Assembly (NCBI RefSeq): GCF_000412695.1
Contig: NC_021499.1
Location: forward strand, 1,922,001-1,986,000
From: Pseudomonas resinovorans NBRC 106553
GTDB lineage: Bacteria > Pseudomonadota > Gammaproteobacteria > Pseudomonadales > Pseudomonadaceae
Length of the DNA: 64,000 nt
Reading direction: 5' to 3'
Positions within the stretch are counted from its first letter, which is position 1. Every line of letters starts with the position of its first letter. A program made the translations under genes and the position numbers. Shown one piece after another: positions 1 through 64,000 of this stretch. Below the pieces are notes generated by a model. That model saw only the letters and a list, made by a program, of their open reading frames with translations. It made no database searches and was not told the DNA's origin.

Positions 1-404
1 AGCTGTGGGAGGAGGAGCTGATCCCGGTGTGCGCGCCGGCCTTGCTCGCTGGCACCACCACGGAAGAAGTGCTCAAGACCGGGCGCTTGGTCGACGGCAG
101 CATGGATCGCCTGGACTGGCGCCGCTGGGACGAGCTGTACCCGGGCTCGACAGGGTCCAATAACGGCCACCTGACCTTCGATACCCTGGAATCGGCCATC
201 GTCGCCACCACCTGCGGCCAGGGCATCGCCCTGGTCGACCCCGTCATCACCCGCGATGAACTGCACCGCCAGCAACTGACCCGCGTCCACCCCGGCAACA
301 TCACCACCGGCGCGCGCTACACCCTGGTCTACCCCAAACGCGTGAAGCGCTCCCGCGGCTTTGCGGAGTTCCTCGAGTGGCTGGAGCAGGAAGTGGCTGG
401 CTGA
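1..404 (+). CDS. LysR-family transcriptional regulator, C-terminal part (5' end outside window)
   Basis: The reading frame is open from the first bases of the window and ends at a TGA. The visible part, about 133 residues, is the second half of a LysR substrate-binding domain, with EELIPVCAPALLAG near the start, a GITL-like GQGIALVDPVI segment, and a C-terminal helix RGFAEFLEWLEQE. The DNA-binding helix-turn-helix would lie upstream and is not seen. Such proteins are usually divergent from or next to their target, but the left neighbour is unknown, so no ligand or regulon is proposed. Downstream lies a dispersed repeat and then tenA. Confidence 0.85.
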   Translation, partial: LWEEELIPVCAPALLAGTTTEEVLKTGRLVDGSMDRLDWRRWDELYPGSTGSNNGHLTFDTLESAIVATTCGQGIALVDPVITRDELHRQQLTRVHPGNITTGARYTLVYPKRVKRSRGFAEFLEWLEQEVAG

Positions 405-428
405 CGCTCGTATTCCACGCTCGGACTT

Positions 429-525
429 GATGGGTTTCGCAGGCTCTGCGGAGCGCCGCCCGACCCATCCTACGAGGCAGCCAACGGACTATTCGTAGGA
501 TGGGTAGAGCGCAGCGAAACCCATG
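429..525. repeat. Dispersed intergenic repeat (TAGGATGGGT type), two facing arms
   Basis: Two inverted copies of the same unit face each other: GATGGGTTTCGC ... CCCATCCTACGAG and CGTAGGATGGGT ... CGAAACCCATG. The same words recur at 15109-15310 and, more diverged, at 19300-19386 and 33026-33061, always between genes. The arms can fold into hairpins and might end transcription from either side. No coding potential is evident. Confidence 0.7.
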
Positions 526-618
526 CGGTCGGTGTGGTGGCTCGCCAGCCCCCCAATTGCACCCCTCGCACTCGAACTCGGGTACCTTGACGCCGTTTAT
601 GCAATGGAGCGTTGAACC

Positions 619-1284
619 ATGGATATCTTCGACCGATTGAAAGCCGCTGCGACAGACGACTGGAACAGCTATGTGGACCATGCCTTCGTTCGCCAGATGG
701 GCGCAGGGACATTGCCGCAGTCTGCGTTCCAGACCTATCTGGTGCAGGACTACCTGTTCCTGATCCAGTTCGCCCGGGCCTGGGCGCTGGCCGCCTACAA
801 GAGCCGCACCCCGGCGGACATCCGCGCGGCCCAGGCGGGGCTGGCGGCGATTCTCGACGAGACCGACCTGCATGTGCGCTTGTGCGCTCGCTGGGGCCTC
901 TCGCAGGAAGACATCGAATCGGCGCCGGAGCACCAGGCCACCGTGGCCTATACCCGCTACGTGCTGGACTGCGGCGCCGCCGGCGACCTACTGGAACTTC
1001 ATGTGGCCCTGGCGCCCTGCGTGATCGGCTATGCCGAGATCGGCAATAACCTGACGCCCAATGGCATTGCGGCGCTGGCCGATCATCCCTACCGCGAGTG
1101 GATTGGCGAGTACGCAGGTGAGGTGTACCAAGGCGTGGCTGCAGCGGCGCGCAAGCACCTCGATGAATTGGCGGCGCGCAGCATGACCGAGCAGCGTTTC
1201 GACGAGCTGGTGGCCGTGTTCGCCAAGGCCTCGCGCCTGGAAGCGGAGTTCTGGCAGATGGGCCTGGACAGCGCACAGGCCTGA
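619..1284 (+). CDS. tenA: TenA-family thiaminase II / aminopyrimidine aminohydrolase
   Basis: A 221-residue, all-helical TenA/THI-4/PQQC-family protein of the usual length. TenA hydrolyses 4-amino-5-aminomethyl-2-methylpyrimidine to the hydroxymethyl form, which salvages the pyrimidine half of thiamine from degraded vitamin. The family's catalytic cysteine is visible as Cys134 in LAPCVIGYAEIG, and acidic and aromatic pocket residues lie in YLVQDYLFL and LDETDLH. The start ATG follows a TGGAGCGTTGAACC leader. No other thiamine genes are adjacent and the gene seems monocistronic. The family is well recognised; substrate assignment rests on family knowledge only. Confidence 0.9.
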   Translation: MDIFDRLKAAATDDWNSYVDHAFVRQMGAGTLPQSAFQTYLVQDYLFLIQFARAWALAAYKSRTPADIRAAQAGLAAILDETDLHVRLCARWGLSQEDIESAPEHQATVAYTRYVLDCGAAGDLLELHVALAPCVIGYAEIGNNLTPNGIAALADHPYREWIGEYAGEVYQGVAAAARKHLDELAARSMTEQRFDELVAVFAKASRLEAEFWQMGLDSAQA

Positions 1285-1446
1285 CCCTGGCAGTGAAGCA
1301 TCAGTAGGTCGGGCCGCGTCTCGCAGAGGTACGGAACCCAACGAACAGGCGTTTGGATTGAGCACTGATGGCGGACTGTGAAAAGTTGGAGGGCTCATTG
1401 GATTGGGGGAGGGCGGTCGCTTTCCTTCCCCAATCCAGGCACTTGC

Positions 1447-2034
1447 TCAATGGCAAGGGGCAGAGCGGAGTCGGAGCCAGGCCATGATGCCGATCAACAG
1501 CGAGGATGTCAGGGTGAGCACCAGAGGATTGAGCAACGTCGTCGGGTTGTATGACTCGATGGCCAGTATGGACAACACGTACTGAAGCGTGGCCAACACA
1601 TAGAACCTGATGCTTTCCTCGTTAGGTGCAACTATCGCTTTTCTCAGCGTCATGTAGAACGCAGCGATGTCGATCAGCGTGACCACGACTACGGCAGCCA
1701 GCGGGCTGTCGGTCAGCACCCATATTGGAATAGCGAGCATCGCCGCGATGAACGCAATCCAATCGCCCTTGGAGATGTAGCGGGTCCCGGTTCGATAGGA
1801 AAGTCCGACAACGAGAAAGCAAAGCAACGCGACTAGCGCCATTGCCCAGGCTCCCGGGCCGGCATCGGCCGACCATTGTGCAACTGCGACGATACCGGCG
1901 CTTACACCCCAGATGAGGTATGAAAAAACGTGTGGTCGGAGCTGCTTGCGGTAGATCGACCGACAGTAGGGGGTGTACTGCACAAGCGTAACCAGTAGCG
2001 AAATAACGCCCAGTATTTCCTTATTCATTGTCAT
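1447..2034 (-). CDS. Multi-pass membrane protein of unknown function (PQ-loop-like N terminus)
   Basis: A 195-residue protein with about six predicted hydrophobic segments, e.g. ILGVISLLVTLVQYTPYC, FSYLIWGVSAGIVAVAQW, MALVALLCFLVVGL, IAFIAAMLAIPIWVL and LAAVVVVTLIDIAAFYM. The first hairpin (LVQYTPYCRSIYRKQLRPHVFSYLIWG) resembles the repeat of PQ-loop/SemiSWEET-type small transporters, but the canonical PQ pair is absent, so this is only a structural hint. Two in-frame ATGs six bases apart follow an AGGGGA-like ribosome site; the upstream one is used here. Function unknown. Confidence 0.7.
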   Translation of the reverse strand: MTMNKEILGVISLLVTLVQYTPYCRSIYRKQLRPHVFSYLIWGVSAGIVAVAQWSADAGPGAWAMALVALLCFLVVGLSYRTGTRYISKGDWIAFIAAMLAIPIWVLTDSPLAAVVVVTLIDIAAFYMTLRKAIVAPNEESIRFYVLATLQYVLSILAIESYNPTTLLNPLVLTLTSSLLIGIMAWLRLRSAPCH

Positions 2035-2149
2035 TTTCCCCTGCCAGCGATTTGGCTATCTGCTTGGCTACGGCCAGTCCCATCTCATTACAAAATGGAA
2101 GACCTGCGTGGTTCTTTCGTGATTAGTGAAAGTACGTAGTGGAGTTCTG

Positions 2150-2239
2150 ATGCTCAATGTGCTGGTTTGTCTCTGTTCTGGAATAGGAATTTTCTCGGTG
2201 ATTTCTGGGATTTTTCGCTATAGGTGGATGGGTTGTTAG
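2150..2239 (+). CDS. Possible 29-aa single-span membrane peptide
   Basis: ATG at 2150 is preceded by GTGGAGTTCTG, a fair ribosome binding site five bases upstream. The product would be 29 residues with one hydrophobic stretch (LNVLVCLCSGIGIFSVISGIF) ending in a basic tail, RYRWMGC. It sits in the G/T-rich gap, whose T-richness alone favours hydrophobic codons, so the resemblance to a membrane peptide may be accidental. Low confidence. Confidence 0.2.
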   Translation: MLNVLVCLCSGIGIFSVISGIFRYRWMGC

Positions 2240-2509
2240 TTTTTACTGGAGTAGTTGTTTTTGGTTGTTATGTTTTTTTGATATATGTTTTTTGGTGGCG
2301 AGCTTGGGCGGTAGTGGTTTTTGCGTGCATGGTGTGGTTAGGGGCGAATTTGCCGTTGTTGAGTGCTGTCGTGTTCGTTTAGAGGGTATTGAGTGCTAAT
2401 ACCTTAGTGCTAGTGCGATGGTGTTAACTGCCTTCTTTGGTAGCGGGTTCTATTTGTTTTCTTGACGAACTTGCAGCTAACTCGCGAATCTTTACCGCCA
2501 GAAAAAACC

Positions 2510-2524
2510 AAAAACAACAATAAC
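2510..2524 (+). promoter_or_regulatory. Hfq/Crc-type A-R-N tract in leader of the 134-aa membrane protein
   Basis: Five consecutive A-R-N triplets (AAA AAC AAC AAT AAC) lie about 45 bases before the start at 2568. In Pseudomonas such catabolite-activity motifs bind the distal face of Hfq together with Crc and repress translation when preferred carbon sources are present. Assignment is by motif only. Confidence 0.4.
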
Positions 2525-2567
2525 GACTCGGCGTATTTCGCTGCGTCAATGGAAAAGGAGTTCAGTG

Positions 2568-2972
2568 ATGCTGGGTTACTACGCGCAATACAGCCGGGAA
2601 TACATCGCCACCCTGATGGTACTGACCACTCTATTCTTTGCCCTGCCCATCTTCATCGCTCCGCTCAGCTGGGCACGGCTCATGCGCTGGACCATCCCGG
2701 AGCATGACCACCTGGCCATCTACTTCGGCCGCTGCCTGGGTGCTTTCATTCTCGTTATCGAAATTGCCATGTTGCGCTCGGTAGTCACCGGCACTGGCTT
2801 CAGCTACGCCTTCGATCTGCTGTTCCTGGTGTTCGCCCTGATGTTCGTCGTGCATGTCTACGGCGCCATCAAGCGCATCCAGCCGATTACCGAAACCCTG
2901 GAAATCGGCTTCTGGATGATCCTCTTCGTGCTCAACGTGCTGTTCTACCCGGCCAGCAGCATCACGCTATAG
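2568..2972 (+). CDS. Small four-span membrane protein, unknown function
   Basis: 134 residues with four hydrophobic segments: about residues 12-32 (ATLMVLTTLFFALPIFIAPL), 50-68, 76-98 (FDLLFLVFALMFVVHVYGA) and 112-130 (FWMILFVLNVLFY). ATG at 2568 is chosen over the adjacent GTG because AAGGAG sits seven bases before it. No recognised motif; conserved charged residues EHDH lie in a loop. The leader carries an A-R-N tract and the upstream gap is compositionally odd, so the gene may be regulated post-transcriptionally. Confidence 0.75.
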   Translation: MLGYYAQYSREYIATLMVLTTLFFALPIFIAPLSWARLMRWTIPEHDHLAIYFGRCLGAFILVIEIAMLRSVVTGTGFSYAFDLLFLVFALMFVVHVYGAIKRIQPITETLEIGFWMILFVLNVLFYPASSITL

Positions 2973-3116
2973 GTTTCGCGCTCGTCCGTACGCCCTGGCG
3001 GGGTACTGGCCACTGGCTAGACTTCAGCGGAACACGCCTCGCCGTGTTCCCTCGCGGCGGGAAGTCTGGCGTGTCATCGTCAATGACTACCGGGCTGGTT
3101 CCGGGAGGAGGCGGGC

Positions 3117-3776
3117 GTGGACAAGCAGCCAAGGGCAGGCATCTCGCGGCGTCATTTCCTGGGGAGCGGCATGGTCCTGCTGGGCGGTGGGCTGCTCGCC
3201 GGGCCCACCTTCGCGCAGCCAGGCTGCGCCGTGACCCAGGGCGACATCCTCGGCCCTTACTACCGTTTCGGTGCACCTTTCCAGTCACGCCTGGCCGGGC
3301 CGGAGGAGCCGGGGGAGCGCCTGCTGGTGAGCGGCACCGTGTTCAGTTCGGACTGCCGCACGCCCATCCCCAATGCGCTGGTGGAAATCTGGCAGGCCAA
3401 CGGTGCCGGCCTCTATGACACCGAAACCCCCGGCAACTACACCGACAAGGGCAACTTCCACCTGCGGGGCATGCTCTACACCGATGCGCAGGGCAAGTAC
3501 CGCATCGAGACCGTCATGCCCGGCCGCTACCCCGTGCCGCCGAACCTGCCGGGGCTGGAGAAGTACGGCGGGTTGATGCGCCCCGCGCATATCCATTTCC
3601 GGGTCATGGAGTCGCTCCATGTGCCCGTTACCCTGCAGCTCTACTTCAAGGGCGACCCCTTCATCGCCGGTGACCCCTGGGCCCACGAGCGGACCACCAA
3701 CATCATCGAGCTGGAACAGGACGGCGAGCTGCGCCGTGGGCTGTTCGATATCGTGCTGGCGCGGGGCTTTGGTTGA
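3117..3776 (+). CDS. Tat-exported intradiol ring-cleavage dioxygenase family protein
   Basis: 219 residues. The N terminus carries a textbook twin-arginine signal (SRRHFL followed by a Gly/Leu-rich span and an AxA-like TFA site near residue 33), so the mature enzyme is expected in the periplasm. The rest is the intradiol dioxygenase beta fold related to protocatechuate/catechol dioxygenases, which cleave vicinal diols between the two hydroxyls using Fe(III) held by two Tyr and two His. Candidate ligands are in GLYDTE, GRYPVPP and RPAHIHF. The start is GTG at 3117 with GGGAGGAGGCGGGC upstream. No aromatic-catabolism genes are nearby, so the substrate is unknown. Confidence 0.85.
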   Translation: MDKQPRAGISRRHFLGSGMVLLGGGLLAGPTFAQPGCAVTQGDILGPYYRFGAPFQSRLAGPEEPGERLLVSGTVFSSDCRTPIPNALVEIWQANGAGLYDTETPGNYTDKGNFHLRGMLYTDAQGKYRIETVMPGRYPVPPNLPGLEKYGGLMRPAHIHFRVMESLHVPVTLQLYFKGDPFIAGDPWAHERTTNIIELEQDGELRRGLFDIVLARGFG

Positions 3777-3863
3777 GTGGGGCAAGCCGCGAAATTGCGC
3801 GAGCTGGCCTGCGAAACCCGTCGACATCTCTGCGATGGGTCCCGCAGGCTCAACCGACGTGGG

Positions 3864-4379
3864 TCAGCCGATCACCTGGGGCGGCGTGTGCAGCAGTCGC
3901 GGGCAATCGCGTAACTGCAGCCAGGTATTTCCGCGCCAATGCAGCACCTCCAGCTCCCGGTCCAGCCACTGCATCAGGGCGCGGTAGGGCAACTGGCCGC
4001 CGATGCGCGCTTCGTGGCGCAGGCGCGGCACCACCTGCTGGGTGAGCCATTGGCGGATGCAGCGGTTTTCCGGGTGGTAGTAGAGAATCAGCACGGCGTA
4101 CACGCCGGACTCGCTGATCAGCAGGTCTTCCTCATAGTCCCCATGGCTGTTGCGCAGCCAGGCGCGTTGCAGCTGGTCTTCGTCCAGATTGCGCTGCACT
4201 CGCTCGGGCTGAAGCGGGTGGTTGATCAGCCGCGCCAGGTCGCTGGCGACAAACCAGGCTTCATCGTCCAGCAGCACGGCGCGCAGCTGGCGCTTGTGGC
4301 GGATGAACTGGGCGGGCATCAGGACTTCGGCGTCCGGGGGAGGGGCGGGGTGGAACTGGGGGAACTCGGGCATATCCAT
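3864..4379 (-). CDS. BRO-N (phage antirepressor-like) domain protein
   Basis: 171 residues. Residues about 22-115 match the BRO N-terminal fold found in phage antirepressors and baculovirus BRO proteins: FIRHKRQLRAVLLDDEAWFVASDLARLINHP, then NLDEDQL and LLISESGVYAVLILYYHPENRCIRQWLTQQVVPRLRHEAR. There is no phage C-terminal domain; the tail ends in LQLRDCPRLLHTPPQ. Such domains bind DNA in characterised relatives, so a regulatory role is likely but the target is unknown. ATG at 4379 leaves only three bases after the AGAGG site; ATG at 4373 would give better spacing. The upstream leader is unusually structured. Confidence 0.75.
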   Translation of the reverse strand: MDMPEFPQFHPAPPPDAEVLMPAQFIRHKRQLRAVLLDDEAWFVASDLARLINHPLQPERVQRNLDEDQLQRAWLRNSHGDYEEDLLISESGVYAVLILYYHPENRCIRQWLTQQVVPRLRHEARIGGQLPYRALMQWLDRELEVLHWRGNTWLQLRDCPRLLHTPPQVIG

Positions 4380-4500
4380 TTACCTCTGCTTGATTGAACA
4401 GCTTTCTTAGGGCTGTTGGAGTCGGGAGCTAAGAAACCCCAAGCAGAGGGCCGGACGTATTCCCCTTTCGGGTCTTGTATTAGCCCGCTCCCGACAGAGC
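4380..4500 (-). promoter_or_regulatory. Structured 5' leader of the BRO-N gene with sequestered ribosome site
   Basis: Perfect complementary pairs, given on the + strand: CCTCTGCTT 4383-4391 with AAGCAGAGG 4441-4449 (the first is the complement of the ribosome-site strand); AACAGC 4397-4402 with GCTGTT 4412-4417; TTTCTTAG 4403-4410, which fills the loop of that hairpin, with CTAAGAAA 4429-4436; and GTCGGGAGC 4421-4429 with GCTCCCGAC 4487-4495. Together they allow an outer helix hiding AGAGG, a loop-to-strand pseudoknot and a competing long-range helix. They could instead be DNA operators. Function is inferred, pairings are seen. Confidence 0.5.
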
Positions 4501-4535
4501 AGAGTTTTGTGCGGGCGCGAGTATGCCGCAGGCAC

Positions 4536-4563
4536 AAAAAAGCCGCTGAGCTTTCGGGAGCGG
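4536..4563 (-). terminator. Probable intrinsic terminator upstream of the BRO-N leader
   Basis: Read on the - strand: CCGCT (4563-4559), an 11-base loop, AGCGG (4547-4543), C, then six T. It would end transcripts arriving from the broken ATPase gene. CGGGAGCGG at 4555-4563 is also the exact complement of CCGCTCCCG at 4485-4493 further into the leader. Confidence 0.55.
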
Positions 4564-4752
4564 TTGGTCCGCTGCTTGAGTAAGCGTTTCTTAGGCGCCG
4601 AGGACAGAGGTTATGGGTGGAGCGGGGGAGAGGGAAGGCAGTTGGAGTGTGGGATTTGGCTGATTGGTAGGCGGGAAATCATCTACTTTGATCACCGCAC
4701 TGAGGGGGAGTGATGTCTGGTGATGAGTGTTTTTTTGATTTTGTTTTCAGGC

Positions 4753-4776
4753 GGGTGAATGAAAATTCATTCACCC
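4753..4776. repeat. Perfect 11-bp inverted repeat after the ATPase gene
   Basis: GGGTGAATGAA, AA, TTCATTCACCC. It lies 20 bp beyond the ATPase stop codon. There is no T-run on either side, so it is not a classic terminator; it may be an RNA 3' hairpin or a binding site. Confidence 0.5.
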
Positions 4777-4796
4777 TGATCCTGTTCTAAGCGTAA

Positions 4797-5879
4797 TTAG
4801 CTTGCGCTCTCTTCTGCCTCTCGTTGTGTGATTGCGTTTCCACACCCCGGGCAAGTGTTTCTCTCCCACGCATGCTTCATCTTGGGCGTGATCTCGAATC
4901 CGCATGTCCGGCAGGGGAACATTTCACCCTCCGTAAGCTTGCGTTGTTTGATTATTTTGCAAGGGTCATAAATGTATCTTCTGACTCTGTTGTGAATGTC
5001 TTCGTACCTTGTAATGAACTGAAATTTCTTGTCTCTTTGATGGTGGTCGTAGGTACAAGAGTAACTCAGAGCATATATGGATAATTTGTTTTTGATAGAG
5101 CTTTCTTTTGCGCTTACTCGATCCATTCGTTTGTGAAGTAGTCGCTGATAAATTAGCTCGGAGAAATCTATTTCTGCCAGCGCTGAATGATTTTCAGGTG
5201 TTTCCTCCACCGCGACATGACTCGTTTTGTTTCTTATTGCGAAGTCTTCTAGATCTCTCCAGGCAGCCATTGCGTGCGGGGTCGAATTGAAATTGAGTAG
5301 CTTCTTTTCTCCATCGGACTTTATGGCATCTTTGATCATGGAGGCCGAGACGTATTGGAATGCCCCGCCACGCTTAAGAGGCATACTTCTGTATGCTACG
5401 AATTCACTCCATGCGTGGACAAGAATTGTACCGAAATCTCGAGGGTTCCCCATTGACCCCATAATCAGTAACTCGAAGTTCTTCTTGTTGTTGATAAGGA
5501 CTGAGTTAGATATGTCTGGCCTATGCAGGTGGTGCTGGAGGCGTTTGTCAATAAAGTCTTGGAAATACTTTATGCATGATTGTTGGTCGCTTTCATATAT
5601 GAGCGATTCGTCCAAGTCTATTCGGTGCTGAAGATCATTTCCGATAGAGAGGGGGTGTAGTGTTCCACGATAGGGTACGTATGCAATCCAGAAGTAAATA
5701 GGATTATCAATTATTTTATTTATATAGTTGGCAAGAAATTTTTGTGCATCATTTTCGTAGTAAAGTTTTTCCCATTCATCGATATAGAATGTTATTGTTT
5801 TTATTTTTAGTGTTTTAATTATTTTATTTAATGTGGTGGAGATGTGTTCTATGTCTAGGTAGCTTATATATTTGGAGGA
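4797..5879 (-). pseudogene. 3' fragment of disrupted P-loop ATPase with C-terminal zinc ribbon
   Basis: 360 codons open to the stop, starting at the IS3-family element. A Walker B-like strand is seen early (TITFYIDEWEKL), followed by a helical region and a four-cysteine zinc ribbon near the end (CRTCG ... CPGCG). The layout recalls ORC/CDC6-like AAA ATPases annotated in bacterial accessory regions, but the assignment is by general resemblance. Base composition is far more AT-rich than neighbours, as is typical of transferred DNA. The partner fragment with Walker A is at 7111-7424. Less protein separates Walker A from Walker B than expected, so part of the gene seems lost. Confidence 0.7.
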
Positions 5880-5941
5880 TGAATCGCCCCTAGTTTCGTA
5901 GACACCTCCAAGCCTCATAATGAGGCCCATTAGGAGGTGCC

Positions 5942-6220
5942 ATGAGCAACCAGCGTTACCCCGAAGAATTCAAAATCGAAGCGGTCAAACAAGTGACCGA
6001 GCGCGGCCTCCCCGTAGCCGAGGTGGCAGCGCGGTTAGGCATGTCGGTGCATAGCCTGTATGCCTGGATCAAGCGCTACGGCAAGCCCCAGGCGCAGCGG
6101 CAGCAAGACGACGATCAGCAGGCCGAACTGCGTCGTCTGCGCGCCGAACTCAAGCGAGTGACCGAAGAGCGAGACATCCTAAAAAAGGCCGCCGCGTACT
6201 TTGCCAAGGAGTCCGGCTGA
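5942..6220 (+). CDS. IS3-family transposase OrfA (helix-turn-helix/leucine zipper)
   Basis: 92 residues: an N-terminal helix-turn-helix (YPEEFKIEAVKQV ... VAARLGMSVHSLYAWIKRYG) and a heptad-type zipper (QAELRRLRAELKRVTEERDILKKA). It binds the element ends and dimerises. A slippery A AAA AAG at 6181-6187 near the 3' end allows -1 frameshifting into orfB, giving the active OrfAB fusion. AGGAGGTGCC precedes the ATG. Confidence 0.9.
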   Translation: MSNQRYPEEFKIEAVKQVTERGLPVAEVAARLGMSVHSLYAWIKRYGKPQAQRQQDDDQQAELRRLRAELKRVTEERDILKKAAAYFAKESG

Positions 6221-7092
6221 AGTACGCCTTCATCAGCAAGCTGTCGGTGGAGTACCCGGTTCGACGTCTCTGCCAGACCCTGAAAGTGCATCCCAGCGGT
6301 TACTACGCCTGGCTGACCGAGCCGAAATCCGTACGCGCCAAGGAAGATCAGCGCCTACTCGGGTTGATCAAACATGCCTGGCTGGAAAGCGGTGGGGTCT
6401 ACGGCTATCGCAAGATTCACGACGACCTGCGTGAGCTGGGGGAGTCCTGTGGCCGGCACCGCGTGGCTCGCCTGATGCGAGGAGAAGGGCTGCGCTCACA
6501 GACCGGCTATCGGCGGCGCCCCGGCTATTACGGCGGCCGGCCAACGGTGGCTTCGCCCAATCGCCTGGAGCGGCAATTCAACGTTAGTGAACCGAACAAG
6601 GTCTGGGTCACCGACATCACCTACATCCGCACCTATGAAGGCTGGCTGTATTTGGCGGTGGTGCTGGATCTGTTTTCACGCCAGGTGATCGGCTGGTCGA
6701 TGAAGCCACGGATGTGCAGCGACCTGGCTATCGATGCCCTGTTGATGGCGGTGTGGCGGCGCAAGCCCAAGCAGGAAGTGATGATCCACTCCGACCAGGG
6801 CAGCCAGTTCAGCAGCTCGGACTGGCAGAGCTTCCTCAAGGCCAACAACCTGATCAGCAGCATGAGTCGACGCGGTAACTGCCACGACAACGCGGTGGCG
6901 GAAAGCTTTTTCCAGTTGCTGAAGCGGGAACGCATCCGACGAAAAACCTACGGCACCCGCGAAGAAGCCCGGAGTGATGTGTTCGATTACATCGAGATGT
7001 TTTATAACCCCAAACGCCGGCACAGCAGCGCTATGCAGCTATCGCCAGTGGAGTTTGAAAAGCGTTATTTCCAGAGCTTGGAGAGTGTCTAG
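6187..7092 (+). CDS. IS3-family transposase OrfB (DDE integrase), read by -1 frameshift
   Basis: The frame is open from the A6G slip site (6181-6187) to TAG at 7090-7092, so it is most likely made as an OrfAB fusion rather than from its own start. It contains the HTH_21 region (LIKHAWLESGGVYGYRKIHDDL) and the rve integrase core with all three acidic residues: D in WVTDITYI, D in IHSDQGSQF and E in AVAESFFQLLK. It is complete, with no inactivating change seen. In the fusion it catalyses copy-paste transposition via a circular intermediate, as known for IS3 relatives. Confidence 0.9.
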   Translation, partial: GRRVLCQGVRLKYAFISKLSVEYPVRRLCQTLKVHPSGYYAWLTEPKSVRAKEDQRLLGLIKHAWLESGGVYGYRKIHDDLRELGESCGRHRVARLMRGEGLRSQTGYRRRPGYYGGRPTVASPNRLERQFNVSEPNKVWVTDITYIRTYEGWLYLAVVLDLFSRQVIGWSMKPRMCSDLAIDALLMAVWRRKPKQEVMIHSDQGSQFSSSDWQSFLKANNLISSMSRRGNCHDNAVAESFFQLLKRERIRRKTYGTREEARSDVFDYIEMFYNPKRRHSSAMQLSPVEFEKRYFQSLESV

Positions 7093-7110
7093 GAAAGCCG
7101 GGGCGATTCA

Positions 7111-7424
7111 TTTAGATATATGGTGAGATTGCCGTGGTCGAATATGTTTTGGTTGACTTTGTGGCGTGCTAGAAGGAATAAGTGAGTTTTTCCAGTCCCG
7201 CGGAGACCTTGCAATACCCCACTGGAAGATCCTGTGTGGGAAATCAGTTTGCTTAAGTTGTCCTTGACGTCTACATGGGTTTCGGAAAGTTCATTTATTT
7301 TTTCTGCAGAAGCATCAAGGCTCAAATCAAAGTCGGCGCGAAGGTCAGAAAATGATTTTGTTATTTTGCGTACGAGATCTTGGTCTTTCACAATATCTCG
7401 TAGTTTGACTTTTTGTTTGGACAT
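7111..7424 (-). pseudogene. 5' fragment of disrupted P-loop ATPase (Walker A part)
   Basis: 104 codons from ATG 7424 (MSKQKVKLRDIVKDQD) up to the IS element. It has a Walker A motif in LQGLRGTGKTHLF and the following strand NLTIYLN. The remaining coding part is 4797-5879. The coding bases left on the two sides total 1397, not a multiple of three, and no duplicated target exists, so the original frame cannot be rebuilt by removing the IS. The start lies only 13 bp beyond the T-run of the nrdB terminator and lacks a clear ribosome site, so expression would need readthrough or a promoter near 7500-7540. Confidence 0.7.
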
Positions 7425-7437
7425 AGTCGTCTTAGAA

Positions 7438-7468
7438 TAAAAAAGCCCCGCACTTGGCGGGGCTATAA
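7438..7468 (-). terminator. Intrinsic terminator of nrdAB
   Basis: On the - strand AGCCCCGCC, loop AAGT, GCGGGGCT then seven T. It is located 70 bp past the nrdB stop and overlaps the presumed leader of the ATPase gene. Confidence 0.8.
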
Positions 7469-7539
7469 CCTTTCTTTTGCTGCCCCAAATTTCCATTTCA
7501 GGTAAAGCGTTTATATTTTCCTAATGTCTTGACCCGGAC

Positions 7540-8787
7540 TCAATCCCAGCTCAGCGCACCGCCGGTCTGGTACTCGATGACGCGAGTTTCGAAGAAGTTC
7601 TTCTCTTTCTTCAGGTCCATGATTTCGGACATCCACGGGAACGGGTTGCTGGTGCCCGGGTATTCCTCTTTCAGGCCGATCTGGGTCAGGCGGCGGTTGG
7701 CGATGAACTTGAGGTAGTCCTCCATCATGGCCGCGTTCATGCCCAGTACGCCGCGCGGCATGGTGTCGCGTGCGTATTCGATTTCCAGTTGGGTGCCCTG
7801 GAGGATCATCTGGGTGGCTTCGTCCTTCATCTGGGCATCCCACAGGTGCGGGTTTTCGATCTTGATCTGGTTGATCACGTCGATGCCGAAGTTCAGGTGC
7901 ATGGATTCGTCGCGCAGGATGTACTGGAACTGCTCGGCGGTGCCGGTCATCTTGTTGCGGCGGCCCATGGAGAGGATCTGGGTGAAGCCGCAGTAGAAGA
8001 AGATGCCTTCCAGTACGCAGTAGTAGGCGATCAGGTTGCGCAGGAACTGGCGGTCGGTCTCCGGGGTGCCGGTCTTGAACTCGGGGTCGGAGATCGAGCG
8101 GGTGTACTTGAGGCCCCAGGACGCTTTCTTCGCGACGCTCGGGATCTCGTGGTACATGTTGAAGATCTCGCCTTCATCCATGCCCAGGGACTCGATGCAG
8201 TACTGGTAGGCGTGGGTGTGGATCGCCTCTTCGAAGGCCTGGCGCAGGATGTACTGGCGGCATTCGGGGTTGGTGATCAGGCGGTACACGGCCAGCACCA
8301 GGTTGTTGGCAACCAGGGAGTCGGCGGTGGAGAAGAAGCCGAGGTTGCGCATCACGATGCGGCGCTCGTCTTCGCTGAGGCCGTCCTTGCTCTTCCACAG
8401 GGCAATGTCGGCGTTCATGTTCACTTCCTGCGGCATCCAGTGGTTGGCGCAACCATCCAGATACTTCTGCCAGGCCCAGTCGTACTTGAAGGGTACGAGC
8501 TGGTTGAGGTCGGCGCGGGCGTTGATCATCTGCTTGTCGCCAACCTGCACGCGCGCGGCGGAGCCTTCGAGGTCGTCCAGGCCTTCCTGGATGTCGAGGG
8601 CGTCCAGGGCCTTCTTGGCGCGGGCGACGGCGTCGGAGTCGTCGGCCGAGACGGCGCGGGCTTCTTCAACGGAGCCGGCGGCTTCGTTGTCGAGCTTGTC
8701 GATGGCCTTGGCGGCGGCCTGGGCAACGGCGGGGGCTGCCTTGGCTTCGGTGGGGTCTTCTTTGTCGAATTCGTCCCAGCTGAGCAT
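7540..8787 (-). CDS. nrdB: Class Ia ribonucleotide reductase, beta (radical) subunit
   Basis: 415 residues, the usual Pseudomonas length. The protein houses the di-iron/tyrosyl radical cofactor that starts ribonucleotide reduction in NrdA, supplying dNTPs for replication. Ferritin-like helices with metal-ligand pairs are visible ([12 protein letters not shown] and [10 protein letters not shown]). The acidic, Ala-rich first 70 residues ([18 protein letters not shown]) form a lineage-specific extension before the catalytic domain. It lies 323 bp downstream of nrdA on the same strand and is followed by an intrinsic terminator, so the two probably form one operon with an intervening structured spacer. 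Confidence 0.97.
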
Positions 8788-9110
8788 TGTTCCTCTCCTG
8801 GTTGGCGTGGATGGTGGCGCACGCTAAAGCGGTGGTTCATGGCCGGGCGGTGAATTGCCCTGGCTTGTGCACACCCGGTTTGCGGGTGTGATTATTCGGA
8901 TATCGGTGCTGCCTGAGGTTTCCCTCTCCCGATCGCGGTCCGCCCCGGCCCCTCTCCCGGAGGGAGAGGGGAGGGGTTTTCCCGGTCGAGCGTGGTGCTG
9001 TGCGAGTGACCGCTAGGCGCCCGGTTGGCTGGAGCCCCTGAGCGTACGTCTGTACGTGATGGGGGCCAGCCAGCCGGGCAACAACGCGGGCGCCGCTCAG
9101 CGACGCGCGC
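8788..9110 (-). other. Structured nrdA-nrdB spacer
   Basis: 323 bp without a gene. It contains a perfect 10-bp inverted repeat CCCCTCTCCC/GGGAGAGGGG (8949-8971) and, near the nrdA end, another strong hairpin with arms built from CCGGTTGGCTGG and CCAGCCAGCCGG (about 9020-9078). Such hairpins could set the NrdA:NrdB ratio by partial termination or by mRNA processing; this is inference. Confidence 0.5.
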
Positions 9111-12014
9111 TTATTGGCACGCTTCGCAGTCGGGGTTGTCGATGGAGCACGCACTGGGCACCGGAGCCGGCGCCGGCGCTGCAGCCGGAGCGGCCTGCAG
9201 GGTCTCGCTGCCACCAGCCGACACGGCGTTGAGCTTGCCGGTGTTGATGGTGGATTTCTCGGTGCTGGTGGCGGCCAGGGCACGGAGGTAGTAGGTGGTT
9301 TTCAGGCCACGGTACCAAGCCATGCGGTAGGTCACGTCGAGCTTCTTGCCCGAGGCGCCGGCGATGTAGAGGTTCAGGGACTGGGCCTGATCGATCCACT
9401 TCTGGCGGCGGCTGGCGGCGTCGACGATCCACTTGGTCTCGACTTCGAAGGCGGTGGCGTACAGGTCTTTCAGGTCTTGCGGGATGCGCTCGATCTGCTG
9501 CACGGAGCCGTCGTAGTACTTCAGGTCGTTGACCATGACCGGGTCCCACAGGCCACGGGCCTTGAGGTCGTGTACCAGGTAGGGGTTGATCACGGTGAAC
9601 TCGCCGGAGAGGTTCGATTTCACGTAGAGGTTCTGGTAGGTCGGCTCGATGGACTGCGATACGCCGGTGATGTTGGCGATGGTCGCGGTCGGCGCGATGG
9701 CCATGATGTTCGAGTTACGAATACCTTTCTGTACGCGAGCACGTACCGGGGCCCAGTCCAGGGACTCGGTCAGGTCGACGTCGATGTACTTCTGGCCACG
9801 GGCTTCGATCAGGATCTGCTGGGAGTCCAGCGGCAGGATGCCTTTGGACCACAGGGAACCCTCGAAGGTCTCGTAGGCGCCACGCTCGTCGGCCAGGTCG
9901 CAGGAAGCCTGGATGGCGAAGTAGCTCACCGCTTCCATGGACTTGTCGGCGAACTCGATGGCGGCGTCGGAACCGTAGGCGATGTGCTGCAGGTACAGGG
10001 CGTCCTGGAAGCCCATGATGCCGAGGCCCACCGGACGGTGCTTGAGGTTCGAGTTGCGCGCCTGCGGGACCGAGTAGTAGTTGATGTCGATGACGTTATC
10101 GAGCATGCGCACTGCGGTCTTGACGGTCTTCTCGAGCTTGGCGGTGTCCAGCTTGCCATTGACGATGTGGTTGACCAGGTTGACCGAGCCCAGGTTGCAG
10201 ACCGCGATCTCGTCCTTGTTGGTGTTCAGGGTGATCTCGGTGCACAGGTTGGAGCTGTGGACCACGCCCACGTGCTGCTGCGGGCTGCGCAGGTTGCACG
10301 GGTCCTTGAAGGTCAGCCACGGGTGGCCGGTCTCGAAGAGCATCGAGAGCATCTTGCGCCACAGGTCTTTGGCCTGGATGGTCTTGAACAGCTTGATCTT
10401 GCCGTACTGGGTCAGGGCTTCGTAGTACTCGTAGCGCTCTTCGAAGGCCTTGCCGGTCAGGTCGTGCAGGTCCGGTACTTCGGAGGGCGAGAACAGGGTC
10501 CACTGGCCATCGTCGAACACGCGCTTCATGAACAGGTCGGGAATCCAGTTCGCGGTGTTCATGTCGTGGGTACGGCGACGGTCGTCACCGGTGTTCTTGC
10601 GCAGCTCGATGAACTCTTCGATGTCCATGTGCCAGGTTTCGAGGTACGCGCAGACGGCGCCCTTGCGCTTGCCACCCTGGTTCACGGCGACGGCGGTGTC
10701 GTTCACCACTTTCAGGAAGGGGACCACGCCCTGGGATTTGCCGTTGGTGCCCTTGATGTAGGAGCCCAGCGCACGGACCGGCGTCCAGTCGTTGCCCAGG
10801 CCACCGGCGAATTTCGACAGCATGGCGTTGTCGTGGATGGCGCTGTAGATGCCCGACAGGTCGTCCGGCACGGTGGTCAGGTAGCAGGACGACAGCTGCG
10901 GACGCAGGGTACCGGCGTTGAACAGGGTCGGGGTGGAGCTCATGTAGTCGAAGGACGACAGCAGGTTGTAGAACTCGATGGCGCGTTCTTCTTTCTGCTT
11001 CTCTTCGATGGCCAGGCCCATGGCCACGCGCATGAAGAAGACCTGCGGCAGTTCGAAGCGGATGCCGTCCTTGTGGATGAAGTAACGGTCGTACAGGGTC
11101 TGCAGGCCGAGGTAGGTGAACTGCTGGTCACGCTCGTGGTTGATGGCCTTGCCCAGTTTTTCCAGGTCGAAGGTCTTCAGCTGCGGGTCGAGCAGCTCGA
11201 ACTCCACGCCCTTTTCCACGTAGGCCGGCAGGGCCTTGGCGTAGAGGTCGGCCATTTCGTGGTGGGTGGCGCTTTCGGCAACGCCGAGAAAGCCCAGGGC
11301 TTCGGCGCGCAAGGTGTCCATCAGCAGGCGGGCGGTGACGTAGGAGTAGTTCGGCTCGCGCTCTACCAGGGTGCGGGCGGTCATCACCAGGGCGGTGTTG
11401 ACGTCCTTCTCGGCCACGCCGTCGTAGAGGTTCTTCAGGGTTTCGCGCTCGATCAGGCCGCCGTCGACTTCGGCCAGGGCCTCGCAGGCTTCGCTGATGA
11501 TGGTGTTCAGGCGGCCCATGTCCAGCGGCACGAGGCTGCCGTCGGCGCGGGTGATGCGGATGCTCGGGTGCGGCTGGGCGACTTCGCTGTCGGCGCTGCG
11601 CTTGGAGCGCTCCTGGGCACGGGATTCGCGGTAGATCACGTAGTCGCGGGCGACTTTCTGCTCGCCGGCGCGCATCAGGGACAGTTCGACCTGGTCCTGG
11701 ATCTCTTCGATATGGATGGTGCCGCCCGACGGCATGCGACGCTTGAAGGTCGCGGTGACCTGCTCGGTCAGGCGCGCGACGGTTTCATGGATACGCGAAG
11801 AAGCAGCGGCAGTACCGCCTTCCACGGCGAGGAACGCTTTGGTGATGGCAACGGTGATCTTGTCGTCGGTGTACGGGACGACGGTGCCGTTGCGTTTGAT
11901 CACGCGCAGCTGGCCGGGCGCGGTGGCGGCCAGATCCTGGATGGAATCTGCTGCCTGGGGCGCTGCGGCCTGCGGGTTCTCGCGAGTGGTGTCGGTCTGC
12001 ATGGGGTTCTCCAT
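9111..12014 (-). CDS. nrdA: Class Ia ribonucleotide reductase, alpha (catalytic) subunit with two ATP cones
   Basis: 967 residues. Two consecutive ATP-cone regulatory domains are recognisable at the N terminus: LRVIKRNGTVVPYTDDKITVAITKAF and, about 115 residues later, IRITRADGSLVPLDMGRLNTIISEAC. In P. aeruginosa NrdA the outer cone is the one that senses dATP. The catalytic barrel follows with SSCYL, NLCTEI and the C-terminal redox pair in DCEACQ that re-reduces the active site. It reduces ribonucleoside diphosphates together with NrdB. Upstream lie an NrdR-like box and a cluster of DnaA-box words, consistent with control by NrdR and possibly DnaA. Confidence 0.97.
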   Translation of the reverse strand: MENPMQTDTTRENPQAAAPQAADSIQDLAATAPGQLRVIKRNGTVVPYTDDKITVAITKAFLAVEGGTAAASSRIHETVARLTEQVTATFKRRMPSGGTIHIEEIQDQVELSLMRAGEQKVARDYVIYRESRAQERSKRSADSEVAQPHPSIRITRADGSLVPLDMGRLNTIISEACEALAEVDGGLIERETLKNLYDGVAEKDVNTALVMTARTLVEREPNYSYVTARLLMDTLRAEALGFLGVAESATHHEMADLYAKALPAYVEKGVEFELLDPQLKTFDLEKLGKAINHERDQQFTYLGLQTLYDRYFIHKDGIRFELPQVFFMRVAMGLAIEEKQKEERAIEFYNLLSSFDYMSSTPTLFNAGTLRPQLSSCYLTTVPDDLSGIYSAIHDNAMLSKFAGGLGNDWTPVRALGSYIKGTNGKSQGVVPFLKVVNDTAVAVNQGGKRKGAVCAYLETWHMDIEEFIELRKNTGDDRRRTHDMNTANWIPDLFMKRVFDDGQWTLFSPSEVPDLHDLTGKAFEERYEYYEALTQYGKIKLFKTIQAKDLWRKMLSMLFETGHPWLTFKDPCNLRSPQQHVGVVHSSNLCTEITLNTNKDEIAVCNLGSVNLVNHIVNGKLDTAKLEKTVKTAVRMLDNVIDINYYSVPQARNSNLKHRPVGLGIMGFQDALYLQHIAYGSDAAIEFADKSMEAVSYFAIQASCDLADERGAYETFEGSLWSKGILPLDSQQILIEARGQKYIDVDLTESLDWAPVRARVQKGIRNSNIMAIAPTATIANITGVSQSIEPTYQNLYVKSNLSGEFTVINPYLVHDLKARGLWDPVMVNDLKYYDGSVQQIERIPQDLKDLYATAFEVETKWIVDAASRRQKWIDQAQSLNLYIAGASGKKLDVTYRMAWYRGLKTTYYLRALAATSTEKSTINTGKLNAVSAGGSETLQAAPAAAPAPAPVPSACSIDNPDCEACQ

Positions 12015-12182
12015 GTTCTGATTTATCTAAGGGCGCACGAGCCGCCTTCATTCCCTTTTCACAACGTCATACGCACGGCGAGGCGCCGGGCGCAAAACGA
12101 GGTGCTACGAGGCAGAAGGACAGGACTCAAGCGCCTTCCTGGCCCTACAAGTCAAACGTCACGGTGTTAAACCGCCGTGACA

Positions 12183-12198
12183 ACACAATACCTAGTGG
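12183..12198 (-). promoter_or_regulatory. NrdR-like box upstream of nrdA
   Basis: ACACAATACCTAGTGG on the + strand fits the NrdR consensus ACACWATATATWGTGT with a few mismatches, about 170 bp before the nrdA start. NrdR represses RNR operons when dNTP/ATP load is high. A second, better box is at 12601; the usual close pair is not seen. Confidence 0.5.
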
Positions 12199-12460
12199 TG
12201 AGCGCGCTTCGCGCCACACCCGCTTCCAGCCGCCAGTCACGTTCTTTCGTGTCCTGGGCCGGCACCATTCGCCTGGGGCGCCTGGTGGGTGAAATACCGC
12301 TTTGACACACCGGTGGTCGGCTTCTGAAGAAGCCTTTAGCGCTTGATTCTAATTGTGTCCGGTGGTACGCCCTCACCCCAATATGTAGGGGTTGGGCCTG
12401 ATGGGGGTACAAGATAATGCGCTGTTTGGGGTATTGCAAGGCGACCCACAACATCTAGCC

Positions 12461-12502
12461 TGTGGATAAGTTGTGGGTGATTTGTGGGTGACTGTGGAGT
12501 AA
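12461..12502. promoter_or_regulatory. DnaA-box cluster between nrdA and the response regulator
   Basis: TGTGGATAA at 12461-12469 is the exact complement of the consensus DnaA box TTATCCACA. It is followed at short intervals by TGTGGGTGA twice and TGTGGAGTA, four related words in about 40 bp. In E. coli DnaA controls nrdAB; a similar link here is inferred from position. Confidence 0.5.
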
Positions 12503-12581
12503 CGAGGGCGGAGGCCCACTGGCTCTAGGCTCTGCCGTTCGTCGCCGGCAAACGGTCAGTTCGAGAGGCCGAATCGAGCTG

Positions 12582-12616
12582 TTGACGGCGTCGCAAGCTA
12601 ACACAATATCTTGTGT
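12582..12616 (+). promoter_or_regulatory. Sigma-70 promoter overlapped by an NrdR-type palindrome
   Basis: TTGACG at 12582-12587 and CAATAT at 12604-12609 are 16 bp apart and point to the two-component operon starting at 12712. The -10 lies inside ACACAATATCTTGTGT (12601-12616), a 6-4-6 palindrome (ACACAA/TTGTGT) matching the NrdR box. Bound NrdR would block this promoter. Confidence 0.5.
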
Positions 12617-12711
12617 TTTGGTGTCCAGCTGGCATGCGCTGTGCTATCGGTTCGGCGTTGCTACAATGCGAACCCTTTTCACTGGTCCTGACGCTGTCTT
12701 TGGAGTGCGTG

Positions 12712-13434
12712 GTGGAGCAAGAAGCCTGGCGAATCCTCATAGTCGAAGACGATCAGCGTTTGGCCGATCTGACGCGCGAATACCTGGAAGCTAACGGTCT
12801 GCAGGTGGCCATCGAATCCGATGGCGGCCAGGCCGTGGCGCGCATTCTCAGGGAGCGCCCGGACCTGGTGGTGCTCGACCTGATGCTGCCGGGCGAGGAC
12901 GGCCTGTCCATCTGCCGCAAGCTGCGTGGCCAATATGAAGGCCCCATCCTGATGCTCACCGCGCGTACCGACGACATGGATCAGGTACTCGGCCTGGAGC
13001 TGGGCGCCGACGACTATGTGTGCAAGCCGGTGCGCCCCCGTGTGCTGCTGGCGCGCATCCGTGCACTGCTGCGGCGCAGCGAGGTGGTGGCCGAGGTGCC
13101 GGTGGCGGAAAACCAGCGGCGCCTGGAGTTCGGTCCGCTGGTGGTCGACAACGCCATGCGCGAGGCCTGGCTCAACGAGCGCAGCATCGAGCTGACCAGC
13201 GCCGAGTTCGACCTGCTCTGGCTGCTGGCGGTGAACGCCGGGCGCATCCTGTCCCGCGAGGAGATCTTCAATTCCCTGCGCGGCATCGAGTACGACGGCC
13301 AGGACCGTTCCATCGACGTACGCATTTCGCGCATCCGCCCGAAGATCGGTGACGACCCCATGCACCCGCGGCTGATCAAGACGGTGCGCAGCAAGGGCTA
13401 TCTATTTGTCAGAGAGGCCGCCGAAGGCCTCTGA
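12712..13434 (+). CDS. OmpR-family response regulator (RstA-like)
   Basis: 240 residues. The receiver domain has the acidic pocket (VEDD), phospho-acceptor Asp56 in VVLDLMLPG, T in MLTART and K in DDYVCKPV. A winged-helix output domain follows (ELTSAEFDLLWLLAVNAG ... SIDVRISRIRPKIGDD ... TVRSKGYLF). GTG at 12712 is preferred because TTTGGAG lies six bases upstream and the receiver begins right after. The frame remains open further upstream, but that part has no domain. The sensor kinase follows after 38 bp. The same pair lies beside nrdA in P. aeruginosa, from memory; the stimulus is unknown. Confidence 0.9.
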   Translation: MEQEAWRILIVEDDQRLADLTREYLEANGLQVAIESDGGQAVARILRERPDLVVLDLMLPGEDGLSICRKLRGQYEGPILMLTARTDDMDQVLGLELGADDYVCKPVRPRVLLARIRALLRRSEVVAEVPVAENQRRLEFGPLVVDNAMREAWLNERSIELTSAEFDLLWLLAVNAGRILSREEIFNSLRGIEYDGQDRSIDVRISRIRPKIGDDPMHPRLIKTVRSKGYLFVREAAEGL

Positions 13435-13472
13435 CGGACCGGTGACGGTTCGCAGTTTCCGGGCGAGAGTCC

Positions 13473-15089
13473 ATGAACTCGATCTTCCTGCGTATCTACG
13501 GCGGCATGCTGGTGACCCTGGTTGTGGTGGCGCTGCTTGGCGTGTTCACCATTCACCAGGTCAACGAGGTGCGTTCCGACCAGTACCGTGAAAGCCTGGC
13601 CCGCGGCACCTTCCGCCTGATGGCGGACAACCTGCAGCCGATGAATGAGGTGGAGCGCCGCCGCGCGGTGGTGCTCTGGGGGCGCCTGCTGGGCATTCCC
13701 CTGGAGTTGCAGCCCATGGACGGTTCCGGCCTGGACAGCAGCGCGCGCAATCGCCTGCTGCGCGGGCAGGTGCTGGTGGAGCAGACCGGCCCTCATGCGG
13801 CGCGGGTGTACAGCCTGGTGAGCCTGGGCCAGCGCTTGCTGCTGACCGGCGAGGTGGAGCAGATCAGCGAGCAGCTGGCGCGGGCCACCGTCTACCTGTT
13901 GATGGATGAGCTGGTGCGCTTCCCGGTGAACGAACAGCCCCAGCGGCTGGCGTCCCTCAAGGAGAACAAGCAGTTCGGCTTCGACATGCGGCTGATCCCG
14001 CTGAAGGACGCCAACCTGGACGTGGACCAGCGCCGCCGGGTGGACGAGGGCGATACGGTGATGGCCCTGGGCAAGGATGGCGATTCCATCCGCGTGTTCT
14101 CCGGCATGGTGGACACGCCCTGGGTGCTGGAAATGGGCCCCCTGCACCAGATGAACCCCTATCCGCCGCAGATGCTGGTGCTGATCGGCTTCCTCGGCCT
14201 GACCCTGATCGGCCTGACCGTGTATTTCCTCGTGCGCCATCTGGAGCATCGCCTGATGGGGCTGGAAAGCGCCGCCACCGATATCGCCCAGGGCAAGCTG
14301 GATGCACGGGTGCCGGCCCGGGGCGCCGACTCGGTGGGGCGTCTGGCCGCGGCCTTCAACGGCATGGCCGAGCAGTTGCAGCGCCTGTTGAGCCTGCAGC
14401 GCGAATTGATCCGTGCGGTGTCCCACGAGCTGCGCACGCCGGTGGCGCGGCTGCGCTTCGGCCTGGAGATGATCGCCGACGCCGAAACCGAGACCGCCCG
14501 GCGCAAGTACATGGACGGCATGGACAGCGATATCCAGGAACTGGACAAGCTCGTGGACGAGATGCTGACCTACGCGCGCCTGGAGCAGGGCTCGCCGGCG
14601 CTGCATTTCCAGCGCGTGGACCTGGATGCGCTGTTCGACCAGGTGATTGCCGAGCTGTCCCACCTGCGCGCCAATGTGCGCATCGAGCGGGGCCTGTGCC
14701 TGAACGTCGGCAGCGACGGCGCCTGGGTCGAGGCCGAGCCGCGCTACCTGCATCGCGCCCTGCAGAACCTGGTGAGCAATGCCATGCGCCATGCCGAGTC
14801 GCGGGTGCAGTTGAACTACCAGATCGGCCACAAGCGCTGCCGCATCGACGTCGAGGACGACGGCCCCGGCGTGCCGGAAAACCAGTGGGAAAAGATCTTC
14901 AAACCCTTCATGCGCCTGGACGACAGCCGCACCCGCGCTTCCGGCGGCCACGGCCTGGGGCTGTCCATCGTGCGGCGCATCATCTATTGGCATGCCGGCC
15001 GCGCGCAGATCGGCCGCAGCGAAGCGCTGGGCGGGGCTAGGTTCAGCCTGGTGTGGCCGCGCCGGCAGAGCGAGGCGGAAACCCTCTAG
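13473..15089 (+). CDS. Sensor histidine kinase (RstB-like), partner of the upstream regulator
   Basis: 538 residues. Membrane span near residues 9-29 (GGMLVTLVVVALLGVFTI), a roughly 200-residue periplasmic sensor region, a second span around 230-250 (MLVLIGFLGLTLIGLTVYFLV), HAMP, then the dimerisation domain with phosphorylated His318 in RAVSHELRTPVARLRF. The ATP-binding part follows with the N box (LQNLVSNAMRHA), G1 (VEDDGPGVP), F box (FKPFMRLD) and G2 (GGHGLGLSI). It autophosphorylates and passes phosphate to the upstream regulator. Ligand not predictable from sequence. Confidence 0.92.
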   Translation: MNSIFLRIYGGMLVTLVVVALLGVFTIHQVNEVRSDQYRESLARGTFRLMADNLQPMNEVERRRAVVLWGRLLGIPLELQPMDGSGLDSSARNRLLRGQVLVEQTGPHAARVYSLVSLGQRLLLTGEVEQISEQLARATVYLLMDELVRFPVNEQPQRLASLKENKQFGFDMRLIPLKDANLDVDQRRRVDEGDTVMALGKDGDSIRVFSGMVDTPWVLEMGPLHQMNPYPPQMLVLIGFLGLTLIGLTVYFLVRHLEHRLMGLESAATDIAQGKLDARVPARGADSVGRLAAAFNGMAEQLQRLLSLQRELIRAVSHELRTPVARLRFGLEMIADAETETARRKYMDGMDSDIQELDKLVDEMLTYARLEQGSPALHFQRVDLDALFDQVIAELSHLRANVRIERGLCLNVGSDGAWVEAEPRYLHRALQNLVSNAMRHAESRVQLNYQIGHKRCRIDVEDDGPGVPENQWEKIFKPFMRLDDSRTRASGGHGLGLSIVRRIIYWHAGRAQIGRSEALGGARFSLVWPRRQSEAETL

Positions 15090-15108
15090 CGCTTTCCTGA
15101 GGGTGCGA

Positions 15109-15310
15109 GATGGATTTCGCGGGCTCTACCCATCCTACGGCGCTGAGCGATGGGTATCGCTCCGCTCAACCCATCCTGCGTGGCGTATCGCGGTTGGGTG
15201 CGCCGCCCGCACCACGACAGATCGTAGGATGGGTTGAGGTACGAAACCCATGCGGACCCAGGTTGATGGGTTTCGCAAGCTCAGCGGAGCGCCGCCCGAC
15301 CCATCCTACA
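15109..15310. repeat. Cluster of TAGGATGGGT-type intergenic repeats
   Basis: About 200 bp made of alternating forward and reversed repeat arms: ACCCATCCTACGG, GATGGGTATCGC, ACCCATCCTGCG, GTAGGATGGGTT, GATGGGTTTCGC and ACCCATCCTACA. It separates two convergent genes, so its hairpins may serve as a bidirectional terminator. It is the same family as 429-525. Confidence 0.75.
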
Positions 15311-15322
15311 AGGCTGCTTCGT

Positions 15323-16042
15323 TCAGGCCGCCACCGCCACCAGGCTCAGCAGTCGGCCCTGGAACTGGCAGTGCCAGCCTTCCAGTTCGCTGCCCGCTTT
15401 CCATTCTTCCGACAGGTCGATCAGCAGGCGCAGTTGCGCCCGGCCGGCGGCGTCGCACGCCAGCAGTTCGGCGTCGTGGAAGTAGAAGCGCTTGCCCACC
15501 AGCGGGTAGAGCGCCTTGAACAGGCTCTCCTTTATAGAGAAGGTCAGGGTGATGCGCTGGGCCTGCTGTTCCGGAGTGAGGCCTTGCAGTCGCTCGACTT
15601 CGGCGGGGGTGAGGATTTCTTCCGCCAGGCGCAGGGCGCGGTCGCAGGCCAGCGGTTCTTCCAGGTCCAGGCCGAGGCCTCGCCACTGGCTGCTGTCGGC
15701 CACCAGGGCGATCGCCAGCCCGTGGCTGTGGCTGATGGAGCCGCTGACCCCAACAGGCCAGACCGGCGCGCGGTCCTCGCCCAGGGTGGGTGCTTCGAAG
15801 CGGCCCGTGAGTACCTGGAGCGCGGCGCGGGCGCAGAGGCGGCCGGCAAGGAATTCCGCCTGCCGCTTGGCCACCGAGCGCTGGATATTGGCCGGCGCCA
15901 GGATGGCGCTGCGGGGGAAGTCGTCGGCGGCGAGCAGCGCGGGGTCGAAGCGACAGGAGCGCAGCACCGCGCCTGGCAGTTCCCAGGGGAAAGGCCAGGT
16001 GGTGTCGAACGGGGTGCAGCAGGCGGGATGGCTGGAAATCAT
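15323..16042 (-). CDS. pcpS: 4'-phosphopantetheinyl transferase (PcpS/EntD type)
   Basis: 239 residues. It transfers phosphopantetheine from CoA to a serine of carrier proteins; the P. aeruginosa counterpart serves both fatty-acid ACP and siderophore synthetases. The family signature is visible: VSGSISHSHGLAIALVA, the Mg-binding GLGLDLEEP and the F-S-I-KES-LFKALYP helix (ITLTFSIKESLFKALYP). RQAEFLAGRLCARAAL matches the CoA-binding region. The gene faces the two-component operon, from which it is separated by repeats. Symbol given by similarity to PcpS. Confidence 0.9.
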   Translation of the reverse strand: MISSHPACCTPFDTTWPFPWELPGAVLRSCRFDPALLAADDFPRSAILAPANIQRSVAKRQAEFLAGRLCARAALQVLTGRFEAPTLGEDRAPVWPVGVSGSISHSHGLAIALVADSSQWRGLGLDLEEPLACDRALRLAEEILTPAEVERLQGLTPEQQAQRITLTFSIKESLFKALYPLVGKRFYFHDAELLACDAAGRAQLRLLIDLSEEWKAGSELEGWHCQFQGRLLSLVAVAA

Positions 16043-16240
16043 CGCGGCATTCTGCCCGGCGTCGCCGCAATCGGCCAGCGGCGTCGCCGTTTACATATGT
16101 TTGCAAATGACAAACAAAGCGAAACGGAACCCGCGTCCCGCTTTTGCCAGACTGGCCCTGCGTTTCTTCTGGAACGCAGGTGAGGTTGTAGTCTGGAGCC
16201 CTGGCATTGCCGGTTTCGGACATTTTCTCTGAATTGAGTG
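16043..16240 (+). ncRNA. Possible small RNA gene ending at a strong terminator
   Basis: No gene is evident on + between the start of the transferase gene (16042, on -) and a strong + oriented terminator at 16241-16270. A terminator with no upstream gene implies a short non-coding transcript. A clear promoter was not found; TTGCCA near 16144 is one weak option. Boundaries are uncertain. Confidence 0.3.
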
Positions 16241-16270
16241 CGGGAGCCCGGATGGGCTCCCGTTTTTTTT
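16241..16270 (+). terminator. Strong intrinsic terminator (orphan)
   Basis: CGGGAGCCC, loop GGAT, GGGCTCCCG followed by eight T. On the other strand the hairpin is not followed by T, so the direction is +. Confidence 0.85.
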
Positions 16271-16301
16271 GCGCGCGTTTTTTCAGGGCGGTCGCGCACT
16301 C

Positions 16302-16339
16302 GTTCAGCGTTGGTTCAAGGAGGGTTCAGGCGGGGTTCA
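16302..16339 (+). promoter_or_regulatory. PhoP box array upstream of oprH
   Basis: Four GTTCA half-sites start at 16302, 16313, 16324 and 16335, an exact 11-bp period. PhoP in Pseudomonas binds direct repeats of GTTTA/GTTCA-type hexamers with this pitch. The array ends 55 bp before the oprH ATG, in a position to recruit polymerase under low magnesium. Confidence 0.7.
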
Positions 16340-16394
16340 GTGGCCGGCGCGCAATCTGGTTGCGAGTTCAGCCAACCACCAAAGGGAACCTCTC

Positions 16395-17000
16395 ATGAAC
16401 CGCACCCTGAGCCGCATCGCCCTCGCTTCCGCCCTGGCCTTCGCCGCAGTCGGCGCCCAGGCCGCAGACAACTTCGTCGGCCTGACCTGGGGGCAGACCA
16501 GCAACAACATCCAGAAATCCGACTCGCTCAACGCGAACCTGAACAACCCCAAACTCGACAAGGTCATCCACGGCACCGACACCTGGGGTGTACGCGCCGG
16601 CCAGCAGCAGGATAACGGCCGCTACTACATGACCTACGAGAACTTCTCCGACACCGACCGTGGCAACAAGCTGCGCCAGCAGAACCTGCTCGGCAGCTAC
16701 GACCTGTTCGTTCCGGTGGGCGACTACAACACCAAGCTGTTCGGCGGCGCCACCCTCGGCCTGGTCAAGCTCGAGCAGGAAAGCCGCGGCATGAGCCGCG
16801 ACAGCAACATCAACTACGCGGCCGGCCTGCAGGCCGGTATCCTGCAGGACATCAACAAGAACGCGTCGATCGAGGCCGGCTATCGTTACCTGCGTACCAA
16901 CGTCAGCACCGATATGGGCGAGCACGGCGGTCCGCGCCTGGGCTCCCTGGACCTGTACAGCAGCGGCCAGGCCTACCTGGGTGCCAACTACAAGTTCTGA
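16395..17000 (+). CDS. oprH: Outer membrane protein OprH
   Basis: 201 residues: signal peptide (SRIALASALAFAAVGAQA) then an eight-stranded barrel closely matching P. aeruginosa OprH, e.g. ADNFVGLTWGQTSNNIQKS, NKLRQQNLLGSYD, NTKLFGGATLGLVKLEQ and the terminal YLGANYKF ending in Phe. OprH bridges lipopolysaccharide when Mg is scarce and raises resistance to polymyxin and EDTA in P. aeruginosa. It normally heads the oprH-phoP-phoQ operon; here a perfect hairpin and a MITE-like element follow the stop codon before phoP. Expression should be PhoP-driven from the phased GTTCA array. Confidence 0.95.
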   Translation: MNRTLSRIALASALAFAAVGAQAADNFVGLTWGQTSNNIQKSDSLNANLNNPKLDKVIHGTDTWGVRAGQQQDNGRYYMTYENFSDTDRGNKLRQQNLLGSYDLFVPVGDYNTKLFGGATLGLVKLEQESRGMSRDSNINYAAGLQAGILQDINKNASIEAGYRYLRTNVSTDMGEHGGPRLGSLDLYSSGQAYLGANYKF

Positions 17001-17014
17001 TTCGACGTTGCACT

Positions 17015-17038
17015 GCGGCCGGGCACTCGCCCGGCCGC
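17015..17038. terminator. Strong GC hairpin after oprH (possible attenuator)
   Basis: GCGGCCGGGC, loop ACTC, GCCCGGCCGC: a perfect 10-bp stem with tetraloop, 14 bp past the oprH stop. No T-run follows, so it may act as a partial terminator or 3' stabiliser that makes OprH exceed PhoPQ. Confidence 0.5.
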
Positions 17039-17049
17039 GTCATTGATTA

Positions 17050-17190
17050 CGTTCTGTACGAAAAGTGCCTGCGCTCGGTGATGCTGCGTTGAAATCGGCC
17101 TCAGAATGCTCATTTACAACACGTAAACTGCGCTTCTTCGGCCGATTTCGCCTTGCCTGACCTTCGCTCGACGACTTTTCGTACAAGACC
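17050..17190. mobile_element. MITE-like element copy 1 (141 bp), between oprH and phoP
   Basis: Terminal inverted repeats: CGTTCTGTACGAAAAGT on the left, and on the right the complement of GGTCTTGTACGAAAAGT. An inner pair AAATCGGCC/GGCCGATTT makes the whole unit foldable into one long hairpin. TA dinucleotides flank it at 17048-17049 and 17191-17192. It has no ORF. A second copy of nearly the same length lies at 28426-28565. The shared interior includes CTGCGCTCGGTGATG and CCTGACCTTCGCTCGACGAC. No helper transposase with these ends is in the window. Confidence 0.8.
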
Positions 17191-17204
17191 TAGGGAGACA
17201 GCCC

Positions 17205-17882
17205 ATGAAGTTGCTGGTGGTGGAAGACGAGGCGCTACTGCGCCACCACCTGTACACCCGCCTGGGCGAGCAGGGCCACGTGGTGGACGCCGTGCCCAAC
17301 GCCGAGGAGGCGCTCTACCGCGCCGAGGAATACAACCATGACTTGGCGGTGGTCGACCTCGGCCTGCCGGGCATGAGCGGGCTGGACCTGATCCGCCAGC
17401 TGCGCAGCCAGGGCAAGATCTTCCCCGTCCTCATCCTCACCGCTCGTGGCAACTGGCAGGACAAGGTCGAAGGCCTGGCCGCCGGCGCCGACGACTATGT
17501 GGTCAAGCCCTTCCAGTTCGAAGAGCTGGAGGCCCGGCTCAATGCCTTGTTGCGGCGCTCCTCGGGCTTCGTCCAGTCGACCATCGAGGCCGGTCCGCTG
17601 CTGCTGGACCTCAACCGCAAGCAGGCGCAACTGGACGGCGAGGTCCTGCCGCTCACCGCCTACGAATACCGCATCCTCGAGTACCTCATGCGCCATCACC
17701 AGCAGGTGGTGGCCAAGGAGCGCCTGATGGAGCAGCTCTATCCCGGCGACGAAGAGCGCGATCCCAACGTGATCGAGGTGCTGGTGGGGCGGCTGCGGCG
17801 CAAGCTGGAGGGCGACAGCGGCTTCAAGCCGATCGATACCGTGCGTGGCCAGGGCTACCTGTTCACCGAGCGCTGCCGATGA
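17205..17882 (+). CDS. phoP: Response regulator PhoP
   Basis: 225 residues, OmpR family. Receiver with acidic EDE, phospho-acceptor Asp51 in LAVVDLGLPGMSG and K in DDYVVKPF; C-terminal winged helix (LTAYEYRILEYLMRHHQ ... VIEVLVGRLRRKL ... TVRGQGYLF). It activates oprH and lipid A modification genes in low Mg or with cationic peptides in P. aeruginosa. The ribosome site AGGGAG lies only a few bases beyond the right end of the MITE-like element, so nearly the whole oprH-phoP spacer is that element plus a hairpin. It overlaps phoQ by four bases (ATGA). Confidence 0.96.
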   Translation: MKLLVVEDEALLRHHLYTRLGEQGHVVDAVPNAEEALYRAEEYNHDLAVVDLGLPGMSGLDLIRQLRSQGKIFPVLILTARGNWQDKVEGLAAGADDYVVKPFQFEELEARLNALLRRSSGFVQSTIEAGPLLLDLNRKQAQLDGEVLPLTAYEYRILEYLMRHHQQVVAKERLMEQLYPGDEERDPNVIEVLVGRLRRKLEGDSGFKPIDTVRGQGYLFTERCR

Positions 17883-19258
17883 CCCCGGGCTGGCGCGGTC
17901 TGTTCCGCCCCTTGAAGTGGTCGTTGCGCCTGCGCCTGATGCTTGGTGCAACCGCGATGGCCTCTCTGTTCATGCTGGCGCTGCTGCCTGCGCTGCGCGG
18001 CGCTTTTGTCATGGCTTTCGAGCAGTCGATCCAACAGCGCCTGGCCGCCGACGCCGGTTCGCTGATCGCGGCGGCCAGGGTGGAGAACGGCCAGCTGGAA
18101 ATGCCCGACAAGCTGCCCAACGAGGAATTCGACAACCTGGAAGCCAACCAGCTGGGCTTCATCTATGACAGCGAGGGTGTGCTGGTCTGGCAGTCCCAGT
18201 CTTCGCGGGACGAGCAACTGGTCTACCGGCCGCGTTACGACGGCCAGAGTTTTGAGTTCCTGCGGGTCACCGATGCCCAGGGGCGCGAGTTCTTCGTCTA
18301 TGACGTGGAGGTGGACCTGTTGCGCGGACAGCGGGCCGCCTACAGCGTCGTCACCATGCAGCCGGTCAGCGATTACCAGCCCATGTACGACGGCTTCCTC
18401 GAGCAGCTGTACCTCTGGCTTGGCGGCGCCTTGCTGGTGTTGCTGGGGCTGCTCTGGTTCGGCCTGACCTGGGGCTTTCGCAGCCTGCGCGGGATCAGGG
18501 CCGAGCTGGACGAGGTGGAGTCCGGCAGTCGCGACAGCCTGAGCGATGAGCATCCACGGGAGCTGTTGCGCCTGACCAAGTCGCTCAACCGCCTGCTGGA
18601 CAACGAGCGCCGCCAGCGTGAGCGCTACCGCAATTCCCTGGATGACCTGGCCCATAGCCTGAAGACCCCGCTGGCGGTGTTGCAGGGGGTCAGCGAAACC
18701 ATCGCCGCGCAGCCGCATAACCTGGACCAGGCCCGCGTGCTGCGTAGCCAGATCGAGCGCATGAGCCAGCAGATCGGCTACCAGCTGCAGCGCGCCTCCC
18801 TGCGCAAGAGCGGCCTGGTGCGCCACAAGGTGCAGTTGTCGCCCTTGCTGGACACCCTCTGCGACGCCCTGGACAAGGTCTACCGGGAGAAGCAGGTACG
18901 GGTGGAGCGGGACTTCGACGAGGGCCTGCTGGTGCCGATGGAGCAGGGCGCCTTGCTGGAGATCCTCGGCAACCTGTTGGAGAACGCCTACCGCCTCAGC
19001 CTTGGGCACATCCGCGTGAGCGCCCGGGTGTGCGACGGCTATTGCGAACTGCGGGTGGAAGACGACGGCCCCGGCGTGCCCATGGGCCAGCGCGAACGTA
19101 TCCTCAAGCGCGGCGAGCGCCTGGACGCGCAGCACCCAGGCCACGGCATAGGCACGGCGGTGGTCAAGGACATCATCGAAAGCTACGACGGCGAACTGTT
19201 CGTCGACGAGTCGGCTTTGGGCGGTGCGGACTTCAGGATCCGCTTCCCGGCGCTCTGA
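17879..19258 (+). CDS. phoQ: Sensor histidine kinase PhoQ
   Basis: 459 residues. Membrane span about 20-42 (LMLGATAMASLFMLALLPAL), periplasmic PAS-like sensor with an acidic patch (DKLPNEEFDNLE), second span about 183-203 (LGGALLVLLGLLWFGLTWGF), HAMP, phospho-accepting His259 in DLAHSLKTPLAVLQ, and the catalytic domain with LGNLLENAYRLS, VEDDGPGVP and GHGIGTAVV. It senses divalent cations and cationic peptides and controls PhoP. Translationally coupled to phoP by a 4-bp overlap. No truncation or missing key residue seen. Confidence 0.96.
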   Translation: MTPGWRGLFRPLKWSLRLRLMLGATAMASLFMLALLPALRGAFVMAFEQSIQQRLAADAGSLIAAARVENGQLEMPDKLPNEEFDNLEANQLGFIYDSEGVLVWQSQSSRDEQLVYRPRYDGQSFEFLRVTDAQGREFFVYDVEVDLLRGQRAAYSVVTMQPVSDYQPMYDGFLEQLYLWLGGALLVLLGLLWFGLTWGFRSLRGIRAELDEVESGSRDSLSDEHPRELLRLTKSLNRLLDNERRQRERYRNSLDDLAHSLKTPLAVLQGVSETIAAQPHNLDQARVLRSQIERMSQQIGYQLQRASLRKSGLVRHKVQLSPLLDTLCDALDKVYREKQVRVERDFDEGLLVPMEQGALLEILGNLLENAYRLSLGHIRVSARVCDGYCELRVEDDGPGVPMGQRERILKRGERLDAQHPGHGIGTAVVKDIIESYDGELFVDESALGGADFRIRFPAL

Positions 19259-19299
19259 ACCTCCCTCTTGGAGAGGGGCGGGAGTGAGGCAGGAATCCT

Positions 19300-19421
19300 G
19301 TAGGTTGTGGCAGAGCGGCGCGAAGCCCAACGCCAGTGGCGAGGATTCCCATGTTGGGCTTCGCGAGCTCAGCGCCAACCTACGGCAGGACTTCGTCCTG
19401 CTTGGCGAATGAATTCGCCCC
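19300..19421. repeat. Composite intergenic repeats downstream of phoQ
   Basis: Outer arms GTAGGTTG (19300-19307)/CAACCTAC (19376-19383) enclose inner arms CGCGAAGCCCAAC/GTTGGGCTTCGCG. Next to it, at about 19400-19421, is a copy of a second repeat type with core GGCGAATGAATTCGCC, also present twice at 26327-26415. The region sits between convergent genes. Confidence 0.65.
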
Positions 19422-19447
19422 CACAGAACAATCGCCCCCCTGGCGCC

Positions 19448-20446
19448 TCAGGCTTCCTGCGCCCTGTAGGCCCCAGGGGTCAGCCCCGTCCATTTCTTGA
19501 AGGCGCGATGGAAGGCCGAGGGCTCGGAAAAGCCGAGCTGCTCGGCGATGTCCTGGATCGACAGCTCGTCCCGACCCAGGTGGTAGATGGCCAGGTCGCG
19601 GCGCAGGTGGTCCTTCAGTTCCTGGAAGCTCGAACCTTCTTCCCTCAAGTGCCGGCGCAGGGTCTGTGGGCTGATGTGCAGGTGCTGGGCCACGGCTTCC
19701 AGGTCGGGCCAGTCGCGGCAGTCGCGGCCGAGCAGACGGCGGATCTGGCTGGTCAGGCTGTCGCCGCCATCCGGACGGGCCAGCAGGTCGGCCGGCGAGT
19801 GTTCGAGGAAGTGCTTCAGGGTGCGCTCGTCCTGCAGCAGCGGCATGGCCAGGTAGCGCACAGGGAAGCGCAGGCTGATGGTCGGCGCGTCGAACCGCCG
19901 GCTGGTGGGGAAGAGCAGTTCGTATTCGCTGGCGTGGGCCGGTTCGGCGTAGCTGAAGGTGGCCTGTTCCAGGCGGATGCGCTGGCCGATCAGCCAGCTG
20001 CCCAGGCGGTGCCAGATCACCAGCAGGCTCTCCACCAGGAAATGGTCCGGGTCCTGGAGCAGGCTGTCGTCCACTGCCAGCACGGCGAAGTCGCCGTCCC
20101 GCTCGAGGGTGATGCGCGGCCCATCGGGGAACAGTCCGTAGAACAGCGTGCCACGGCCCAGGGCCTTCTCCAGGGTGCGGCAGTGGATGATCGCGTGGCA
20201 CATCATGGCGAAGGTGCCGCGCTTGCTGCGCTGCTGGCCGAAGCCCATGTACTCGTCGTCCAGCGCCTCCCAGAGCAGCTGCATCAGCCGCGAGAACTGT
20301 TCGGGGGCGACCCGTGCGCGGGGTTCGTCCAGCAGGGCCGGCTGGATGCCGGCATTGCGCAGGATCGGCAGGCAATCCACGCCGCGAACCATGGCGCCGC
20401 GCAGGGCGGCCCGAACGAAATGGCTGGCGATGGTGCGCTCACGCAT
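19448..20446 (-). CDS. AraC-family transcriptional regulator
   Basis: 332 residues from ATG 20446. The N-terminal two thirds match the arabinose-binding-like sensor of the OruR/ArgR-type AraC subgroup; the C terminus has two helix-turn-helices (LEAVAQHLHISPQTLRRHLREEG and SIQDIAEQLGFSEPSAFHRAFKKWTGLTPGAYR). ATG 20446 is preferred over the upstream in-frame start because the sensor domain begins there and the extension is Pro/Arg-rich shadow sequence. The gene is divergent from dctA with about 320 bp between the starts, but dctA has a sigma-54 promoter, which AraC proteins do not normally drive. Ligand and target unknown. Confidence 0.88.
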   Translation of the reverse strand: MRERTIASHFVRAALRGAMVRGVDCLPILRNAGIQPALLDEPRARVAPEQFSRLMQLLWEALDDEYMGFGQQRSKRGTFAMMCHAIIHCRTLEKALGRGTLFYGLFPDGPRITLERDGDFAVLAVDDSLLQDPDHFLVESLLVIWHRLGSWLIGQRIRLEQATFSYAEPAHASEYELLFPTSRRFDAPTISLRFPVRYLAMPLLQDERTLKHFLEHSPADLLARPDGGDSLTSQIRRLLGRDCRDWPDLEAVAQHLHISPQTLRRHLREEGSSFQELKDHLRRDLAIYHLGRDELSIQDIAEQLGFSEPSAFHRAFKKWTGLTPGAYRAQEA

Positions 20447-20624
20447 GGTGCTGATCCGTGGTCGGGGAGGCCGATGGTAGGGCGTGGCCGGAGGCGGCCA
20501 CAAGTGCGCAGGTGGCGGAAATCCCCCCTGGGGTCTGGCGGAAATCCGCCCGATGGTCGCTGGGGAGTAACGGCCGTTTATGTATAACTAATTGAAAAAT
20601 AAGGATTTTAATTTTTTATTGAGG

Positions 20625-20642
20625 TTGGCACAGGGGCTGCAA
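20625..20642 (+). promoter_or_regulatory. Sigma-54 (-24/-12) promoter of dctA
   Basis: TTGGCACAGGGGCTGCAA matches the consensus TGGCAC-N5-TTGCW with GG (20627-20628) and GC (20639-20640) ten bases apart. Transcription should begin near 20652. dctA genes are typically activated by DctB/DctD through sigma-54; those genes are not in this window. Confidence 0.8.
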
Positions 20643-20676
20643 TAGGGAGAGTGCCATCCATTCGACTGGATCGCAC

Positions 20677-20688
20677 AACAACAAAAGT
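20677..20688 (+). promoter_or_regulatory. Short A-R-N tract in the dctA leader
   Basis: AAC AAC AAA AGT, four A-R-N triplets within the mRNA predicted from the sigma-54 start, about 85 bases before the dctA ATG. It is compatible with Hfq/Crc binding but short and distant from the ribosome site. Confidence 0.25.
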
Positions 20689-20770
20689 CTCCCAGACAGG
20701 GGGATACGTCGATCACGGTGACGCCAGGCCCAAATGGAAGCGGTCGGGATCACTTGAAAGGAACACTGCC

Positions 20771-22066
20771 ATGTCCCGCCAACCGTTCTACAAAAGCCTG
20801 TACGTCCAGGTCATCGCCGCCATCGTCATCGGCATTCTGCTCGGCCACTTCTATCCGGAGACCGGTGTCGCGCTCAAACCCCTGGGTGACGGCTTCGTCA
20901 AACTGATCAAGATGGCCATCGCGCCGATCATCTTCTGCACCGTGGTCAGCGGCATCGCCGGCATGCAGGACATGAAGGCAGTGGGCAAGACCGGCGGCTA
21001 CGCGCTGCTGTACTTCGAAATCGTTTCCACCATCGCCCTGATCATCGGCCTGGTGGTGGTCAACATCGTCCAGCCGGGCGTCGGCATGCACGTCGATCCG
21101 GCCAGCCTGGACATCAAGGGCATCGCCGCCTACGCCGCCGCCGGCGAGCAGCAGAGCACCGTGGCCTTCCTGCTCAACGTGATCCCGAGCACCATCGTCG
21201 GCGCCTTCGCCAGCGGCGATATCCTGCAGGTGCTGTTCTTCTCCGTGATCTTCGCCTTCGCCCTGCAGCGCATGGGTGACTACGGCCGGCCGGTGCTGGA
21301 GTTCATCGACCGCATCGCCCAGGTGATGTTCGGCATCATCAACATGATCATGAAGGTCGCCCCCATCGGTGCATTCGGCGCCATGGCCTTCACCATCGGC
21401 CAGTACGGCGTGGGCTCGCTGGTGCAGCTCGGCCAGCTGATGCTGTGCTTCTACATCACCTGCGTGTTCTTCATCCTGGTGGTCCTGGGCGGCATCGCCC
21501 GCGCCCACGGCTTCAGCATCCTGCGCTTCATCCGCTACATCCGCGAAGAGCTGCTGATCGTGCTCGGCACCTCGTCCTCCGAGTCGGCCCTGCCGCGCAT
21601 GCTGAACAAGATGGAAAAGCTGGGCGCGAAGAAATCCGTGGTCGGCCTGGTGATCCCCACCGGCTACTCCTTCAACCTCGACGGCACCTCCATCTACCTG
21701 ACCATGGCCGCGGTGTTCATCGCCCAGGCCACTGACACCCCGATGGACATCACCCACCAGCTGACCCTGCTGGCCGTGCTGCTGGTCGCCTCCAAGGGCG
21801 CCGCCGGCGTCACTGGCTCCGGCTTCATCGTGCTGGCCGCCACCCTGTCCGCCGTCGGCCACCTGCCGGTCGCCGGCCTGGCGCTGATCCTCGGCATCGA
21901 CCGCTTCATGTCCGAAGCCCGTGCCCTGACCAACCTGATCGGCAACGGCGTGGCCACCATCGTGGTCGCCAAGTGGTGCAAGGAGCTGGACGAAGACACC
22001 CTGCAGCGCGAGCTGGCCAGTGGCGGTACCGCAGACGCCGGCGTCGCTCCGCAGACCACTGCCTGA
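20771..22066 (+). CDS. dctA: C4-dicarboxylate:cation symporter DctA
   Basis: 431 residues, DAACS family. It imports succinate, fumarate and malate across the inner membrane. The start ATG 20771 follows AAAGGAACACTGCC. Hallmarks: [23 protein letters not shown], the serine-rich re-entrant loop [32 protein letters not shown] and [23 protein letters not shown]. The upstream -24/-12 promoter indicates sigma-54 dependence, as expected for dicarboxylate-induced DctBD control. Followed by two stacked hairpins with T-runs. Confidence 0.97.
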
Positions 22067-22084
22067 TCGACCAGAGCTACAGCG

Positions 22085-22140
22085 TTCTCCTCCGTGAGGA
22101 GAATTTTCCAGGCCCGGCCCCCGTAGCCGGGCCTTTTTTT
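22085..22140 (+). terminator. Tandem terminators after dctA
   Basis: Hairpin 1: TTCTCCTC/GAGGAGAA (22085-22103) then TTTT. Hairpin 2: AGGCCCGGC/GCCGGGCCT (22110-22134) then six more T. Confidence 0.85.
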
Positions 22141-22266
22141 GTCCGTGATTTTTCGAGGCGGGGGCTTGAACGATTGGGTCAACCCGCGCTGAGCGCTTGG
22201 GTCATTGAGGGGGCGAGCGCCTGGCGCCTAACCTGCGGCACGACATCGGCCCAGGGAGCCAACGCC

Positions 22267-23406
22267 ATGCAGCGCATTCATTTCGAGACCGAGCACAACC
22301 TGTTTCGCGACGCCTTCCGCGCCTTCCTGCAGAAGGAGGTGGTGCCGCACCAGGAGGAATGGGAGGCCGCCGGTGTGGTCGACCGCAGCGTCTGGAAGAA
22401 GGCGGGGGAGATGGGCTTCCTGTTGCCCTGGGCGGACGAGGAGTACGGCGGCGCCGGGCTCAAGGACTTCCGCTACGAGCAGATCATGGCCGAAGAGCTG
22501 GCCTACATTAACGAGCCCGGCTTCATGATCCCGTTGCATTCGGCGCTCTGCGGCCCCTACATCGCCGAATACGGCAATGCCGAGCAGAAGGCGCGCTTGC
22601 TGCCGGGGATCATCCGTGGCGAGACCATTCTCGCGGTGGCCATGACCGAGCCCTCCGCCGGCTCCGACCTCGCCGGCATGCGCACCACCGCCGTGGACAA
22701 GGGTGACCATTGGCTGCTCAACGGCTCCAAGGTGTTCATCTCCAACGGCCTGCTGGCGGATGTGGTGATAGTCGCCGCCAAGACCGACCCCGCGAACAAG
22801 CACGCCATGGGCCTGTTCCTGGTGGAGCGGGGCATGGAAGGGTTCGAGCGCGGTCGCAACCTGAAGAAGCTGGGCATGAAGAGCCAGGACACCGCCGAGC
22901 TGTTCTTCAACAACCTCAAGGTGCCCAAGGAAAACCTGCTGGGCGATGCCAAGGGCGGCTTCTTCTACCTGATGAACATGCTCGCCCAGGAGCGCCTGAC
23001 CAACGCCTGCGGTGCGGTGGCCGGCGCCGAGGCGGCGTTGCAGGCCACCATCGACTACGTGAAGGAGCGCAAGGCCTTCGACCGTCCGATTTCGCACTTC
23101 CAGAACACCCGCTTCAAGCTGGCCGAGATGCGTACCCAGATCGACGTCGCCCAGGTCTTCACCGACCGCTGCGTGATGGACCACAACCAGAAGCAACTCA
23201 CCCCGGAAGTGGCCGCCGAGGCCAAGCTGTTCACCACCGAACTGCTGGGCAAGGTGGTGGACGAGGGCGTGCAGTTGCACGGCGGCTGGGGCTACATGTG
23301 GGAATACCCCATCTGCCGGATGTACGCCAACGCACGCATCCAGCGCATCTTCGCCGGCACCTCGGAAATCATGAAGGAGATCATCAGTCGCGGCATGAAG
23401 CTCTGA
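22267..23406 (+). CDS. Acyl-CoA dehydrogenase
   Basis: 379 residues, the standard length. FAD-dependent alpha,beta-desaturation of acyl-CoA. Visible: the flavin-binding AMTEPSAGSDLAGMRTTA, WLLNGSKVFISNG, the substrate helix ERLTNACGAVAGAEAAL and the C-terminal QLHGGWGYMWEYPICRMYANARIQRIFAGTSEIMKEIISR with the C-terminal Glu-containing signature. ATG 22267 is chosen because GGGAGCCAACGCC precedes it and the family starts here. First of three same-strand genes with a CoA ligase and an AMACR-like enzyme, suggesting breakdown of a branched or otherwise unusual acid. Substrate not predictable. Confidence 0.93.
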   Translation: MQRIHFETEHNLFRDAFRAFLQKEVVPHQEEWEAAGVVDRSVWKKAGEMGFLLPWADEEYGGAGLKDFRYEQIMAEELAYINEPGFMIPLHSALCGPYIAEYGNAEQKARLLPGIIRGETILAVAMTEPSAGSDLAGMRTTAVDKGDHWLLNGSKVFISNGLLADVVIVAAKTDPANKHAMGLFLVERGMEGFERGRNLKKLGMKSQDTAELFFNNLKVPKENLLGDAKGGFFYLMNMLAQERLTNACGAVAGAEAALQATIDYVKERKAFDRPISHFQNTRFKLAEMRTQIDVAQVFTDRCVMDHNQKQLTPEVAAEAKLFTTELLGKVVDEGVQLHGGWGYMWEYPICRMYANARIQRIFAGTSEIMKEIISRGMKL

Positions 23407-23442
23407 CGCCATGACGCCCATGTTCTAGAGTGTCGGGCTGCC

Positions 23443-23460
23443 AAGAACAACAACAAGAGG
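23443..23460 (+). promoter_or_regulatory. Hfq/Crc-type A-R-N tract at the ribosome site of the acyl-CoA ligase gene
   Basis: Six A-R-N triplets in a row (AAG AAC AAC AAC AAG AGG) immediately before GCTGCAGG and the ATG at 23469. Position and length match Pseudomonas catabolite-repression motifs at which Hfq and Crc block ribosome loading. Confidence 0.55.
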
Positions 23461-23468
23461 GCTGCAGG

Positions 23469-25106
23469 ATGAGCGAACAACTGCCGTTGCAACGATTCGC
23501 CCACTGGGTGGAGCGTGCGCCGGACCGCGTCTGGTTGCGCCAGCCGGTGGCGCGGACCTGGCACCCCATCACCTGGCGCGAGGCCGACGACCGCGCCAGG
23601 CGCATGGCCAGCGCGTTGCGCGCCATGGGCTGCGAGCCGGGGGACCGGGTGGCGATCCTCGCCAAGAACTGCGCCGAGTGGCTGCTGAGCGACCTGGCGA
23701 TCATGCTCGCCGGCCTGGTCAGCGTGCCGCTCTATCCGTTGCAGTCGGCGGCAAGCATCGACTATGTGCTGCGCCATTCGGCGTGCAAGGTGATCATCCT
23801 CGGCAAGCTGGACGACGCCGAGCGGCTGGAGCCGGGCATTCCGGCCGAGATACGGCGCATCGCCATGCCCTATCCGACCCTGCGCGCCGACCATGGCTGG
23901 GGCGAGCTGCTGGCGCTTCACGAGCCACTGCGCGAAGCCCATGAGCAACGGGCGGACGACCTGCTCAGCATCCTCTATACCTCCGGCACCACCGGCCAGC
24001 CCAAGGGCGTGATGCAGACGGCCGGGGCCTTCGCCTTCGCCTCCAGTCGCTCGGTGGCCGAAACCGGGCTGGGGCCGGACGACCAGTTCTTCTCTTACCT
24101 GCCGTTGTCCCATGCCGCCGAGCGTTTCCTGGTGGCGACCAACAGCTTGTACTGCGGCGCCGGGATCGCCTTCGTCGAATCCCTGGAGACCTTCGCGGAG
24201 GACCTGCGCGCGGTGCGGCCCACCCAGTTCTTCTCGGTGCCGCGCCTGTGGACGCGTTTCCAGCAGGGCGTGCTGGAGCGGCTGCCGCAATCGAGGTTGG
24301 ATCGCCTGCTGGCGCTGCCGCTGCTGGGCGCGCTGGTGGCCTGGAAGATCCGCCGTGGCCTGGGGCTGGATCGTGCGCGGGTACTGGTGAGCGGCGCCGC
24401 GCCGATTCCGGTGGCGCTGCTGGAGTGGTACCGGCGCATCGGCCTGACCATCTGCGAGGGCTACGGCATGACCGAGAACTTCGCCTACGGCAACTTCAAT
24501 CGGCCAGGGCAGGTTCGCTTCGGCACCGTGGGGCGGGTGATGCCGGATAACCAGCTGCGCATCGCCGACGATGGCGAAATCCTCTACCGCAGCCCGTCCT
24601 TGATGACCGGCTACTACCTGGAGCCGGACAAGAGCGCGGAAACCCTGCGCGATGGCTGGCTGCACACCGGCGACAAGGGGCAGATCGACGCCGACGGTTA
24701 CCTGCGAATCACCGGCCGGGTGAAGGACATCTTCAAGACCAGCAAGGGCAAGTACGTGGCGCCCGCGCCCATCGAAGGCGAAATCGCCAAGAGTCTCTGG
24801 GTGGAGCAGGTGTGCCTGATGGGCAGCGGCCTGGACCAACCCCTGGCGCTGGTGGAGCTCAGCCCGGCCGCCCGCGCGCAAGCCCGCGCGCAGGTGGAGG
24901 CGGACCTCCTGGCCACCCTCGAACAGATCAACGGCACGCTGTTGCCCCATGAACGCGTCAGCCACCTGTTGCTGGTGCGTGAGCCCTGGACGGTGGATAA
25001 CGGCTGCATGACCCCCACCATGAAGATTCGCCGCAACGTGTTGGAAGCCCGTTACGCCGAGGCGGTCGATCGCCTCGATGCGCGCCAGGCGTTGCACTGG
25101 GAATAG
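23469..25106 (+). CDS. AMP-forming long-chain-type acyl-CoA synthetase
   Basis: 545 residues. It activates a carboxylic acid to acyl-CoA via an acyl-adenylate. Motifs: P-loop SILYTSGTTGQPKGVMQTA, LPLSHAAERF, YGMTENFAY, DGWLHTGDKGQIDADGYLRITGRVKDIFKTSKGKYVAP with the A8 hinge. The form resembles FadD15/AMP-binding long-chain ligases. It follows the dehydrogenase gene with a 62-bp gap and precedes the AMACR-like gene by 15 bp, so the three are likely co-transcribed. Translation may be catabolite-controlled through the A-R-N tract at the ribosome site. Confidence 0.92.
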   Translation: MSEQLPLQRFAHWVERAPDRVWLRQPVARTWHPITWREADDRARRMASALRAMGCEPGDRVAILAKNCAEWLLSDLAIMLAGLVSVPLYPLQSAASIDYVLRHSACKVIILGKLDDAERLEPGIPAEIRRIAMPYPTLRADHGWGELLALHEPLREAHEQRADDLLSILYTSGTTGQPKGVMQTAGAFAFASSRSVAETGLGPDDQFFSYLPLSHAAERFLVATNSLYCGAGIAFVESLETFAEDLRAVRPTQFFSVPRLWTRFQQGVLERLPQSRLDRLLALPLLGALVAWKIRRGLGLDRARVLVSGAAPIPVALLEWYRRIGLTICEGYGMTENFAYGNFNRPGQVRFGTVGRVMPDNQLRIADDGEILYRSPSLMTGYYLEPDKSAETLRDGWLHTGDKGQIDADGYLRITGRVKDIFKTSKGKYVAPAPIEGEIAKSLWVEQVCLMGSGLDQPLALVELSPAARAQARAQVEADLLATLEQINGTLLPHERVSHLLLVREPWTVDNGCMTPTMKIRRNVLEARYAEAVDRLDARQALHWE

Positions 25107-25121
25107 CCATCAGGAGTTGCC

Positions 25122-26303
25122 ATGAAAGGCCCGCTTTCCTCACTGAAGATCCTCGATTTCTCCACCCTGCTGCCGGGGCCGTTCGCCTCGCTGCTCTTGG
25201 CCGACATGGGCGCCGACGTGTTGCGGGTGGAGTCCCCGACGCGCACGGACCTGGTGCGGGTGCTGCCGCCCCACGACGGCGGCCAGTCCACCAGCCACGC
25301 CTACCTCAATCGCAACAAGCGCAGCATCGCCCTGGACCTGAAGCGGCCGGAGGCGGTGGAGCTGGTGCGGCAGCTGGTGGCCGACTACGACATCGTCCTG
25401 GAGCAGTTCCGCCCCGGGGTGATGGAGCGGCTGGGGCTGGGCTATGAGGCGTTGAAGGCGATCAATCCGAAGCTGATCTACGTCTCCATCACCGGCTACG
25501 GCCAGACCGGCCCCTACCGCGACCGCGCCGGGCACGACATCAATTACCTGGCCCTGGCCGGCATCGCCAGCTACACCGGGCGCCAGGACAGCGGCCCCTT
25601 GCCGCTGGGCGTGCAACTGGCGGATATCGGCGGCGGTTCGCTGCACGGGGTGATGGGCCTGCTGGCGGCGGTGATTCATCGCCAGGCCACGGGGGAGGGG
25701 CAGCATGTGGACGTGAGCATGACCGACTGCGCCTTCGCCCTGCACGGCATGGCCGGCGCCGGCTACCTCGGCGCCGGGGTCGAGCCGGACATGGAAAACC
25801 AGGCGCTGAATGGCGGCAGCTTCTACGACTACTATCGCACCCGTGATGGTCGCTGGTTCTCGGTGGGCAGCCTGGAGCCACAGTTCATGCAGCAGTTCTG
25901 CGCCGCCATTGGCCGCCCCGAGCTGGCGGCCAGGGGCCTGTCGCCCAAGCCGGAAGACCAGCAGGAGCTGAAACGGGCCATCGGCATCGAGTTCGAGAAG
26001 CGCGACTTCGCCGAGTGGCTGGAGGTGTTCGCCGCCCTGGATGCCTGCGTGGAACCCATGCTGCCGCTGTCCGAGGCGGTGGAGCACCCGCACATCCTGG
26101 CCCGCGACCTGGTGGTGGAGGTGCCCCGCGAGGGTCTGCCGGCGCAGCGGCAGATCGCCTGTCCGATCAAGTTCTCCGCCGGCCTGCCGGCGCCGCGCCA
26201 TGCCGGCGGGGCGCTGGGCTCCCATACGGCCGAGGTGCTGGCCGAGCTGGGGCTAACTCCTGAGCGGATCGCGGCATTGAAAGCTGCGAAAGTGGTGGGG
26301 TAG
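25122..26303 (+). CDS. Family III CoA-transferase superfamily protein, alpha-methylacyl-CoA racemase type
   Basis: 393 residues, CaiB/BaiF superfamily. The segment [19 protein letters not shown] carries the His and the conserved GHDINYLAL block of alpha-methylacyl-CoA racemases, and [19 protein letters not shown] supplies the catalytic Asp used by racemase or transferase members. Racemase activity would epimerise 2-methyl branches before beta-oxidation, fitting the neighbouring dehydrogenase and ligase; CoA transfer remains possible. SD AGGAGTTGCC precedes the ATG. No enoyl-CoA hydratase or thiolase is in the cluster. Confidence 0.85.
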
Positions 26304-26326
26304 GGCTGGGGTGGGAGCACCTTGTG

Positions 26327-26415
26327 GGGGCGAATTCATTCGCCAAGGGCGGCGTAGCTGCCCCCGAAGCGGCGGTGGGCAGTCCTCCGGACTGCTTGGC
26401 GAATGAATTCGCCCC
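26327..26415. repeat. Inverted pair of GGCGAATGAATTCGCC repeats
   Basis: GGGGGCGAATTCATTCGCCAAG at one end and CTTGGCGAATGAATTCGCCC at the other, separated by about 45 bp that also contain short inverted words (GGCAGT...ACTGC). The core is itself nearly palindromic. It lies between convergent genes; a single copy occurs near 19400. Confidence 0.7.
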
Positions 26416-26445
26416 TGCATGTGCAAGAGCAATCTCGATCGGGTG

Positions 26446-26937
26446 TTAAGCCTGGCTCTGCTCGCCGCTGAACACCAGGGTCACCCGGCAACGCCGGCAA
26501 TAGTAGCGGCGGCCGCGCGCCACCAGGGCGTGACGCTGGGCGGAGAAGGGGTGGTCGTCGGCGCAGGCGCAACGATAGAGGTAGCGGGTCACCTTGCGCC
26601 GCTTCACTTCATAGTTGTGGCAGCGGTTGGGCGGCAGCTCGTAGACGCCGCGCATGATCAGCTGCCATTCCTCGCCGTGGGGCTGGATACGGTGGCCGAA
26701 CAATTGGTGGGCGACCAGGTGCGCGACTTCGTGGGCCACGGTCTGGCGCAGGAAGTCTTCCTGGTTTTCGCGGTAGAGCTGCGGATTGAAGCGCAGCTTG
26801 TTCTCGTCCAGGTGGGCGACACCGGCTTTCTGCCCACGTAGCTTGAAGCTCACTTCGGGGCGAGGGAACTGACATTTGAAGAAGTCTTCCGCCTGCTGGT
26901 AGCAGGTTTCGACGCGGGCAAGCAGCTGCTCGGGCAT
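26446..26937 (-). CDS. sprT: SprT-family zinc metalloprotein
   Basis: 163 residues. SprT-like domain with the zinc-binding HEVAHLVAH (HExxH plus third His) and a C-terminal zinc ribbon with two cysteine pairs (YRCAC and YYCRRC). Related to the eukaryotic Spartan protease that digests DNA-protein crosslinks; bacterial function is poorly known. ATG 26937 is chosen because SprT-family proteins begin with this helix (LLARVETCYQQAEDFF). Confidence 0.9.
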   Translation of the reverse strand: MPEQLLARVETCYQQAEDFFKCQFPRPEVSFKLRGQKAGVAHLDENKLRFNPQLYRENQEDFLRQTVAHEVAHLVAHQLFGHRIQPHGEEWQLIMRGVYELPPNRCHNYEVKRRKVTRYLYRCACADDHPFSAQRHALVARGRRYYCRRCRVTLVFSGEQSQA

Positions 26938-27062
26938 AGGGCACTCCGTTGGCGCGGAATTATGCCGCAAAGCGGCCCCGGCTCGAATCTCCGTCCCGCC
27001 GAGTGGTTCGGCCAGGCATGAAAAAGGCCGCCCGCAGGCGGCCTGGAAATCAGTGGATTCGC

Positions 27063-27662
27063 TTAGCTGGTGTATACCGGCCCGAGGCCGAAGCCCCAGA
27101 GGATCACGGCGGAGGCCATCATCGCCACCAGCACGACCAGGCCGACCGCCAGCACCGAGCTGGAGAACAGGAAGCCTTCGTCCTTCGGAATGTTCATGAA
27201 GGTCGGTATGCCCACATAGAGCAGGTAGACCGTGTAGCAGATTGCCAGGGTACCCACCGTCGCGCCGAACCAGAGGTGCGGATAGAGCGCCGCCAGGCCG
27301 CCGATGAATAGCGGGGTGGCGCAGTACGCGGCGAAGACGATGCACTCGGTGATACTCGGATTGGCATCGTAGGTGCGTGCCATCCAGTGGATGAAGGCGC
27401 CCATCACCGCCACGCCGGCCAGCATCGCCAGGTAGGACATGATGGACATCTGCAGGGCGCTGGCCTGGGTGAGCATCACTGGATCGCCCTTGCCCAGTAC
27501 CCAGCCGACCTGGGTGGTGCCGATATAGGCAGAAATTACGGGAATTGCAGCAAGGAGCAAGACGTGGGTGAGGTACATGTGGCTGACGCTTTCTTCTTCG
27601 CCACGGATCTCTTGCCACTCTTGATCGGGATGGGTGAAGAGCCCCCAAACGTGGTGGATCAT
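27063..27662 (-). CDS. Yip1-family inner membrane protein
   Basis: 199 residues with about five membrane spans (e.g. VLLLAAIPVISAYIG, MSYLAMLAGVAVMGAFIHW, FAAYCATPLFIGGLAALY, TLAICYTVYLLYVGI, VLAVGLVVLVAMMASAVILWGFG). The HHVWGLFTHPDQEW start is typical of bacterial Yip1-domain proteins of unknown function. ATG 27662 follows GAGGAGGTGTTCAGC, an ideal ribosome site, which excludes the longer upstream frame. A T-less stretch follows the stop and no partner gene is evident. Confidence 0.85.
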   Translation of the reverse strand: MIHHVWGLFTHPDQEWQEIRGEEESVSHMYLTHVLLLAAIPVISAYIGTTQVGWVLGKGDPVMLTQASALQMSIMSYLAMLAGVAVMGAFIHWMARTYDANPSITECIVFAAYCATPLFIGGLAALYPHLWFGATVGTLAICYTVYLLYVGIPTFMNIPKDEGFLFSSSVLAVGLVVLVAMMASAVILWGFGLGPVYTS

Positions 27663-27817
27663 GCTGAACACCTCCTCATTATTATGAGGTCGCCCCCCAG
27701 CGAAGCGCCGGGGGCGCGTAGCCAGCGCCACCCGGTACCCGGCCGACCTATGCGACCTTATGTCGCAGTATAGGCAGGCTGCCCGGAGGCGCCATAGAGC
27801 GAATCGAAGATTCAGGC

Positions 27818-28414
27818 TCAGCTGTAATAGCGCTGCAGTATTTCCATGGCCTTGTTGATCGATTGCAGGCGCGAGGTGCTGCCGCCGCGATCAGGGTGGT
27901 GCTGGCTCACCAGTTGACGGTAGCGCTGCTTGATCAGGGCCAGGCTGAGCGGCTGGTTGCCGCCGTGCAGGCCGAACAGTTCCAGTGCGGCGAGCTTCTC
28001 CTCGCTGCCCTGCATGCGCGTCCAGAAGCTGGCCAGCAGCCGCTCCACGTCCTGTTCGGTGGTGTCCCGCAGGTTGTCCAGGTCCAGGTAGTAGTCGCGC
28101 AGCGGGTCCAGCTCGCAGAGGGCGGCGCTGCCGGCCGTGTAGGGCAGCAGCTGGACGCACAGGGGGCTGATCGCCAGTTGGCCGCTGGCCTCGGCATTGA
28201 GCTGGTCGCGCAGGCGGTAGAGGGCGTTGAACACCAGGAAATGGGTGCGGAACAGCACCAACCTGTCGGTGAGTTCCAGATGGGGGATATGGGTGGAGTG
28301 GCGGGCCTTCAGGGCCTGGATCAGCTGGTACTCGCTCAGGCCCTCGGGAGCTTCACGCAGCAGTTCGTGGAGCTGGTCGGCGAGGTCTAGCGCGGGGTCG
28401 AGGTCATGGCTCAT
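27818..28414 (-). CDS. DnaJ-related protein with C-terminal J domain
   Basis: 198 residues. Residues about 1-130 form the DNAJ-related domain (helical, LTDRLVLFRTHFLVFNALYRLRDQL); the C terminus is a short J domain with LIKQRYRQLVSQHHPDRGG, including the HPD triad that stimulates DnaK ATPase. It presumably acts as a specialised co-chaperone. A MITE-like element begins 12 bp upstream of its start, so its promoter probably lies within or was displaced by that element. Confidence 0.85.
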   Translation of the reverse strand: MSHDLDPALDLADQLHELLREAPEGLSEYQLIQALKARHSTHIPHLELTDRLVLFRTHFLVFNALYRLRDQLNAEASGQLAISPLCVQLLPYTAGSAALCELDPLRDYYLDLDNLRDTTEQDVERLLASFWTRMQGSEEKLAALELFGLHGGNQPLSLALIKQRYRQLVSQHHPDRGGSTSRLQSINKAMEILQRYYS

Positions 28415-28425
28415 CGGCGGGCCTA

Positions 28426-28565
28426 GGTTCGTACGAAAACTGTCTGCGCTCGGTGATGCGTTGTTAAAAATCGGTTCGCAATGCTCATTAACAGCTCGTT
28501 AACTCCGCTTCCTCACCGATTTTTGCCTAGCCTGACCTTCGCTCGACGACTTTTCGTACAGAACC
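28426..28565. mobile_element. MITE-like element copy 2 (140 bp), between the DnaJ-like gene and ttcA
   Basis: Ends GGTTCGTACGAAAACTG and the complement of GGTTCTGTACGAAAAGTC, with TA on both sides (28424-28425 and 28566-28567). The interior matches copy 1 (CTGCGCTCGGTGATG, AATGCTCATT, CCTGACCTTCGCTCGACGAC), and an inner AAAATCGGT/ACCGATTTT pair lets it fold into one hairpin. No ORF. It occupies the divergent promoter region of two genes. Confidence 0.8.
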
Positions 28566-28654
28566 TAGCACAGGCTGACGATGGGGCTGGGGCCGCGCGC
28601 GCTTTGTGCGTAAAATAGCCAGCTTTTCGCATTCCCCCCGGACTTCAGAGCACC

Positions 28655-29479
28655 ATGGGCACCCTTTCGGTCAACCAGAACAAACTGCAGAAACGTATCC
28701 GCCGCCTGGCCGGCGAGGCCATCACCGACTTCAACATGATCGAGGATGGCGACAAGGTCATGGTCTGCCTGTCCGGCGGCAAGGACAGCTACACCATGCT
28801 GGACGTGCTGCTGTACCTGCAGAAGGTCGCCCCGATCAAGTTCGAGATCGTCGCAGTGAACATGGACCAGAAGCAGCCCGGCTTCCCCGAGCACGTGCTG
28901 CCGGCGTATCTGGAGTCCATCGGCGTGGCGTACCACATCATCGAGAAGGACACCTACTCGGTGGTGAAGGAGAAGATCCCGGAAGGCAAGACCACCTGCT
29001 CGCTCTGCTCGCGCCTGCGCCGTGGCACTCTCTATACCTTCGCCGACGAGATCGGCGCGACCAAGATGGCCCTGGGGCACCACCGCGACGACATCCTGGA
29101 AACCTTCTTCCTCAACATGTTCTACGGCGGCACCCTCAAGGCCATGCCGCCCAAGCTGCTGGCCGACGACGGCCGCAACGTGGTGATCCGTCCGCTGGCC
29201 TACTGCAACGAGGCCGATATCGAGGCCTACTCCGTTCTCAAGGAGTTCCCGATCATCCCGTGCAACCTCTGTGGCTCCCAGGAAAACCTGCAGCGCCAGG
29301 TGGTCAAGGAGATGCTCAACGATTGGGAGCGCAAGTCGCCGGGCCGCACCGAGATCATGTTCCGCGCCCTGCAGAACGTGGTGCCCTCGCAACTGGCCGA
29401 CCGCAACCTGTTCGACTTCGCCAGCCTGCGCATCGACGAGACTGCGGCGCCGCGTACCCTGGACGTGGTCAATATCTGA
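28655..29479 (+). CDS. ttcA: tRNA 2-thiocytidine synthetase TtcA
   Basis: 274 residues, full length. ATP- and iron-sulfur-dependent thiolation of C32 in certain tRNAs. PP-loop [10 protein letters not shown] near residue 40 and the cysteines CSLC (about residue 116) and CNLCGSQ (about 205) that hold the [4Fe-4S] cluster. ATG follows TCAGAGCACC; a TAAAAT -10-like word is at 28611-28616. A MITE-like element lies 90 bp upstream. Confidence 0.96.
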
Positions 29480-29527
29480 TTCGGCATGCGCCGGGGGCAT
29501 TCCTCCCCCGGCCAGAAAGGATTCCCC

Positions 29528-30199
29528 ATGCGCGACTACCGCTGGCTCCACGAGTATTGCCTGAACCGCTTCGGCTCGGCCGAGGCCCTTGAAGCGCGCC
29601 TGCCGCAGCCGCGCAGCGACGCCGAGCTGCGGGCGCTCACCGACGACCGCTACCTGTCGCTGCTGGCGCTGCGGGTGTTCCGTGCGGGCCTCAAGCACAG
29701 CCTGGTGGACGCCAAGTGGCCGGCCTTCGAAGAGGTGTTCTTCGGCTTCGATCCGCACAAGGTGGTGCTGATGAGCGCCGAGCACCTGGAGCGGCTGATG
29801 CAGGACGCCCGCGTGATCCGCCACCTGGGCAAGCTCAAGAGCGTGCCGCGCAACGCCCAGTTCGTGCTCGACGTGGCGCGGGAGAAGGGCAGCTTCGGCG
29901 CCCTGGTCGCCGACTGGCCGGTGAGCGACATAGTCGGGCTCTGGAAGTACCTGGCCAAGCACGGCAGCCAGTTGGGCGGGCTCTCGGCGCCGCGCTTCTT
30001 GCGCATGGTGGGCAAGGACTCCTTCATCCCCACCGATGACATGGTGGTCGCGCTGAAAGCCCAGGACATCATCGACAAGGCGCCCACCAGCCTGAAGGAC
30101 CTGGCCCTGGTGCAGGCCGCCTTCAACCAGTGGCACGCCGAAAGCGGCCGCCCGCTCTGCCAGCTGTCCATGATGCTGGCCCATACCGTCAATCACTGA
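29528..30199 (+). CDS. tag: DNA-3-methyladenine glycosylase I family protein
   Basis: 223 residues, PF03352-type helix-hairpin-helix glycosylase (LTDDRYLSLLALRVFRAGLKHSLVDAKWPAFEEVFFGFDP, then WKYLAKHGSQLGG). It removes alkylated adenine bases. The N terminus RDYRWLHEYCLNRFG differs from E. coli Tag and its zinc-binding Cys/His set is not obvious, so this is a diverged subgroup. ATG 29528 has AGAAAGGATTCCCC upstream. It follows ttcA by 48 bp and precedes a sirtuin gene on the same strand, so these may be one transcript. Confidence 0.82.
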   Translation: MRDYRWLHEYCLNRFGSAEALEARLPQPRSDAELRALTDDRYLSLLALRVFRAGLKHSLVDAKWPAFEEVFFGFDPHKVVLMSAEHLERLMQDARVIRHLGKLKSVPRNAQFVLDVAREKGSFGALVADWPVSDIVGLWKYLAKHGSQLGGLSAPRFLRMVGKDSFIPTDDMVVALKAQDIIDKAPTSLKDLALVQAAFNQWHAESGRPLCQLSMMLAHTVNH

Positions 30200-30232
30200 A
30201 GCTCGCCGGACACCGGCGGGCGGGGAGGGAAG

Positions 30233-30997
30233 ATGTCGGATATCCAGCGTGTGGCGGCGGCCATCCAGGCGGCCGAGCGGATTCTGGTAATCACAGGGGC
30301 CGGGCTGTCGGCCGATTCGGGCCTGCCCACCTATCGGGGCCTGGGTGGCCTGTACAACGGTGTGACGGAGGAGGGGCTACCCATCGAGGAGGCGCTCTCC
30401 GGGCCCATGCTGCGGCGCAACCCGGCGCTCTGCTGGAAGTACCTCGCCCAGCTCGGACGCGCCTGCCTGGGCGCCCGGCCGAACGCCGGTCACGAGGCCA
30501 TCGCCGAGCTGCAGCGGTTCAAGCCCGAGTGCTGGGTGCTGACCCAGAATATCGATGGCTACCACCGCCAGGCGGGTTCCCCCGTGGACAGGTTGATCGA
30601 GATCCATGGCGAGCTGTCGCCGCTGTTCTGCCAATCCTGCGGGGCGGAAAGTCCCGACCTTGCCCGACATCTGGCAGGGGAAATGCCTCCCAAATGCCAT
30701 GAATGTGGTGGTATTCTCCGGCCACCCGTGGTGCTGTTCGAAGAAATGCTCCCAGAGCAGGCCATCGACAGCCTCTACGCCGAGCTACGCAAGGGATTCG
30801 ATGCGGTGATCTCGGTGGGAACCACGGCGAGCTTTCCCTACATCATCGAGCCCGTCCTCCGCACCCGCCAAGCAGGCGGTTTCACCGTGGAGATCAACCC
30901 GGCGCTCACCGACCTCAGTCCTGTGGTCGACGTCCACCTCAGAGGAAAAGCCTTAGAAGTCCTGCAAGGACTGCTAAGTCACATTTCGGGCGATTAA
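30233..30997 (+). CDS. SIR2-family NAD-dependent protein deacylase
   Basis: 254 residues. NAD-binding GAGLSADSGLPTYRG, catalytic region TQNIDGYHRQAGS and IHGEL with the active His, zinc cysteines in CQSCG and CHECGG, then SVGTTASF and VEINP. All key residues for NAD-dependent deacylation are present. Substrates unknown. A GGGAGGGAAG ribosome site precedes the ATG; it lies 33 bp past tag. Confidence 0.92.
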   Translation: MSDIQRVAAAIQAAERILVITGAGLSADSGLPTYRGLGGLYNGVTEEGLPIEEALSGPMLRRNPALCWKYLAQLGRACLGARPNAGHEAIAELQRFKPECWVLTQNIDGYHRQAGSPVDRLIEIHGELSPLFCQSCGAESPDLARHLAGEMPPKCHECGGILRPPVVLFEEMLPEQAIDSLYAELRKGFDAVISVGTTASFPYIIEPVLRTRQAGGFTVEINPALTDLSPVVDVHLRGKALEVLQGLLSHISGD

Positions 30998-31065
30998 ATT
31001 TGCATATGAGAGCGATAGAGGGCATAGTCGGCCGTCATTAAAAATTGTCTGACACGGTCGTGCCC

Positions 31066-31683
31066 ATGCTGAAGCGCTTCGCACCCCTCGTGCCCATCAC
31101 GTTGGCGCTGTTCCTCGCCGCTTGCGCAAGTAATGTGCAGCAGCAGCCCGAATACCAGTCGGCGGCTCCGGTAGCCGACGGCGCTCCTGATTCGTTGCTG
31201 GCCCGCCACGAGCTCACCGCTCTGGACCTGGCCAATCTCACCGATGATGAGCCCTACCAGATGCCCTCCCTGGCCGATGGCCTGTTGGAGCGTGGCTTCG
31301 AGCTGGTGGGCACGCCTTACCGCTTCGGTGGCCGCTCCCTGAAGACCGGCTTCGATTGCAGCGGCTTCGTGGGCTTCCTGTTCAAGGAAGAGGCCGGCAT
31401 CCAGCTGCCGCGCTCCACCCGCGAGATGATCAACCTGAAGGCCCCGGTGATCGCCCGCAGCGAGCTGCAACCCGGCGATATCGTGTTCTTCAACAACCGT
31501 GGTCGTGGCCGCGTCAGCCACGCCGGCATCTATATCGGCGACGACCAGTTCATCCATTCCAGCAGCCACCGCAGCGGCGGTGTGCGCGTCGACAGCCTCG
31601 ACGACCGCTACTGGAAGGCCAGCTACATGGAAGCCAAGCGCGTCCTGGCCATGAACACCCCACGCCACCCGCTGCATCGCTGA
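31066..31683 (+). CDS. NlpC/P60-family lipoprotein, putative murein endopeptidase (copy 1)
   Basis: 205 residues from ATG 31066. Signal peptide with lipobox FLAAC (Cys near residue 19) predicts an outer-membrane lipoprotein. The NlpC/P60 domain has catalytic Cys in FDCSGFVGFLF, His in RVSHAGIYIG and the third polar residue in FIHSS. Relatives such as E. coli Spr/MepS cut D-Ala-mDAP crosslinks. Followed by an intrinsic terminator and then a second, shorter homologue, indicating an old tandem duplication. Confidence 0.9.
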   Translation: MLKRFAPLVPITLALFLAACASNVQQQPEYQSAAPVADGAPDSLLARHELTALDLANLTDDEPYQMPSLADGLLERGFELVGTPYRFGGRSLKTGFDCSGFVGFLFKEEAGIQLPRSTREMINLKAPVIARSELQPGDIVFFNNRGRGRVSHAGIYIGDDQFIHSSSHRSGGVRVDSLDDRYWKASYMEAKRVLAMNTPRHPLHR

Positions 31684-31702
31684 TCGGGCGGGCGGGACGA
31701 GA

Positions 31703-31739
31703 AACCGAGGCGGCCTCGACGGCCCCCTCGGTTTTTTTC
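31703..31739 (+). terminator. Terminator after first NlpC/P60 gene
   Basis: AACCGAGG (31703-31710) with CCTCGGTT (31726-31733) and an inner GGCC/GGCC pair, followed by seven T. Confidence 0.85.
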
Positions 31740-31823
31740 TGCCTGATCGTGCAGCTTTCACTTGCAATATCACTGTGAGATCAGCAAATTAGCGTGCATA
31801 CCTCAAGTCAGGACTGACTTGCC

Positions 31824-32348
31824 ATGCTCGCACCGGAACGCTTTGCCATCCTCACCCTGGCTGCGCTGCTCACCGCTTGCGCGAGCAAGGCGCCGCCGCC
31901 TCCCGCTCCCGTCGTCTACGCCCCCTCCCAGCAGTTCTCGCCCGTCGCCGAAGATGTGCTGTTCCGCGCCCTGGGCCTGGTGGGCACGCCCTACCGCTGG
32001 GGTGGCAATACCCCGGACAGCGGCTTCGACTGCAGCGGCCTGATCGGCTACGTCTACCGTGATGTCGCCGGCATCAGCCTGCCGCGCACCACCGGCGAGC
32101 TGATCGCCATGCGCGCCCCCAGCATCGGCGCCAATGCGTTGCAGAGCGGCGACCTGGTGTTCTTCGCCACCAATGGCGGCGGGCAGGTCAGCCACGCCGG
32201 CATCTATGTGGGTGAAGGTCGTTTCGTCCATGCGCCGCGCACCGGCGGAACGGTGCGCCTGGACAGTCTGTCCAACAGCTACTGGCAACGTAGCTACCTG
32301 AGCGCCAAGCGGGTGCTCTTCGCCCCGCGCGTGGCCCAGACTCACTGA
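31824..32348 (+). CDS. NlpC/P60-family lipoprotein, putative murein endopeptidase (copy 2)
   Basis: 174 residues with lipobox LLTAC near residue 19 and a proline-rich linker (PPPPAPVVYAP). The catalytic set is intact: FDCSGLIGYVY, QVSHAGIYVG, FVHAP. It shares LVGTPYRxGG and the C-terminal YLxAKRVL with the upstream gene but lacks its 45-residue spacer. It is separated from copy 1 by a terminator, so it probably has its own promoter, and it is 7 bp from the next gene. Confidence 0.9.
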   Translation: MLAPERFAILTLAALLTACASKAPPPPAPVVYAPSQQFSPVAEDVLFRALGLVGTPYRWGGNTPDSGFDCSGLIGYVYRDVAGISLPRTTGELIAMRAPSIGANALQSGDLVFFATNGGGQVSHAGIYVGEGRFVHAPRTGGTVRLDSLSNSYWQRSYLSAKRVLFAPRVAQTH

Positions 32349-32355
32349 GGCGCCC

Positions 32356-33006
32356 ATGACCAACCGCACGCTGAATCTCGACGACGCCCTCTATGGCTAT
32401 CTGCTCGATGTTTCGCTGCGGGAGACCCCGCTGCTGCAACGCCTGCGTGCGGAAACCGCGGCCATGCCCACGGCCCGCTGGCAGATCGCGCCGGAGCAGG
32501 GCCAGTTCATGGCCCTGCTGGTCAAGCTGACGGGCGCCCGGCGCATCCTCGAGGTGGGTACCTTCACCGGCTACAGCGCCCTGTGCATGGCCGCGGAGTT
32601 GCCGGACGACGGCCGAATGGTCTGCTGCGACCTGCCCGGCGACTACAACGCCATCGCCCGTCGCTATTGGCGGGAGGCGGGCCTCGCCGAGCGCATCGAA
32701 CTGCTCCTGGCGCCGGCGCTGGGCACCTTGTCCGGCCTGGCGGATGGCAGCTTCGACCTGATCTTCATCGATGCCGACAAGGCCAATTACCCCGCCTATC
32801 TGGAGCAGGCCCTGCGCCTGGTGCGCCAGGGCGGCCTGGTTCTGTTCGATAACGTGCTGTGGAGCGGTCGCGTGCTGGAAACCGCGCCGGACGATCCCGA
32901 CACCCGCGCCATCCAGGCCCTGAACCTCGCTCTGAAGCACGACCCGCGCGTCGACCTTTCCCTGCTGCCGCTGGGCGATGGCCTGACCCTCTGCCGCAAA
33001 CGCTGA
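32356..33006 (+). CDS. Class I SAM-dependent O-methyltransferase (family 3)
   Basis: 216 residues. SAM-binding motif ILEVGTFTGYSALCMA, acidic FDLIFIDADKANY and metal-site residues in LFDNVLWSGRV, as in caffeoyl-CoA/catechol O-methyltransferases. It uses SAM to methylate a hydroxyl group; the substrate is unknown. It starts 7 bp after the second NlpC/P60 gene and ends just before a repeat and the cobalamin riboswitch. Confidence 0.88.
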   Translation: MTNRTLNLDDALYGYLLDVSLRETPLLQRLRAETAAMPTARWQIAPEQGQFMALLVKLTGARRILEVGTFTGYSALCMAAELPDDGRMVCCDLPGDYNAIARRYWREAGLAERIELLLAPALGTLSGLADGSFDLIFIDADKANYPAYLEQALRLVRQGGLVLFDNVLWSGRVLETAPDDPDTRAIQALNLALKHDPRVDLSLLPLGDGLTLCRKR

Positions 33007-33025
33007 CAGGCAGTCAGGGGGGGCG

Positions 33026-33061
33026 CGGGTAGGGCGGGTTGAGCGAAGCGATACCCATCGA
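33026..33061. repeat. Single TAGGATGGGT-type repeat arm
   Basis: GTAGGGCGGGTTGAGCGAAGCGATACCCATC resembles one unit of the repeats at 429 and 15109, written here only in outline; arms GGGT/ACCC flank GAGCGAAGCG. Confidence 0.5.
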
Positions 33062-33112
33062 TTCCCTGGCTGATCCATCGGGTTTGACGCTGTTCCCCCA
33101 ACCCTCTAACCT

Positions 33113-33320
33113 TCGCCGCTGCCTCAGGTGCCCCCTTGGTTTCGACCCAGGGAGTGAAACAGGGAAGCCGGTCCATTCCTTCGAAGAATCCGGCGCTGCC
33201 CCCGCAACGGTAGGCGAGTAGAACGCCGCAATCGGCCACTGTGCACTGCACGGGAAGGCGCGGCACGGGAGCTCAGGCTCCACTCGCAAGCCCGGAGACC
33301 GGCCTGGTGCAAGCAGGGCA
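33113..33320 (+). promoter_or_regulatory. Cobalamin riboswitch
   Basis: Conserved elements in order: AGGTGCCCCC near the 5' side, GAAACAGGGAAGCCGGT, CTGCCCCCGCAACGGTA, and the B12 box AAGCCCGGAGACCGGCC at 33288-33304. Spacing matches the class-I adenosylcobalamin aptamer. It precedes the TonB receptor gene by about 70 bases and should shut off the receptor and following cob genes when coenzyme B12 is plentiful. Confidence 0.93.
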
Positions 33321-33388
33321 TCGCGGAGCCTTCCGCATGCAGTACCCCCTATAGATGTCGCGCGGGTGGCACGACGGAGATCCAGACC

Positions 33389-35257
33389 ATGATTCGCAAG
33401 CCTTTCATCGGGCCGGCGGCCTTTGCGCTGCTCGGCAGTACCAGCATTTCCCCCTTCCTGGCCGCTGCGCCCCTGACCCTCGACGAGCAGGTGGTCACCG
33501 CCACCCGTAGCGAGCGGCCGGTGCGCGCGAGCCTCGCCGCCACCACCGTGATCGACCGCGCCGAGATCGAGCGCACCCAGGCGCGCTCGGTGCCCGAGCT
33601 GCTGCGCAGTGTTCCAGGCATCACCCTCAGCAACAACGGCGGGCCGGGCAAGCAGACCACGGTGTCCATCCGCGGGACCGAGTCGGACCATGTGCTGGTG
33701 CTGATCGACGGGGTCAAGGTGGGCTCGGTGAGCAATGGCCTCGCCGCCTTCCAGGACCTTCCCGTGGAACTGATCGAGCGCATCGAAGTGGTCCGTGGCC
33801 CGCGCTCCAGCCTCTATGGCTCCGAGGCCATCGGCGGGGTGATCCAGATCTTCACCCGCAAGGGCACGAAGGAGGGCGCCAAGCCCTGGTTCTCCGCCGG
33901 CTACGGTACCCACGACAGCTACCAGGGCGCCGCCGGTGTGGCAGGTGGCGATGGCCGCGCCTGGTACAGCCTCGGCGTGAGCAGCCAGGACACCGACGGT
34001 ATCGACGCGCTCAACGCGCGCAACAGCTACCACGAGCCGGACGACGACGGTTACCGCAACCTGTCCGGTAACCTGCGCGCCGGTTACCGCTTCGACAATG
34101 GCCTGGAACTGGACGGCACCCTGATGCGCGCCAAGGGCCATACCGACCTCGACCTGGTCAGCCCCTACAACCCCGGCGGTGGCCACAACGCCAACGCCGA
34201 CAACGAACAACGCCTGGCCGGCGGTCGTGCGCGCTTCAGCCCCCTGGAGCGCTGGGATGTGACCCTGCAGGCCGGGCGCAGCGAAGACCTCGCCCGCACC
34301 GAGACCGGTGGGCTGTTCTATTCGCGTTTCGATTCCCAGCGCGACTCCGCTTCCTGGCTGAATGACCTGACCCTGGCCGAAGGCCACGTGCTGACCCTGG
34401 GCTACGACTGGCAGCGGGACGAAGTCAGCAGCTCCACCGCCTTCGACCGCGATTCGCGGCTGAACCGGGGCTGGTTCGCCCAGTATCTGGGTGAGTACGG
34501 CCGCCAGGATTGGCAGCTGTCCCTGCGTCGCGACGACAACCAGCAGTTCGGCACCCACGACACCGGCAGCGCCGCCTGGGGCTACGCCCTGACCGACGCG
34601 CTGCGCTTCAGCCTGAGCTACGGCACCGCCTTCAAGGCGCCCACCTTCAACGAACTGTACTTCCCCGACTACGGCAACCCCAACCTGGACGCCGAGACCT
34701 CCGAGAACTTCGAGGCCGGGATCGAGGGCAAGCACGGCTGGGGCCACTGGTCGGTCAACGCCTTCCGCAACGAGGTGGACGACCTGATCGTCCACGACGC
34801 CAACTCCGGCCTCGGGCCCTTCGGCAGCCCCAACAACATTGGCCGGGCCCGCATCGACGGCGTCGAACTGGTGCTGGGCAGCCAGTGGCTGGGCTGGGAT
34901 TGGAATGCCAACGCCACCCTGCTGGACAGCGAGAACCGCTCCCACGACCAGAACCGTGGCAACCAACTGCCACGCCGGGCCCAGCAGGTGTTCAACCTCG
35001 ACCTGGATCGACGCTTCGGCAAGCTCGGCCTGGGCGCTACCCTGCATGCCGAGGGGCGGCGCTTCGACGATGTGGAAAACAACGATCGCCTGGCCGGTTA
35101 CGCCACGGTGGACCTGCGCGGCGAGTACTGGCTGAACGAGGAGTGGCGCCTGCAAGCCAAGGTGACCAACCTGCTCGATGCCGACTACGAAACCGCACAG
35201 GACTTCAACCAACCTGGCCAGGCGGTGTACTTCACTGTTCGCTACCAGGCTCTGTAA
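33389..35257 (+). CDS. btuB: TonB-dependent outer membrane cobalamin receptor, BtuB-like
   Basis: 622 residues: signal peptide, TonB-box region (LDEQVVTATRS), plug domain (VPELLRSVPGITLSNNGGPGKQTTVSIRGTESDHVLVLIDG), then a 22-strand barrel ending in VYFTVRYQAL. Imports corrinoids across the outer membrane using TonB energy. Placement directly behind the riboswitch and ahead of cobO supports a cobalamin ligand. The next gene starts 14 bp later. Confidence 0.94.
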   Translation: MIRKPFIGPAAFALLGSTSISPFLAAAPLTLDEQVVTATRSERPVRASLAATTVIDRAEIERTQARSVPELLRSVPGITLSNNGGPGKQTTVSIRGTESDHVLVLIDGVKVGSVSNGLAAFQDLPVELIERIEVVRGPRSSLYGSEAIGGVIQIFTRKGTKEGAKPWFSAGYGTHDSYQGAAGVAGGDGRAWYSLGVSSQDTDGIDALNARNSYHEPDDDGYRNLSGNLRAGYRFDNGLELDGTLMRAKGHTDLDLVSPYNPGGGHNANADNEQRLAGGRARFSPLERWDVTLQAGRSEDLARTETGGLFYSRFDSQRDSASWLNDLTLAEGHVLTLGYDWQRDEVSSSTAFDRDSRLNRGWFAQYLGEYGRQDWQLSLRRDDNQQFGTHDTGSAAWGYALTDALRFSLSYGTAFKAPTFNELYFPDYGNPNLDAETSENFEAGIEGKHGWGHWSVNAFRNEVDDLIVHDANSGLGPFGSPNNIGRARIDGVELVLGSQWLGWDWNANATLLDSENRSHDQNRGNQLPRRAQQVFNLDLDRRFGKLGLGATLHAEGRRFDDVENNDRLAGYATVDLRGEYWLNEEWRLQAKVTNLLDADYETAQDFNQPGQAVYFTVRYQAL

Positions 35258-35270
35258 CGAGGGATCACCG

Positions 35271-35882
35271 ATGAGCGAATCCGCCGAACGCGACGCCCGC
35301 CACAAGGCGCGCATGCAGCGCAAGAAGGCCGTGATCGACGAGAAGATCGCCCAGGCCCGGGACGAGTACGGGCTGCTGCTGGTGCACACCGGCAACGGCA
35401 AGGGCAAGAGCAGCTCGGCCTTCGGCATGGTGGCCCGGGCCTTGGGCCACGGCCTCAAGGTGGGCGTGGTGCAGTTCATCAAGGGCGGCATGTCCACCGG
35501 CGAGGAAAACTTCTTCCGCCGCTTCCCCGAGGAAGTCAGCTACCACGTGATGGGCGAGGGCTACACCTGGGATACCCAGGACCGCCAGCGTGACATCGAC
35601 AAGGCCCGCGTCGCCTGGGCGGTGGCCCGAGACCTGCTGGACGACCCGGAGATCGGCCTGGTGGTGCTGGACGAGCTGAACATCGCCCTCAAGCACGGCT
35701 ACCTGGCGCTGGACGAGGTGCTGCGCGACATCGAATCCCGCCCGGAACACCAGCATGTGGTCGCCACCGGCCGTGGCGCGCCCCAGGGGTTGATCGACGC
35801 CGCCGACACCGTTACCGAGATGACCCTGGTCAAGCATGCCTTCAAGGCCGGGGTGAAGGCCCAGCAGGGCGTGGAGTTCTGA
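35271..35882 (+). CDS. cobO: Corrinoid adenosyltransferase CobO (BtuR/CobA type)
   Basis: 203 residues. Transfers the adenosyl group of ATP to Co(I) corrinoids. Walker-type HTGNGKGKSSSAFG near residue 43, then VVQFIKG, LVVLDELNIAL and VVATGRGAP, all typical. ATG at 35271 follows GAGGGATCACCG. Its stop overlaps the cobB ATG by one base (TGATG), so translation is coupled. Confidence 0.96.
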   Translation: MSESAERDARHKARMQRKKAVIDEKIAQARDEYGLLLVHTGNGKGKSSSAFGMVARALGHGLKVGVVQFIKGGMSTGEENFFRRFPEEVSYHVMGEGYTWDTQDRQRDIDKARVAWAVARDLLDDPEIGLVVLDELNIALKHGYLALDEVLRDIESRPEHQHVVATGRGAPQGLIDAADTVTEMTLVKHAFKAGVKAQQGVEF

Positions 35883-37171
35883 TGGCCCGTTCCTGCCCCG
35901 CGCTTCTGATCGCCGCTCCCGCCTCCGGCCAGGGCAAGACCACGGTCACCGCCGCGCTCGCGCGCCTGCATGCCCGCCAGGGCAAGCGGGTGCGGGTGTT
36001 CAAGTGCGGGCCGGACTTCCTCGACCCGATGATCCTCGCCCGTGCGTCCGGCGCCCCGGTCTACCAGCTCGACCTGTGGATGGTGGGCGAGGCCCGAAGC
36101 CGCCGCCTGCTCTGGGAAGCGGCGGGGGAGGCCGACCTGATCCTGATCGAGGGTGTGATGGGCCTGTTCGACGGCTCGCCCTCGGCCGCCGACCTGGCGC
36201 GTCATTTCGGTGTACCGGTACTCGCCGTGATCAACGGCGCGGCCATGGCCCAGACCTTTGGCGCCCTGGCCGTGGGCCTGGCCACCTACCAACCGGGCCT
36301 GCCCTTTGCCGGGGTTCTCGGCAACCGCGTCGGCAGCCAGCGCCACAGCGACCTGATCCGCGCCAGCCTGCCGGACTGGATCCGCTGGTACGGCTCCCTG
36401 CCGCGCAGCGCGGAGGTGGAGCTGCCCAGCCGCCACCTGGGCCTGGTGCAGGCCGAGGAACTGGCCGACCTGGATGCACGCCTGGACGCCGCCGCCGATG
36501 CCCTGGCCGCCTCGGCTTCCGTGGAGCTGCCACCGGCGGTGAGCTTCGCCGCGCCGGACGAAGAGGGCATCGAACCCTGGCTGGCCGGGGTGCGCATCGG
36601 CGTGGCGCGGGACACCTCGTTCGCCTTCCTTTACCAGGCCAACCTCGACCTGCTGCAACGCCTGGGTGCCGAGCTGGTGTTCTTCTCGCCCCTGATCGAC
36701 GCCGCGTTGCCCGAGGTGGGCAGCCTCTATCTTCCGGGCGGCTACCCTGAGCTGCACCTGCAAGCGCTTGCCGCCAATCGCGCCATGGCCGAGGCGATCC
36801 GCGCCCACCACAGGGCGGGCAAGCCCATCCTCGCCGAGTGCGGCGGCATGCTCTACCTGCTGGAGGCCCTGACCGACGCCGCTGGCGAGAGCGCCGAACT
36901 GCTTGGCCTGATCCCCGGTCGCGCCACCTTGCAGAAACGCCTGGCGGCCCTGGCACTGCAAGAGGCGCCGCTGCCGGAAGGCAGCCTGCGCGGCCACACC
37001 TTCCACCATTCGCTGCTGGACTCGCCCGTCGAGCCCCTGGTGCGCGGGCTCTGCCCCAACGACAAGCCGGTGGCCGAGGCGGTGTTCCGCATTGGCCGGC
37101 TGACCGCCTCCTACATCCACTTCTACCTGCCGTCCAACCCACGGGCGGCCGCGGAGCTGTTCCGACCATGA
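35882..37171 (+). CDS. cobB: Cobyrinate a,c-diamide synthase
   Basis: 429 residues. ATP- and glutamine-dependent amidation of cobyrinate at positions a and c. N-terminal P-loop IAAPASGQGKTTVT and RVFKCGPDFLDPMI, then a C-terminal glutaminase domain with catalytic Cys in ILAECGGMLYL and His in FTFHHS-like HTFHHSLL. It overlaps bluB by four bases. It is the only early-corrin amidation enzyme in the operon; the ring-forming cob genes are elsewhere or absent. Confidence 0.95.
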   Translation: MARSCPALLIAAPASGQGKTTVTAALARLHARQGKRVRVFKCGPDFLDPMILARASGAPVYQLDLWMVGEARSRRLLWEAAGEADLILIEGVMGLFDGSPSAADLARHFGVPVLAVINGAAMAQTFGALAVGLATYQPGLPFAGVLGNRVGSQRHSDLIRASLPDWIRWYGSLPRSAEVELPSRHLGLVQAEELADLDARLDAAADALAASASVELPPAVSFAAPDEEGIEPWLAGVRIGVARDTSFAFLYQANLDLLQRLGAELVFFSPLIDAALPEVGSLYLPGGYPELHLQALAANRAMAEAIRAHHRAGKPILAECGGMLYLLEALTDAAGESAELLGLIPGRATLQKRLAALALQEAPLPEGSLRGHTFHHSLLDSPVEPLVRGLCPNDKPVAEAVFRIGRLTASYIHFYLPSNPRAAAELFRP

Positions 37172-37818
37172 GCGAGCACGCCTTCAGCGCGGACGAGCGC
37201 GCAGCGGTCTACCGCGCCATCGCCGAACGCCGCGACATGCGCCACTTCAGCGGCGGCGAGGTGGCGCCTGAGCTGCTCGCCCGGCTGCTGGAGGCCGCCC
37301 ATCACGCGCCCAGCGTCGGCCTGATGCAGCCCTGGCGGTTCATCCGCATCACCCGGCCCGAGTTGCGCGAGCGCATCCATGGCCTGGTGGAGGCCGAGCG
37401 AGTCCGTACAGCCGAAGCCCTGGGCGAGCGCTCCGACGAGTTCATGAAGCTCAAGGTGGAAGGTATCCGCGACTGCGCGGAACTGCTGGTGGCAGCATTG
37501 ATGGACGGCCGCGAGGCCCATGTGTTCGGCCGTCGCACCCTGCCGGAAATGGACCTCGCCTCGCTGTCCTGCGCCATCCAGAACCTCTGGCTGGCGGCCC
37601 GCGCCGAAGGCCTGGGGATGGGCTGGGTATCGCTGTTCGAGCCTGAGGCCCTGGCCGACCTGCTGGGCATGCCCGCGGGCAGCAAGCCCCTGGCGGTGCT
37701 CTGCCTGGGGCCGGTGACCGAGTTCTACCCGGCGCCCATGCTGGCCCTGGAAGGCTGGGCGGAACCCCGCCCGCTGGCCGAGCTGGTGTTCGAGAACCAG
37801 TGGGGGGCACGCCCATGA
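37168..37818 (+). CDS. bluB: 5,6-dimethylbenzimidazole synthase BluB
   Basis: 216 residues, nitroreductase fold. It cannibalises reduced FMN with oxygen to make the lower ligand of B12. Signature [39 protein letters not shown] and [21 protein letters not shown] 37168 is set by the ATGA overlap with cobB and by family alignment. It feeds CobT further down the operon. Its presence indicates aerobic dimethylbenzimidazole synthesis. Confidence 0.95.
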
Positions 37819-38723
37819 GCCTCGGATTGCTCAGCCTCGGCGCCGTGGCCCTGGATGCCCTGTTCGGCGAGCCCAAGGGCTGGCACCCGCTGGTGGCCTT
37901 CGGCAAGTTGGCCAACCGGCTGGAGCGCCGCTTCAACCCCGACGGCGGTGGCTGGCGCAGCCATGGCGTGAGCGCCTGGGTGCTGGCGGTGCTGCCGCTG
38001 ACCCTGGCGGCCTGGCTGCTCTCGCAGCTGCCCTATGTGGGCTGGCTGGTGGGTGTGTTGGCGCTCTATGCCGCCATCGGCCTGCGCAGCCTCAACGAGC
38101 ATGCCGAGCCGGTGGCCGAGGCCCTGGGCGCGGGCGATCTGGAGCGCGCCCGCCAGCGCGTGGGTTATATGGTCAGCCGCGACACCCGCGCACTGGACGA
38201 ACCCGCCGTAGCCCGCGCCGCCACCGAGTCTGTGCTGGAGAACGGCAGCGATGCGGTGTTCGCCGCGCTGTTCTGGTTCGCCGTGGCCGGGGCGCCGGGC
38301 GTGGTGCTCTATCGCCTGTCCAACACCCTGGATGCCATGTGGGGCTACCGCAACGAACGCTTCGAGCGCTTCGGCTGGGCCGCCGCGCGCATCGACGACG
38401 TCCTCAACTACATTCCCGCGCGGCTGGTGGCTCTGACCTACGCGTTGCTGGGCAAGACCGCCACGGCGCTGCGCTGCTGGCGCCGCCAGGCCCCGCAGTG
38501 GGACAGCCCCAACGCCGGCCCGGTGATGGCCGCCGGCGCTGGCGCCCTGGGCGTGGCCCTGGGTGGCCCGGCCATCTACCACGGCGAACTGCATGAACGC
38601 CCGGTGCTCGGCGAAGGCCCGGCCGCCCGCGCTGAAGATATCGGGCGCGCCATGGACCTGGTGCGCCAGGGCGTGCTGCTCTGGCTGGCGGTGCTGATCA
38701 TCGGGGGCTGGCTCCTTGCTTGA
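37815..38723 (+). CDS. cobD: Adenosylcobinamide-phosphate synthase CobD/CbiB
   Basis: 302 residues with several membrane spans (e.g. [68 protein letters not shown]). Attaches the aminopropanol phosphate arm to adenosylcobyric acid. Conserved blocks: [17 protein letters not shown] and [55 protein letters not shown]. It overlaps bluB by four bases and cobC by eight. Confidence 0.94.
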
Positions 38724-39708
38724 ACATGGCGGACGGCTGCGTGCGGCGGCGCGCCGTCATGGCATTGCCGAGGCCGACTGGCTCGACCTGTCCACCGGCA
38801 TCGCCCCCTATGGCTGGGAACTGCCCGAGGTGCCGGCGGACGCCTGGTCGCGCCTGCCGGAGCGGGACGACGGCCTGGAACTGGCCGCCCGGCGTTACTA
38901 CGGGTGCGATTCCCTGCTGCCGGTGGCCGGTTCCCAGGCGGCGATCCAGGCCCTGCCACGGCTGCGCAAGCCGGGCAGGGTAGGGGTGATCTCGCCCTGC
39001 TATGCCGAGCATGCCCATGCCTGGCGCCGCGAGGGCCACGCGCTGGAGGAGCTCGACAGCGTTCGGGCTGAGGTCGAACTGGAGCGCTTCGACGTGCTGC
39101 TGGTGGTCAACCCGAACAACCCTACCGGCCAGCGCATCCCGCGCGACACCTTGCTGGCCTGGCGCGCGCGCCTGGCCGGGCGGGGCGGTTGGCTGCTGGT
39201 GGACGAAGCCTTCATGGATTGCACGCCCGAATACAGCCTGGCCGGACACTGCCCCCTGCCGGGGATGGTGGTGCTGCGCTCGTTCGGCAAGTTCTTCGGC
39301 CTGGCGGGAATCCGTCTGGGCTTCGTGTTGGCCGAAGCGGCACTACTCGAACGGCTGGAAGAGCTGCTCGGTCCCTGGACTGTCAGCGGACCGGCACGAT
39401 TCCTGGCCAAGGCCCTGCTGGAAGACACTGAAGGCCAGGCCCGCCAGCGCCAGGCACTGCTGCGGGACGGCCAGCGCCTGCAGACCCTGCTGCGGGACTG
39501 CGGCCTGGGGCCCAGCGGCGGCACTGCGTTGTTCCAGCGGCTGGTCCGCGACGATGCCGCCGCCCTGCATGAATTCCTCGCCGCGCGCGGCATTCTCACC
39601 CGGCTGTTCGCCGTACCCGCCAGCCTGCGTTTCGGCCTGCCGCCGGACGAGGCCGGCTGGGCGCGACTGGGCCGGGCATTGATCGACTATTCCAAGGAGC
39701 GTCCATGA
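38716..39708 (+). CDS. cobC: L-threonine-O-3-phosphate decarboxylase CobC (TTG start)
   Basis: 330 residues, PLP aminotransferase fold class I. Makes (R)-1-amino-2-propanol phosphate for Cob[33 protein letters not shown] and the PLP lysine in [18 protein letters not shown] are visible. The best start is TTG at 38716, giving MLEHGGRLR, the usual N terminus of Pseudomonas CobC, and an eight-base overlap with cobD; no ATG or GTG gives that N terminus. A rare start inside an overlap suggests strong dependence on translational coupling. Confidence 0.9.
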
Positions 39709-41174
39709 CGACCCTCATGGTGCAGGGCACCACCTCCGATGCCGGCAAGAGCACCCTGGTGACGGCCCTGTGCCGCTGGCTCAAGCGCCAGGGCGTGGCG
39801 GTTGCGCCGTTCAAGCCGCAGAACATGGCACTGAACAGCGCGGTGACCGCCGACGGCGGCGAGATTGGCCGTGCCCAGGCGGTGCAGGCTCAGGCCTGCG
39901 GGCTGGCGCCCCATACCGACATGAACCCGGTATTGCTCAAGCCCAATACCGACATCGGCGCCCAGGTGATCATCCACGGCCGCGCCGTCACCAGCATGAA
40001 TGCCGTCGCCTATCACGACTACAAGAAGGTCGCGATGGCGGCGGTGCTGGAGTCCCACCAGCGCCTGCGGGCCCAATACCCCGTAGTGCTGGTGGAAGGC
40101 GCCGGCTCGCCGGCGGAGATCAACCTGCGCGCCAACGACATCGCCAACATGGGCTTCGCCGAAGCGGTGGACTGCCCGGTGATACTGGTCGCCGACATCG
40201 ACCGCGGCGGCGTCTTCGCCCATCTGGTGGGCACCCTGGAGCTGCTGTCGGCGAGCGAGCAGGCGCGGGTGAAGGGTTTCGTCATCAACCGCTTCCGTGG
40301 CGACATCGCCCTGCTGAAGCCGGGCCTGGACTGGTTGGAGCAGCGCACCGGCAAACCCGTGCTCGGCGTGCTGCCCTACCTCACCGACTTCCACCTGGAG
40401 GCCGAGGACGCCATCGACCTGCGCCAGGCGGGCAAGGCGGCGGATGCGCTGCGGGTGGCGGTGCCGGTGCTGCCGCGTATCAGCAACCACACCGACTTCG
40501 ACCCGCTGCGCCTGCATCCCCAGGTGCAGCTCGACTTCATCGCCCCCGGCCAGCCCATACCGCCGGCCGACCTGATCATCCTGCCCGGCTCCAAGAGCGT
40601 GCGCGCCGACCTCGCGCGGCTGCGCGAACATGGCTGGGACCAGGCCCTGCAGCGCCACCTGCGCTACGGCGGCAAGGTGCTGGGCATTTGCGGCGGCTAC
40701 CAGATGCTCGGCCGGCGCATCGCCGACCCCCATGGCCTGGAAGGCCCGGCAGGGGAGAGCGCCGGTCTCGGCCTGCTGGATATCGACACCGTGCTGGAGC
40801 CGGAGAAGCAGCTGCGCAACGTCCGCGGCCGGTTGCTGCTGGAAGACGCGCCAGTGAGCGGGTACGAGATCCATGCCGGCGTCACTGGGGGGGCCGGCCT
40901 CGACACACCGGCCGTGGCCCTGGACGACGGCCGCACCGATGGCGCCCGCAGCGCCGATGGCCAGGTCATGGGCACCTACCTGCACGGCCTGTTCGAGTCC
41001 AATGCGGCCTGTTCGGCGATCCTGCGCTGGGCGGGGCTCGCGGACGTGCAGGCGGTGGACTACCAGGCCCTGCGCGAGCGTGATATCGAGCGCCTGGCCG
41101 ACCAGGTCGAGCAGCACCTGGACACGCGCCTGCTCGCGGAGCTCTGTGGCATCCGGGAGAACGCCCATGCCTGA
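39705..41174 (+). CDS. cobQ: Cobyric acid synthase
   Basis: 489 residues. Glutamine-dependent amidation of four carboxyls (b, d, e, g) of adenosylcobyrinate diamide. P-loop [30 protein letters not shown], central [15 protein letters not shown] and C-terminal glutaminase with catalytic Cys in [11 protein letters not shown] and His in GTYLHGLF. Four-base overlap with cobC and eight-base overlap with cobP. Confidence 0.96.
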
Positions 41175-41688
41175 GCTGATCCTCGGCGGCGCCCGTTCCG
41201 GCAAGAGCCGGCTGGCGGAGAAGCTCGCCACTGAAAGCGGATTGAAGGTCGTCTACATCGCCACCAGCCAGCCCCTGGACGGTGAAATGAGTGCGCGGGT
41301 GGCCCATCACCGCGCCCGCCGGCCGGACCACTGGGGTCTGGTGGAGGAGTCGGTTGAACTGGCCCGGGTGCTGCGCGAGCATGCCGCTGCCGACACCTGT
41401 CTGCTGGTGGACTGCCTGACCCTCTGGCTGACCAACCTGCTGATGCTGGACGACCCGGCGCGCCTGGATGAGGAGCGCGAGGCGCTGCTCGACTGCATCG
41501 CCACGCTGCCCGGCCGCGTGCTGCTGGTGAGCAATGAAACCGGCCTGGGCGTCGTGCCCCTGGGCGAGCTGACCCGTCGCTATGTCGACGAAGCCGGCTG
41601 GCTGCACCAGGCCCTGGCCGAACGCAGCGAGCGGGTGATCTTCACCGTCGCCGGCCTGCCCATGACCCTCAAGGGAGACCCCCTATGA
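41167..41688 (+). CDS. cobP: Bifunctional adenosylcobinamide kinase / cobinamide-phosphate guanylyltransferase
   Basis: 173 residues. P-loop [18 protein letters not shown], the guanylylated His region [13 protein letters not shown] and [12 protein letters not shown]. It phosphorylates adenosylcobinamide and adds GMP to give the GDP-activated form for CobS. Start ATG 41167 is set by the P-loop position; the frame overlaps cobQ by eight bases and cobT by four. Confidence 0.95.
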
Positions 41689-42740
41689 CCCTCGATTGGT
41701 GGCGCAACCCCTGCCAGCCCCTGGACCCGATCGCTCGCGGCAAGGCCCAGTCCCGCCAGGACCAGTTGACCAAGCCCCGTGGTGCCCTCGGCCAGTTGGA
41801 AGAACTGGCCATCACCCTGGCCTCCCAGCAGGGCCGCGAGCGGCCGTGCATCGATCGGCCCTGGTTCGCCGTGTTCGCGGGCGACCATGGCGTGGTGGAG
41901 GAGGGGGTTTCCGCCTACCCGCAGGCGGTGACCGGCGAGATGCTGCGCAACTTCGTCCGTGGCGGCGCCGCCATCAGCGTGCTGGCGAAAACCCTTGGCG
42001 CCACCCTGGAGCTGGTGGACCTGGGCACCGCGCTGCCCCTGGAGCCGCTGCCGGGCGTGCTGCATTTGCATGTGGGTGCCGGCACCGCCAACTTCGCCCG
42101 TGAGCCGGCGATGACCGCCGCCCAGTGCCTGATCGCCCTGCAAGCCGGCCGCGCCAGCGTCGAGCGCGCCCTGGCCAGCGGTGCCGATCTCTATGTCGGC
42201 GGTGAGATGGGCATCGGCAACACCACTACCGCCAGCGCCCTGGCCTGTGCCCTGCTGGGCCTGCCGGCAACCGCGCTGGCCGGCCCCGGAACCGGGTTGG
42301 ATGACCAGGGCGTGACCCACAAGATCCAGGTGATCGAGCACGCCCTGGCGCTGCACCGCGACGGTTGCGACAGCCCCCAGGAAACCCTGCGCCGCCTCGG
42401 CGGTTTCGAAGTGGCGGCCCTCACCGGCGCCTATCTGGGCTGTGCCCAGCTGGGCCTGCCGGCCCTGGTGGACGGCTTCATCTGCAGCGTCGCGGCGCTC
42501 TGCGCGGTGCGCCTCAACCCGGCCTGCCGCGAGTGGCTGCTGTTCTCCCACCGTTCCGCCGAGCCTGGCCATGTGGCCGTGCTCGAGGCGCTGGAGGCGC
42601 GGCCGCTGCTGGACCTGGGCCTGCGCCTGGGCGAGGGCAGCGGTGCCGCCATCGCCCTGCCACTGCTGCGCCTGGCCTGCGAGCTGCACGATGGCATGGC
42701 GACCTTCGCCGAAGCTGCGGTATCGGACCGGCCGGTATGA
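41685..42740 (+). CDS. cobT: Nicotinate-nucleotide-dimethylbenzimidazole phosphoribosyltransferase
   Basis: 351 residues. Makes alpha-ribazole phosphate from dimethylbenzimidazole (from BluB) and nicotinate mononucleotide. [35 protein letters not shown] and the catalytic Glu in [18 protein letters not shown] are present. Overlaps its neighbours by four bases on each side. Some Pseudomonas annotations call this gene cobU. Confidence 0.95.
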
Positions 42741-43303
42741 AACTCGACCTCCTGCGCCACGGCGAAACCGAACGGGGCGGCGGCTTTCGCGGCAGCCTGG
42801 ACGACGCCCTGACCGAAAAGGGCTGGGCACAGATGCGCGCGGGCATCGAAGGGGCAGGCCCCTGGGATGTGCTGGTGAGCTCGCCGCTGCAGCGCTGCGC
42901 CGCCTTCGCTCGCGAGCTGGAACAGCGTCTCGGCCTGCCGTTGCACTTCGATGCCGACCTGCGCGAACTGCATTTCGGCCAGTGGGAAGGCCGCAGCGCC
43001 GCTGAACTGATGGAGGATCAGGCCGAAGGCCTGGGCCTGTTCTGGAACGACCCCTACAGCTTCACCCCGCCCGAGGGCGAAACCCTCCTGGACTTCGAGG
43101 CCAGGGTGCTGGCGGCCGGCGAGCGTCTGCTGGAGCGCTTCGTCGGTCAGCGGGTGTTGCTGGTTACCCATGGCGGCGTGATCCGTGTGCTGGTGGCCCG
43201 CGCCCGGCAATTGCCGCGGGCCCAGCTGATGCAAGTGGAGGTCGCCCATGGCGAACTGTTCCGCCTGGACGTGGGCGAGCACGGCCTGCGGGAACGCCCA
43301 TGA
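42737..43303 (+). CDS. Alpha-ribazole phosphatase (histidine phosphatase family)
   Basis: 188 residues. Phosphoglycerate-mutase-like fold: [14 protein letters not shown] at the N terminus with the phospho-accepting His, and the second His in [13 protein letters not shown]. By location it dephosphorylates alpha-ribazole phosphate, equivalent to Salmonella CobC; the same symbol is used for the decarboxylase in Pseudomonas, so none is given. ATG 42737 comes from the overlap with cobT. Confidence 0.9.
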
Positions 43304-44028
43304 CCCCCCTGCTGATAGCCCTGCAGTTCCTCACCCGCCTGCCCGTGCGCCTGGCAGGCATGCCCGAGCCCCAGCAGGTCGGACGTTCGCTGCTGTTCTA
43401 TCCCATGGTCGGCTTGCTGATCGGCCTGTTGCTGCTGGGCGCCGCCTGGCTGCTGCAAGGGCACCCGGTGCTGCTGTCGGCGGCGCTGCTGCTGGTGCTC
43501 TGGGTAGGGTTGTCCGGTGGCCTGCATCTGGATGGCCTGGCCGACACGGCGGACGCCTGGGTCGGTGGCTACGGCGACCTCGAGCGCACCCTGGCGATCA
43601 TGAAGGACCCGCGCAGCGGCCCCATTGCGGTGGTGGTGCTGGTGTTGGTGCTGCTGCTGAAGTTCGCGGCGCTGGTGGCGTTGCTGGACGCCGGCCAGCT
43701 GTTGCCCCTGCTGCTGGCGCCCTGGTTGGCGCGGGGCATGCTGCCGCTGTTGTTCCTCACCACCCCCTATGTGCGTGCCGGCGGCTTGGGCCAGGCCCTG
43801 GCCGACCACCTGCCGCGCCGGGAGCTACCCCTGTGGCTGGCGATCCAGGGCGCGGCGATGCTGCTGCTCGGTTGGCCGGCCTGGGTGGCATTGACCGTGG
43901 CGATGGTGCTGTTCGCCTGGCTGCGAGGGCGCTTCCTGCAGCGCTTGGGCGGCACCACCGGGGATACGGCGGGGGCCATGGTGGAGCTGGTGGAGATGGC
44001 GGTGCTGGTGGCGGTGGCGCTGGTCTGA
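43300..44028 (+). CDS. cobS: Adenosylcobinamide-GDP ribazoletransferase (cobalamin synthase)
   Basis: 242 residues, polytopic membrane protein. Last step: joins alpha-ribazole to GDP-cobinamide. The metal-binding HLDGLADTADAWVGG motif and RTLAIMKDPRSGPIAVV are diagnostic, and hydrophobic spans follow throughout. Last gene of the cob run; overlaps the phosphatase by four bases. P. aeruginosa naming uses cobV. Confidence 0.95.
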   Translation: MTPLLIALQFLTRLPVRLAGMPEPQQVGRSLLFYPMVGLLIGLLLLGAAWLLQGHPVLLSAALLLVLWVGLSGGLHLDGLADTADAWVGGYGDLERTLAIMKDPRSGPIAVVVLVLVLLLKFAALVALLDAGQLLPLLLAPWLARGMLPLLFLTTPYVRAGGLGQALADHLPRRELPLWLAIQGAAMLLLGWPAWVALTVAMVLFAWLRGRFLQRLGGTTGDTAGAMVELVEMAVLVAVALV

Positions 44029-44061
44029 GTGGCCCGGCCATCTCTCATCCACATCTTTCGA

Positions 44062-44090
44062 TTGACGCTCCGGACTTTGCGGGTATATAC
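44062..44090 (+). promoter_or_regulatory. Sigma-70 promoter of the MarR gene with palindromic -10
   Basis: TTGACG (44062-44067) and TATATA (44084-44089) are 16 bp apart; the -10 is inside the perfect palindrome GTATATAC. Transcription would start near 44096, only two or three bases before the ATG at 44099. Confidence 0.6.
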
Positions 44091-44098
44091 ACGCATCC

Positions 44099-44512
44099 AT
44101 GTTGCCGACCCAATGCCTCTGCACCAAGCTGCGCCGCGCCACGCGAAACGTGACCCGGCTCTACGACGACGCCCTTGCCGGCGTCGGGTTGAACGTCGCC
44201 CAGTATTCGCTGCTCAAGCACCTGGCGCGCCTCGATCAGCCGAGCATCACCAGCCTGGCTGAGGCCATGGGGCTGGACCGCAGTACCCTGGGGCGCAATC
44301 TCAAGGTGTTGGAGGCCAAGGGCCTGGTGCAACTGGAAGGCGGCGAGGACCAGCGCAACCGCCTGGTGTCGCTGACGCCTGCCGGTCGCCTTGTGCTCGA
44401 GCAGGCGCTGCAGGCCTGGGAGCAGGTACAGCAGGACTTGGGGCAGCGCATCGGACCGGAGAATCGGGCGGCGCTGATGGCGCTGCTGGACGATCTGGAA
44501 CATATCGCCTGA
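44099..44512 (+). CDS. MarR-family transcriptional regulator
   Basis: 137 residues. Winged helix: LNVAQYSLLKHLARLDQPSITSLAEAMGLDRSTLGRNLKVLEAKGLVQLEGGEDQRNRLVSLTPAGR. Two cysteines near the N terminus (CLCTKLRRATR) are a feature of a redox- or ligand-sensing subgroup. ATG 44099 is the only start that keeps this segment. It precedes an MFS transporter by 43 bp and likely represses it. The strong promoter ends so near the ATG that the mRNA may be leaderless. Confidence 0.88.
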   Translation: MLPTQCLCTKLRRATRNVTRLYDDALAGVGLNVAQYSLLKHLARLDQPSITSLAEAMGLDRSTLGRNLKVLEAKGLVQLEGGEDQRNRLVSLTPAGRLVLEQALQAWEQVQQDLGQRIGPENRAALMALLDDLEHIA

Positions 44513-44555
44513 TCTTTCGCTGGAAAGCGGGTATCTACCCGGAAAGGATTTTTTT

Positions 44556-45761
44556 ATGACATCGGTATGGCGTACAAGCGGCTGGGTTCTTCTCGGGGCA
44601 TCGTTGATCCTGGCTTTGTCCCTGGGCATCCGCCATGGATTCGGGTTGTTCCTGGCTCCCATGAGCAGCGAGTTCGGCTGGGGGAGGGAGGTGTTCGCCT
44701 TCGCCATCGCCCTGCAGAACCTGATCTGGGGCCTGGCGCAGCCCTTCACCGGCGCCCTGGCAGACCGCTTCGGCGCGGCGAAGACGGTAATGGTGGGCGG
44801 CGTGCTCTATGCCCTGGGCCTGGTGCTGATGGGCTTTTCCGATTCGGCCTTGTCGCTGTCCCTGAGCGCCGGCCTGCTGATCGGCATCGGCCTGTCCGGT
44901 ACGTCCTTCTCGGTGATCCTGGGCGTGGTGGGTCGCGCCGTGCCGGTGGATCAGCGCAGCATGGCCATGGGTGTCGCCGCGGCTGCCGGGTCCTTCGGCC
45001 AGTTCGCCATGCTGCCCGGCACCCTCGGCCTGATCAGTTGGCTCGGCTGGTCCGCCGCCTTGCTGGCGCTGGGCCTGCTGGTAGCGCTGATCGTGCCGCT
45101 GGTGGGGTTGCTCAAGGATAATCCGCCGCCGTCCCAGGCCCATGAACAGAGCCTGGGCGAGGCGCTGCGCGAGGCCACCGGCCATTCGGGCTTCTGGCTG
45201 CTGGCTTTGGGTTTCTTCGTCTGCGGCTTCCAGGTGGTGTTCATCGGCGTGCACCTGCCGGCCTACCTGGTGGACCAGCACCTGCCGGCCTCGGTGGGCA
45301 CCACGGTGCTGGCGCTGGTGGGGTTGTTCAACGTGTTCGGCACCTACATCGCCGGCTGGCTGGGCGGGCGCCATGCCAAGCCGAAGCTGCTCACCGGCCT
45401 CTATCTATTGCGTGGCGTGGTGATCGTGGCGTTCGTCTACTCGCCGCTGAGCATCGGGAGTGCCTACGCCTTTGGCATGGCCATGGGGCTGTTGTGGCTG
45501 TCCACCGTGCCGCTGACCAACGGCACCGTCGCGACCCTGTTCGGTGTGCGCAACTTGTCCATGCTCGGTGGTATCGTCTTCCTGTTCCACCAGCTCGGCG
45601 CCTTCCTCGGCGGCTGGCTGGGTGGCTACCTCTACGACCACACGGGTAGTTATCAACTGGTATGGCAGATCTCCATCTTCCTCAGCCTGCTGGCCGCCGT
45701 GCTGAACTGGCCGGTGCGCGAACAGCCGGTGGCGCGCCTGCAGGCCACCGGAGCCGCATGA
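44556..45761 (+). CDS. Major facilitator superfamily transporter
   Basis: 401 residues, about 12 spans. Conserved loop 2-3 motif ADRFGAAKTV. The first half resembles OFA/CynX-like monocarboxylate or multidrug members (RHGFGLFLAPMSSEFGWGREVFAFAIALQNLIWGLAQP). Substrate unknown. GGAAAGGATTTTTTT precedes the ATG. Linked to the MarR gene upstream, and its stop overlaps the start of a 40-codon membrane ORF. Confidence 0.92.
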   Translation: MTSVWRTSGWVLLGASLILALSLGIRHGFGLFLAPMSSEFGWGREVFAFAIALQNLIWGLAQPFTGALADRFGAAKTVMVGGVLYALGLVLMGFSDSALSLSLSAGLLIGIGLSGTSFSVILGVVGRAVPVDQRSMAMGVAAAAGSFGQFAMLPGTLGLISWLGWSAALLALGLLVALIVPLVGLLKDNPPPSQAHEQSLGEALREATGHSGFWLLALGFFVCGFQVVFIGVHLPAYLVDQHLPASVGTTVLALVGLFNVFGTYIAGWLGGRHAKPKLLTGLYLLRGVVIVAFVYSPLSIGSAYAFGMAMGLLWLSTVPLTNGTVATLFGVRNLSMLGGIVFLFHQLGAFLGGWLGGYLYDHTGSYQLVWQISIFLSLLAAVLNWPVREQPVARLQATGAA

Positions 45762-45880
45762 GCCAGCGCCTGGGCTGGGGTTTGGGCGCTGTGCTGCTCT
45801 CCCTGTTGCTGGCCCTCGTCTGGTGGGGGTGGCAGCAGGGCGGGCTGGCATTGATGCAGCTAGGCATGAGCCTCTGCTGA
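45758..45880 (+). CDS. 40-aa single-span membrane protein coupled to the MFS gene
   Basis: ATG overlaps the MFS stop as ATGA. Product of 40 residues with one clear span (LGWGLGAVLLSLLLALVWWGWQQGGLAL) and a C-terminal Cys. Its 4-bp coupling to the transporter and lack of any other start suggest a small transporter-associated subunit or regulator. No family is recognised; a chance ORF cannot be excluded. Confidence 0.5.
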   Translation: MSQRLGWGLGAVLLSLLLALVWWGWQQGGLALMQLGMSLC

Positions 45881-45911
45881 TTGATAGGCGGGAGCGCACG
45901 CAGTAGCGTAG

Positions 45912-45929
45912 GTAGATCAGACGATCTAC
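45912..45929. promoter_or_regulatory. Inverted repeat before the glutathione peroxidase gene
   Basis: GTAGATC, AGAC, GATCTAC: a perfect 7-bp stem 13 bp before the ATG. It may be an operator or an RNA hairpin near the ribosome site. Confidence 0.4.
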
Positions 45930-45942
45930 ACCGGAGCCGCTC

Positions 45943-46509
45943 ATGAACGCCTTGCCCGCCCTGTCACTGTCACTGTCACTGTCGCTGCTCGTCCTGTTCG
46001 GTGGCCAGGTCCTGGCCGCCGAGTGCCCGACGCTGCTGCAGCACGAGCTGCCCAAGCTGCGCTCCAAGGAAACCATCGACCTCTGCCAGCGCTTCGCCGG
46101 CAAACCCCTGGTGATCGTCAATACCGCCAGCCATTGCGGTTTCACCCCGCAGTTCAAGGGGCTGGAAGCGCTCTACAAGCGCTATCAGGACCAGGGGTTG
46201 GAAGTACTGGGCGTGCCCTCCGACGACTTCAAGCAGGAAGCCGCCACCAGCGAGGAAACCGCCACGGTCTGCTACGTCAATTACGGCGTGACCTTCGCCA
46301 TGACCCAGCCGCAACACGTCACCGGTGACAAGGCCACGCCGCTCTACAAGGAACTGATCGCCCAGTCCGGTCAGTCCCCGCGCTGGAACTTCTACAAGTA
46401 CGTGGTGGATCGCCAGGGCAAGGTGATTGCTCATTTCTCCAGCCTGACCAAGCCGGATGACCCAGACCTGCTGAAGGCTGTGGAGCAGGCTCTGGACAGC
46501 AAGCCTTAG
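45943..46509 (+). CDS. Exported glutathione peroxidase-family protein
   Basis: 188 residues. Signal peptide (residues about 1-25) then a GPx fold with catalytic Cys in [19 protein letters not shown] and the conserved Asn-bearing [13 protein letters not shown]. Cys replaces selenocysteine and a periplasmic thiol peroxidase is expected, probably thioredoxin-like-driven. The signal core [10 protein letters not shown] is encoded by (CTGTCA)x3 plus CTGTCG at 45961-45984, a hexanucleotide repeat that could change copy number in frame. Confidence 0.9.
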
Positions 46510-46853
46510 TGGGTTTGTAGGAATAATCTGTTTTTTGCTGGTTGACTTGACTGTGCTAAAGTTTGCGCGCTTCCGATTTTTCGCAAGGATTTGCATATGG
46601 CTATCAAGGAATTGATGCGCCGCCCCCCTACCCCTATTTAGTTTCTGAATCCGTATCAGGCACAGCGCGACCGCGCGCCTGTGGCCGTTGGTTACGTGCG
46701 TGATTCCGTTCGGCGGCTTGCTCTAACCAAGACTTGTTCTAATTGGCTGGGTCCTTATGATGGCAAGCTGCCGTCGCGACCACGCAATTAGTAGTAAGTT
46801 CCCTGGGCATGACGAACGGTGCATCGCCGCTTTTTCCTACATGGAAGACATGA
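46510..46853 (+). promoter_or_regulatory. 344-bp leader of wzz with promoter-like and hairpin elements
   Basis: Contains TTGCTG (46535-46540) and TAAAGT (46557-46562) 16 bp apart, a 14-codon ORF with a good ribosome site (listed separately), and hairpin arms CAGGC/GCCTG at 46657-46681. The long untranslated part before wzz suggests leader-mediated control. No JUMPstart/ops motif was recognised. Confidence 0.4.
46596..46640 (+). CDS. Possible 14-aa leader peptide MAIKELMRRPPTPI
   Basis: ATG with AAGGA seven bases upstream (AAGGATTTGCATATG), 14 codons then TAG. The end RRPPTPI contains a Pro-Pro pair that can slow ribosomes in the absence of EF-P. It lies 213 bp before wzz and shortly after a promoter-like sequence, in the position of a leader peptide. 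Small size makes chance occurrence possible. Confidence 0.3.
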
Positions 46854-48152
46854 ATGAACGCCCCTATTGCCTACGCTCAGCGCAACCCCGACGAGATCGA
46901 TATCCTGGAATTGGTCAAGGACCTCTGGCGTCAGAAGGTTCTGATATTGGGGTTCGCCTTGCTGGCTGCCGTGCTAGGGGTGATCTACGCCCTGACCGCC
47001 ACGCCGCAGTACAAGGTGCAGAGCGTTCTGCGGCCAGCATCACTCAAGGACCTCGACCAGTTGAATGAGTCTCGTCTCTACTCATTGACGCCGAAAGCGG
47101 CGTTGAAGAGGGTGGGGGAGGCATTGGAGTCCTATGGCCTGAAGTTGCAGTTCCTGCAGGAGCATCCGGATCTCGTCGTCCAGTTGCGAGGGGAGTCTGA
47201 GTCCATGGACCAGCTGTTGGATCGCTTGAACCGCGATGGCTTCACCGCGCTGCGCCCGGATCCAAAAAAGCCGTCCGCTCCCTTCGAAGGTGTCAGTCTT
47301 ACCTATCCGGCAGGCGTTGATGGCGTGGCCTTGGTCAATGGCCTGGTCGCTGCGGCAATGACCCAGGAACAGCAGCGGATCCAGGATGATTTCGAGGTCC
47401 TGCGGGGTAACCGTCTGTCTCAACTGCAAAGTGCGATCGCGGCGGAACGCGCCCGTTATGTGGCCGGCAAGGAATCGCGTATCGCCAATCTGCTGGAAGC
47501 CAACGACCTGGAGAAACGCCTGCTTCAGGATGAGCTGAAAGTGTTGCGGCAGAAGCTGCAGGTCCGCCGACAGAACCGTATCAAGCAGCTGGACGAGGCG
47601 ATCCAGATCGCCGCTGAGCTGGGCATCGTCAAGCCGACTACGCCCTCCGCGCTGGGTGAAAGCGCCCGGGAAGGGCAGGGCAGCGTGATGCGTACCGAGG
47701 TCAACAATCAGCAGATTCCGCTGTACTTCATGGGTACCGATACCCTCAAGGCCGAGCGCGCCGCGCTGCAGTCCCGTCGTTCCGATGAGTTCACCGAGCC
47801 GCGCATCGCGGATATCCAGGCCAAGCTCAGCCTGCTGGCGAACAACCGTGAGGTGGAGGTACTCAAGCAGCGCGAGAACGAGGACCTGTTCTTCAAGGAC
47901 CTGGTCAAACTCCGTGGCGAGCAGGCGCGCCTGGAAAACCTGAAGGTCGATTTCTCCCGCTTGCAGTTGGTGCACATCGACCAGGTGGCGACCACGCCGC
48001 TGCGACCGATTGCACCGCGCAAGTCTCTGATCGTGGTGGTGGCCTTGGTGCTGGGCCTGATGCTGGGTGGTTTCATCGCCCTGGTTCGTAGCATCGTACG
48101 ACGTTCCCGGCATCCTGTGGACGCGGTGCGCGAGCTGCCGGTCTATTCCTGA
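46854..48152 (+). CDS. wzz: Wzz-family O-antigen chain length determinant
   Basis: 432 residues. Two membrane spans, about 32-51 (ILGFALLAAVLGVIYALTA) and near 395-415 (SLIVVVALVLGLMLGGFIALV), bracket a large periplasmic coiled-coil domain with RRQNRIKQLDEAIQIAAELGI. The C-terminal PLRPIAPRKSLIVVVALVLG is the usual Pro-rich motif before TM2. It sets polysaccharide modal length with Wzy polymerase. It resembles the Wzz2 type of P. aeruginosa. No O-antigen cluster is in the window; the gene lies between gpx and fadL genes that, from memory, are adjacent in PAO1. Confidence 0.9.
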   Translation: MNAPIAYAQRNPDEIDILELVKDLWRQKVLILGFALLAAVLGVIYALTATPQYKVQSVLRPASLKDLDQLNESRLYSLTPKAALKRVGEALESYGLKLQFLQEHPDLVVQLRGESESMDQLLDRLNRDGFTALRPDPKKPSAPFEGVSLTYPAGVDGVALVNGLVAAAMTQEQQRIQDDFEVLRGNRLSQLQSAIAAERARYVAGKESRIANLLEANDLEKRLLQDELKVLRQKLQVRRQNRIKQLDEAIQIAAELGIVKPTTPSALGESAREGQGSVMRTEVNNQQIPLYFMGTDTLKAERAALQSRRSDEFTEPRIADIQAKLSLLANNREVEVLKQRENEDLFFKDLVKLRGEQARLENLKVDFSRLQLVHIDQVATTPLRPIAPRKSLIVVVALVLGLMLGGFIALVRSIVRRSRHPVDAVRELPVYS

Positions 48153-48168
48153 GGTTTGGCCTTGCTAC

Positions 48169-48200
48169 AAAAAGCCAGTCAGTTCCCTGACTGGCTTTTT
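48169..48200 (+). terminator. wzz terminator
   Basis: AAAAAGCCAGTCAG, loop TTCC, CTGACTGGCTTTTT: a perfect 14-bp stem. The ISL3-family element is inserted directly in its T-tract. Confidence 0.9.
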
Positions 48201-48203
48201 TAT

Positions 48204-49508
48204 GGTTCTTCGCGGATTCAGGGGGAAGAGCGAGTTGACAGTCAGGGAAGTGGGTAGATTGGCAGTCGCCAAACGAACCAACCCCCACTCCCTGCTGCCG
48301 CCGTGAATCCTATTGATCTTGCCGCTTTCTGGCCAGGCTACGACGTCGTCGCCTGCTGCCAATCCGATCACCACACCCTGTTGATCAGCCTGGAGCCCCA
48401 AGCCGAGCGTCTACCGGAGTGTGGTCGCTGCCGCCAGCCCTGCCCGTTGGTCCATGAGCGGCGCATCCGTCAGGTGCGCGAGCGCGACTTGCTGGACCAG
48501 CGGGTGGTGCTCCAGCTGCCCGTGCGCCGTGTCGACTGCCTCACCTGCGGGCGCATCACGGAGCACATTGACTGGTTGGCGCCGACCTCCCGCTTGACCC
48601 AGCGCTTGCGGGTCTGGCTCGAAGGCTTGCTGCAGCTGCTGCCGATCAGCCACGTCAGCCGCCTCACCGGCCTGCACTGGCACACCCTCAAGACGCTCGA
48701 CAAGCGCCGCCTCGAGGCGGCCGTGGGGACCTTTGAGCCCGGTGAGGTGCGGCGGCTGGTGATGGACGAGTTCGCCCTGCACAAGGGCCATCGCTACGCC
48801 ACGGTGATCATGGATGCCGAGCGCACGCGGGTGTTGTGGGTCGGCCACGGTAATAGCCGTGAGGCGATCCGCCCGTTCTTCGAATTGCTCGGGGAGCACT
48901 GCCAGCAGATCGAGGCGGTGGCCATGGACATGAACACCGCCTTCGACCTCGAGGTGAAACGGCATTGCCCGCAGGCCGAGGTGGTGTACGACCTGTTCCA
49001 CATGGTGGCGCGCTACGGCCGGGACGTGATCGACCGGATCCGGGTCGACCAGGCCAACCGCCTGCGCGAAGACAAACCGGCGCGCAAGGTGGTCAAGCAG
49101 AGCCGCTGGCTGCTGCTGCGCAATCGCGAAAACCTCAAGGACGGACAGGCCGTGCAGTTGCAGGAATTGCTCGCGGCCAACCAGCCACTGGCCACGGCCT
49201 ACGTGCTCAAGGATGCATTAAAGGAAATCTGGTACGCCCCCAGTGTGCAGGACGGCTGGCGGCGCTGGCGTACCTGGCTGCGGCACGCCCGGGACAGCGG
49301 CCTCGCGCCGCTGCAACGCTTTGCCCGCAACCTGCGCAAGTACGCCCGGGGCATCCTCGCCAGCGCCCGCTTCCCCCTGCACACCAGTGTCCTGGAGGGC
49401 GTGAACAACCGCATCAAGGTGATCAAGCGCATGGCCTATGGCTTCCGCGACTCGGCCTACTTCTTCCTGAAAATCAAGGCCGCCTTCCCCGGGAAAGCGC
49501 GATGAACC
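48204..49508 (+). mobile_element. ISL3-family insertion sequence, 1305 bp, with perfect 8-bp target duplication
   Basis: Terminal inverted repeats: left GGTTCTTCGCGGATTCAGGG, right (complement) GGTTCATCGCGCTTTCCCGG, matching further in GGGGAAG. The flanks are TTTTTTAT at 48196-48203 and TTTTTTAT at 49509-49516, an exact 8-bp duplication as expected for ISL3. The intact ends, gene and duplication point to a recent insertion. Confidence 0.95.
48303..49505 (+). CDS. ISL3-family transposase
   Basis: 400 residues. N-terminal zinc-finger cysteines (CGRCRQPC and CLTCG), helix-turn-helix segment (ISHVSRLTGLHWHTLKTLDKRRL) and DDE-type core with VMDEFALHKGHRYATVIMD, VAMDMNTAFDLEV and the terminal VLEGVNNRIKVIKRMAYGFRD. 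Uninterrupted, so probably active. Encoded a few bases from the right inverted repeat. Confidence 0.94.
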   Translation: MNPIDLAAFWPGYDVVACCQSDHHTLLISLEPQAERLPECGRCRQPCPLVHERRIRQVRERDLLDQRVVLQLPVRRVDCLTCGRITEHIDWLAPTSRLTQRLRVWLEGLLQLLPISHVSRLTGLHWHTLKTLDKRRLEAAVGTFEPGEVRRLVMDEFALHKGHRYATVIMDAERTRVLWVGHGNSREAIRPFFELLGEHCQQIEAVAMDMNTAFDLEVKRHCPQAEVVYDLFHMVARYGRDVIDRIRVDQANRLREDKPARKVVKQSRWLLLRNRENLKDGQAVQLQELLAANQPLATAYVLKDALKEIWYAPSVQDGWRRWRTWLRHARDSGLAPLQRFARNLRKYARGILASARFPLHTSVLEGVNNRIKVIKRMAYGFRDSAYFFLKIKAAFPGKAR

Positions 49509-49554
49509 TTTTTTATTGGTCAGGCATCGTCAGGTTAAAGACCCTGAAAAGCAA

Positions 49555-49578
49555 AAAGCCCGGACATGTCCGGGCTTT
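49555..49578. terminator. Bidirectional terminator (24-bp perfect palindrome)
   Basis: AAAGCCCGGACA joined to TGTCCGGGCTTT with CCTTTTTCC on the + side and TTTTGC on the - side. It ends fadL transcription (from the right) and backs up transcription from the IS/wzz side. Confidence 0.88.
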
Positions 49579-49597
49579 CCTTTTTCCTGCCGCCTGA

Positions 49598-50866
49598 TCA
49601 GAAGCGATAGGTCAACTGGGCGCCAAGGCCATGGGCGCTGTTCTGGAAGGTCGCCTGATAGGCACCCTTGCTAGCGCTGACCTGATCGATCTTGGCGTCT
49701 TCCTCCTTGAGGTAGGAGTAGGCGACGTCGATGGTCATGTCGTCGTTGGGGCTCCAGGCGGCGCCCAGGCTGAAGATCTTGCGGTCGTCGCTGGGGATGC
49801 GCGGCGAGCGGAATTCGTTGCGTGTCGGCGTCTGGTCGTAGGCCAGGCCGGCGCGCAGGGTCCATTGCGGGTTCAGCTTGTACGCGGCACCCACGGCGTA
49901 GGACCAGGTGTCGTGCCAGTCCTGTTCTTCGACGATGGTGCCAAGGGCCGGGCCGAGCAGGCCGCCCACGCCCTTGTTTTCCACCCGGATCTCTTCCAGG
50001 CGGCTCCAGCGGGTCCAGGTGCTGCCGGCGTAGAGGGTCCAGGCATCGTTCAGGTCGTGGGTGACCGAGAAGTCCACGGATTCCGGGGTTTCCAGGTCAA
50101 GAGAGGCATCATACTTGCCCGCAGAGCTGCCCAGCACGAAGCCGCTGCCGGACACCGTGGTGTCGCCGCGCAGGGTGTAGTCCACCTTGGAGTGGTAGGT
50201 CAGGCCGAAGCGGGTGCGGGCGTCCAGCTCGAAGAGCACGCCGGCGTTGAAGCCCAGGGCGGTGTCGTCGCCCTTGACCTTGACCTTGCCGTCGTTGCTG
50301 CCAGGGGAGAGCGGGTTGAGCACGGCGGAGGTCAGTTCGCCCTCGATGCGGTTGATGGTGGGGCCGAAGCCGACCGACAGCTGATCGTTGATGCGGTAGC
50401 TGACGGTGGGCTGCAGGGTGATCACCTGCACCTCGCTCTTGTTGCCGAAGTAGCGGCCGGCGAAGCTGCCTTCGTAGTCGGTCATCAGGCCGAAGGGTAC
50501 GTACATGCCGAAGCCGACCGCCCATTTGTCATCGATCGGCTTGACGTAGTAGCCCATGGGCACGCCCACGGTGGGGACCATGTCGCCGTCGTTGGTGCCG
50601 CCGAAGGTGCTGCGGGCATCGTCGATGTCGGTCTTGGCGAAGATCACTGCAGCGCCGACGCTGACCTGCTCGCGCTTGAGGCGCGCCATGCCGGCGGGGT
50701 TGCCGAATACGGTGGTGGCGTCGTCGGCGGAGGACGAACGACCGGCGAAGGCGGTACCCATGCCGCTGATGCTCTGCTCATTGAGCGCGAAGCCGGAGGC
50801 CAGGCTATAGCTGGAAGCGGCGCTGACGGCGAGGGCGAGGGCGGTCTTGAAGACTCTGCTTATCAC
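49598..50866 (-). CDS. fadL: FadL-type long-chain fatty acid outer membrane transporter
   Basis: 422 residues. Signal peptide (ALALAVSAASSYSLASG), then the N-terminal hatch FALNEQSISGMGTAFAGRSSSADDATTVFGNPAGM with the NPA motif of FadL, and a 14-strand barrel ending in LGAQLTYRF. Takes up long-chain fatty acids by lateral diffusion. The upstream region has two palindromes that could bind a fatty-acid-responsive repressor. The gene lies next to the wzz/IS block on the opposite strand. Confidence 0.93.
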   Translation of the reverse strand: MISRVFKTALALAVSAASSYSLASGFALNEQSISGMGTAFAGRSSSADDATTVFGNPAGMARLKREQVSVGAAVIFAKTDIDDARSTFGGTNDGDMVPTVGVPMGYYVKPIDDKWAVGFGMYVPFGLMTDYEGSFAGRYFGNKSEVQVITLQPTVSYRINDQLSVGFGPTINRIEGELTSAVLNPLSPGSNDGKVKVKGDDTALGFNAGVLFELDARTRFGLTYHSKVDYTLRGDTTVSGSGFVLGSSAGKYDASLDLETPESVDFSVTHDLNDAWTLYAGSTWTRWSRLEEIRVENKGVGGLLGPALGTIVEEQDWHDTWSYAVGAAYKLNPQWTLRAGLAYDQTPTRNEFRSPRIPSDDRKIFSLGAAWSPNDDMTIDVAYSYLKEEDAKIDQVSASKGAYQATFQNSAHGLGAQLTYRF

Positions 50867-50961
50867 GATTGACTCCTGAACGGTGGTGCAAAGGCCGGCA
50901 CGCTAACAGGATTCCAATGGCCTGGCCAGCGTGGATACTTCCGGTAAAAGGTTAGGAAATA

Positions 50962-51019
50962 TTGTCGAACAATCCGACAAAATCCTGGATTTTCGCTGAT
51001 CGTGCAAATTGCCTTGCAC
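50962..51019. promoter_or_regulatory. Two palindromes upstream of fadL
   Basis: TTGTCG (50962-50967)/CGACAA (50975-50980) with a 7-bp spacer, and GTGCAA (51002-51007)/TTGCAC (51014-51019) with a 6-bp spacer. They sit between fadL and the gene downstream of the - strand 51047 unit. They do not match the PsrA consensus well; the binding protein is unknown. Confidence 0.45.
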
Positions 51020-51046
51020 GCTCGTTCCTGACTGGTCGGTCATTGC

Positions 51047-51526
51047 TCAGGCGACTTGGCTGAGCCCACCAACATGACGTTGCCAAGCGTCGAGGAAATC
51101 CCTTGGGCTGCCTTCGGGGCGAAACACCTGGCGCCAGACCTGAGCCATGCCGAGCAGGTCGTCGGCGGCGGGCATCACCAGGATGCTCGATTCCACCAGC
51201 ATCCAGGCGATGGCGGTGGCGTAGCGCAGGTTGACGGTGAGTTCCAGGTGCGGAGCGGCGAGGAAGGCGTGCTGGCTGGCCAGGCCACGTACCTGGCTGG
51301 CGAGTTCCGGGTCATGGGCCAGGTGCTGGTCCCAGAGCTGTTGGTGGCGTTCGTCACTGATACCGTAGAGGCCACGGCCCTGGCTGCAGTCCAGGGCGCT
51401 GCCCAGGGCCGATTGGCTCGCGGCGGCGCCGAGCAGCAGGCTTTCGGCGATGGAGGAGGGGCGCTGCAGGTAGAGCAGCGTCGGGCGAATCACATGCTGG
51501 CGTAGATCGCAGGCGGCAATTCCCAT
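51047..51526 (-). CDS. Conserved hypothetical protein
   Basis: 159 residues, mostly helical, no signal peptide or membrane span. Segments: DLRQHVIRPTLLYLQRPSSIAESLLLGAAASQSALGSALD, ELTVNLRYATAIAWMLVESS and a C-terminal WRQVFRPEGSPRDFLDAWQRHV. The RPxLxYL...AxLLLGTAAQES-like N-terminal pattern recalls small Pseudomonas proteins annotated near phage-type lysozyme-like folds, but I do not recognise a function. The frame has normal GC3 for this genome and a stop shared with no other gene. Confidence 0.65.
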   Translation of the reverse strand: MGIAACDLRQHVIRPTLLYLQRPSSIAESLLLGAAASQSALGSALDCSQGRGLYGISDERHQQLWDQHLAHDPELASQVRGLASQHAFLAAPHLELTVNLRYATAIAWMLVESSILVMPAADDLLGMAQVWRQVFRPEGSPRDFLDAWQRHVGGLSQVA

Positions 51527-51714
51527 GGGGCCCTCGAGAAGGGTGCCGGCGGGGCCGGGGCGTTTTGGCAGCTTCTCATCGTTCTTGGGAAGGGCCCCAC
51601 CGGGAGCGGAGTTAGCCGCTCGATTTGAAGTCTAGTGGGAAATTTGTGCTGTAAAGGTCTGTTTTTAAACTGTTTCGTGTTTCTGGCTATTGTCCATATA
51701 GCCACCTGTGATTA

Positions 51715-51765
51715 AAAAACAGCCAGCAGCGGCGGGTCGCCAAACCCATTTTGCTGCTGGCTTTT
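51715..51765. terminator. Terminator downstream of the sulfurtransferase gene
   Basis: AGCCAGCAGC (51721-51730) pairs with GCTGCTGGCT (51753-51762). On the - strand it is followed by GTTTTTT, ending the sulfurtransferase transcript. A TTTT on the + side allows some bidirectional use. Confidence 0.75.
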
Positions 51766-51769
51766 CGCC

Positions 51770-52624
51770 TTATTCGCCCTTGGCCAGGGGCCTTGCCGGG
51801 TTGGTGATCCATTCGCTCCAGGAGCCGGCGTAGAGCCGTGCCAGGGGGTATCCAGCGAGGCTCAGGGCGAAGAGATTGTGGCAGGCGGTGACGCCCGAAC
51901 CGCAGTAGGCCACCAGCTCATCCAGCGGGCGCTCGCCGAGCATGGCGGCGAAGCGCTGCCTCAGGGCGTCGGCCGGCAGGAAGCGGCCATCGCTTCCCAG
52001 GTTGTCGGTGAAGGCCGCGCACTGGGCGCCGGGAATATGCCCGGCCACCGGGTCGATGGGCTCCACTTCGCCCTTGAAGCGCGGCAGGGCACGGGCGTCC
52101 AGCAGGGTCAGGCCGGCGTTGCCCAGGCGTTGCTGGAGGCTGTCGGCGTCCACCAGCAGGCTGTCATCGGGCTGGCCCGCGAAACGCCCCGGCTGCACCG
52201 CCGGGGTCACGGCGGTCAGCGGCAGGCCGGCATCGCGCCAGGCCTTGAGGCCACCATCGAGCAGGAACACCCCCTCACGCTTGCCCAGCCAGGCCAGCAA
52301 CCACCAGGCGCGGGCGGCGAAGGCGCCGGGACCGTCGTCGTAGAGGACGATGCTGCTGTCCGCGTCGATGCCCCAGTCGCGCAGCCGTCCGGCCAGCGTC
52401 GCCGGGTCCGGCAGCGGGTGGCGGCCGGTCACGCCACGGGTCACCGGACCGGAAAGGTCCTGCTCCAGGTCGGCGAAGCGGGCCTTGGGAATGTGGCTCT
52501 CGGCATAGCTGCGCTGGCCGTAGGCCGGGTCGTCGAGGGAGAAGCGGCAGTCGAGGATGACCAGGCCCGGTTCATCCTGGCGGGCACTGAGTTGGGCAGG
52601 GCTGATGAGTTGCGCGAGCGACAT
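51770..52624 (-). CDS. sseA: 3-mercaptopyruvate/thiosulfate sulfurtransferase (two rhodanese domains)
   Basis: 284 residues with two tandem rhodanese domains: an inactive N-terminal one (LVILDCRFSLDDPAYGQRSYAESHIPKARF) and a catalytic one with the cysteine loop YCGSGVTACHN. CGSGVTA is the mercaptopyruvate-type active-site signature, CRKGVT-like loops being the thiosulfate type. It moves sulfane sulfur to acceptors such as cyanide or thiols. Monocistronic, followed by a terminator. Confidence 0.92.
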   Translation of the reverse strand: MSLAQLISPAQLSARQDEPGLVILDCRFSLDDPAYGQRSYAESHIPKARFADLEQDLSGPVTRGVTGRHPLPDPATLAGRLRDWGIDADSSIVLYDDGPGAFAARAWWLLAWLGKREGVFLLDGGLKAWRDAGLPLTAVTPAVQPGRFAGQPDDSLLVDADSLQQRLGNAGLTLLDARALPRFKGEVEPIDPVAGHIPGAQCAAFTDNLGSDGRFLPADALRQRFAAMLGERPLDELVAYCGSGVTACHNLFALSLAGYPLARLYAGSWSEWITNPARPLAKGE

Positions 52625-52727
52625 GGCGGGGTCCTTGTCGTGACCTGTGTTGTGGCAAGCATCATAAGGACGCCCGCACAGGCTGTCGCGCGCTATCGGC
52701 GGGGCGCGGCGCCCCGCCGTCCGGAGT

Positions 52728-53903
52728 TCAGCGGCAGGCAGCGCGGAGGCGGCGGAAACCGTCCTCGAGGTCGGCGATCAGGTCGTCCGGGTGCTCCAGG
52801 CCGATGTGCAGGCGCACCAGCGGCCCCTCGGCTTTCCAGGTGGTGGCGCTGCGGTGGGCGCTGGGGTTGGTCAGCAGGATCAGGCTTTCGAAGCCGCCCC
52901 AGCTGAAGCCCATGCCGAACAGCTGCATGCCGTCGAGCATGGCGCGCATGGCCTGCTCGGGCAGTGCCTTGAAGACCACGCCGAACAGGCCGCAGGCGCC
53001 GCTGAAGTCGCGTTTCCACTGGGCGTGGCCGGGGGCGTCGGGCAGGGCGGGGTAGAGGATCCGCTCCACTTCCGGTTGCTCGGCCAGCCACTGGGCGATC
53101 TTCTCCGCGTTGCGCTGGTGCCGCTCCAGGCGTGTGGAGAGTGTGCGCAGGCCGCGCAGCGCCAAGTAGGCGTCGTCGGCGCTGACCGACAGGCCGAGCT
53201 GCTTGTAGAAACCTCGGACCTGAGGGAAGAGCGCCTCGGTGGTGAGGATCACACCCATCAGCACGTCGGAGTGGCCGACGATGTACTTGGTGGCGGCATG
53301 GATGGAGATGTCCACGCCGTGCTTGAAGGAGGGGAAGTGCACCGGCGTGCCCCAGGTGTTGTCGAGCATTACCAGCGCGCCGTGGGCATGGGCGACCGCG
53401 GCGATGGCGGGCACGTCCTGCACCTCGAAGGTCAGCGAGCCGGGGGACTCGAGGAACACCACGCGGGTGTTGGGGCGGATCAGCGCGGCGATGCCTTCGC
53501 CGATCAGCGGGTCGTAATAGCTGGTCTCGATGCCGAAACGCTTCAGGGTTTCATCGCAGAAGGCGCGGGTCGGGTCGTAGACCGAGTCGGTCATCAGCAG
53601 GTGGTCGCCGGGCTTGAGCGTGGCCAGCAGGGCGGTGGTCAGCGCGCTCAGGCCACTGGGGGTGAGCATGGCGCCGTAGGCGCCTTCCAGCTCGGCCAGG
53701 GCGCTCTCCAGCGAGCGGGTGGTGGGATTGCCGTGGCGGCCATAGGTGTTGAGGGTGCCGTTCTGCGCCTGCAGGGATTCCACGCTGGGGAAGAGCAGGG
53801 TGGAGGCACGGTACACCGGGGTGTTCACGGTGCCGCCAATCCGGCCACGTTCACGGCCTTCATGGGCCAGCAGGGTTTCTGGGTGCAGCTTGCGGTCGTC
53901 CAC
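52728..53903 (-). CDS. metC: Cystathionine beta-lyase (PLP, Cys/Met metabolism family)
   Basis: 391 residues. Cleaves cystathionine to homocysteine, pyruvate and ammonia. Hallmarks: YGRHGNPTTRSLESALAELEGAYGAMLTPSGLSALTTALLA, DSVYDPTRAFCDETLKRFGIE, MLDNTWGTP and the PLP lysine in ISIHAATKYIVGHSD. Its ORF starts 200 bp from the divergent Lrp gene's end on the same strand; the Lrp regulator upstream could control it. Alternative: a related gamma-lyase, less likely given the DNTWGTP block. Confidence 0.92.
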   Translation of the reverse strand: MDDRKLHPETLLAHEGRERGRIGGTVNTPVYRASTLLFPSVESLQAQNGTLNTYGRHGNPTTRSLESALAELEGAYGAMLTPSGLSALTTALLATLKPGDHLLMTDSVYDPTRAFCDETLKRFGIETSYYDPLIGEGIAALIRPNTRVVFLESPGSLTFEVQDVPAIAAVAHAHGALVMLDNTWGTPVHFPSFKHGVDISIHAATKYIVGHSDVLMGVILTTEALFPQVRGFYKQLGLSVSADDAYLALRGLRTLSTRLERHQRNAEKIAQWLAEQPEVERILYPALPDAPGHAQWKRDFSGACGLFGVVFKALPEQAMRAMLDGMQLFGMGFSWGGFESLILLTNPSAHRSATTWKAEGPLVRLHIGLEHPDDLIADLEDGFRRLRAACR

Positions 53904-54105
53904 CTGGGGCTTCCTCTGGATCAGTACGGCGAAAGGGGGCGACGCCTGCCAAAAGGGCGGGCGTCTGGAATGGCGAAAAGATTACCGGCGGAGGTGGGGA
54001 ATTTCTTTGCTTTGATGGGCAGGGATATCGAATTTATTGGAAGTTAAATCTACTGAAAATTGATTTTGTGGAAATAATTTCCTGGTTGTGATCATGAGGC
54101 GAAAA

Positions 54106-54582
54106 TCATGACTCTCCAGCCTGTATCAGGTGATCCAGCGGCAGCGCCGTGGTGTGCTTGATCACTTCCATGGCGAAGCCGGAACTGACATCGGACAGGT
54201 CGGCGACACGGATCAGGCGCTTGTACACCGCGTCGTAGCCCTTGATGTCCGGCACCACGATCTTCAGCAGGTAGTCGACGTCGCCGGTCATGCGGTAGAT
54301 CTCGACGATTTCCGGAATGTCCCGGGTGCCTTCGACGAACTGCCGGGTCCAGTCGTCGCTGTGGCGGCTGGTGCGGATGGTGACGAACACCGTGACCCCG
54401 AGCTTCAGCCGCTCGGCGTCGCACAGCGCCACCTGGCGGGTGATCACGCCGTCCTCGCGCAATTTCTGCAGGCGCCGCCAGCAGGGGGTGGCGGACAGGT
54501 TCACCGCCTCGGCCAGCTCCGCCAGGGAGATGGAGGCGTCCTGCTGCAGGAGGGCGATGATCTGCAGGTCTTTCTTGTCCAT
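54106..54582 (-). CDS. Lrp/AsnC-family transcriptional regulator
   Basis: 158 residues from ATG 54582. Helix-turn-helix (LLQQDASISLAELAEAVNLSATPCWRRLQKLREDGVITRQVAL) and a RAM ligand domain (VTVFVTIRTSRHSDDWTRQFVEGTRDIPEIVEIYRMTGDVDYLLKIVVPDIKGYD). It lies upstream of metC on the same strand, with an AT-rich 200-bp gap, so it may sense a sulfur or other amino acid and control metC. The longer upstream frame is rejected because the family begins at MDKKD. Confidence 0.92.
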   Translation of the reverse strand: MDKKDLQIIALLQQDASISLAELAEAVNLSATPCWRRLQKLREDGVITRQVALCDAERLKLGVTVFVTIRTSRHSDDWTRQFVEGTRDIPEIVEIYRMTGDVDYLLKIVVPDIKGYDAVYKRLIRVADLSDVSSGFAMEVIKHTTALPLDHLIQAGES

Positions 54583-54707
54583 GTATTGGGTCCGTGGCGG
54601 ATGCGTTTGGTCAGGGGGCCCGTGGCCAACTGTGTCGAAACGATGACACTCGGCATCATATGTCACCCGCCCATGAAGTCGCGCGGGGCAAAAGATGGGA
54701 GAGCTGA

Positions 54708-55499
54708 ATGCCTGGCCTGCACCTGCTGAACGAACCTGCCTCGCTGATCCGCCGCATCGGCGTGATCCTGGGGACCCTGCTGGTGGTCTTCTACTATTGC
54801 TGCCTGGTGCTGCTGCGTGCACCGCTGGGGCGACTCGACCGTGCGCGGGTCGACCACTACACCCGCGCCATGTCGCGGCTGTTGCTGCGCCTGGTGCGCA
54901 TGGACCTGTCCGTGCACGGGCAATTGCCCGATTTCAACGATGGCCGCCGCTACCTGATCCTCTGCAGCCATTCCAGCCACTACGACATCCCGGCCAGCTT
55001 CGTCGCCCTGCCGGGCTCGATCCGCATGCTGGCGAAGAAGGAGCTGTTCCGGATTCCCTTCCTCGGCGCAGCCATGCGCGCGGCGGAGTTCCCGTCCATC
55101 GACCGGCACAACCGCCGGCAGGCGCTGGACGACCTGGCGAGCGCCCGGCGCATGATGGAAAGCGGCATCGTCCTCTGGGCGGCGCCCGAAGGCACCCGCT
55201 CCGCTGACGGGCGTCTGCTGAAGTTCAAGAAGGGCTGCTTCCACCTGGCCCTGGATACCGATGCGGTGATAGTCCCGGTGTCCATCCGCGGCATCCACCG
55301 CGTGCTGCCGGCCCGCAGCTTTCGCCTGAACCTGGGGCAGCGGGTGGAACTGCATGTGGGCGAACCCATCGATGCCGGTCGCTACAGCGCCGAACAGCTC
55401 GCCGAGCTGATGGCCGAGACCCGTGGGCGCATGCAGGAATTGCTGGGGCATGAAGCGGCGCAAGTGGTGGCGGCGAAGCCGCGCGAAGCACTGGCCTGA
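54708..55499 (+). CDS. 1-acyl-glycerol-3-phosphate acyltransferase family protein
   Basis: 263 residues. N-terminal span (IGVILGTLLVVFYYCCLVLLR) then the LPLAT domain: catalytic H(X4)D as HSSHYD, substrate-binding MLAKKELFRIPFLG, FPEGTRS-like APEGTRSADG and VPVSIRG. Transfers an acyl chain to a lysophospholipid or similar acceptor at the inner membrane. No lipid partner is adjacent. GGGAGAGCTGA precedes the ATG. Confidence 0.88.
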   Translation: MPGLHLLNEPASLIRRIGVILGTLLVVFYYCCLVLLRAPLGRLDRARVDHYTRAMSRLLLRLVRMDLSVHGQLPDFNDGRRYLILCSHSSHYDIPASFVALPGSIRMLAKKELFRIPFLGAAMRAAEFPSIDRHNRRQALDDLASARRMMESGIVLWAAPEGTRSADGRLLKFKKGCFHLALDTDAVIVPVSIRGIHRVLPARSFRLNLGQRVELHVGEPIDAGRYSAEQLAELMAETRGRMQELLGHEAAQVVAAKPREALA

Positions 55500-55571
55500 T
55501 TCACCGCCCATTCCTTCCGCAGGGTGCGCCGCGCGCACCGGGCGCCTGGCTCGGTGCGCACCCTGCGGCCC

Positions 55572-56633
<1,062 letters not shown>

Positions 56634-57047
56634 CTTCTTCTTGTATCCCTTCAGGTGAGGTTCCGGCCGGGGCCTTTTTATCTGCGCGGGATTTTTAGCA
56701 GCCGCCCGTCTCCGGCGCCAGAGCTGAATGTTGCGGCATCAACCAGGCAACGGTTGACAGGGTGGGGGCGGGCTGCGCAGTATCGGGCCTTCGCTTCATG
56801 CCACCGAGCTCCCAATGCCCGCCATCGCCCTTTCCACCGCACGCATCCTGGCCCTTTCGGCCCAGGCGTCGGTCATTGGCGTTGCCGCTGGCAAATCGAA
56901 GAAACAGTCGCTCATTTGACCGGGGCGCGCTGTCCCGTCAGATGGGCTGACAGGACAGTAGGCGCGAATCAGGTCGATCCTCCCGCGAATTCCCCTCCCT
57001 GCATCCCTCCGACGGTGACTCTGACGGTCAGCCAATGGAGATTTGCA

Positions 57048-57902
57048 ATGCCTGTGTTTTCCGGAATCTGGGTTGCCCTGGTAACCCCCTTCAACGAGGG
57101 TGCCGTCGACTATCCCGCCCTGCGCCGCCTGGCCCGCCACTTGCTGGACGAGGGCGCCGCCGGCCTGGTGGCCTGTGGTACCACCGGGGAAGCCGCCGCG
57201 CTATCGACGGACGAGCAACTGGCGGTGCTCGACGCTTTGCTCGAGGTGGTGCCCGGCGAACGCCTGGTGATGGGCCTGGCGGGCAACAACCTGGCCGAGT
57301 TGCTGAGCTTCCAGCGTGAGGTGCAGCGTCGACCCATCGCCGGCGTGCTGGTGCCCGCGCCTTACTACATCCGCCCCTCCCAGCAAGGCCTGCTGGCCTG
57401 GTTCGGCGCCATCGCCGACGCGTCGAGCGTGCCGGTGATCCTCTACGACATTCCCTACCGCACCGGCGTGCGCCTGGAACTGGCCACCCTGCGCCAGCTC
57501 GCCCGTCACCCCAGGGTGGTGGCGATCAAGGATTGCGGCGGCAACCCGGAAACCACCCTGGCGCTGATCGCCGATGGCGAGCTGGATGTGCTTACCGGCG
57601 AGGACGGGCAGATATTCACCACCCTGTGCATGGGCGGACGTGGCGCCATCGCCGCCTCGGCGCATATCCGCACCCGCGACTTCGTGCGCCTGGCAGATTG
57701 TGTCGCCCGAGGCGAACTCGAGGCCGCGCGGGGGATCTTCCAATCACTGCAACCCTTGATTCGCCTGGCATTCGCCGAGCCGAATCCCGCGCCGGTAAAG
57801 AGCCTGCTGGCTTTCGAGGGGCTGATCCGCGACGAGTTGCGTTCACCCATGCAGTGCAGTTCAGCCGGTTTGCTGCAGGCCTTGCGTACCGAACTGGCCT
57901 AG
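57048..57902 (+). CDS. dapA: DapA-family aldolase (4-hydroxy-tetrahydrodipicolinate synthase-like)
   Basis: 284 residues. Barrel with GTTGEAAALS (pyruvate-binding GTTGE), Tyr in VILYDIPYRTGV, and the Schiff-base Lys in VVAIKDCGGN. These are the DHDPS features: condensation of pyruvate and aspartate semialdehyde for lysine and peptidoglycan. Non-lysine members (e.g. sialate or ketoacid lyases) share the motifs, so the assignment is likely but not exclusive. ATG 57048 has TGGAGATTTGCA upstream. Confidence 0.8.
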   Translation: MPVFSGIWVALVTPFNEGAVDYPALRRLARHLLDEGAAGLVACGTTGEAAALSTDEQLAVLDALLEVVPGERLVMGLAGNNLAELLSFQREVQRRPIAGVLVPAPYYIRPSQQGLLAWFGAIADASSVPVILYDIPYRTGVRLELATLRQLARHPRVVAIKDCGGNPETTLALIADGELDVLTGEDGQIFTTLCMGGRGAIAASAHIRTRDFVRLADCVARGELEAARGIFQSLQPLIRLAFAEPNPAPVKSLLAFEGLIRDELRSPMQCSSAGLLQALRTELA

Positions 57903-58012
57903 GCGCCGGACCGCCCGGCGCGAAGCAGCCGCGACGGGCGGGAGCGAAGCAAGGCGCGAAGCGAGGACCCGGCGCGATATATACTGCGCGCCATTGATTC
58001 AAGGAGAGCCCT

Positions 58013-59140
58013 GTGGCCATCGATATTTTCTGGATTCGCGACGACGCCGCGCTGGCCGAACATTGCGCCGTATGGCGGCGTCTGCCCTTCGTGGCCCTGG
58101 ATACCGAGTTCATGCGGGTCGACACCTTCTACCCCAAGGCCGGCCTGATCCAGGTCGGTGACGGCGAGCGGGCGTACCTGATCGATCCCCTGCTGATCCG
58201 CGACTGGTCGCCTTTCGCCGAACTGCTGGAAGACCCGGCGCTGCTCAAGGTGCTGCACGCCTGCAGCGAGGACCTGGAAGTCTTCCTGCGCCTGACCGGC
58301 GCGCTGCCGCAACCGCTGCTGGATACGCAACTGGCCGCCGGCTACCTGGGCATCGGCTACTCCATGGGCTACTCGCGCCTGGTGCAGGCGGTGCTCGGCA
58401 TCGACCTGCCCAAGGACGAGACGCGCTCCGACTGGCTGCAACGCCCCCTCACCGAGATGCAGATTCGCTACGCCGCCGAAGACGCGCAGCACCTGGCCGA
58501 GCTCTACACCGCCCTGGAACCGCGCCTGACCGAACCCAAGCGCGCCTGGGTGCTGGAGGATGGCGCCGAACTGGTGGCCAACCTGCGTCGCGAAGTCATT
58601 CCCGAAGAGCTCTACCGCGAAGCCAAGCTGGCCTGGAAGCTCTCCCGTGCCCAGCTCGCCGTGCTGCGAGAGCTGTGCGCCTGGCGCGAAATCGAAGCCC
58701 GACAGCGCGATCAGCCGCGCAACCGCATCCTGCGGGAACACAGCCTCTGGCCCCTGGCGCGCTTCCAGCCGGACAATCTCGTGGCCCTGGCGCGGATCGA
58801 CGACATGCACCCGCGCACCGTGCGCCAGGACGGCAATACCCTGCTTAAATTGATCCGCGAGGCCGCCGAGACCCCGCCCGAGCATTGGCCCGAGGCCCTG
58901 CCCGAGCCGCTGCCCCACGAGGCCTCGCCGCTGCTCAAGCAACTGCGTGCCGTGGGCCAGGCCGAAGCCGAGCGCTTAGGCATCGCGCCGGAACTGATGC
59001 TGCGCAAGAAGCACCTGGAGGCCTTGCTCAAGAGCGGTTACCCGGACGGCCCCTACAGCCTGCCCGAGGGCCTGCGCGGCTGGCGCCGTGAACTGATGGG
59101 CCAGGCCCTGCTGGACACCCTGGCCACGCCCGGCCAATGA
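58013..59140 (+). CDS. rnd: Ribonuclease D
   Basis: 375 residues. 3'-5' exonuclease that trims tRNA precursors. DEDD motifs: [17 protein letters not shown] (DxE), [12 protein letters not shown] (D) and [13 protein letters not shown] (D...Y/D); HRDC domains follow. Start is GTG 58013 with TCAAGGAGAGCCCT upstream. A -10-like TATACT at 57980-57985 gives a short leader. It heads a same-strand series with ycgL and a dehydrogenase. Confidence 0.95.
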
Positions 59141-59186
59141 ACCTTCAAGCCGTGCCGTTGGCGCGGCAAGCCCCACGAGCCCGACC

Positions 59187-59480
59187 ATGAAACGTATCTG
59201 CTCCATCTACAAAAGCCCGCGCAAGAACGAGATGTACCTCTACGTCGACAAGCGTGAAGCCCTGAGCCGCGTACCCGAGGGCCTGATCAGCGCCTTCGGC
59301 GCCCCGCAGCACACCTTCGACCTGGTGCTCAGCCCCGAGCGCAAGCTGGCCCGCGAAGACATCGGCAAGGTGCTGGAAAACATCGAGAAGCAGGGCTACC
59401 ACCTGCAGATGCCACCGGGCGAAGAGGAATACATCGAGCATCTGCCTGAAGAACTGCTACGGATGAACGATCCACTCTGA
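59187..59480 (+). CDS. ycgL: YcgL-domain protein
   Basis: 97 residues, UPF0745/YcgL family: [36 protein letters not shown] ... [17 protein letters not shown]. Function unknown. It lies 46 bp after rnd and its stop overlaps the next start by one base (TGATG), so the three are one operon. This rnd-ycgL link is conserved in Pseudomonas, from memory. Confidence 0.92.
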
Positions 59481-60409
59481 TGAAAATCCTGATCGCCGAA
59501 GCGGAGTTCGCGCTCTACGCCGACCTGCTGCGTACCGAGTCCGGCCTGCAGCTGCATGGCGGCAGCGAGCCGGAGCGCCTGCTGGACGCCGCGCGGGAGT
59601 GCCCGATCTGGCTGGGCGAGCCCGACCTCATGGCGCAGCTGCTGCGCCAGGGCTGCAAGCCCGAGTGGATGCAGTCCACCTGGGCCGGCATCACACCGCT
59701 GCTGGCGGCCGACCTGCCCCACGACTACCAGTTGACCCGCGCCGTCGGCATCTTCGGCCAGGTGATGGCCGAGTACGTGCTGACCTACCTGCTGGCGCAC
59801 CAGCGCCGCCTGCTCTCGCGGGTCGCCGCCCAGGCCGAGAAGCGCTGGGACAACCGCCTGCCGAGCAGCCTGGAAGGCAAGCGGGTGCTGATAGTCGGCA
59901 GTGGCGACATAGGCCAGAGCGTGGCCGGGTTCCTCGAGCCCTTCGGCGTCGAACTCCACGGCATCGCCCGTGAACCGCGCCCGCTGGAGCCCTTCGAGCG
60001 GGTGTTCGGCATGGAGGCCCTGGCCGACCAGGTGGCCTGGGCCGATACGGTGGTCAACCTGCTGCCGGATACCGCGGCCACGCGGGATATCTTTGACGCC
60101 GCGCTGTTCGCGCGGATGCGTCCGACGGCACTGTTCATCAACGCCGGGCGCGGCGTCGCGGTGGTGGACCAGGACCTGGTGGCGGCGCTGGCCGCCGGCC
60201 AACTGGCGGGTGCGGTGATCGATGTCTGCCGGGAAGAGCCGTTGCCGTCCTGGCACCCGTTCTGGACCGCGCGCAACCTGCTGGTCACCGGCCACAGTTC
60301 GGCACCGACAGTGCCCAGCGCCATGGCCGCGCTGTTCGTCGACAACCTGCAGCGTCGGCGCAGCGGCGATCCCTTGCGTGGGCTGGTGGATTTCCAGCGC
60401 GGCTATTAA
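59480..60409 (+). CDS. D-2-hydroxyacid dehydrogenase (NAD(P)-binding)
   Basis: 309 residues. Rossmann motif VLIVGSGDIGQSVAGFLEPFG, NLLPDTAATRDIFDAALFARMRPTALFINAGRG, and the catalytic Arg, Glu, His set in ..RG...V, CREEPLP and GHSSAP. Resembles GhrA-type glyoxylate/hydroxypyruvate reductases, though cofactor preference is not clear. Coupled to ycgL by TGATG. Confidence 0.88.
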   Translation: MKILIAEAEFALYADLLRTESGLQLHGGSEPERLLDAARECPIWLGEPDLMAQLLRQGCKPEWMQSTWAGITPLLAADLPHDYQLTRAVGIFGQVMAEYVLTYLLAHQRRLLSRVAAQAEKRWDNRLPSSLEGKRVLIVGSGDIGQSVAGFLEPFGVELHGIAREPRPLEPFERVFGMEALADQVAWADTVVNLLPDTAATRDIFDAALFARMRPTALFINAGRGVAVVDQDLVAALAAGQLAGAVIDVCREEPLPSWHPFWTARNLLVTGHSSAPTVPSAMAALFVDNLQRRRSGDPLRGLVDFQRGY

Positions 60410-60487
60410 CGGCCGCGCGTCAGCTATGCTTGGCCGACACACCCGACGCGACTAGACTACGCGCCCCCGAATCAGCCCCTGTACGCC

Positions 60488-60937
60488 ATGGCCGCCAAAG
60501 TCGAACCCTTCTGGAAGCGCAAGACCCTCGATCAGCTCGATCAGGAGGAGTGGGAATCCCTCTGCGACGGCTGCGGCCTCTGCTGCCTGCAGAAGCTCGA
60601 AGACGAGGACGACGGCAGCGTCTACTACACGCGTATCGCCTGCAAGCTGCTGGATCTCACGACCTGCCGCTGCACCGACTACACCAATCGTCGCAAGTTC
60701 GTTGCCGACTGCATCCAGCTCACGCCGGCCCAGGCCGACGAGTTTCGCTGGCTGCCGCCCACCTGCGGCTATCGCCTGGTGGCCGAGGGCAAGGACCTGC
60801 CGCCCTGGCACCATCTGGTCTGCAACGACCCCGAGGCGGTGCATAAAGCGGGCATTTCCCAGTCCGGCCGCATGCTCAGCGAGAACAGCGTGGCCGAGGA
60901 CGATTGGGAGGACTATCTGATTTTTCGCGCTGGTTGA
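60488..60937 (+). CDS. ycgN: YcgN-family cysteine-cluster protein
   Basis: 149 residues, UPF0260. Eight or more cysteines, including [11 protein letters not shown] near residue 24 and [18 protein letters not shown], which suggest an iron-sulfur or zinc site. The biological role is unknown. ATG at 60488 with GTACGCC upstream, weak ribosome site. It lies near the rnd operon. Confidence 0.9.
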
Positions 60938-61013
60938 TGCCGGCCACGGATCAAACCGTCGCCTTTCGAGTCTCAGGGACTGACCGTCACATCGCCCAAG
61001 GAAGCCATCTTCG

Positions 61014-62252
61014 ATGCCCGCCCGTTCCCAGCTCCTGCTGTCCACCGTCCTGCTGACTCTGAGCGCCACCTCCTGGGCGGCCAAGCGGGTCGATCTCGAC
61101 TATCAGGTGCGCTTCTTGCCCGAGACCGACCAGGCCGAGGTCAGCCTGGTGCTGAACAAGGCGGAGGCGGTGCGCAGCCTGCGTTTCGACCTGGGCGACA
61201 AGGGCTACTACAGCGACTTCAAGGCCAGCGGCAGCTGGAAGCAGGATGAGCCCGGCCACGGTACCTGGGTCCCGGGCAATGGCAAGTCCAGCCTGAGCTA
61301 CCGGGTGCGTGTGAGCCATCCGCGCGGCGACGGCCGTTTCGATGCGCGCATGACCCCGGACTGGGCCCTGCTGCGAGGCGACGACCTGGTACCCAGCGCT
61401 CGCCTTGACCTGGCCAACGGCACCGAACTGGTGGCGCGCCTGCAGTTCGAGCTGCCCAAGGGCTGGAAGTCGGTGGAAACCGGCTGGCCACGGATCGGCA
61501 AGGGACGCTTCCGCATCGACAACCCCGAACGCCTGTTCGACCGTCCCACCGGCTGGATCCTCGCCGGCAAGCTCGGCAGCCGCCGCGCCAAGCTGGGCAA
61601 CACCGATGTCGCCGTGAGCGCGCCGGTGGGCGAGGGCATGCGCCGCATGGACATCCTCACCCTGCTCACCTTCGTCTGGCCCCACGCCCAGGAAGTCTTC
61701 CCCCGCGAGCCGGGCAAGCTGCTGGTGGTCGGCGCCAACGACCCCATGTGGCGCGGCGGGTTGTCGGCGCCCAACTCCTTCTTCATGCACGCGGCGCGGC
61801 CGATGGTGAGCGAGAACGGCACCAGCTCGCTGGTGCACGAACTGGTGCACGTGCTCAGCCGGATCAAGGACACCGACCGCAGCGACTGGATCAGCGAAGG
61901 GGTGGCCGAGTACTACGCGATCGAGCTGCTGTACCGCGCCGGCGGCTTGTCCGATGACCGCCATGAGGCCATCCGCAAGCAACTGCGCGGTTGGAGCCGC
62001 AAGGTCGACAACCTGCGTGGCGAACATGCCAGTGGCGCCGTCACCGCCCGCGCCGTGCTGCTGTTGCAGGACCTGGACAAGGAGCTGCGCCTGCGCACCG
62101 ACGGCAAACACTCCATGGATGACGTAGCCCGTGGCCTGATGCGCCTCGACAAGGCCAGCACCAAGGACTTCATCGAGATCAGCGAAAGCCTCCTGGGCGG
62201 CCGTTCCAAAGTGCTCGACACGCCGCTGCTGGCCGACCCCAAGGGCGCCTGA
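61014..62252 (+). CDS. Secreted HELVH metallopeptidase-like protein (M61-like)
   Basis: 412 residues. Signal peptide (LLLSTVLLTLSATSWA), a beta-rich N-terminal region (about 25-220) then the zinc motif SSLVHELVHVLSR with the third ligand in SEGVAEYYAIELL. The order (beta domain then HExxH ... E) is that of M61/glycyl-aminopeptidase-like gluzincins. Exported enzyme of unknown substrate. Leader contains AAGGAAGCCATCTTCG, a good ribosome site nearby. Confidence 0.82.
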   Translation: MPARSQLLLSTVLLTLSATSWAAKRVDLDYQVRFLPETDQAEVSLVLNKAEAVRSLRFDLGDKGYYSDFKASGSWKQDEPGHGTWVPGNGKSSLSYRVRVSHPRGDGRFDARMTPDWALLRGDDLVPSARLDLANGTELVARLQFELPKGWKSVETGWPRIGKGRFRIDNPERLFDRPTGWILAGKLGSRRAKLGNTDVAVSAPVGEGMRRMDILTLLTFVWPHAQEVFPREPGKLLVVGANDPMWRGGLSAPNSFFMHAARPMVSENGTSSLVHELVHVLSRIKDTDRSDWISEGVAEYYAIELLYRAGGLSDDRHEAIRKQLRGWSRKVDNLRGEHASGAVTARAVLLLQDLDKELRLRTDGKHSMDDVARGLMRLDKASTKDFIEISESLLGGRSKVLDTPLLADPKGA

Positions 62253-62275
62253 GCCAGCGCGCCCCAGGCCCGCGT

Positions 62276-62956
62276 CTAGCGGCTGAGCAGTTCCAGCATC
62301 GCCGCGGCGGTGGGTTCGGAGGAGGCGGGATTCTGCCCGGTGATCAGGTTGCCGTCGCTGACCACATGGGGCTGCCAGTCGGCCACCTTGGAGAAGTGGC
62401 CGCCTTTCTCCTTCAGCGCGTCCTCGAGCAGGAAGGGCACCACTTCCCCCAGGCCCACGGCGAATTCCTCGGAGTTGGAGAAACCGGTCACCGCGTTGCC
62501 CTGCACCAGCGCCGTACCCTCCGGGGTCTTGGCGTTGAGCAGCACCGCCGGCCCGTGGCAGACGGCGGCCACCGGCTTGCCGGCGGCGTAGAAGCTTTCG
62601 ATCAGCACGATGGAGTGCAGGTCGTCCACCAGGTCCCACATCGGGCCGTGGCCGCCGGGGTAGAACAGCGCGTCGTAGTCGCCCGGGGCCAGGCTGGCCA
62701 GCATCAGGGTATTGGCCAGGGCGCGGCGGGCCTCGTCGTCGGCACGGAAGCGATGGGTCGCTTCGGTCTGGGCCTCAGGGTCGTCGCTCTTGGGGTCCAG
62801 CGGCGGCTGGCCGCCCCTGGGCGAGGCCAGCACCACCTCGGCGCCGGCGTCACGGAAGGCGAAGTAGGGGGCGGCGAACTCCTCGAGCCAGAAGCCGGTC
62901 TTCTTGCCGGTGTTGCCCAACTGGTCGTGGGAGGTCAGTACCATCAGGATCTTCAT
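62276..62956 (-). CDS. DJ-1/PfpI-family protein (Hsp31-type glyoxalase/amidotransferase-like)
   Basis: 226 residues. Nucleophile elbow PVAAVCHGPAVLLN with Cys and His, GDYDALFYPGGHGPMWDL, and FSNSEEFAVGLGEVVPFLLED. Similar to Hsp31-like glyoxalase III/chaperone proteins. Two adjacent ATGs follow CCAAGGAGATC; the second (62956) has better spacing and is used here. The preceding intergenic space is shared with the convergent-free HNH gene. Confidence 0.88.
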   Translation of the reverse strand: MKILMVLTSHDQLGNTGKKTGFWLEEFAAPYFAFRDAGAEVVLASPRGGQPPLDPKSDDPEAQTEATHRFRADDEARRALANTLMLASLAPGDYDALFYPGGHGPMWDLVDDLHSIVLIESFYAAGKPVAAVCHGPAVLLNAKTPEGTALVQGNAVTGFSNSEEFAVGLGEVVPFLLEDALKEKGGHFSKVADWQPHVVSDGNLITGQNPASSEPTAAAMLELLSR

Positions 62957-62997
62957 CATGATCTCCTTGGGAACTCGGTGACGAACGGCCCGTTGGG

Positions 62998-63372
62998 CTA
63001 TTCCTCTCGCTTCAACAGGTCACCAATGGCGGCGAACGCCTTATAGGTGGCGCTCGACGACTGCTTCGCGCCCGGTTGTTCCTCGCTGTGCCACTGCTGG
63101 TCGGTGTATCGGGAGTGCTCGTTGTCATGGCAGTAAAGACAGAGCAGCTCCCAATTGGAGCCGTCCGCAGGGTTGTTGTCATGGTTGTGATCGCGGTGGT
63201 GCACCGTGAGTTCAGACAGCCGCTTGCCACTGAATTCGCGGCCACAGCGGCCGCAGACCCAGGGATACATCTTCAGCGCCTGTTCCCGGTAACTCTGTTC
63301 GCGTCGCTTGCGTTCGTCGGCCAGCAGCTTGTCCAGCTTGTTCGCCGGCGACGCCGAGGGTTCCGTGGCCAT
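62998..63372 (-). CDS. YajD-family HNH nuclease
   Basis: 124 residues from ATG 63372. HNH core with zinc cysteines CGRCG and LCLYCHDNEH, and catalytic LTVHHRDHNHDNNPADGSNWE. The N terminus is charged and helical (KLDKLLADERKRREQSYREQALKMYPW). It nicks or cuts nucleic acids in relatives; function in housekeeping or defence is unknown. The in-frame extension upstream of 63372 is not family-like. Confidence 0.88.
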   Translation of the reverse strand: MATEPSASPANKLDKLLADERKRREQSYREQALKMYPWVCGRCGREFSGKRLSELTVHHRDHNHDNNPADGSNWELLCLYCHDNEHSRYTDQQWHSEEQPGAKQSSSATYKAFAAIGDLLKREE

Positions 63373-63506
63373 GCTCCGCTCCTCTGGCTGAAACTGTGAA
63401 AAGTCTAGTTCCCGGCGCGGCGGATGGCCGGCATCCCGTCGCGTGGGGCGGCACGCCCTGCCGTGGGGATTAGACTCAAACAAGGTAAAAAGCCGGAGGC
63501 AAGCCC

Positions 63507-63815
63507 ATGAAGCGTACGCATCCGCCATTGCTGCTGGCGCTGGCCCTGATCGCCGGTAGCGCCGTGGCGCAGAATCCACCCTTGCTGCGGGCGCCTTTGC
63601 AGGCCCCGGCGGGAACGCCGGGGATACAACCGAACCCGATCATGGTGCCGCGCGCCAACCCGGTGCCCCAGGGCAGCCCGCAGCTCATGCGGCGCCCGGA
63701 CCAGGAACAGCGCCTGCGCGAGTCCCTGGAACAGCGCGATGCGCCCATCCCGGTGCTGGATCAGCAACTCCAGCGCAACACCAAGGGGCTCGGCACGGGC
63801 ACCGGCAACCCCTGA
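63507..63815 (+). CDS. Small exported proline-rich protein, unknown function
   Basis: 102 residues. Signal peptide (THPPLLLALALIAGSAVA, cleavage near QNPP), then a Pro/Gln-rich, probably disordered region (LRAPLQAPAGTPGIQPNPIMVPR) and a charged helix (RPDQEQRLRESLEQRD). No homology recognised. TAAAAAGCCGGAGGCAAGCCC precedes the ATG. It converges on the following gene with no gap. Confidence 0.7.
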   Translation: MKRTHPPLLLALALIAGSAVAQNPPLLRAPLQAPAGTPGIQPNPIMVPRANPVPQGSPQLMRRPDQEQRLRESLEQRDAPIPVLDQQLQRNTKGLGTGTGNP

Positions 63816-64000
63816 TCAGCGCTGGGGCAGCCCCAGTACCTTGAGCAGGAAGGCGTATTCCAGGGCCACGTCGCGCAGCGCCTGGTAGCGGCCGCTCATG
63901 CCGCCATGGCCGGCGCCGAGATCGGTCTTGAGCAGCAGCGGCTTGTCATCGGTTCTGGTCGCGCGCAGGCGGGCCACCCACTTGGCCGCCTCCCAGTACT
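63816..64000 (-). CDS. ptrB: Prolyl oligopeptidase family (PtrB-like), C-terminal end
   Basis: The last 60 codons of a gene continuing beyond the window. It shows [56 protein letters not shown] in outline, with the catalytic His in [11 protein letters not shown], typical of oligopeptidase B. It degrades small peptides after basic residues. Its stop abuts the stop of the + strand gene. Confidence 0.85.

Follow-up and report, generated by a model that had tools for sequence, protein, structure and literature searches.

What controls a small antirepressor-like BRO-N gene of Pseudomonas resinovorans NBRC 106553, when the leader in front of it is packed with segments that are perfectly complementary to each other? 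Within positions 4380-4563 of the window, by which we mean the whole 64,000-nucleotide stretch of chromosome that was analysed, the leader holds five perfect arms of at least 8 bp: 4383-4392/4440-4449 (10 bp), 4403-4410/4429-4436 (8 bp), 4421-4429/4487-4495 (9 bp), 4485-4494/4554-4563 (10 bp) and 4505-4512/4532-4539 (8 bp). Across 200 dinucleotide-preserving shuffles of the same positions, such arms number 0.24 on average and 2 at most, and five are never reached. An earlier note on this DNA had taken the arms for a translational switch or an elaborate operator, for which it knew of no described RNA class. Here we present an analysis of the leader and its relatives that leads to another arrangement, which we hold to be probable: an RNA of the sRNA-Xcc1 family (Rfam RF02221), complementary to two pairs of targets in its own operon, is likely released from the leader by cutting and would silence the operon by binding both.

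The identity of the RNA is settled by its covariance model. Contrary to the view that no RNA class fits, the leader is a member of the sRNA-Xcc1 family, matched over the full length of the model (1-87); this is the sole leader match among 4227 Rfam families and the sole match in 4250-4800 at E <= 5. Other candidates, namely a riboswitch, a tRNA or some further Rfam class, were dropped, since Rfam gave sRNA-Xcc1 there, and ARAGORN listed no tRNA or tmRNA genes in the whole window; an integron attC site was set aside on a judgement by eye alone. The pairings can be interpreted on the minus strand, which is also that of the BRO-N gene, and where the order is a1, b1, a terminator-like element, the RNA (stem P1, hairpin P2, hairpin P3 with b', then a'), a2, b2 and the BRO-N gene (Table 1).

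Table 1. Observed and predicted features of the leader and the gene that follows it, with positions in the window.
Feature	Position	Strand	Details and basis
Predicted weak sigma-70-like promoter	4608..4636	-	TTCCCT (4636-4631), 17 nt, TAACCT (4613-4608)
a1, upstream copy of target a, CTAAGAAAC	4594-4586	-	9-bp complement to 4429-4437
b1, upstream copy of target b, CAAGCAGCGG	4569..4578	-	pairs with b'
Predicted intrinsic terminator	4536..4563	-	5' arm CCGCT (4563-4559), 3' arm AGCGG (4547-4543), then C and TTTTTT (4542-4536)
sRNA-Xcc1 family RNA (Rfam RF02221)	4413..4495	-	71 bits against a gathering score of 53
Stem P1, 5' strand, GUCGGGAGC	4487..4495	-	Rfam model, complement search
Hairpin P2, highly conserved core, UAAUACAAGACCCGAAAGGGGAAUA	4458..4482	-	Rfam model, leader alignments
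Antisense segment b', CCUCUGCUUG, in hairpin P3	4440..4449	-	complementarity, covariation
Antisense segment a', UUUCUUAG, sharing its last base with P1	4429..4436	-	complementarity, relatives
Stem P1, 3' strand, GCUCCCGAC	4421..4429	-	Rfam model, complement search, covariation
UCCA after P1, reminiscent of a tRNA acceptor-stem end; may be a signal for RNase P	4417..4420	-	N-C-C counts
Hairpin exposing target a2, CUAAGAAA (4410-4403), in its loop	4397..4417	-	complement search, folding
b2, CAAGCAGAGG, includes predicted ribosome site AGAGG (4387-4383)	4383..4392	-	pairs with b'
BRO-N gene, antirepressor-like	3864..4379	-	171-codon frame; Pfam Bro-N E 1.8e-8

The gene encodes a small protein that matches several anti-repressor families of PHROGs (best E 2.1e-8) and no NCBIfam or PADLOC family at E <= 1e-3. 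Its true start is probably the second ATG (4373-4371), since ACG replaces the first ATG in relatives such as loci L011 and L022. At the other end of the leader, a consensus promoter scan listed nothing; the predicted promoter was recognised by eye from a comparison of 15 loci, and relatives L043, L050 and L276 have TTGACC-17-TACCCT at its position. The upstream target a1 falls within the loop of a small possible hairpin, GCG...CGC (4584..4598, minus strand), and the last five bases of b1, AGCGG (4573-4569), form a predicted antiterminator arm.

Read in this order, most of the arms described before find a place. The 9-bp pair proposed over the AGAGG ribosome site (4383-4391 with 4441-4449) is present and actually extends to 10 bp: it is the pairing of b' (4449-4440, in the P3 loop region) with b2 (4392-4383), and relatives support it. 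The 6-bp hairpin with a 9-nt loop (4397-4402 with 4412-4417) is the predicted fold of the target piece taken alone, which is as stable as its shuffles (z -0.05) and leaves b2 single-stranded, while the complementarity of its loop to 4429-4436 over 8 nt proved to be the pairing of a' (4436-4429, after P3) with a2 (4410-4403, in the hairpin loop just before b2), for which related sequences give family-wide support. The 9-bp pair 4421-4429/4487-4495 is the closing stem P1 of sRNA-Xcc1 and is likewise backed by relatives. When the search was extended to 4612, an extra 9-bp arm appeared (4429-4437/4586-4594), which is the upstream a1 site and had been absent from the earlier note.

Two of the arms were left out of the mechanism. 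The pairing of 4485-4493 with 4555-4563 exists as noted, here over 10 bp (4485-4494/4554-4563), and its conservation across the family did not hold up: over 189 loci the cognate mean run is 4.98 against 4.83, with 101 of 20,000 permutations as high, and over 69 clusters 1,550 of 20,000 are as high, so this pair was dropped. The hairpin 4505-4512/4532-4539 joins the U-run of the terminator to an A-run just before the RNA. Its runs in relatives (4.65 against 4.00, equalled in none of 20,000 permutations) are not random, and only 9 of 43 clusters reach 6 nt; with family support this weak, it was excluded.

Does the RNA fit its own targets better than those of other loci? The sRNA-Xcc1 model spans the RNA alone and not the targets, and 264 RNA instances were parsed in 251 of 328 loci. 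Downstream, 204 of the 264 were usable and 163 were left after dereplication, the 60 omitted having either no frame that starts 15-110 nt after P1 or a long P3 segment. Over these 163 loci the complementary runs of a and b together average 12.63 for cognate and 8.97 for mismatched partners, a value that none of 20,000 permutations reached, and the outcome was the same with 115 and with 56 clusters; in all these permutations relatedness is handled through dereplication only. The b2 run, of at least 6 nt in 120 of the 163 loci, sits at a median of -16 to -9 relative to the start codon, and a precedes b in all 95 of the 163 loci in which both downstream runs reach 6 nt, the other 68 having no such run at one or both sites. 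The cognate partner is strictly the best for a and b together in only 38 of 163 loci, a low count that is explained in part by relatives sharing specificities.

Upstream of the RNA the same holds among 189 loci, where runs of at least 6 nt are found for a1 in 157 and for b1 in 163, with none of 20,000 permutations as high in either case; mismatched pairs reach 6 nt in 31% (a) and 27% (b) of cases, the upstream stretch being longer than the downstream one. Both upstream runs are this long in 144 of the 189 loci, and among these a1 comes before b1 in 136 and a run of at least four T follows b1 in 133. An alternative measure, the duplex energy of the whole a'/b' region against the 90 nt downstream, also favours cognate partners on average (-22.47 against -17.54 kcal/mol in 191 sequences; none of 20,000 permutations). 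Its ranking of individual sequences was poor, with the cognate on top in 6 of 191, perhaps because the complement of the ribosome site is partly shared, and the longest exact complementary runs were adopted instead. Within the 6.48-Mb genome of P. resinovorans, the exact bipartite target occurs at two sites, the a1b1 and the a2b2 of the leader, and a reversed control pattern occurs nowhere; the search covered the exact bipartite pattern.

Compensatory changes, the comparison that the earlier note had proposed for homologous leaders, are present. From a dereplicated subset of 66 leaders, in which a' had to carry TTCTTA and the ribosome site had to be of the AGG type, we restricted the pair counts to 38 aligned leaders from Pseudomonadaceae of the same class as the window leader, because the alignment of all 66 mixes b' classes that are out of register. 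In these 38, every one of the 262 cells (100%) of b1:b' holds a standard pair, and both sides have changed at 5 of the 7 pairs (44 cells), a result seen in 0 of 500 shuffles; partners slid along the alignment are paired in 17-65%. The pairing of b' with b2 is kept in 94.1% of its 371 cells, and 4 of its 10 pairs show double changes, a number that 2 of 500 shuffles reach. P1 is paired throughout (100%), and 2 of its 9 pairs have changed on both sides (34 of 500 shuffles). Target a2 and its partner a' are nearly invariant here except for the last pair, so that this set is uninformative on a':a2. In 4 of the 38 leaders, those with b' CCUCUAGGUG, b1 matches and b2 is out of register; together with the full b1:b' pairing, this makes the upstream b1 site the stricter of the two. 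Most of the 38 have b1 and b2 that are the same decamer but for one base (NNNNNAGCGG and NNNNNAGAGG), so a single antisense decamer can serve both. Judged from these alignments, b', b1 and b2 change together between loci.

The second target leads directly to the question of termination. The last bases of b1, AGCGG, are complementary to CCGCT (4563-4559), which is itself the 5' arm of the predicted terminator, and the 3' arm AGCGG is followed by CTTTTTT (4547-4536). A simple terminator scan listed nothing at the leader, because its loop limit is 8 nt and this loop has 11. Among relatives, a terminator-like element is found in 160 of 200 unique loci with enough upstream sequence, in 152 of those 160 after a b1 run of at least 5 nt; an arm able to pair with the 5' arm of the terminator is present in 101 of these 152, against 10.5 expected from shuffles, and none was found in the other 51. 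Where it exists, the start of the arm overlaps the end of b1 by 1-2 nt (5th-95th percentile). The lowest-energy fold from b1 to the U-run uses the antiterminator arm in 37 of 38 leaders, and when b1 and the arm are barred from pairing, the 3' arm of the terminator is paired in 37 of 38, compared with 19 when they are free; the upstream leader as a whole (4610-4540) folds no more stably than shuffles (z 0.20). On these folding models, antisense pairing at b1 would likely promote termination. It had been argued before that simple antitermination is unlikely here, since the segment 4485-4493 lies beyond the T-run; control of termination nevertheless appears likely, exerted by antisense binding to b1 instead of by that segment, because the second target site, upstream of the stretch first noted, is fused to the predicted terminator switch.

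A sequence signature that would fit processing follows P1: among 200 loci, 163 have N-C-C there and 147 have R-C-C, the frequency of CC elsewhere being 0.06. The leader RNA is probably cut by RNase P at the foot of P1; for the C4 RNAs of phages P1 and P7, PMC5320573 describes processing of the 5' stem end by RNase P. The RNA fold itself is moderately more stable than its shuffles (z -1.86). In the mechanism that we propose, transcription would start just before a1, and the AGCGG arm at the end of b1 would first pair with the 5' arm of the terminator, so that the polymerase passes. The RNA would then be freed from the leader, probably by RNase P at the base of P1, and its b' would act twice: on b1 it would remove the antiterminator arm and let the terminator form, and on b2 it would hide the ribosome site and block translation. 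The terminated a1/b1 leader could in turn act back as a decoy, in the way that short IsrK reportedly activates its operon in Salmonella. Synthesis of the BRO-N protein would then normally be repressed and would set in only once the RNA is titrated or runs low. Of the translational switch first envisaged, control at the RNA level over the ribosome site of the antirepressor-like gene thus stands as the best reading, mainly by an antisense RNA and its targets and not by mutually exclusive folds.

The nearest rival, and the one closest to the earlier note, is a switch purely in cis, in which the segments would pair within one mRNA as a pseudoknot of P3 with the ribosome site and no free RNA would be made. 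By position the RNA and its targets do share one transcript, and b' could pair with b2 in cis; yet the second target, a1/b1, lies upstream and is kept at least as strictly, the tRNA-like NCC after P1 fits processing, and the founding member of the family is described as a discrete 88-nt RNA of Xanthomonas campestris (PMC2996969), which together make a purely cis switch improbable. A further idea is that the P2 core binds a ligand or protein, with antisense pairing as the output. The core, UAAUACAA-ACCC-GAAA-GGGGAAUA, is conserved far beyond what pairing needs (window 4458-4482, in all aligned relatives), the C4 consensus has nothing similar, and P2 may have a protein or RNA partner; the same conservation may however serve folding, stability or processing, and a sensor would supplement the antisense mechanism and not substitute for it. 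We give the sensor a small chance.

BRO-N proteins are thought to bind DNA, and b1, b' and b2 amount to two direct copies and one inverted copy of one sequence, so the three could instead be repeated operator sites for the BRO-N protein that change along with its binding specificity. Against this, the pairings accommodate G-U (8 U-G cells at one position of b':b2 and 27 at two positions of P1), b2 lies on the ribosome site and b' inside an RNA hairpin, and the identical layout stands before SymE genes in 8 loci, all of which leaves the operator reading very improbable indeed. Somewhat less remote, and still quite unlikely, is the assumption of the Xanthomonas and Xylella papers that the RNA mainly controls many distant genes. 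It draws on the description of sRNA-Xcc1 as virulence-linked and the 212 predicted targets of its Xylella homologues (both in PMC12189769), and on a cited control by HrpG/HrpX (PMC12189769, PMC12444791). The exact bipartite target, counted by exact matches only, is confined in this genome to the leader locus itself, which speaks against distant genes as the main targets, though some may serve as side targets.

The antisense reading, with its two targets on either side of the RNA, has precedents on other scaffolds. C4 of phage P1 has the annotated order a1, b1, C4, a2, b2, as in the leader, within an operon with an antirepressor gene. Two features of C4 (RF01695) recur here: a' and b' find their complements in a2 and b2, at the ribosome site of the gene that follows, and a further target pair, a1/b1, lies upstream of the RNA. 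The gene here is antirepressor-like as well, and its control by the RNA is predicted. The scaffold, by the covariance model, is the one shared with sRNA-Xcc1 of Xanthomonas campestris. The C4 model leaves the leader unmatched both at its gathering score and at E <= 5, which places this RNA outside the Rfam C4 family, and the sRNA-Xcc1 model in turn leaves the C4 of P1 unmatched; P2 of C4 differs from P2 of the leader RNA, and the target in P1 is icd, followed by ant. Inspection by eye of the c4 leader of P1 (L264, 956-1020) finds b1 and the arms GCGG, CCGC and GCGG-TATTTTT, a three-arm layout like that of our leader, so antisense-controlled attenuation may apply to P1 as well.

IsrK/STnc1160 of the Salmonella prophage Gifsy-1 is comparable in that a terminated RNA and, downstream of it, a processed RNA with complementary sequences both precede an antirepressor gene, and read-through yields the mRNA; short IsrK has been shown to activate in trans, something the leader could also do. 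The CI RNA of satellite phage P4 is processed from a leader, pairs with sites on both sides of itself and causes termination; no antirepressor ribosome site is described as its target, and we liken it to the leader by description and not by sequence (for both systems, the passages of PMC4825925 used here). The isrK (RF01394) and c4-a1b1 (RF03163) models gave no match in 4250-4800 at E <= 5. In Acinetobacter baumannii, the C4-like Group 1 sRNAs share the C4 scaffold, occur many times per chromosome and vary in their specificity loop, like the C4 loci treated below, and the available portion of PMC5320573 makes no mention of targets in neighbouring genes. For sRNA-Xcc1 itself, the excerpts of PMC12444791 used here place it upstream of symE in integron cassettes, with regulation suggested to differ from that by symR of E. 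coli, and describe no neighbour-gene targets, a/b pairing or terminator switch. Within the open-access literature, covered in part, we found no paper that names C4-type pairing or the leader of the neighbouring gene as a target of sRNA-Xcc1, and a prior report is possible.

The chromosome that carries the single sRNA-Xcc1 module also carries 18 C4 modules. These 18 loci (L325-L328 and L331-L344) score over the RF01695 cut-off and all lie outside the window, for example at chromosome positions 2283871-2283957, 5560951-5561035 and 2011892-2011976, the last beyond the window end at 1986000. Of the proteins downstream of them, 12 of 18 match Bro-N at E <= 1e-3, 8 over Pfam's own cut-off. When the 18 were compared with the window module, b' fitted its own downstream and its own upstream sequence above those of the other modules (none of 20,000 permutations as high in each test), and its own partner was strictly the best in 9 of 19 modules downstream and 11 of 19 upstream; in this comparison the boundaries of b', which were set automatically, are in error at L335 and uncertain at L332 and L328. 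At six C4 loci the downstream b run never exceeds 4 nt, and five of them (L337, L339, L342, L343 and L344) retain an upstream b1 of 7-11 nt, so that several C4 loci seem to have lost the b2 target yet keep b1.

How widely is the module spread, and what does it precede? In genome sets that overlap, sRNA-Xcc1 is matched at E <= 1e-3 in 15 of 18 genus genomes, P. resinovorans among them, in 84 of 398 from the family and in 34 of 390 from the order; at E <= 1e-4, the class set gives 23 of 369 and the phylum set 55 of 398. The 14 control genomes gave none at the E limits used, and two of them had sub-threshold matches at E <= 10. A pattern scan of IMG/VR returned at least 120 stretches, and blastn gave mostly partial matches in 11 records of phages and one of a plasmid, as well as in 50 of 5426 E. 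coli genomes. From 174 dereplicated downstream proteins we removed 34 by hand (near copies of the window protein and doubtful starts), and among the other 140, some of whose frames are possibly wrong, Pfam finds, in overlapping counts, Bro-N in 50, P22_AR_C in 16, P22_AR_N in 13, KilA-N in 13, ORF6N in 11, SymE in 9, AntA in 5, Rha in 4 and ORF6C in 4. Of four phage records fetched, three annotate the gene that follows as an antirepressor or KilA-N protein, and the fourth as hypothetical. Before the SymE-like genes, the downstream b run is 6-8 nt in all 8 loci and the upstream run at least 6 nt in 7 of 8. The flanks of the module in the genus set fall into 9 groups for 22 upstream and 15 groups for 21 downstream sequences, and one plasmid copy lies near a mer operon and a Tn3-family transposase gene; with flanks so varied and a plasmid copy, the module behaves like a mobile cassette.

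Taken as a whole, the sequences suggest a conserved antisense module whose logic is known, whose scaffold is different and whose function is newly assigned, with promoter, processing, attenuation, translation block and decoy as predictions. On balance we think it probable that sRNA-Xcc1 is a second scaffold of C4-type control, in which a variable decamer (CCUCUNNNNN in the class of the window leader) would hit both the antiterminator arm (NNNNNAGCGG) and the ribosome site (NNNNNAGAGG) for a double shut-off, diversified into switches for stand-alone BRO-N, other antirepressor and SymE genes, and with attenuation as the main effect. Since b1 is the more strictly kept, attenuation of transcription would be the principal outcome, perhaps in phage P1 too. 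If this is true, an Rfam family still discussed as virulence-linked would gain a function and exact targets, its targets would have to be sought in the gene that follows and in the terminator ahead of the RNA, and sRNA-Xcc1, the C4 of P1, IsrK and the CI RNA of P4 would express one regulatory logic on different scaffolds. The many naturally diverged sets of antisense and target, 19 of them in one genome, would also serve to study how the specificity of RNA-RNA pairing evolves.

A few smaller observations concern the surroundings of such modules. In L039, L033, L035, L040, L041, L044, L046, L052, L058 and L059 the BRO-N frame begins about 115-127 nt after P1, and in L039 a frame of about 20 codons, recognised by eye, comes first after the b2 ribosome site and resembles icd before ant in P1. 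Aggregatibacter phage S1249 (L203) has two sRNA-Xcc1-like RNAs in tandem (2505-2591 and 2739-2822) before one antirepressor gene, the second scoring under the gathering score. In the window itself, at 4797-7496 on the minus strand, transposase genes (5942-7092) sit between two frames, 7496-7089, which has a GxRGTGKT motif, and 5930-4797; neither flanking frame has a family match in Pfam, PHROGs, NCBIfam or PADLOC, and the two look like one ATPase-type gene split by an insertion element. The first transposase frame matches HTH_Tnp_1, and the element is presumably of the IS3 type. Farther along the window, at 33109-33321, Rfam places a cobalamin riboswitch with 104.7 bits.
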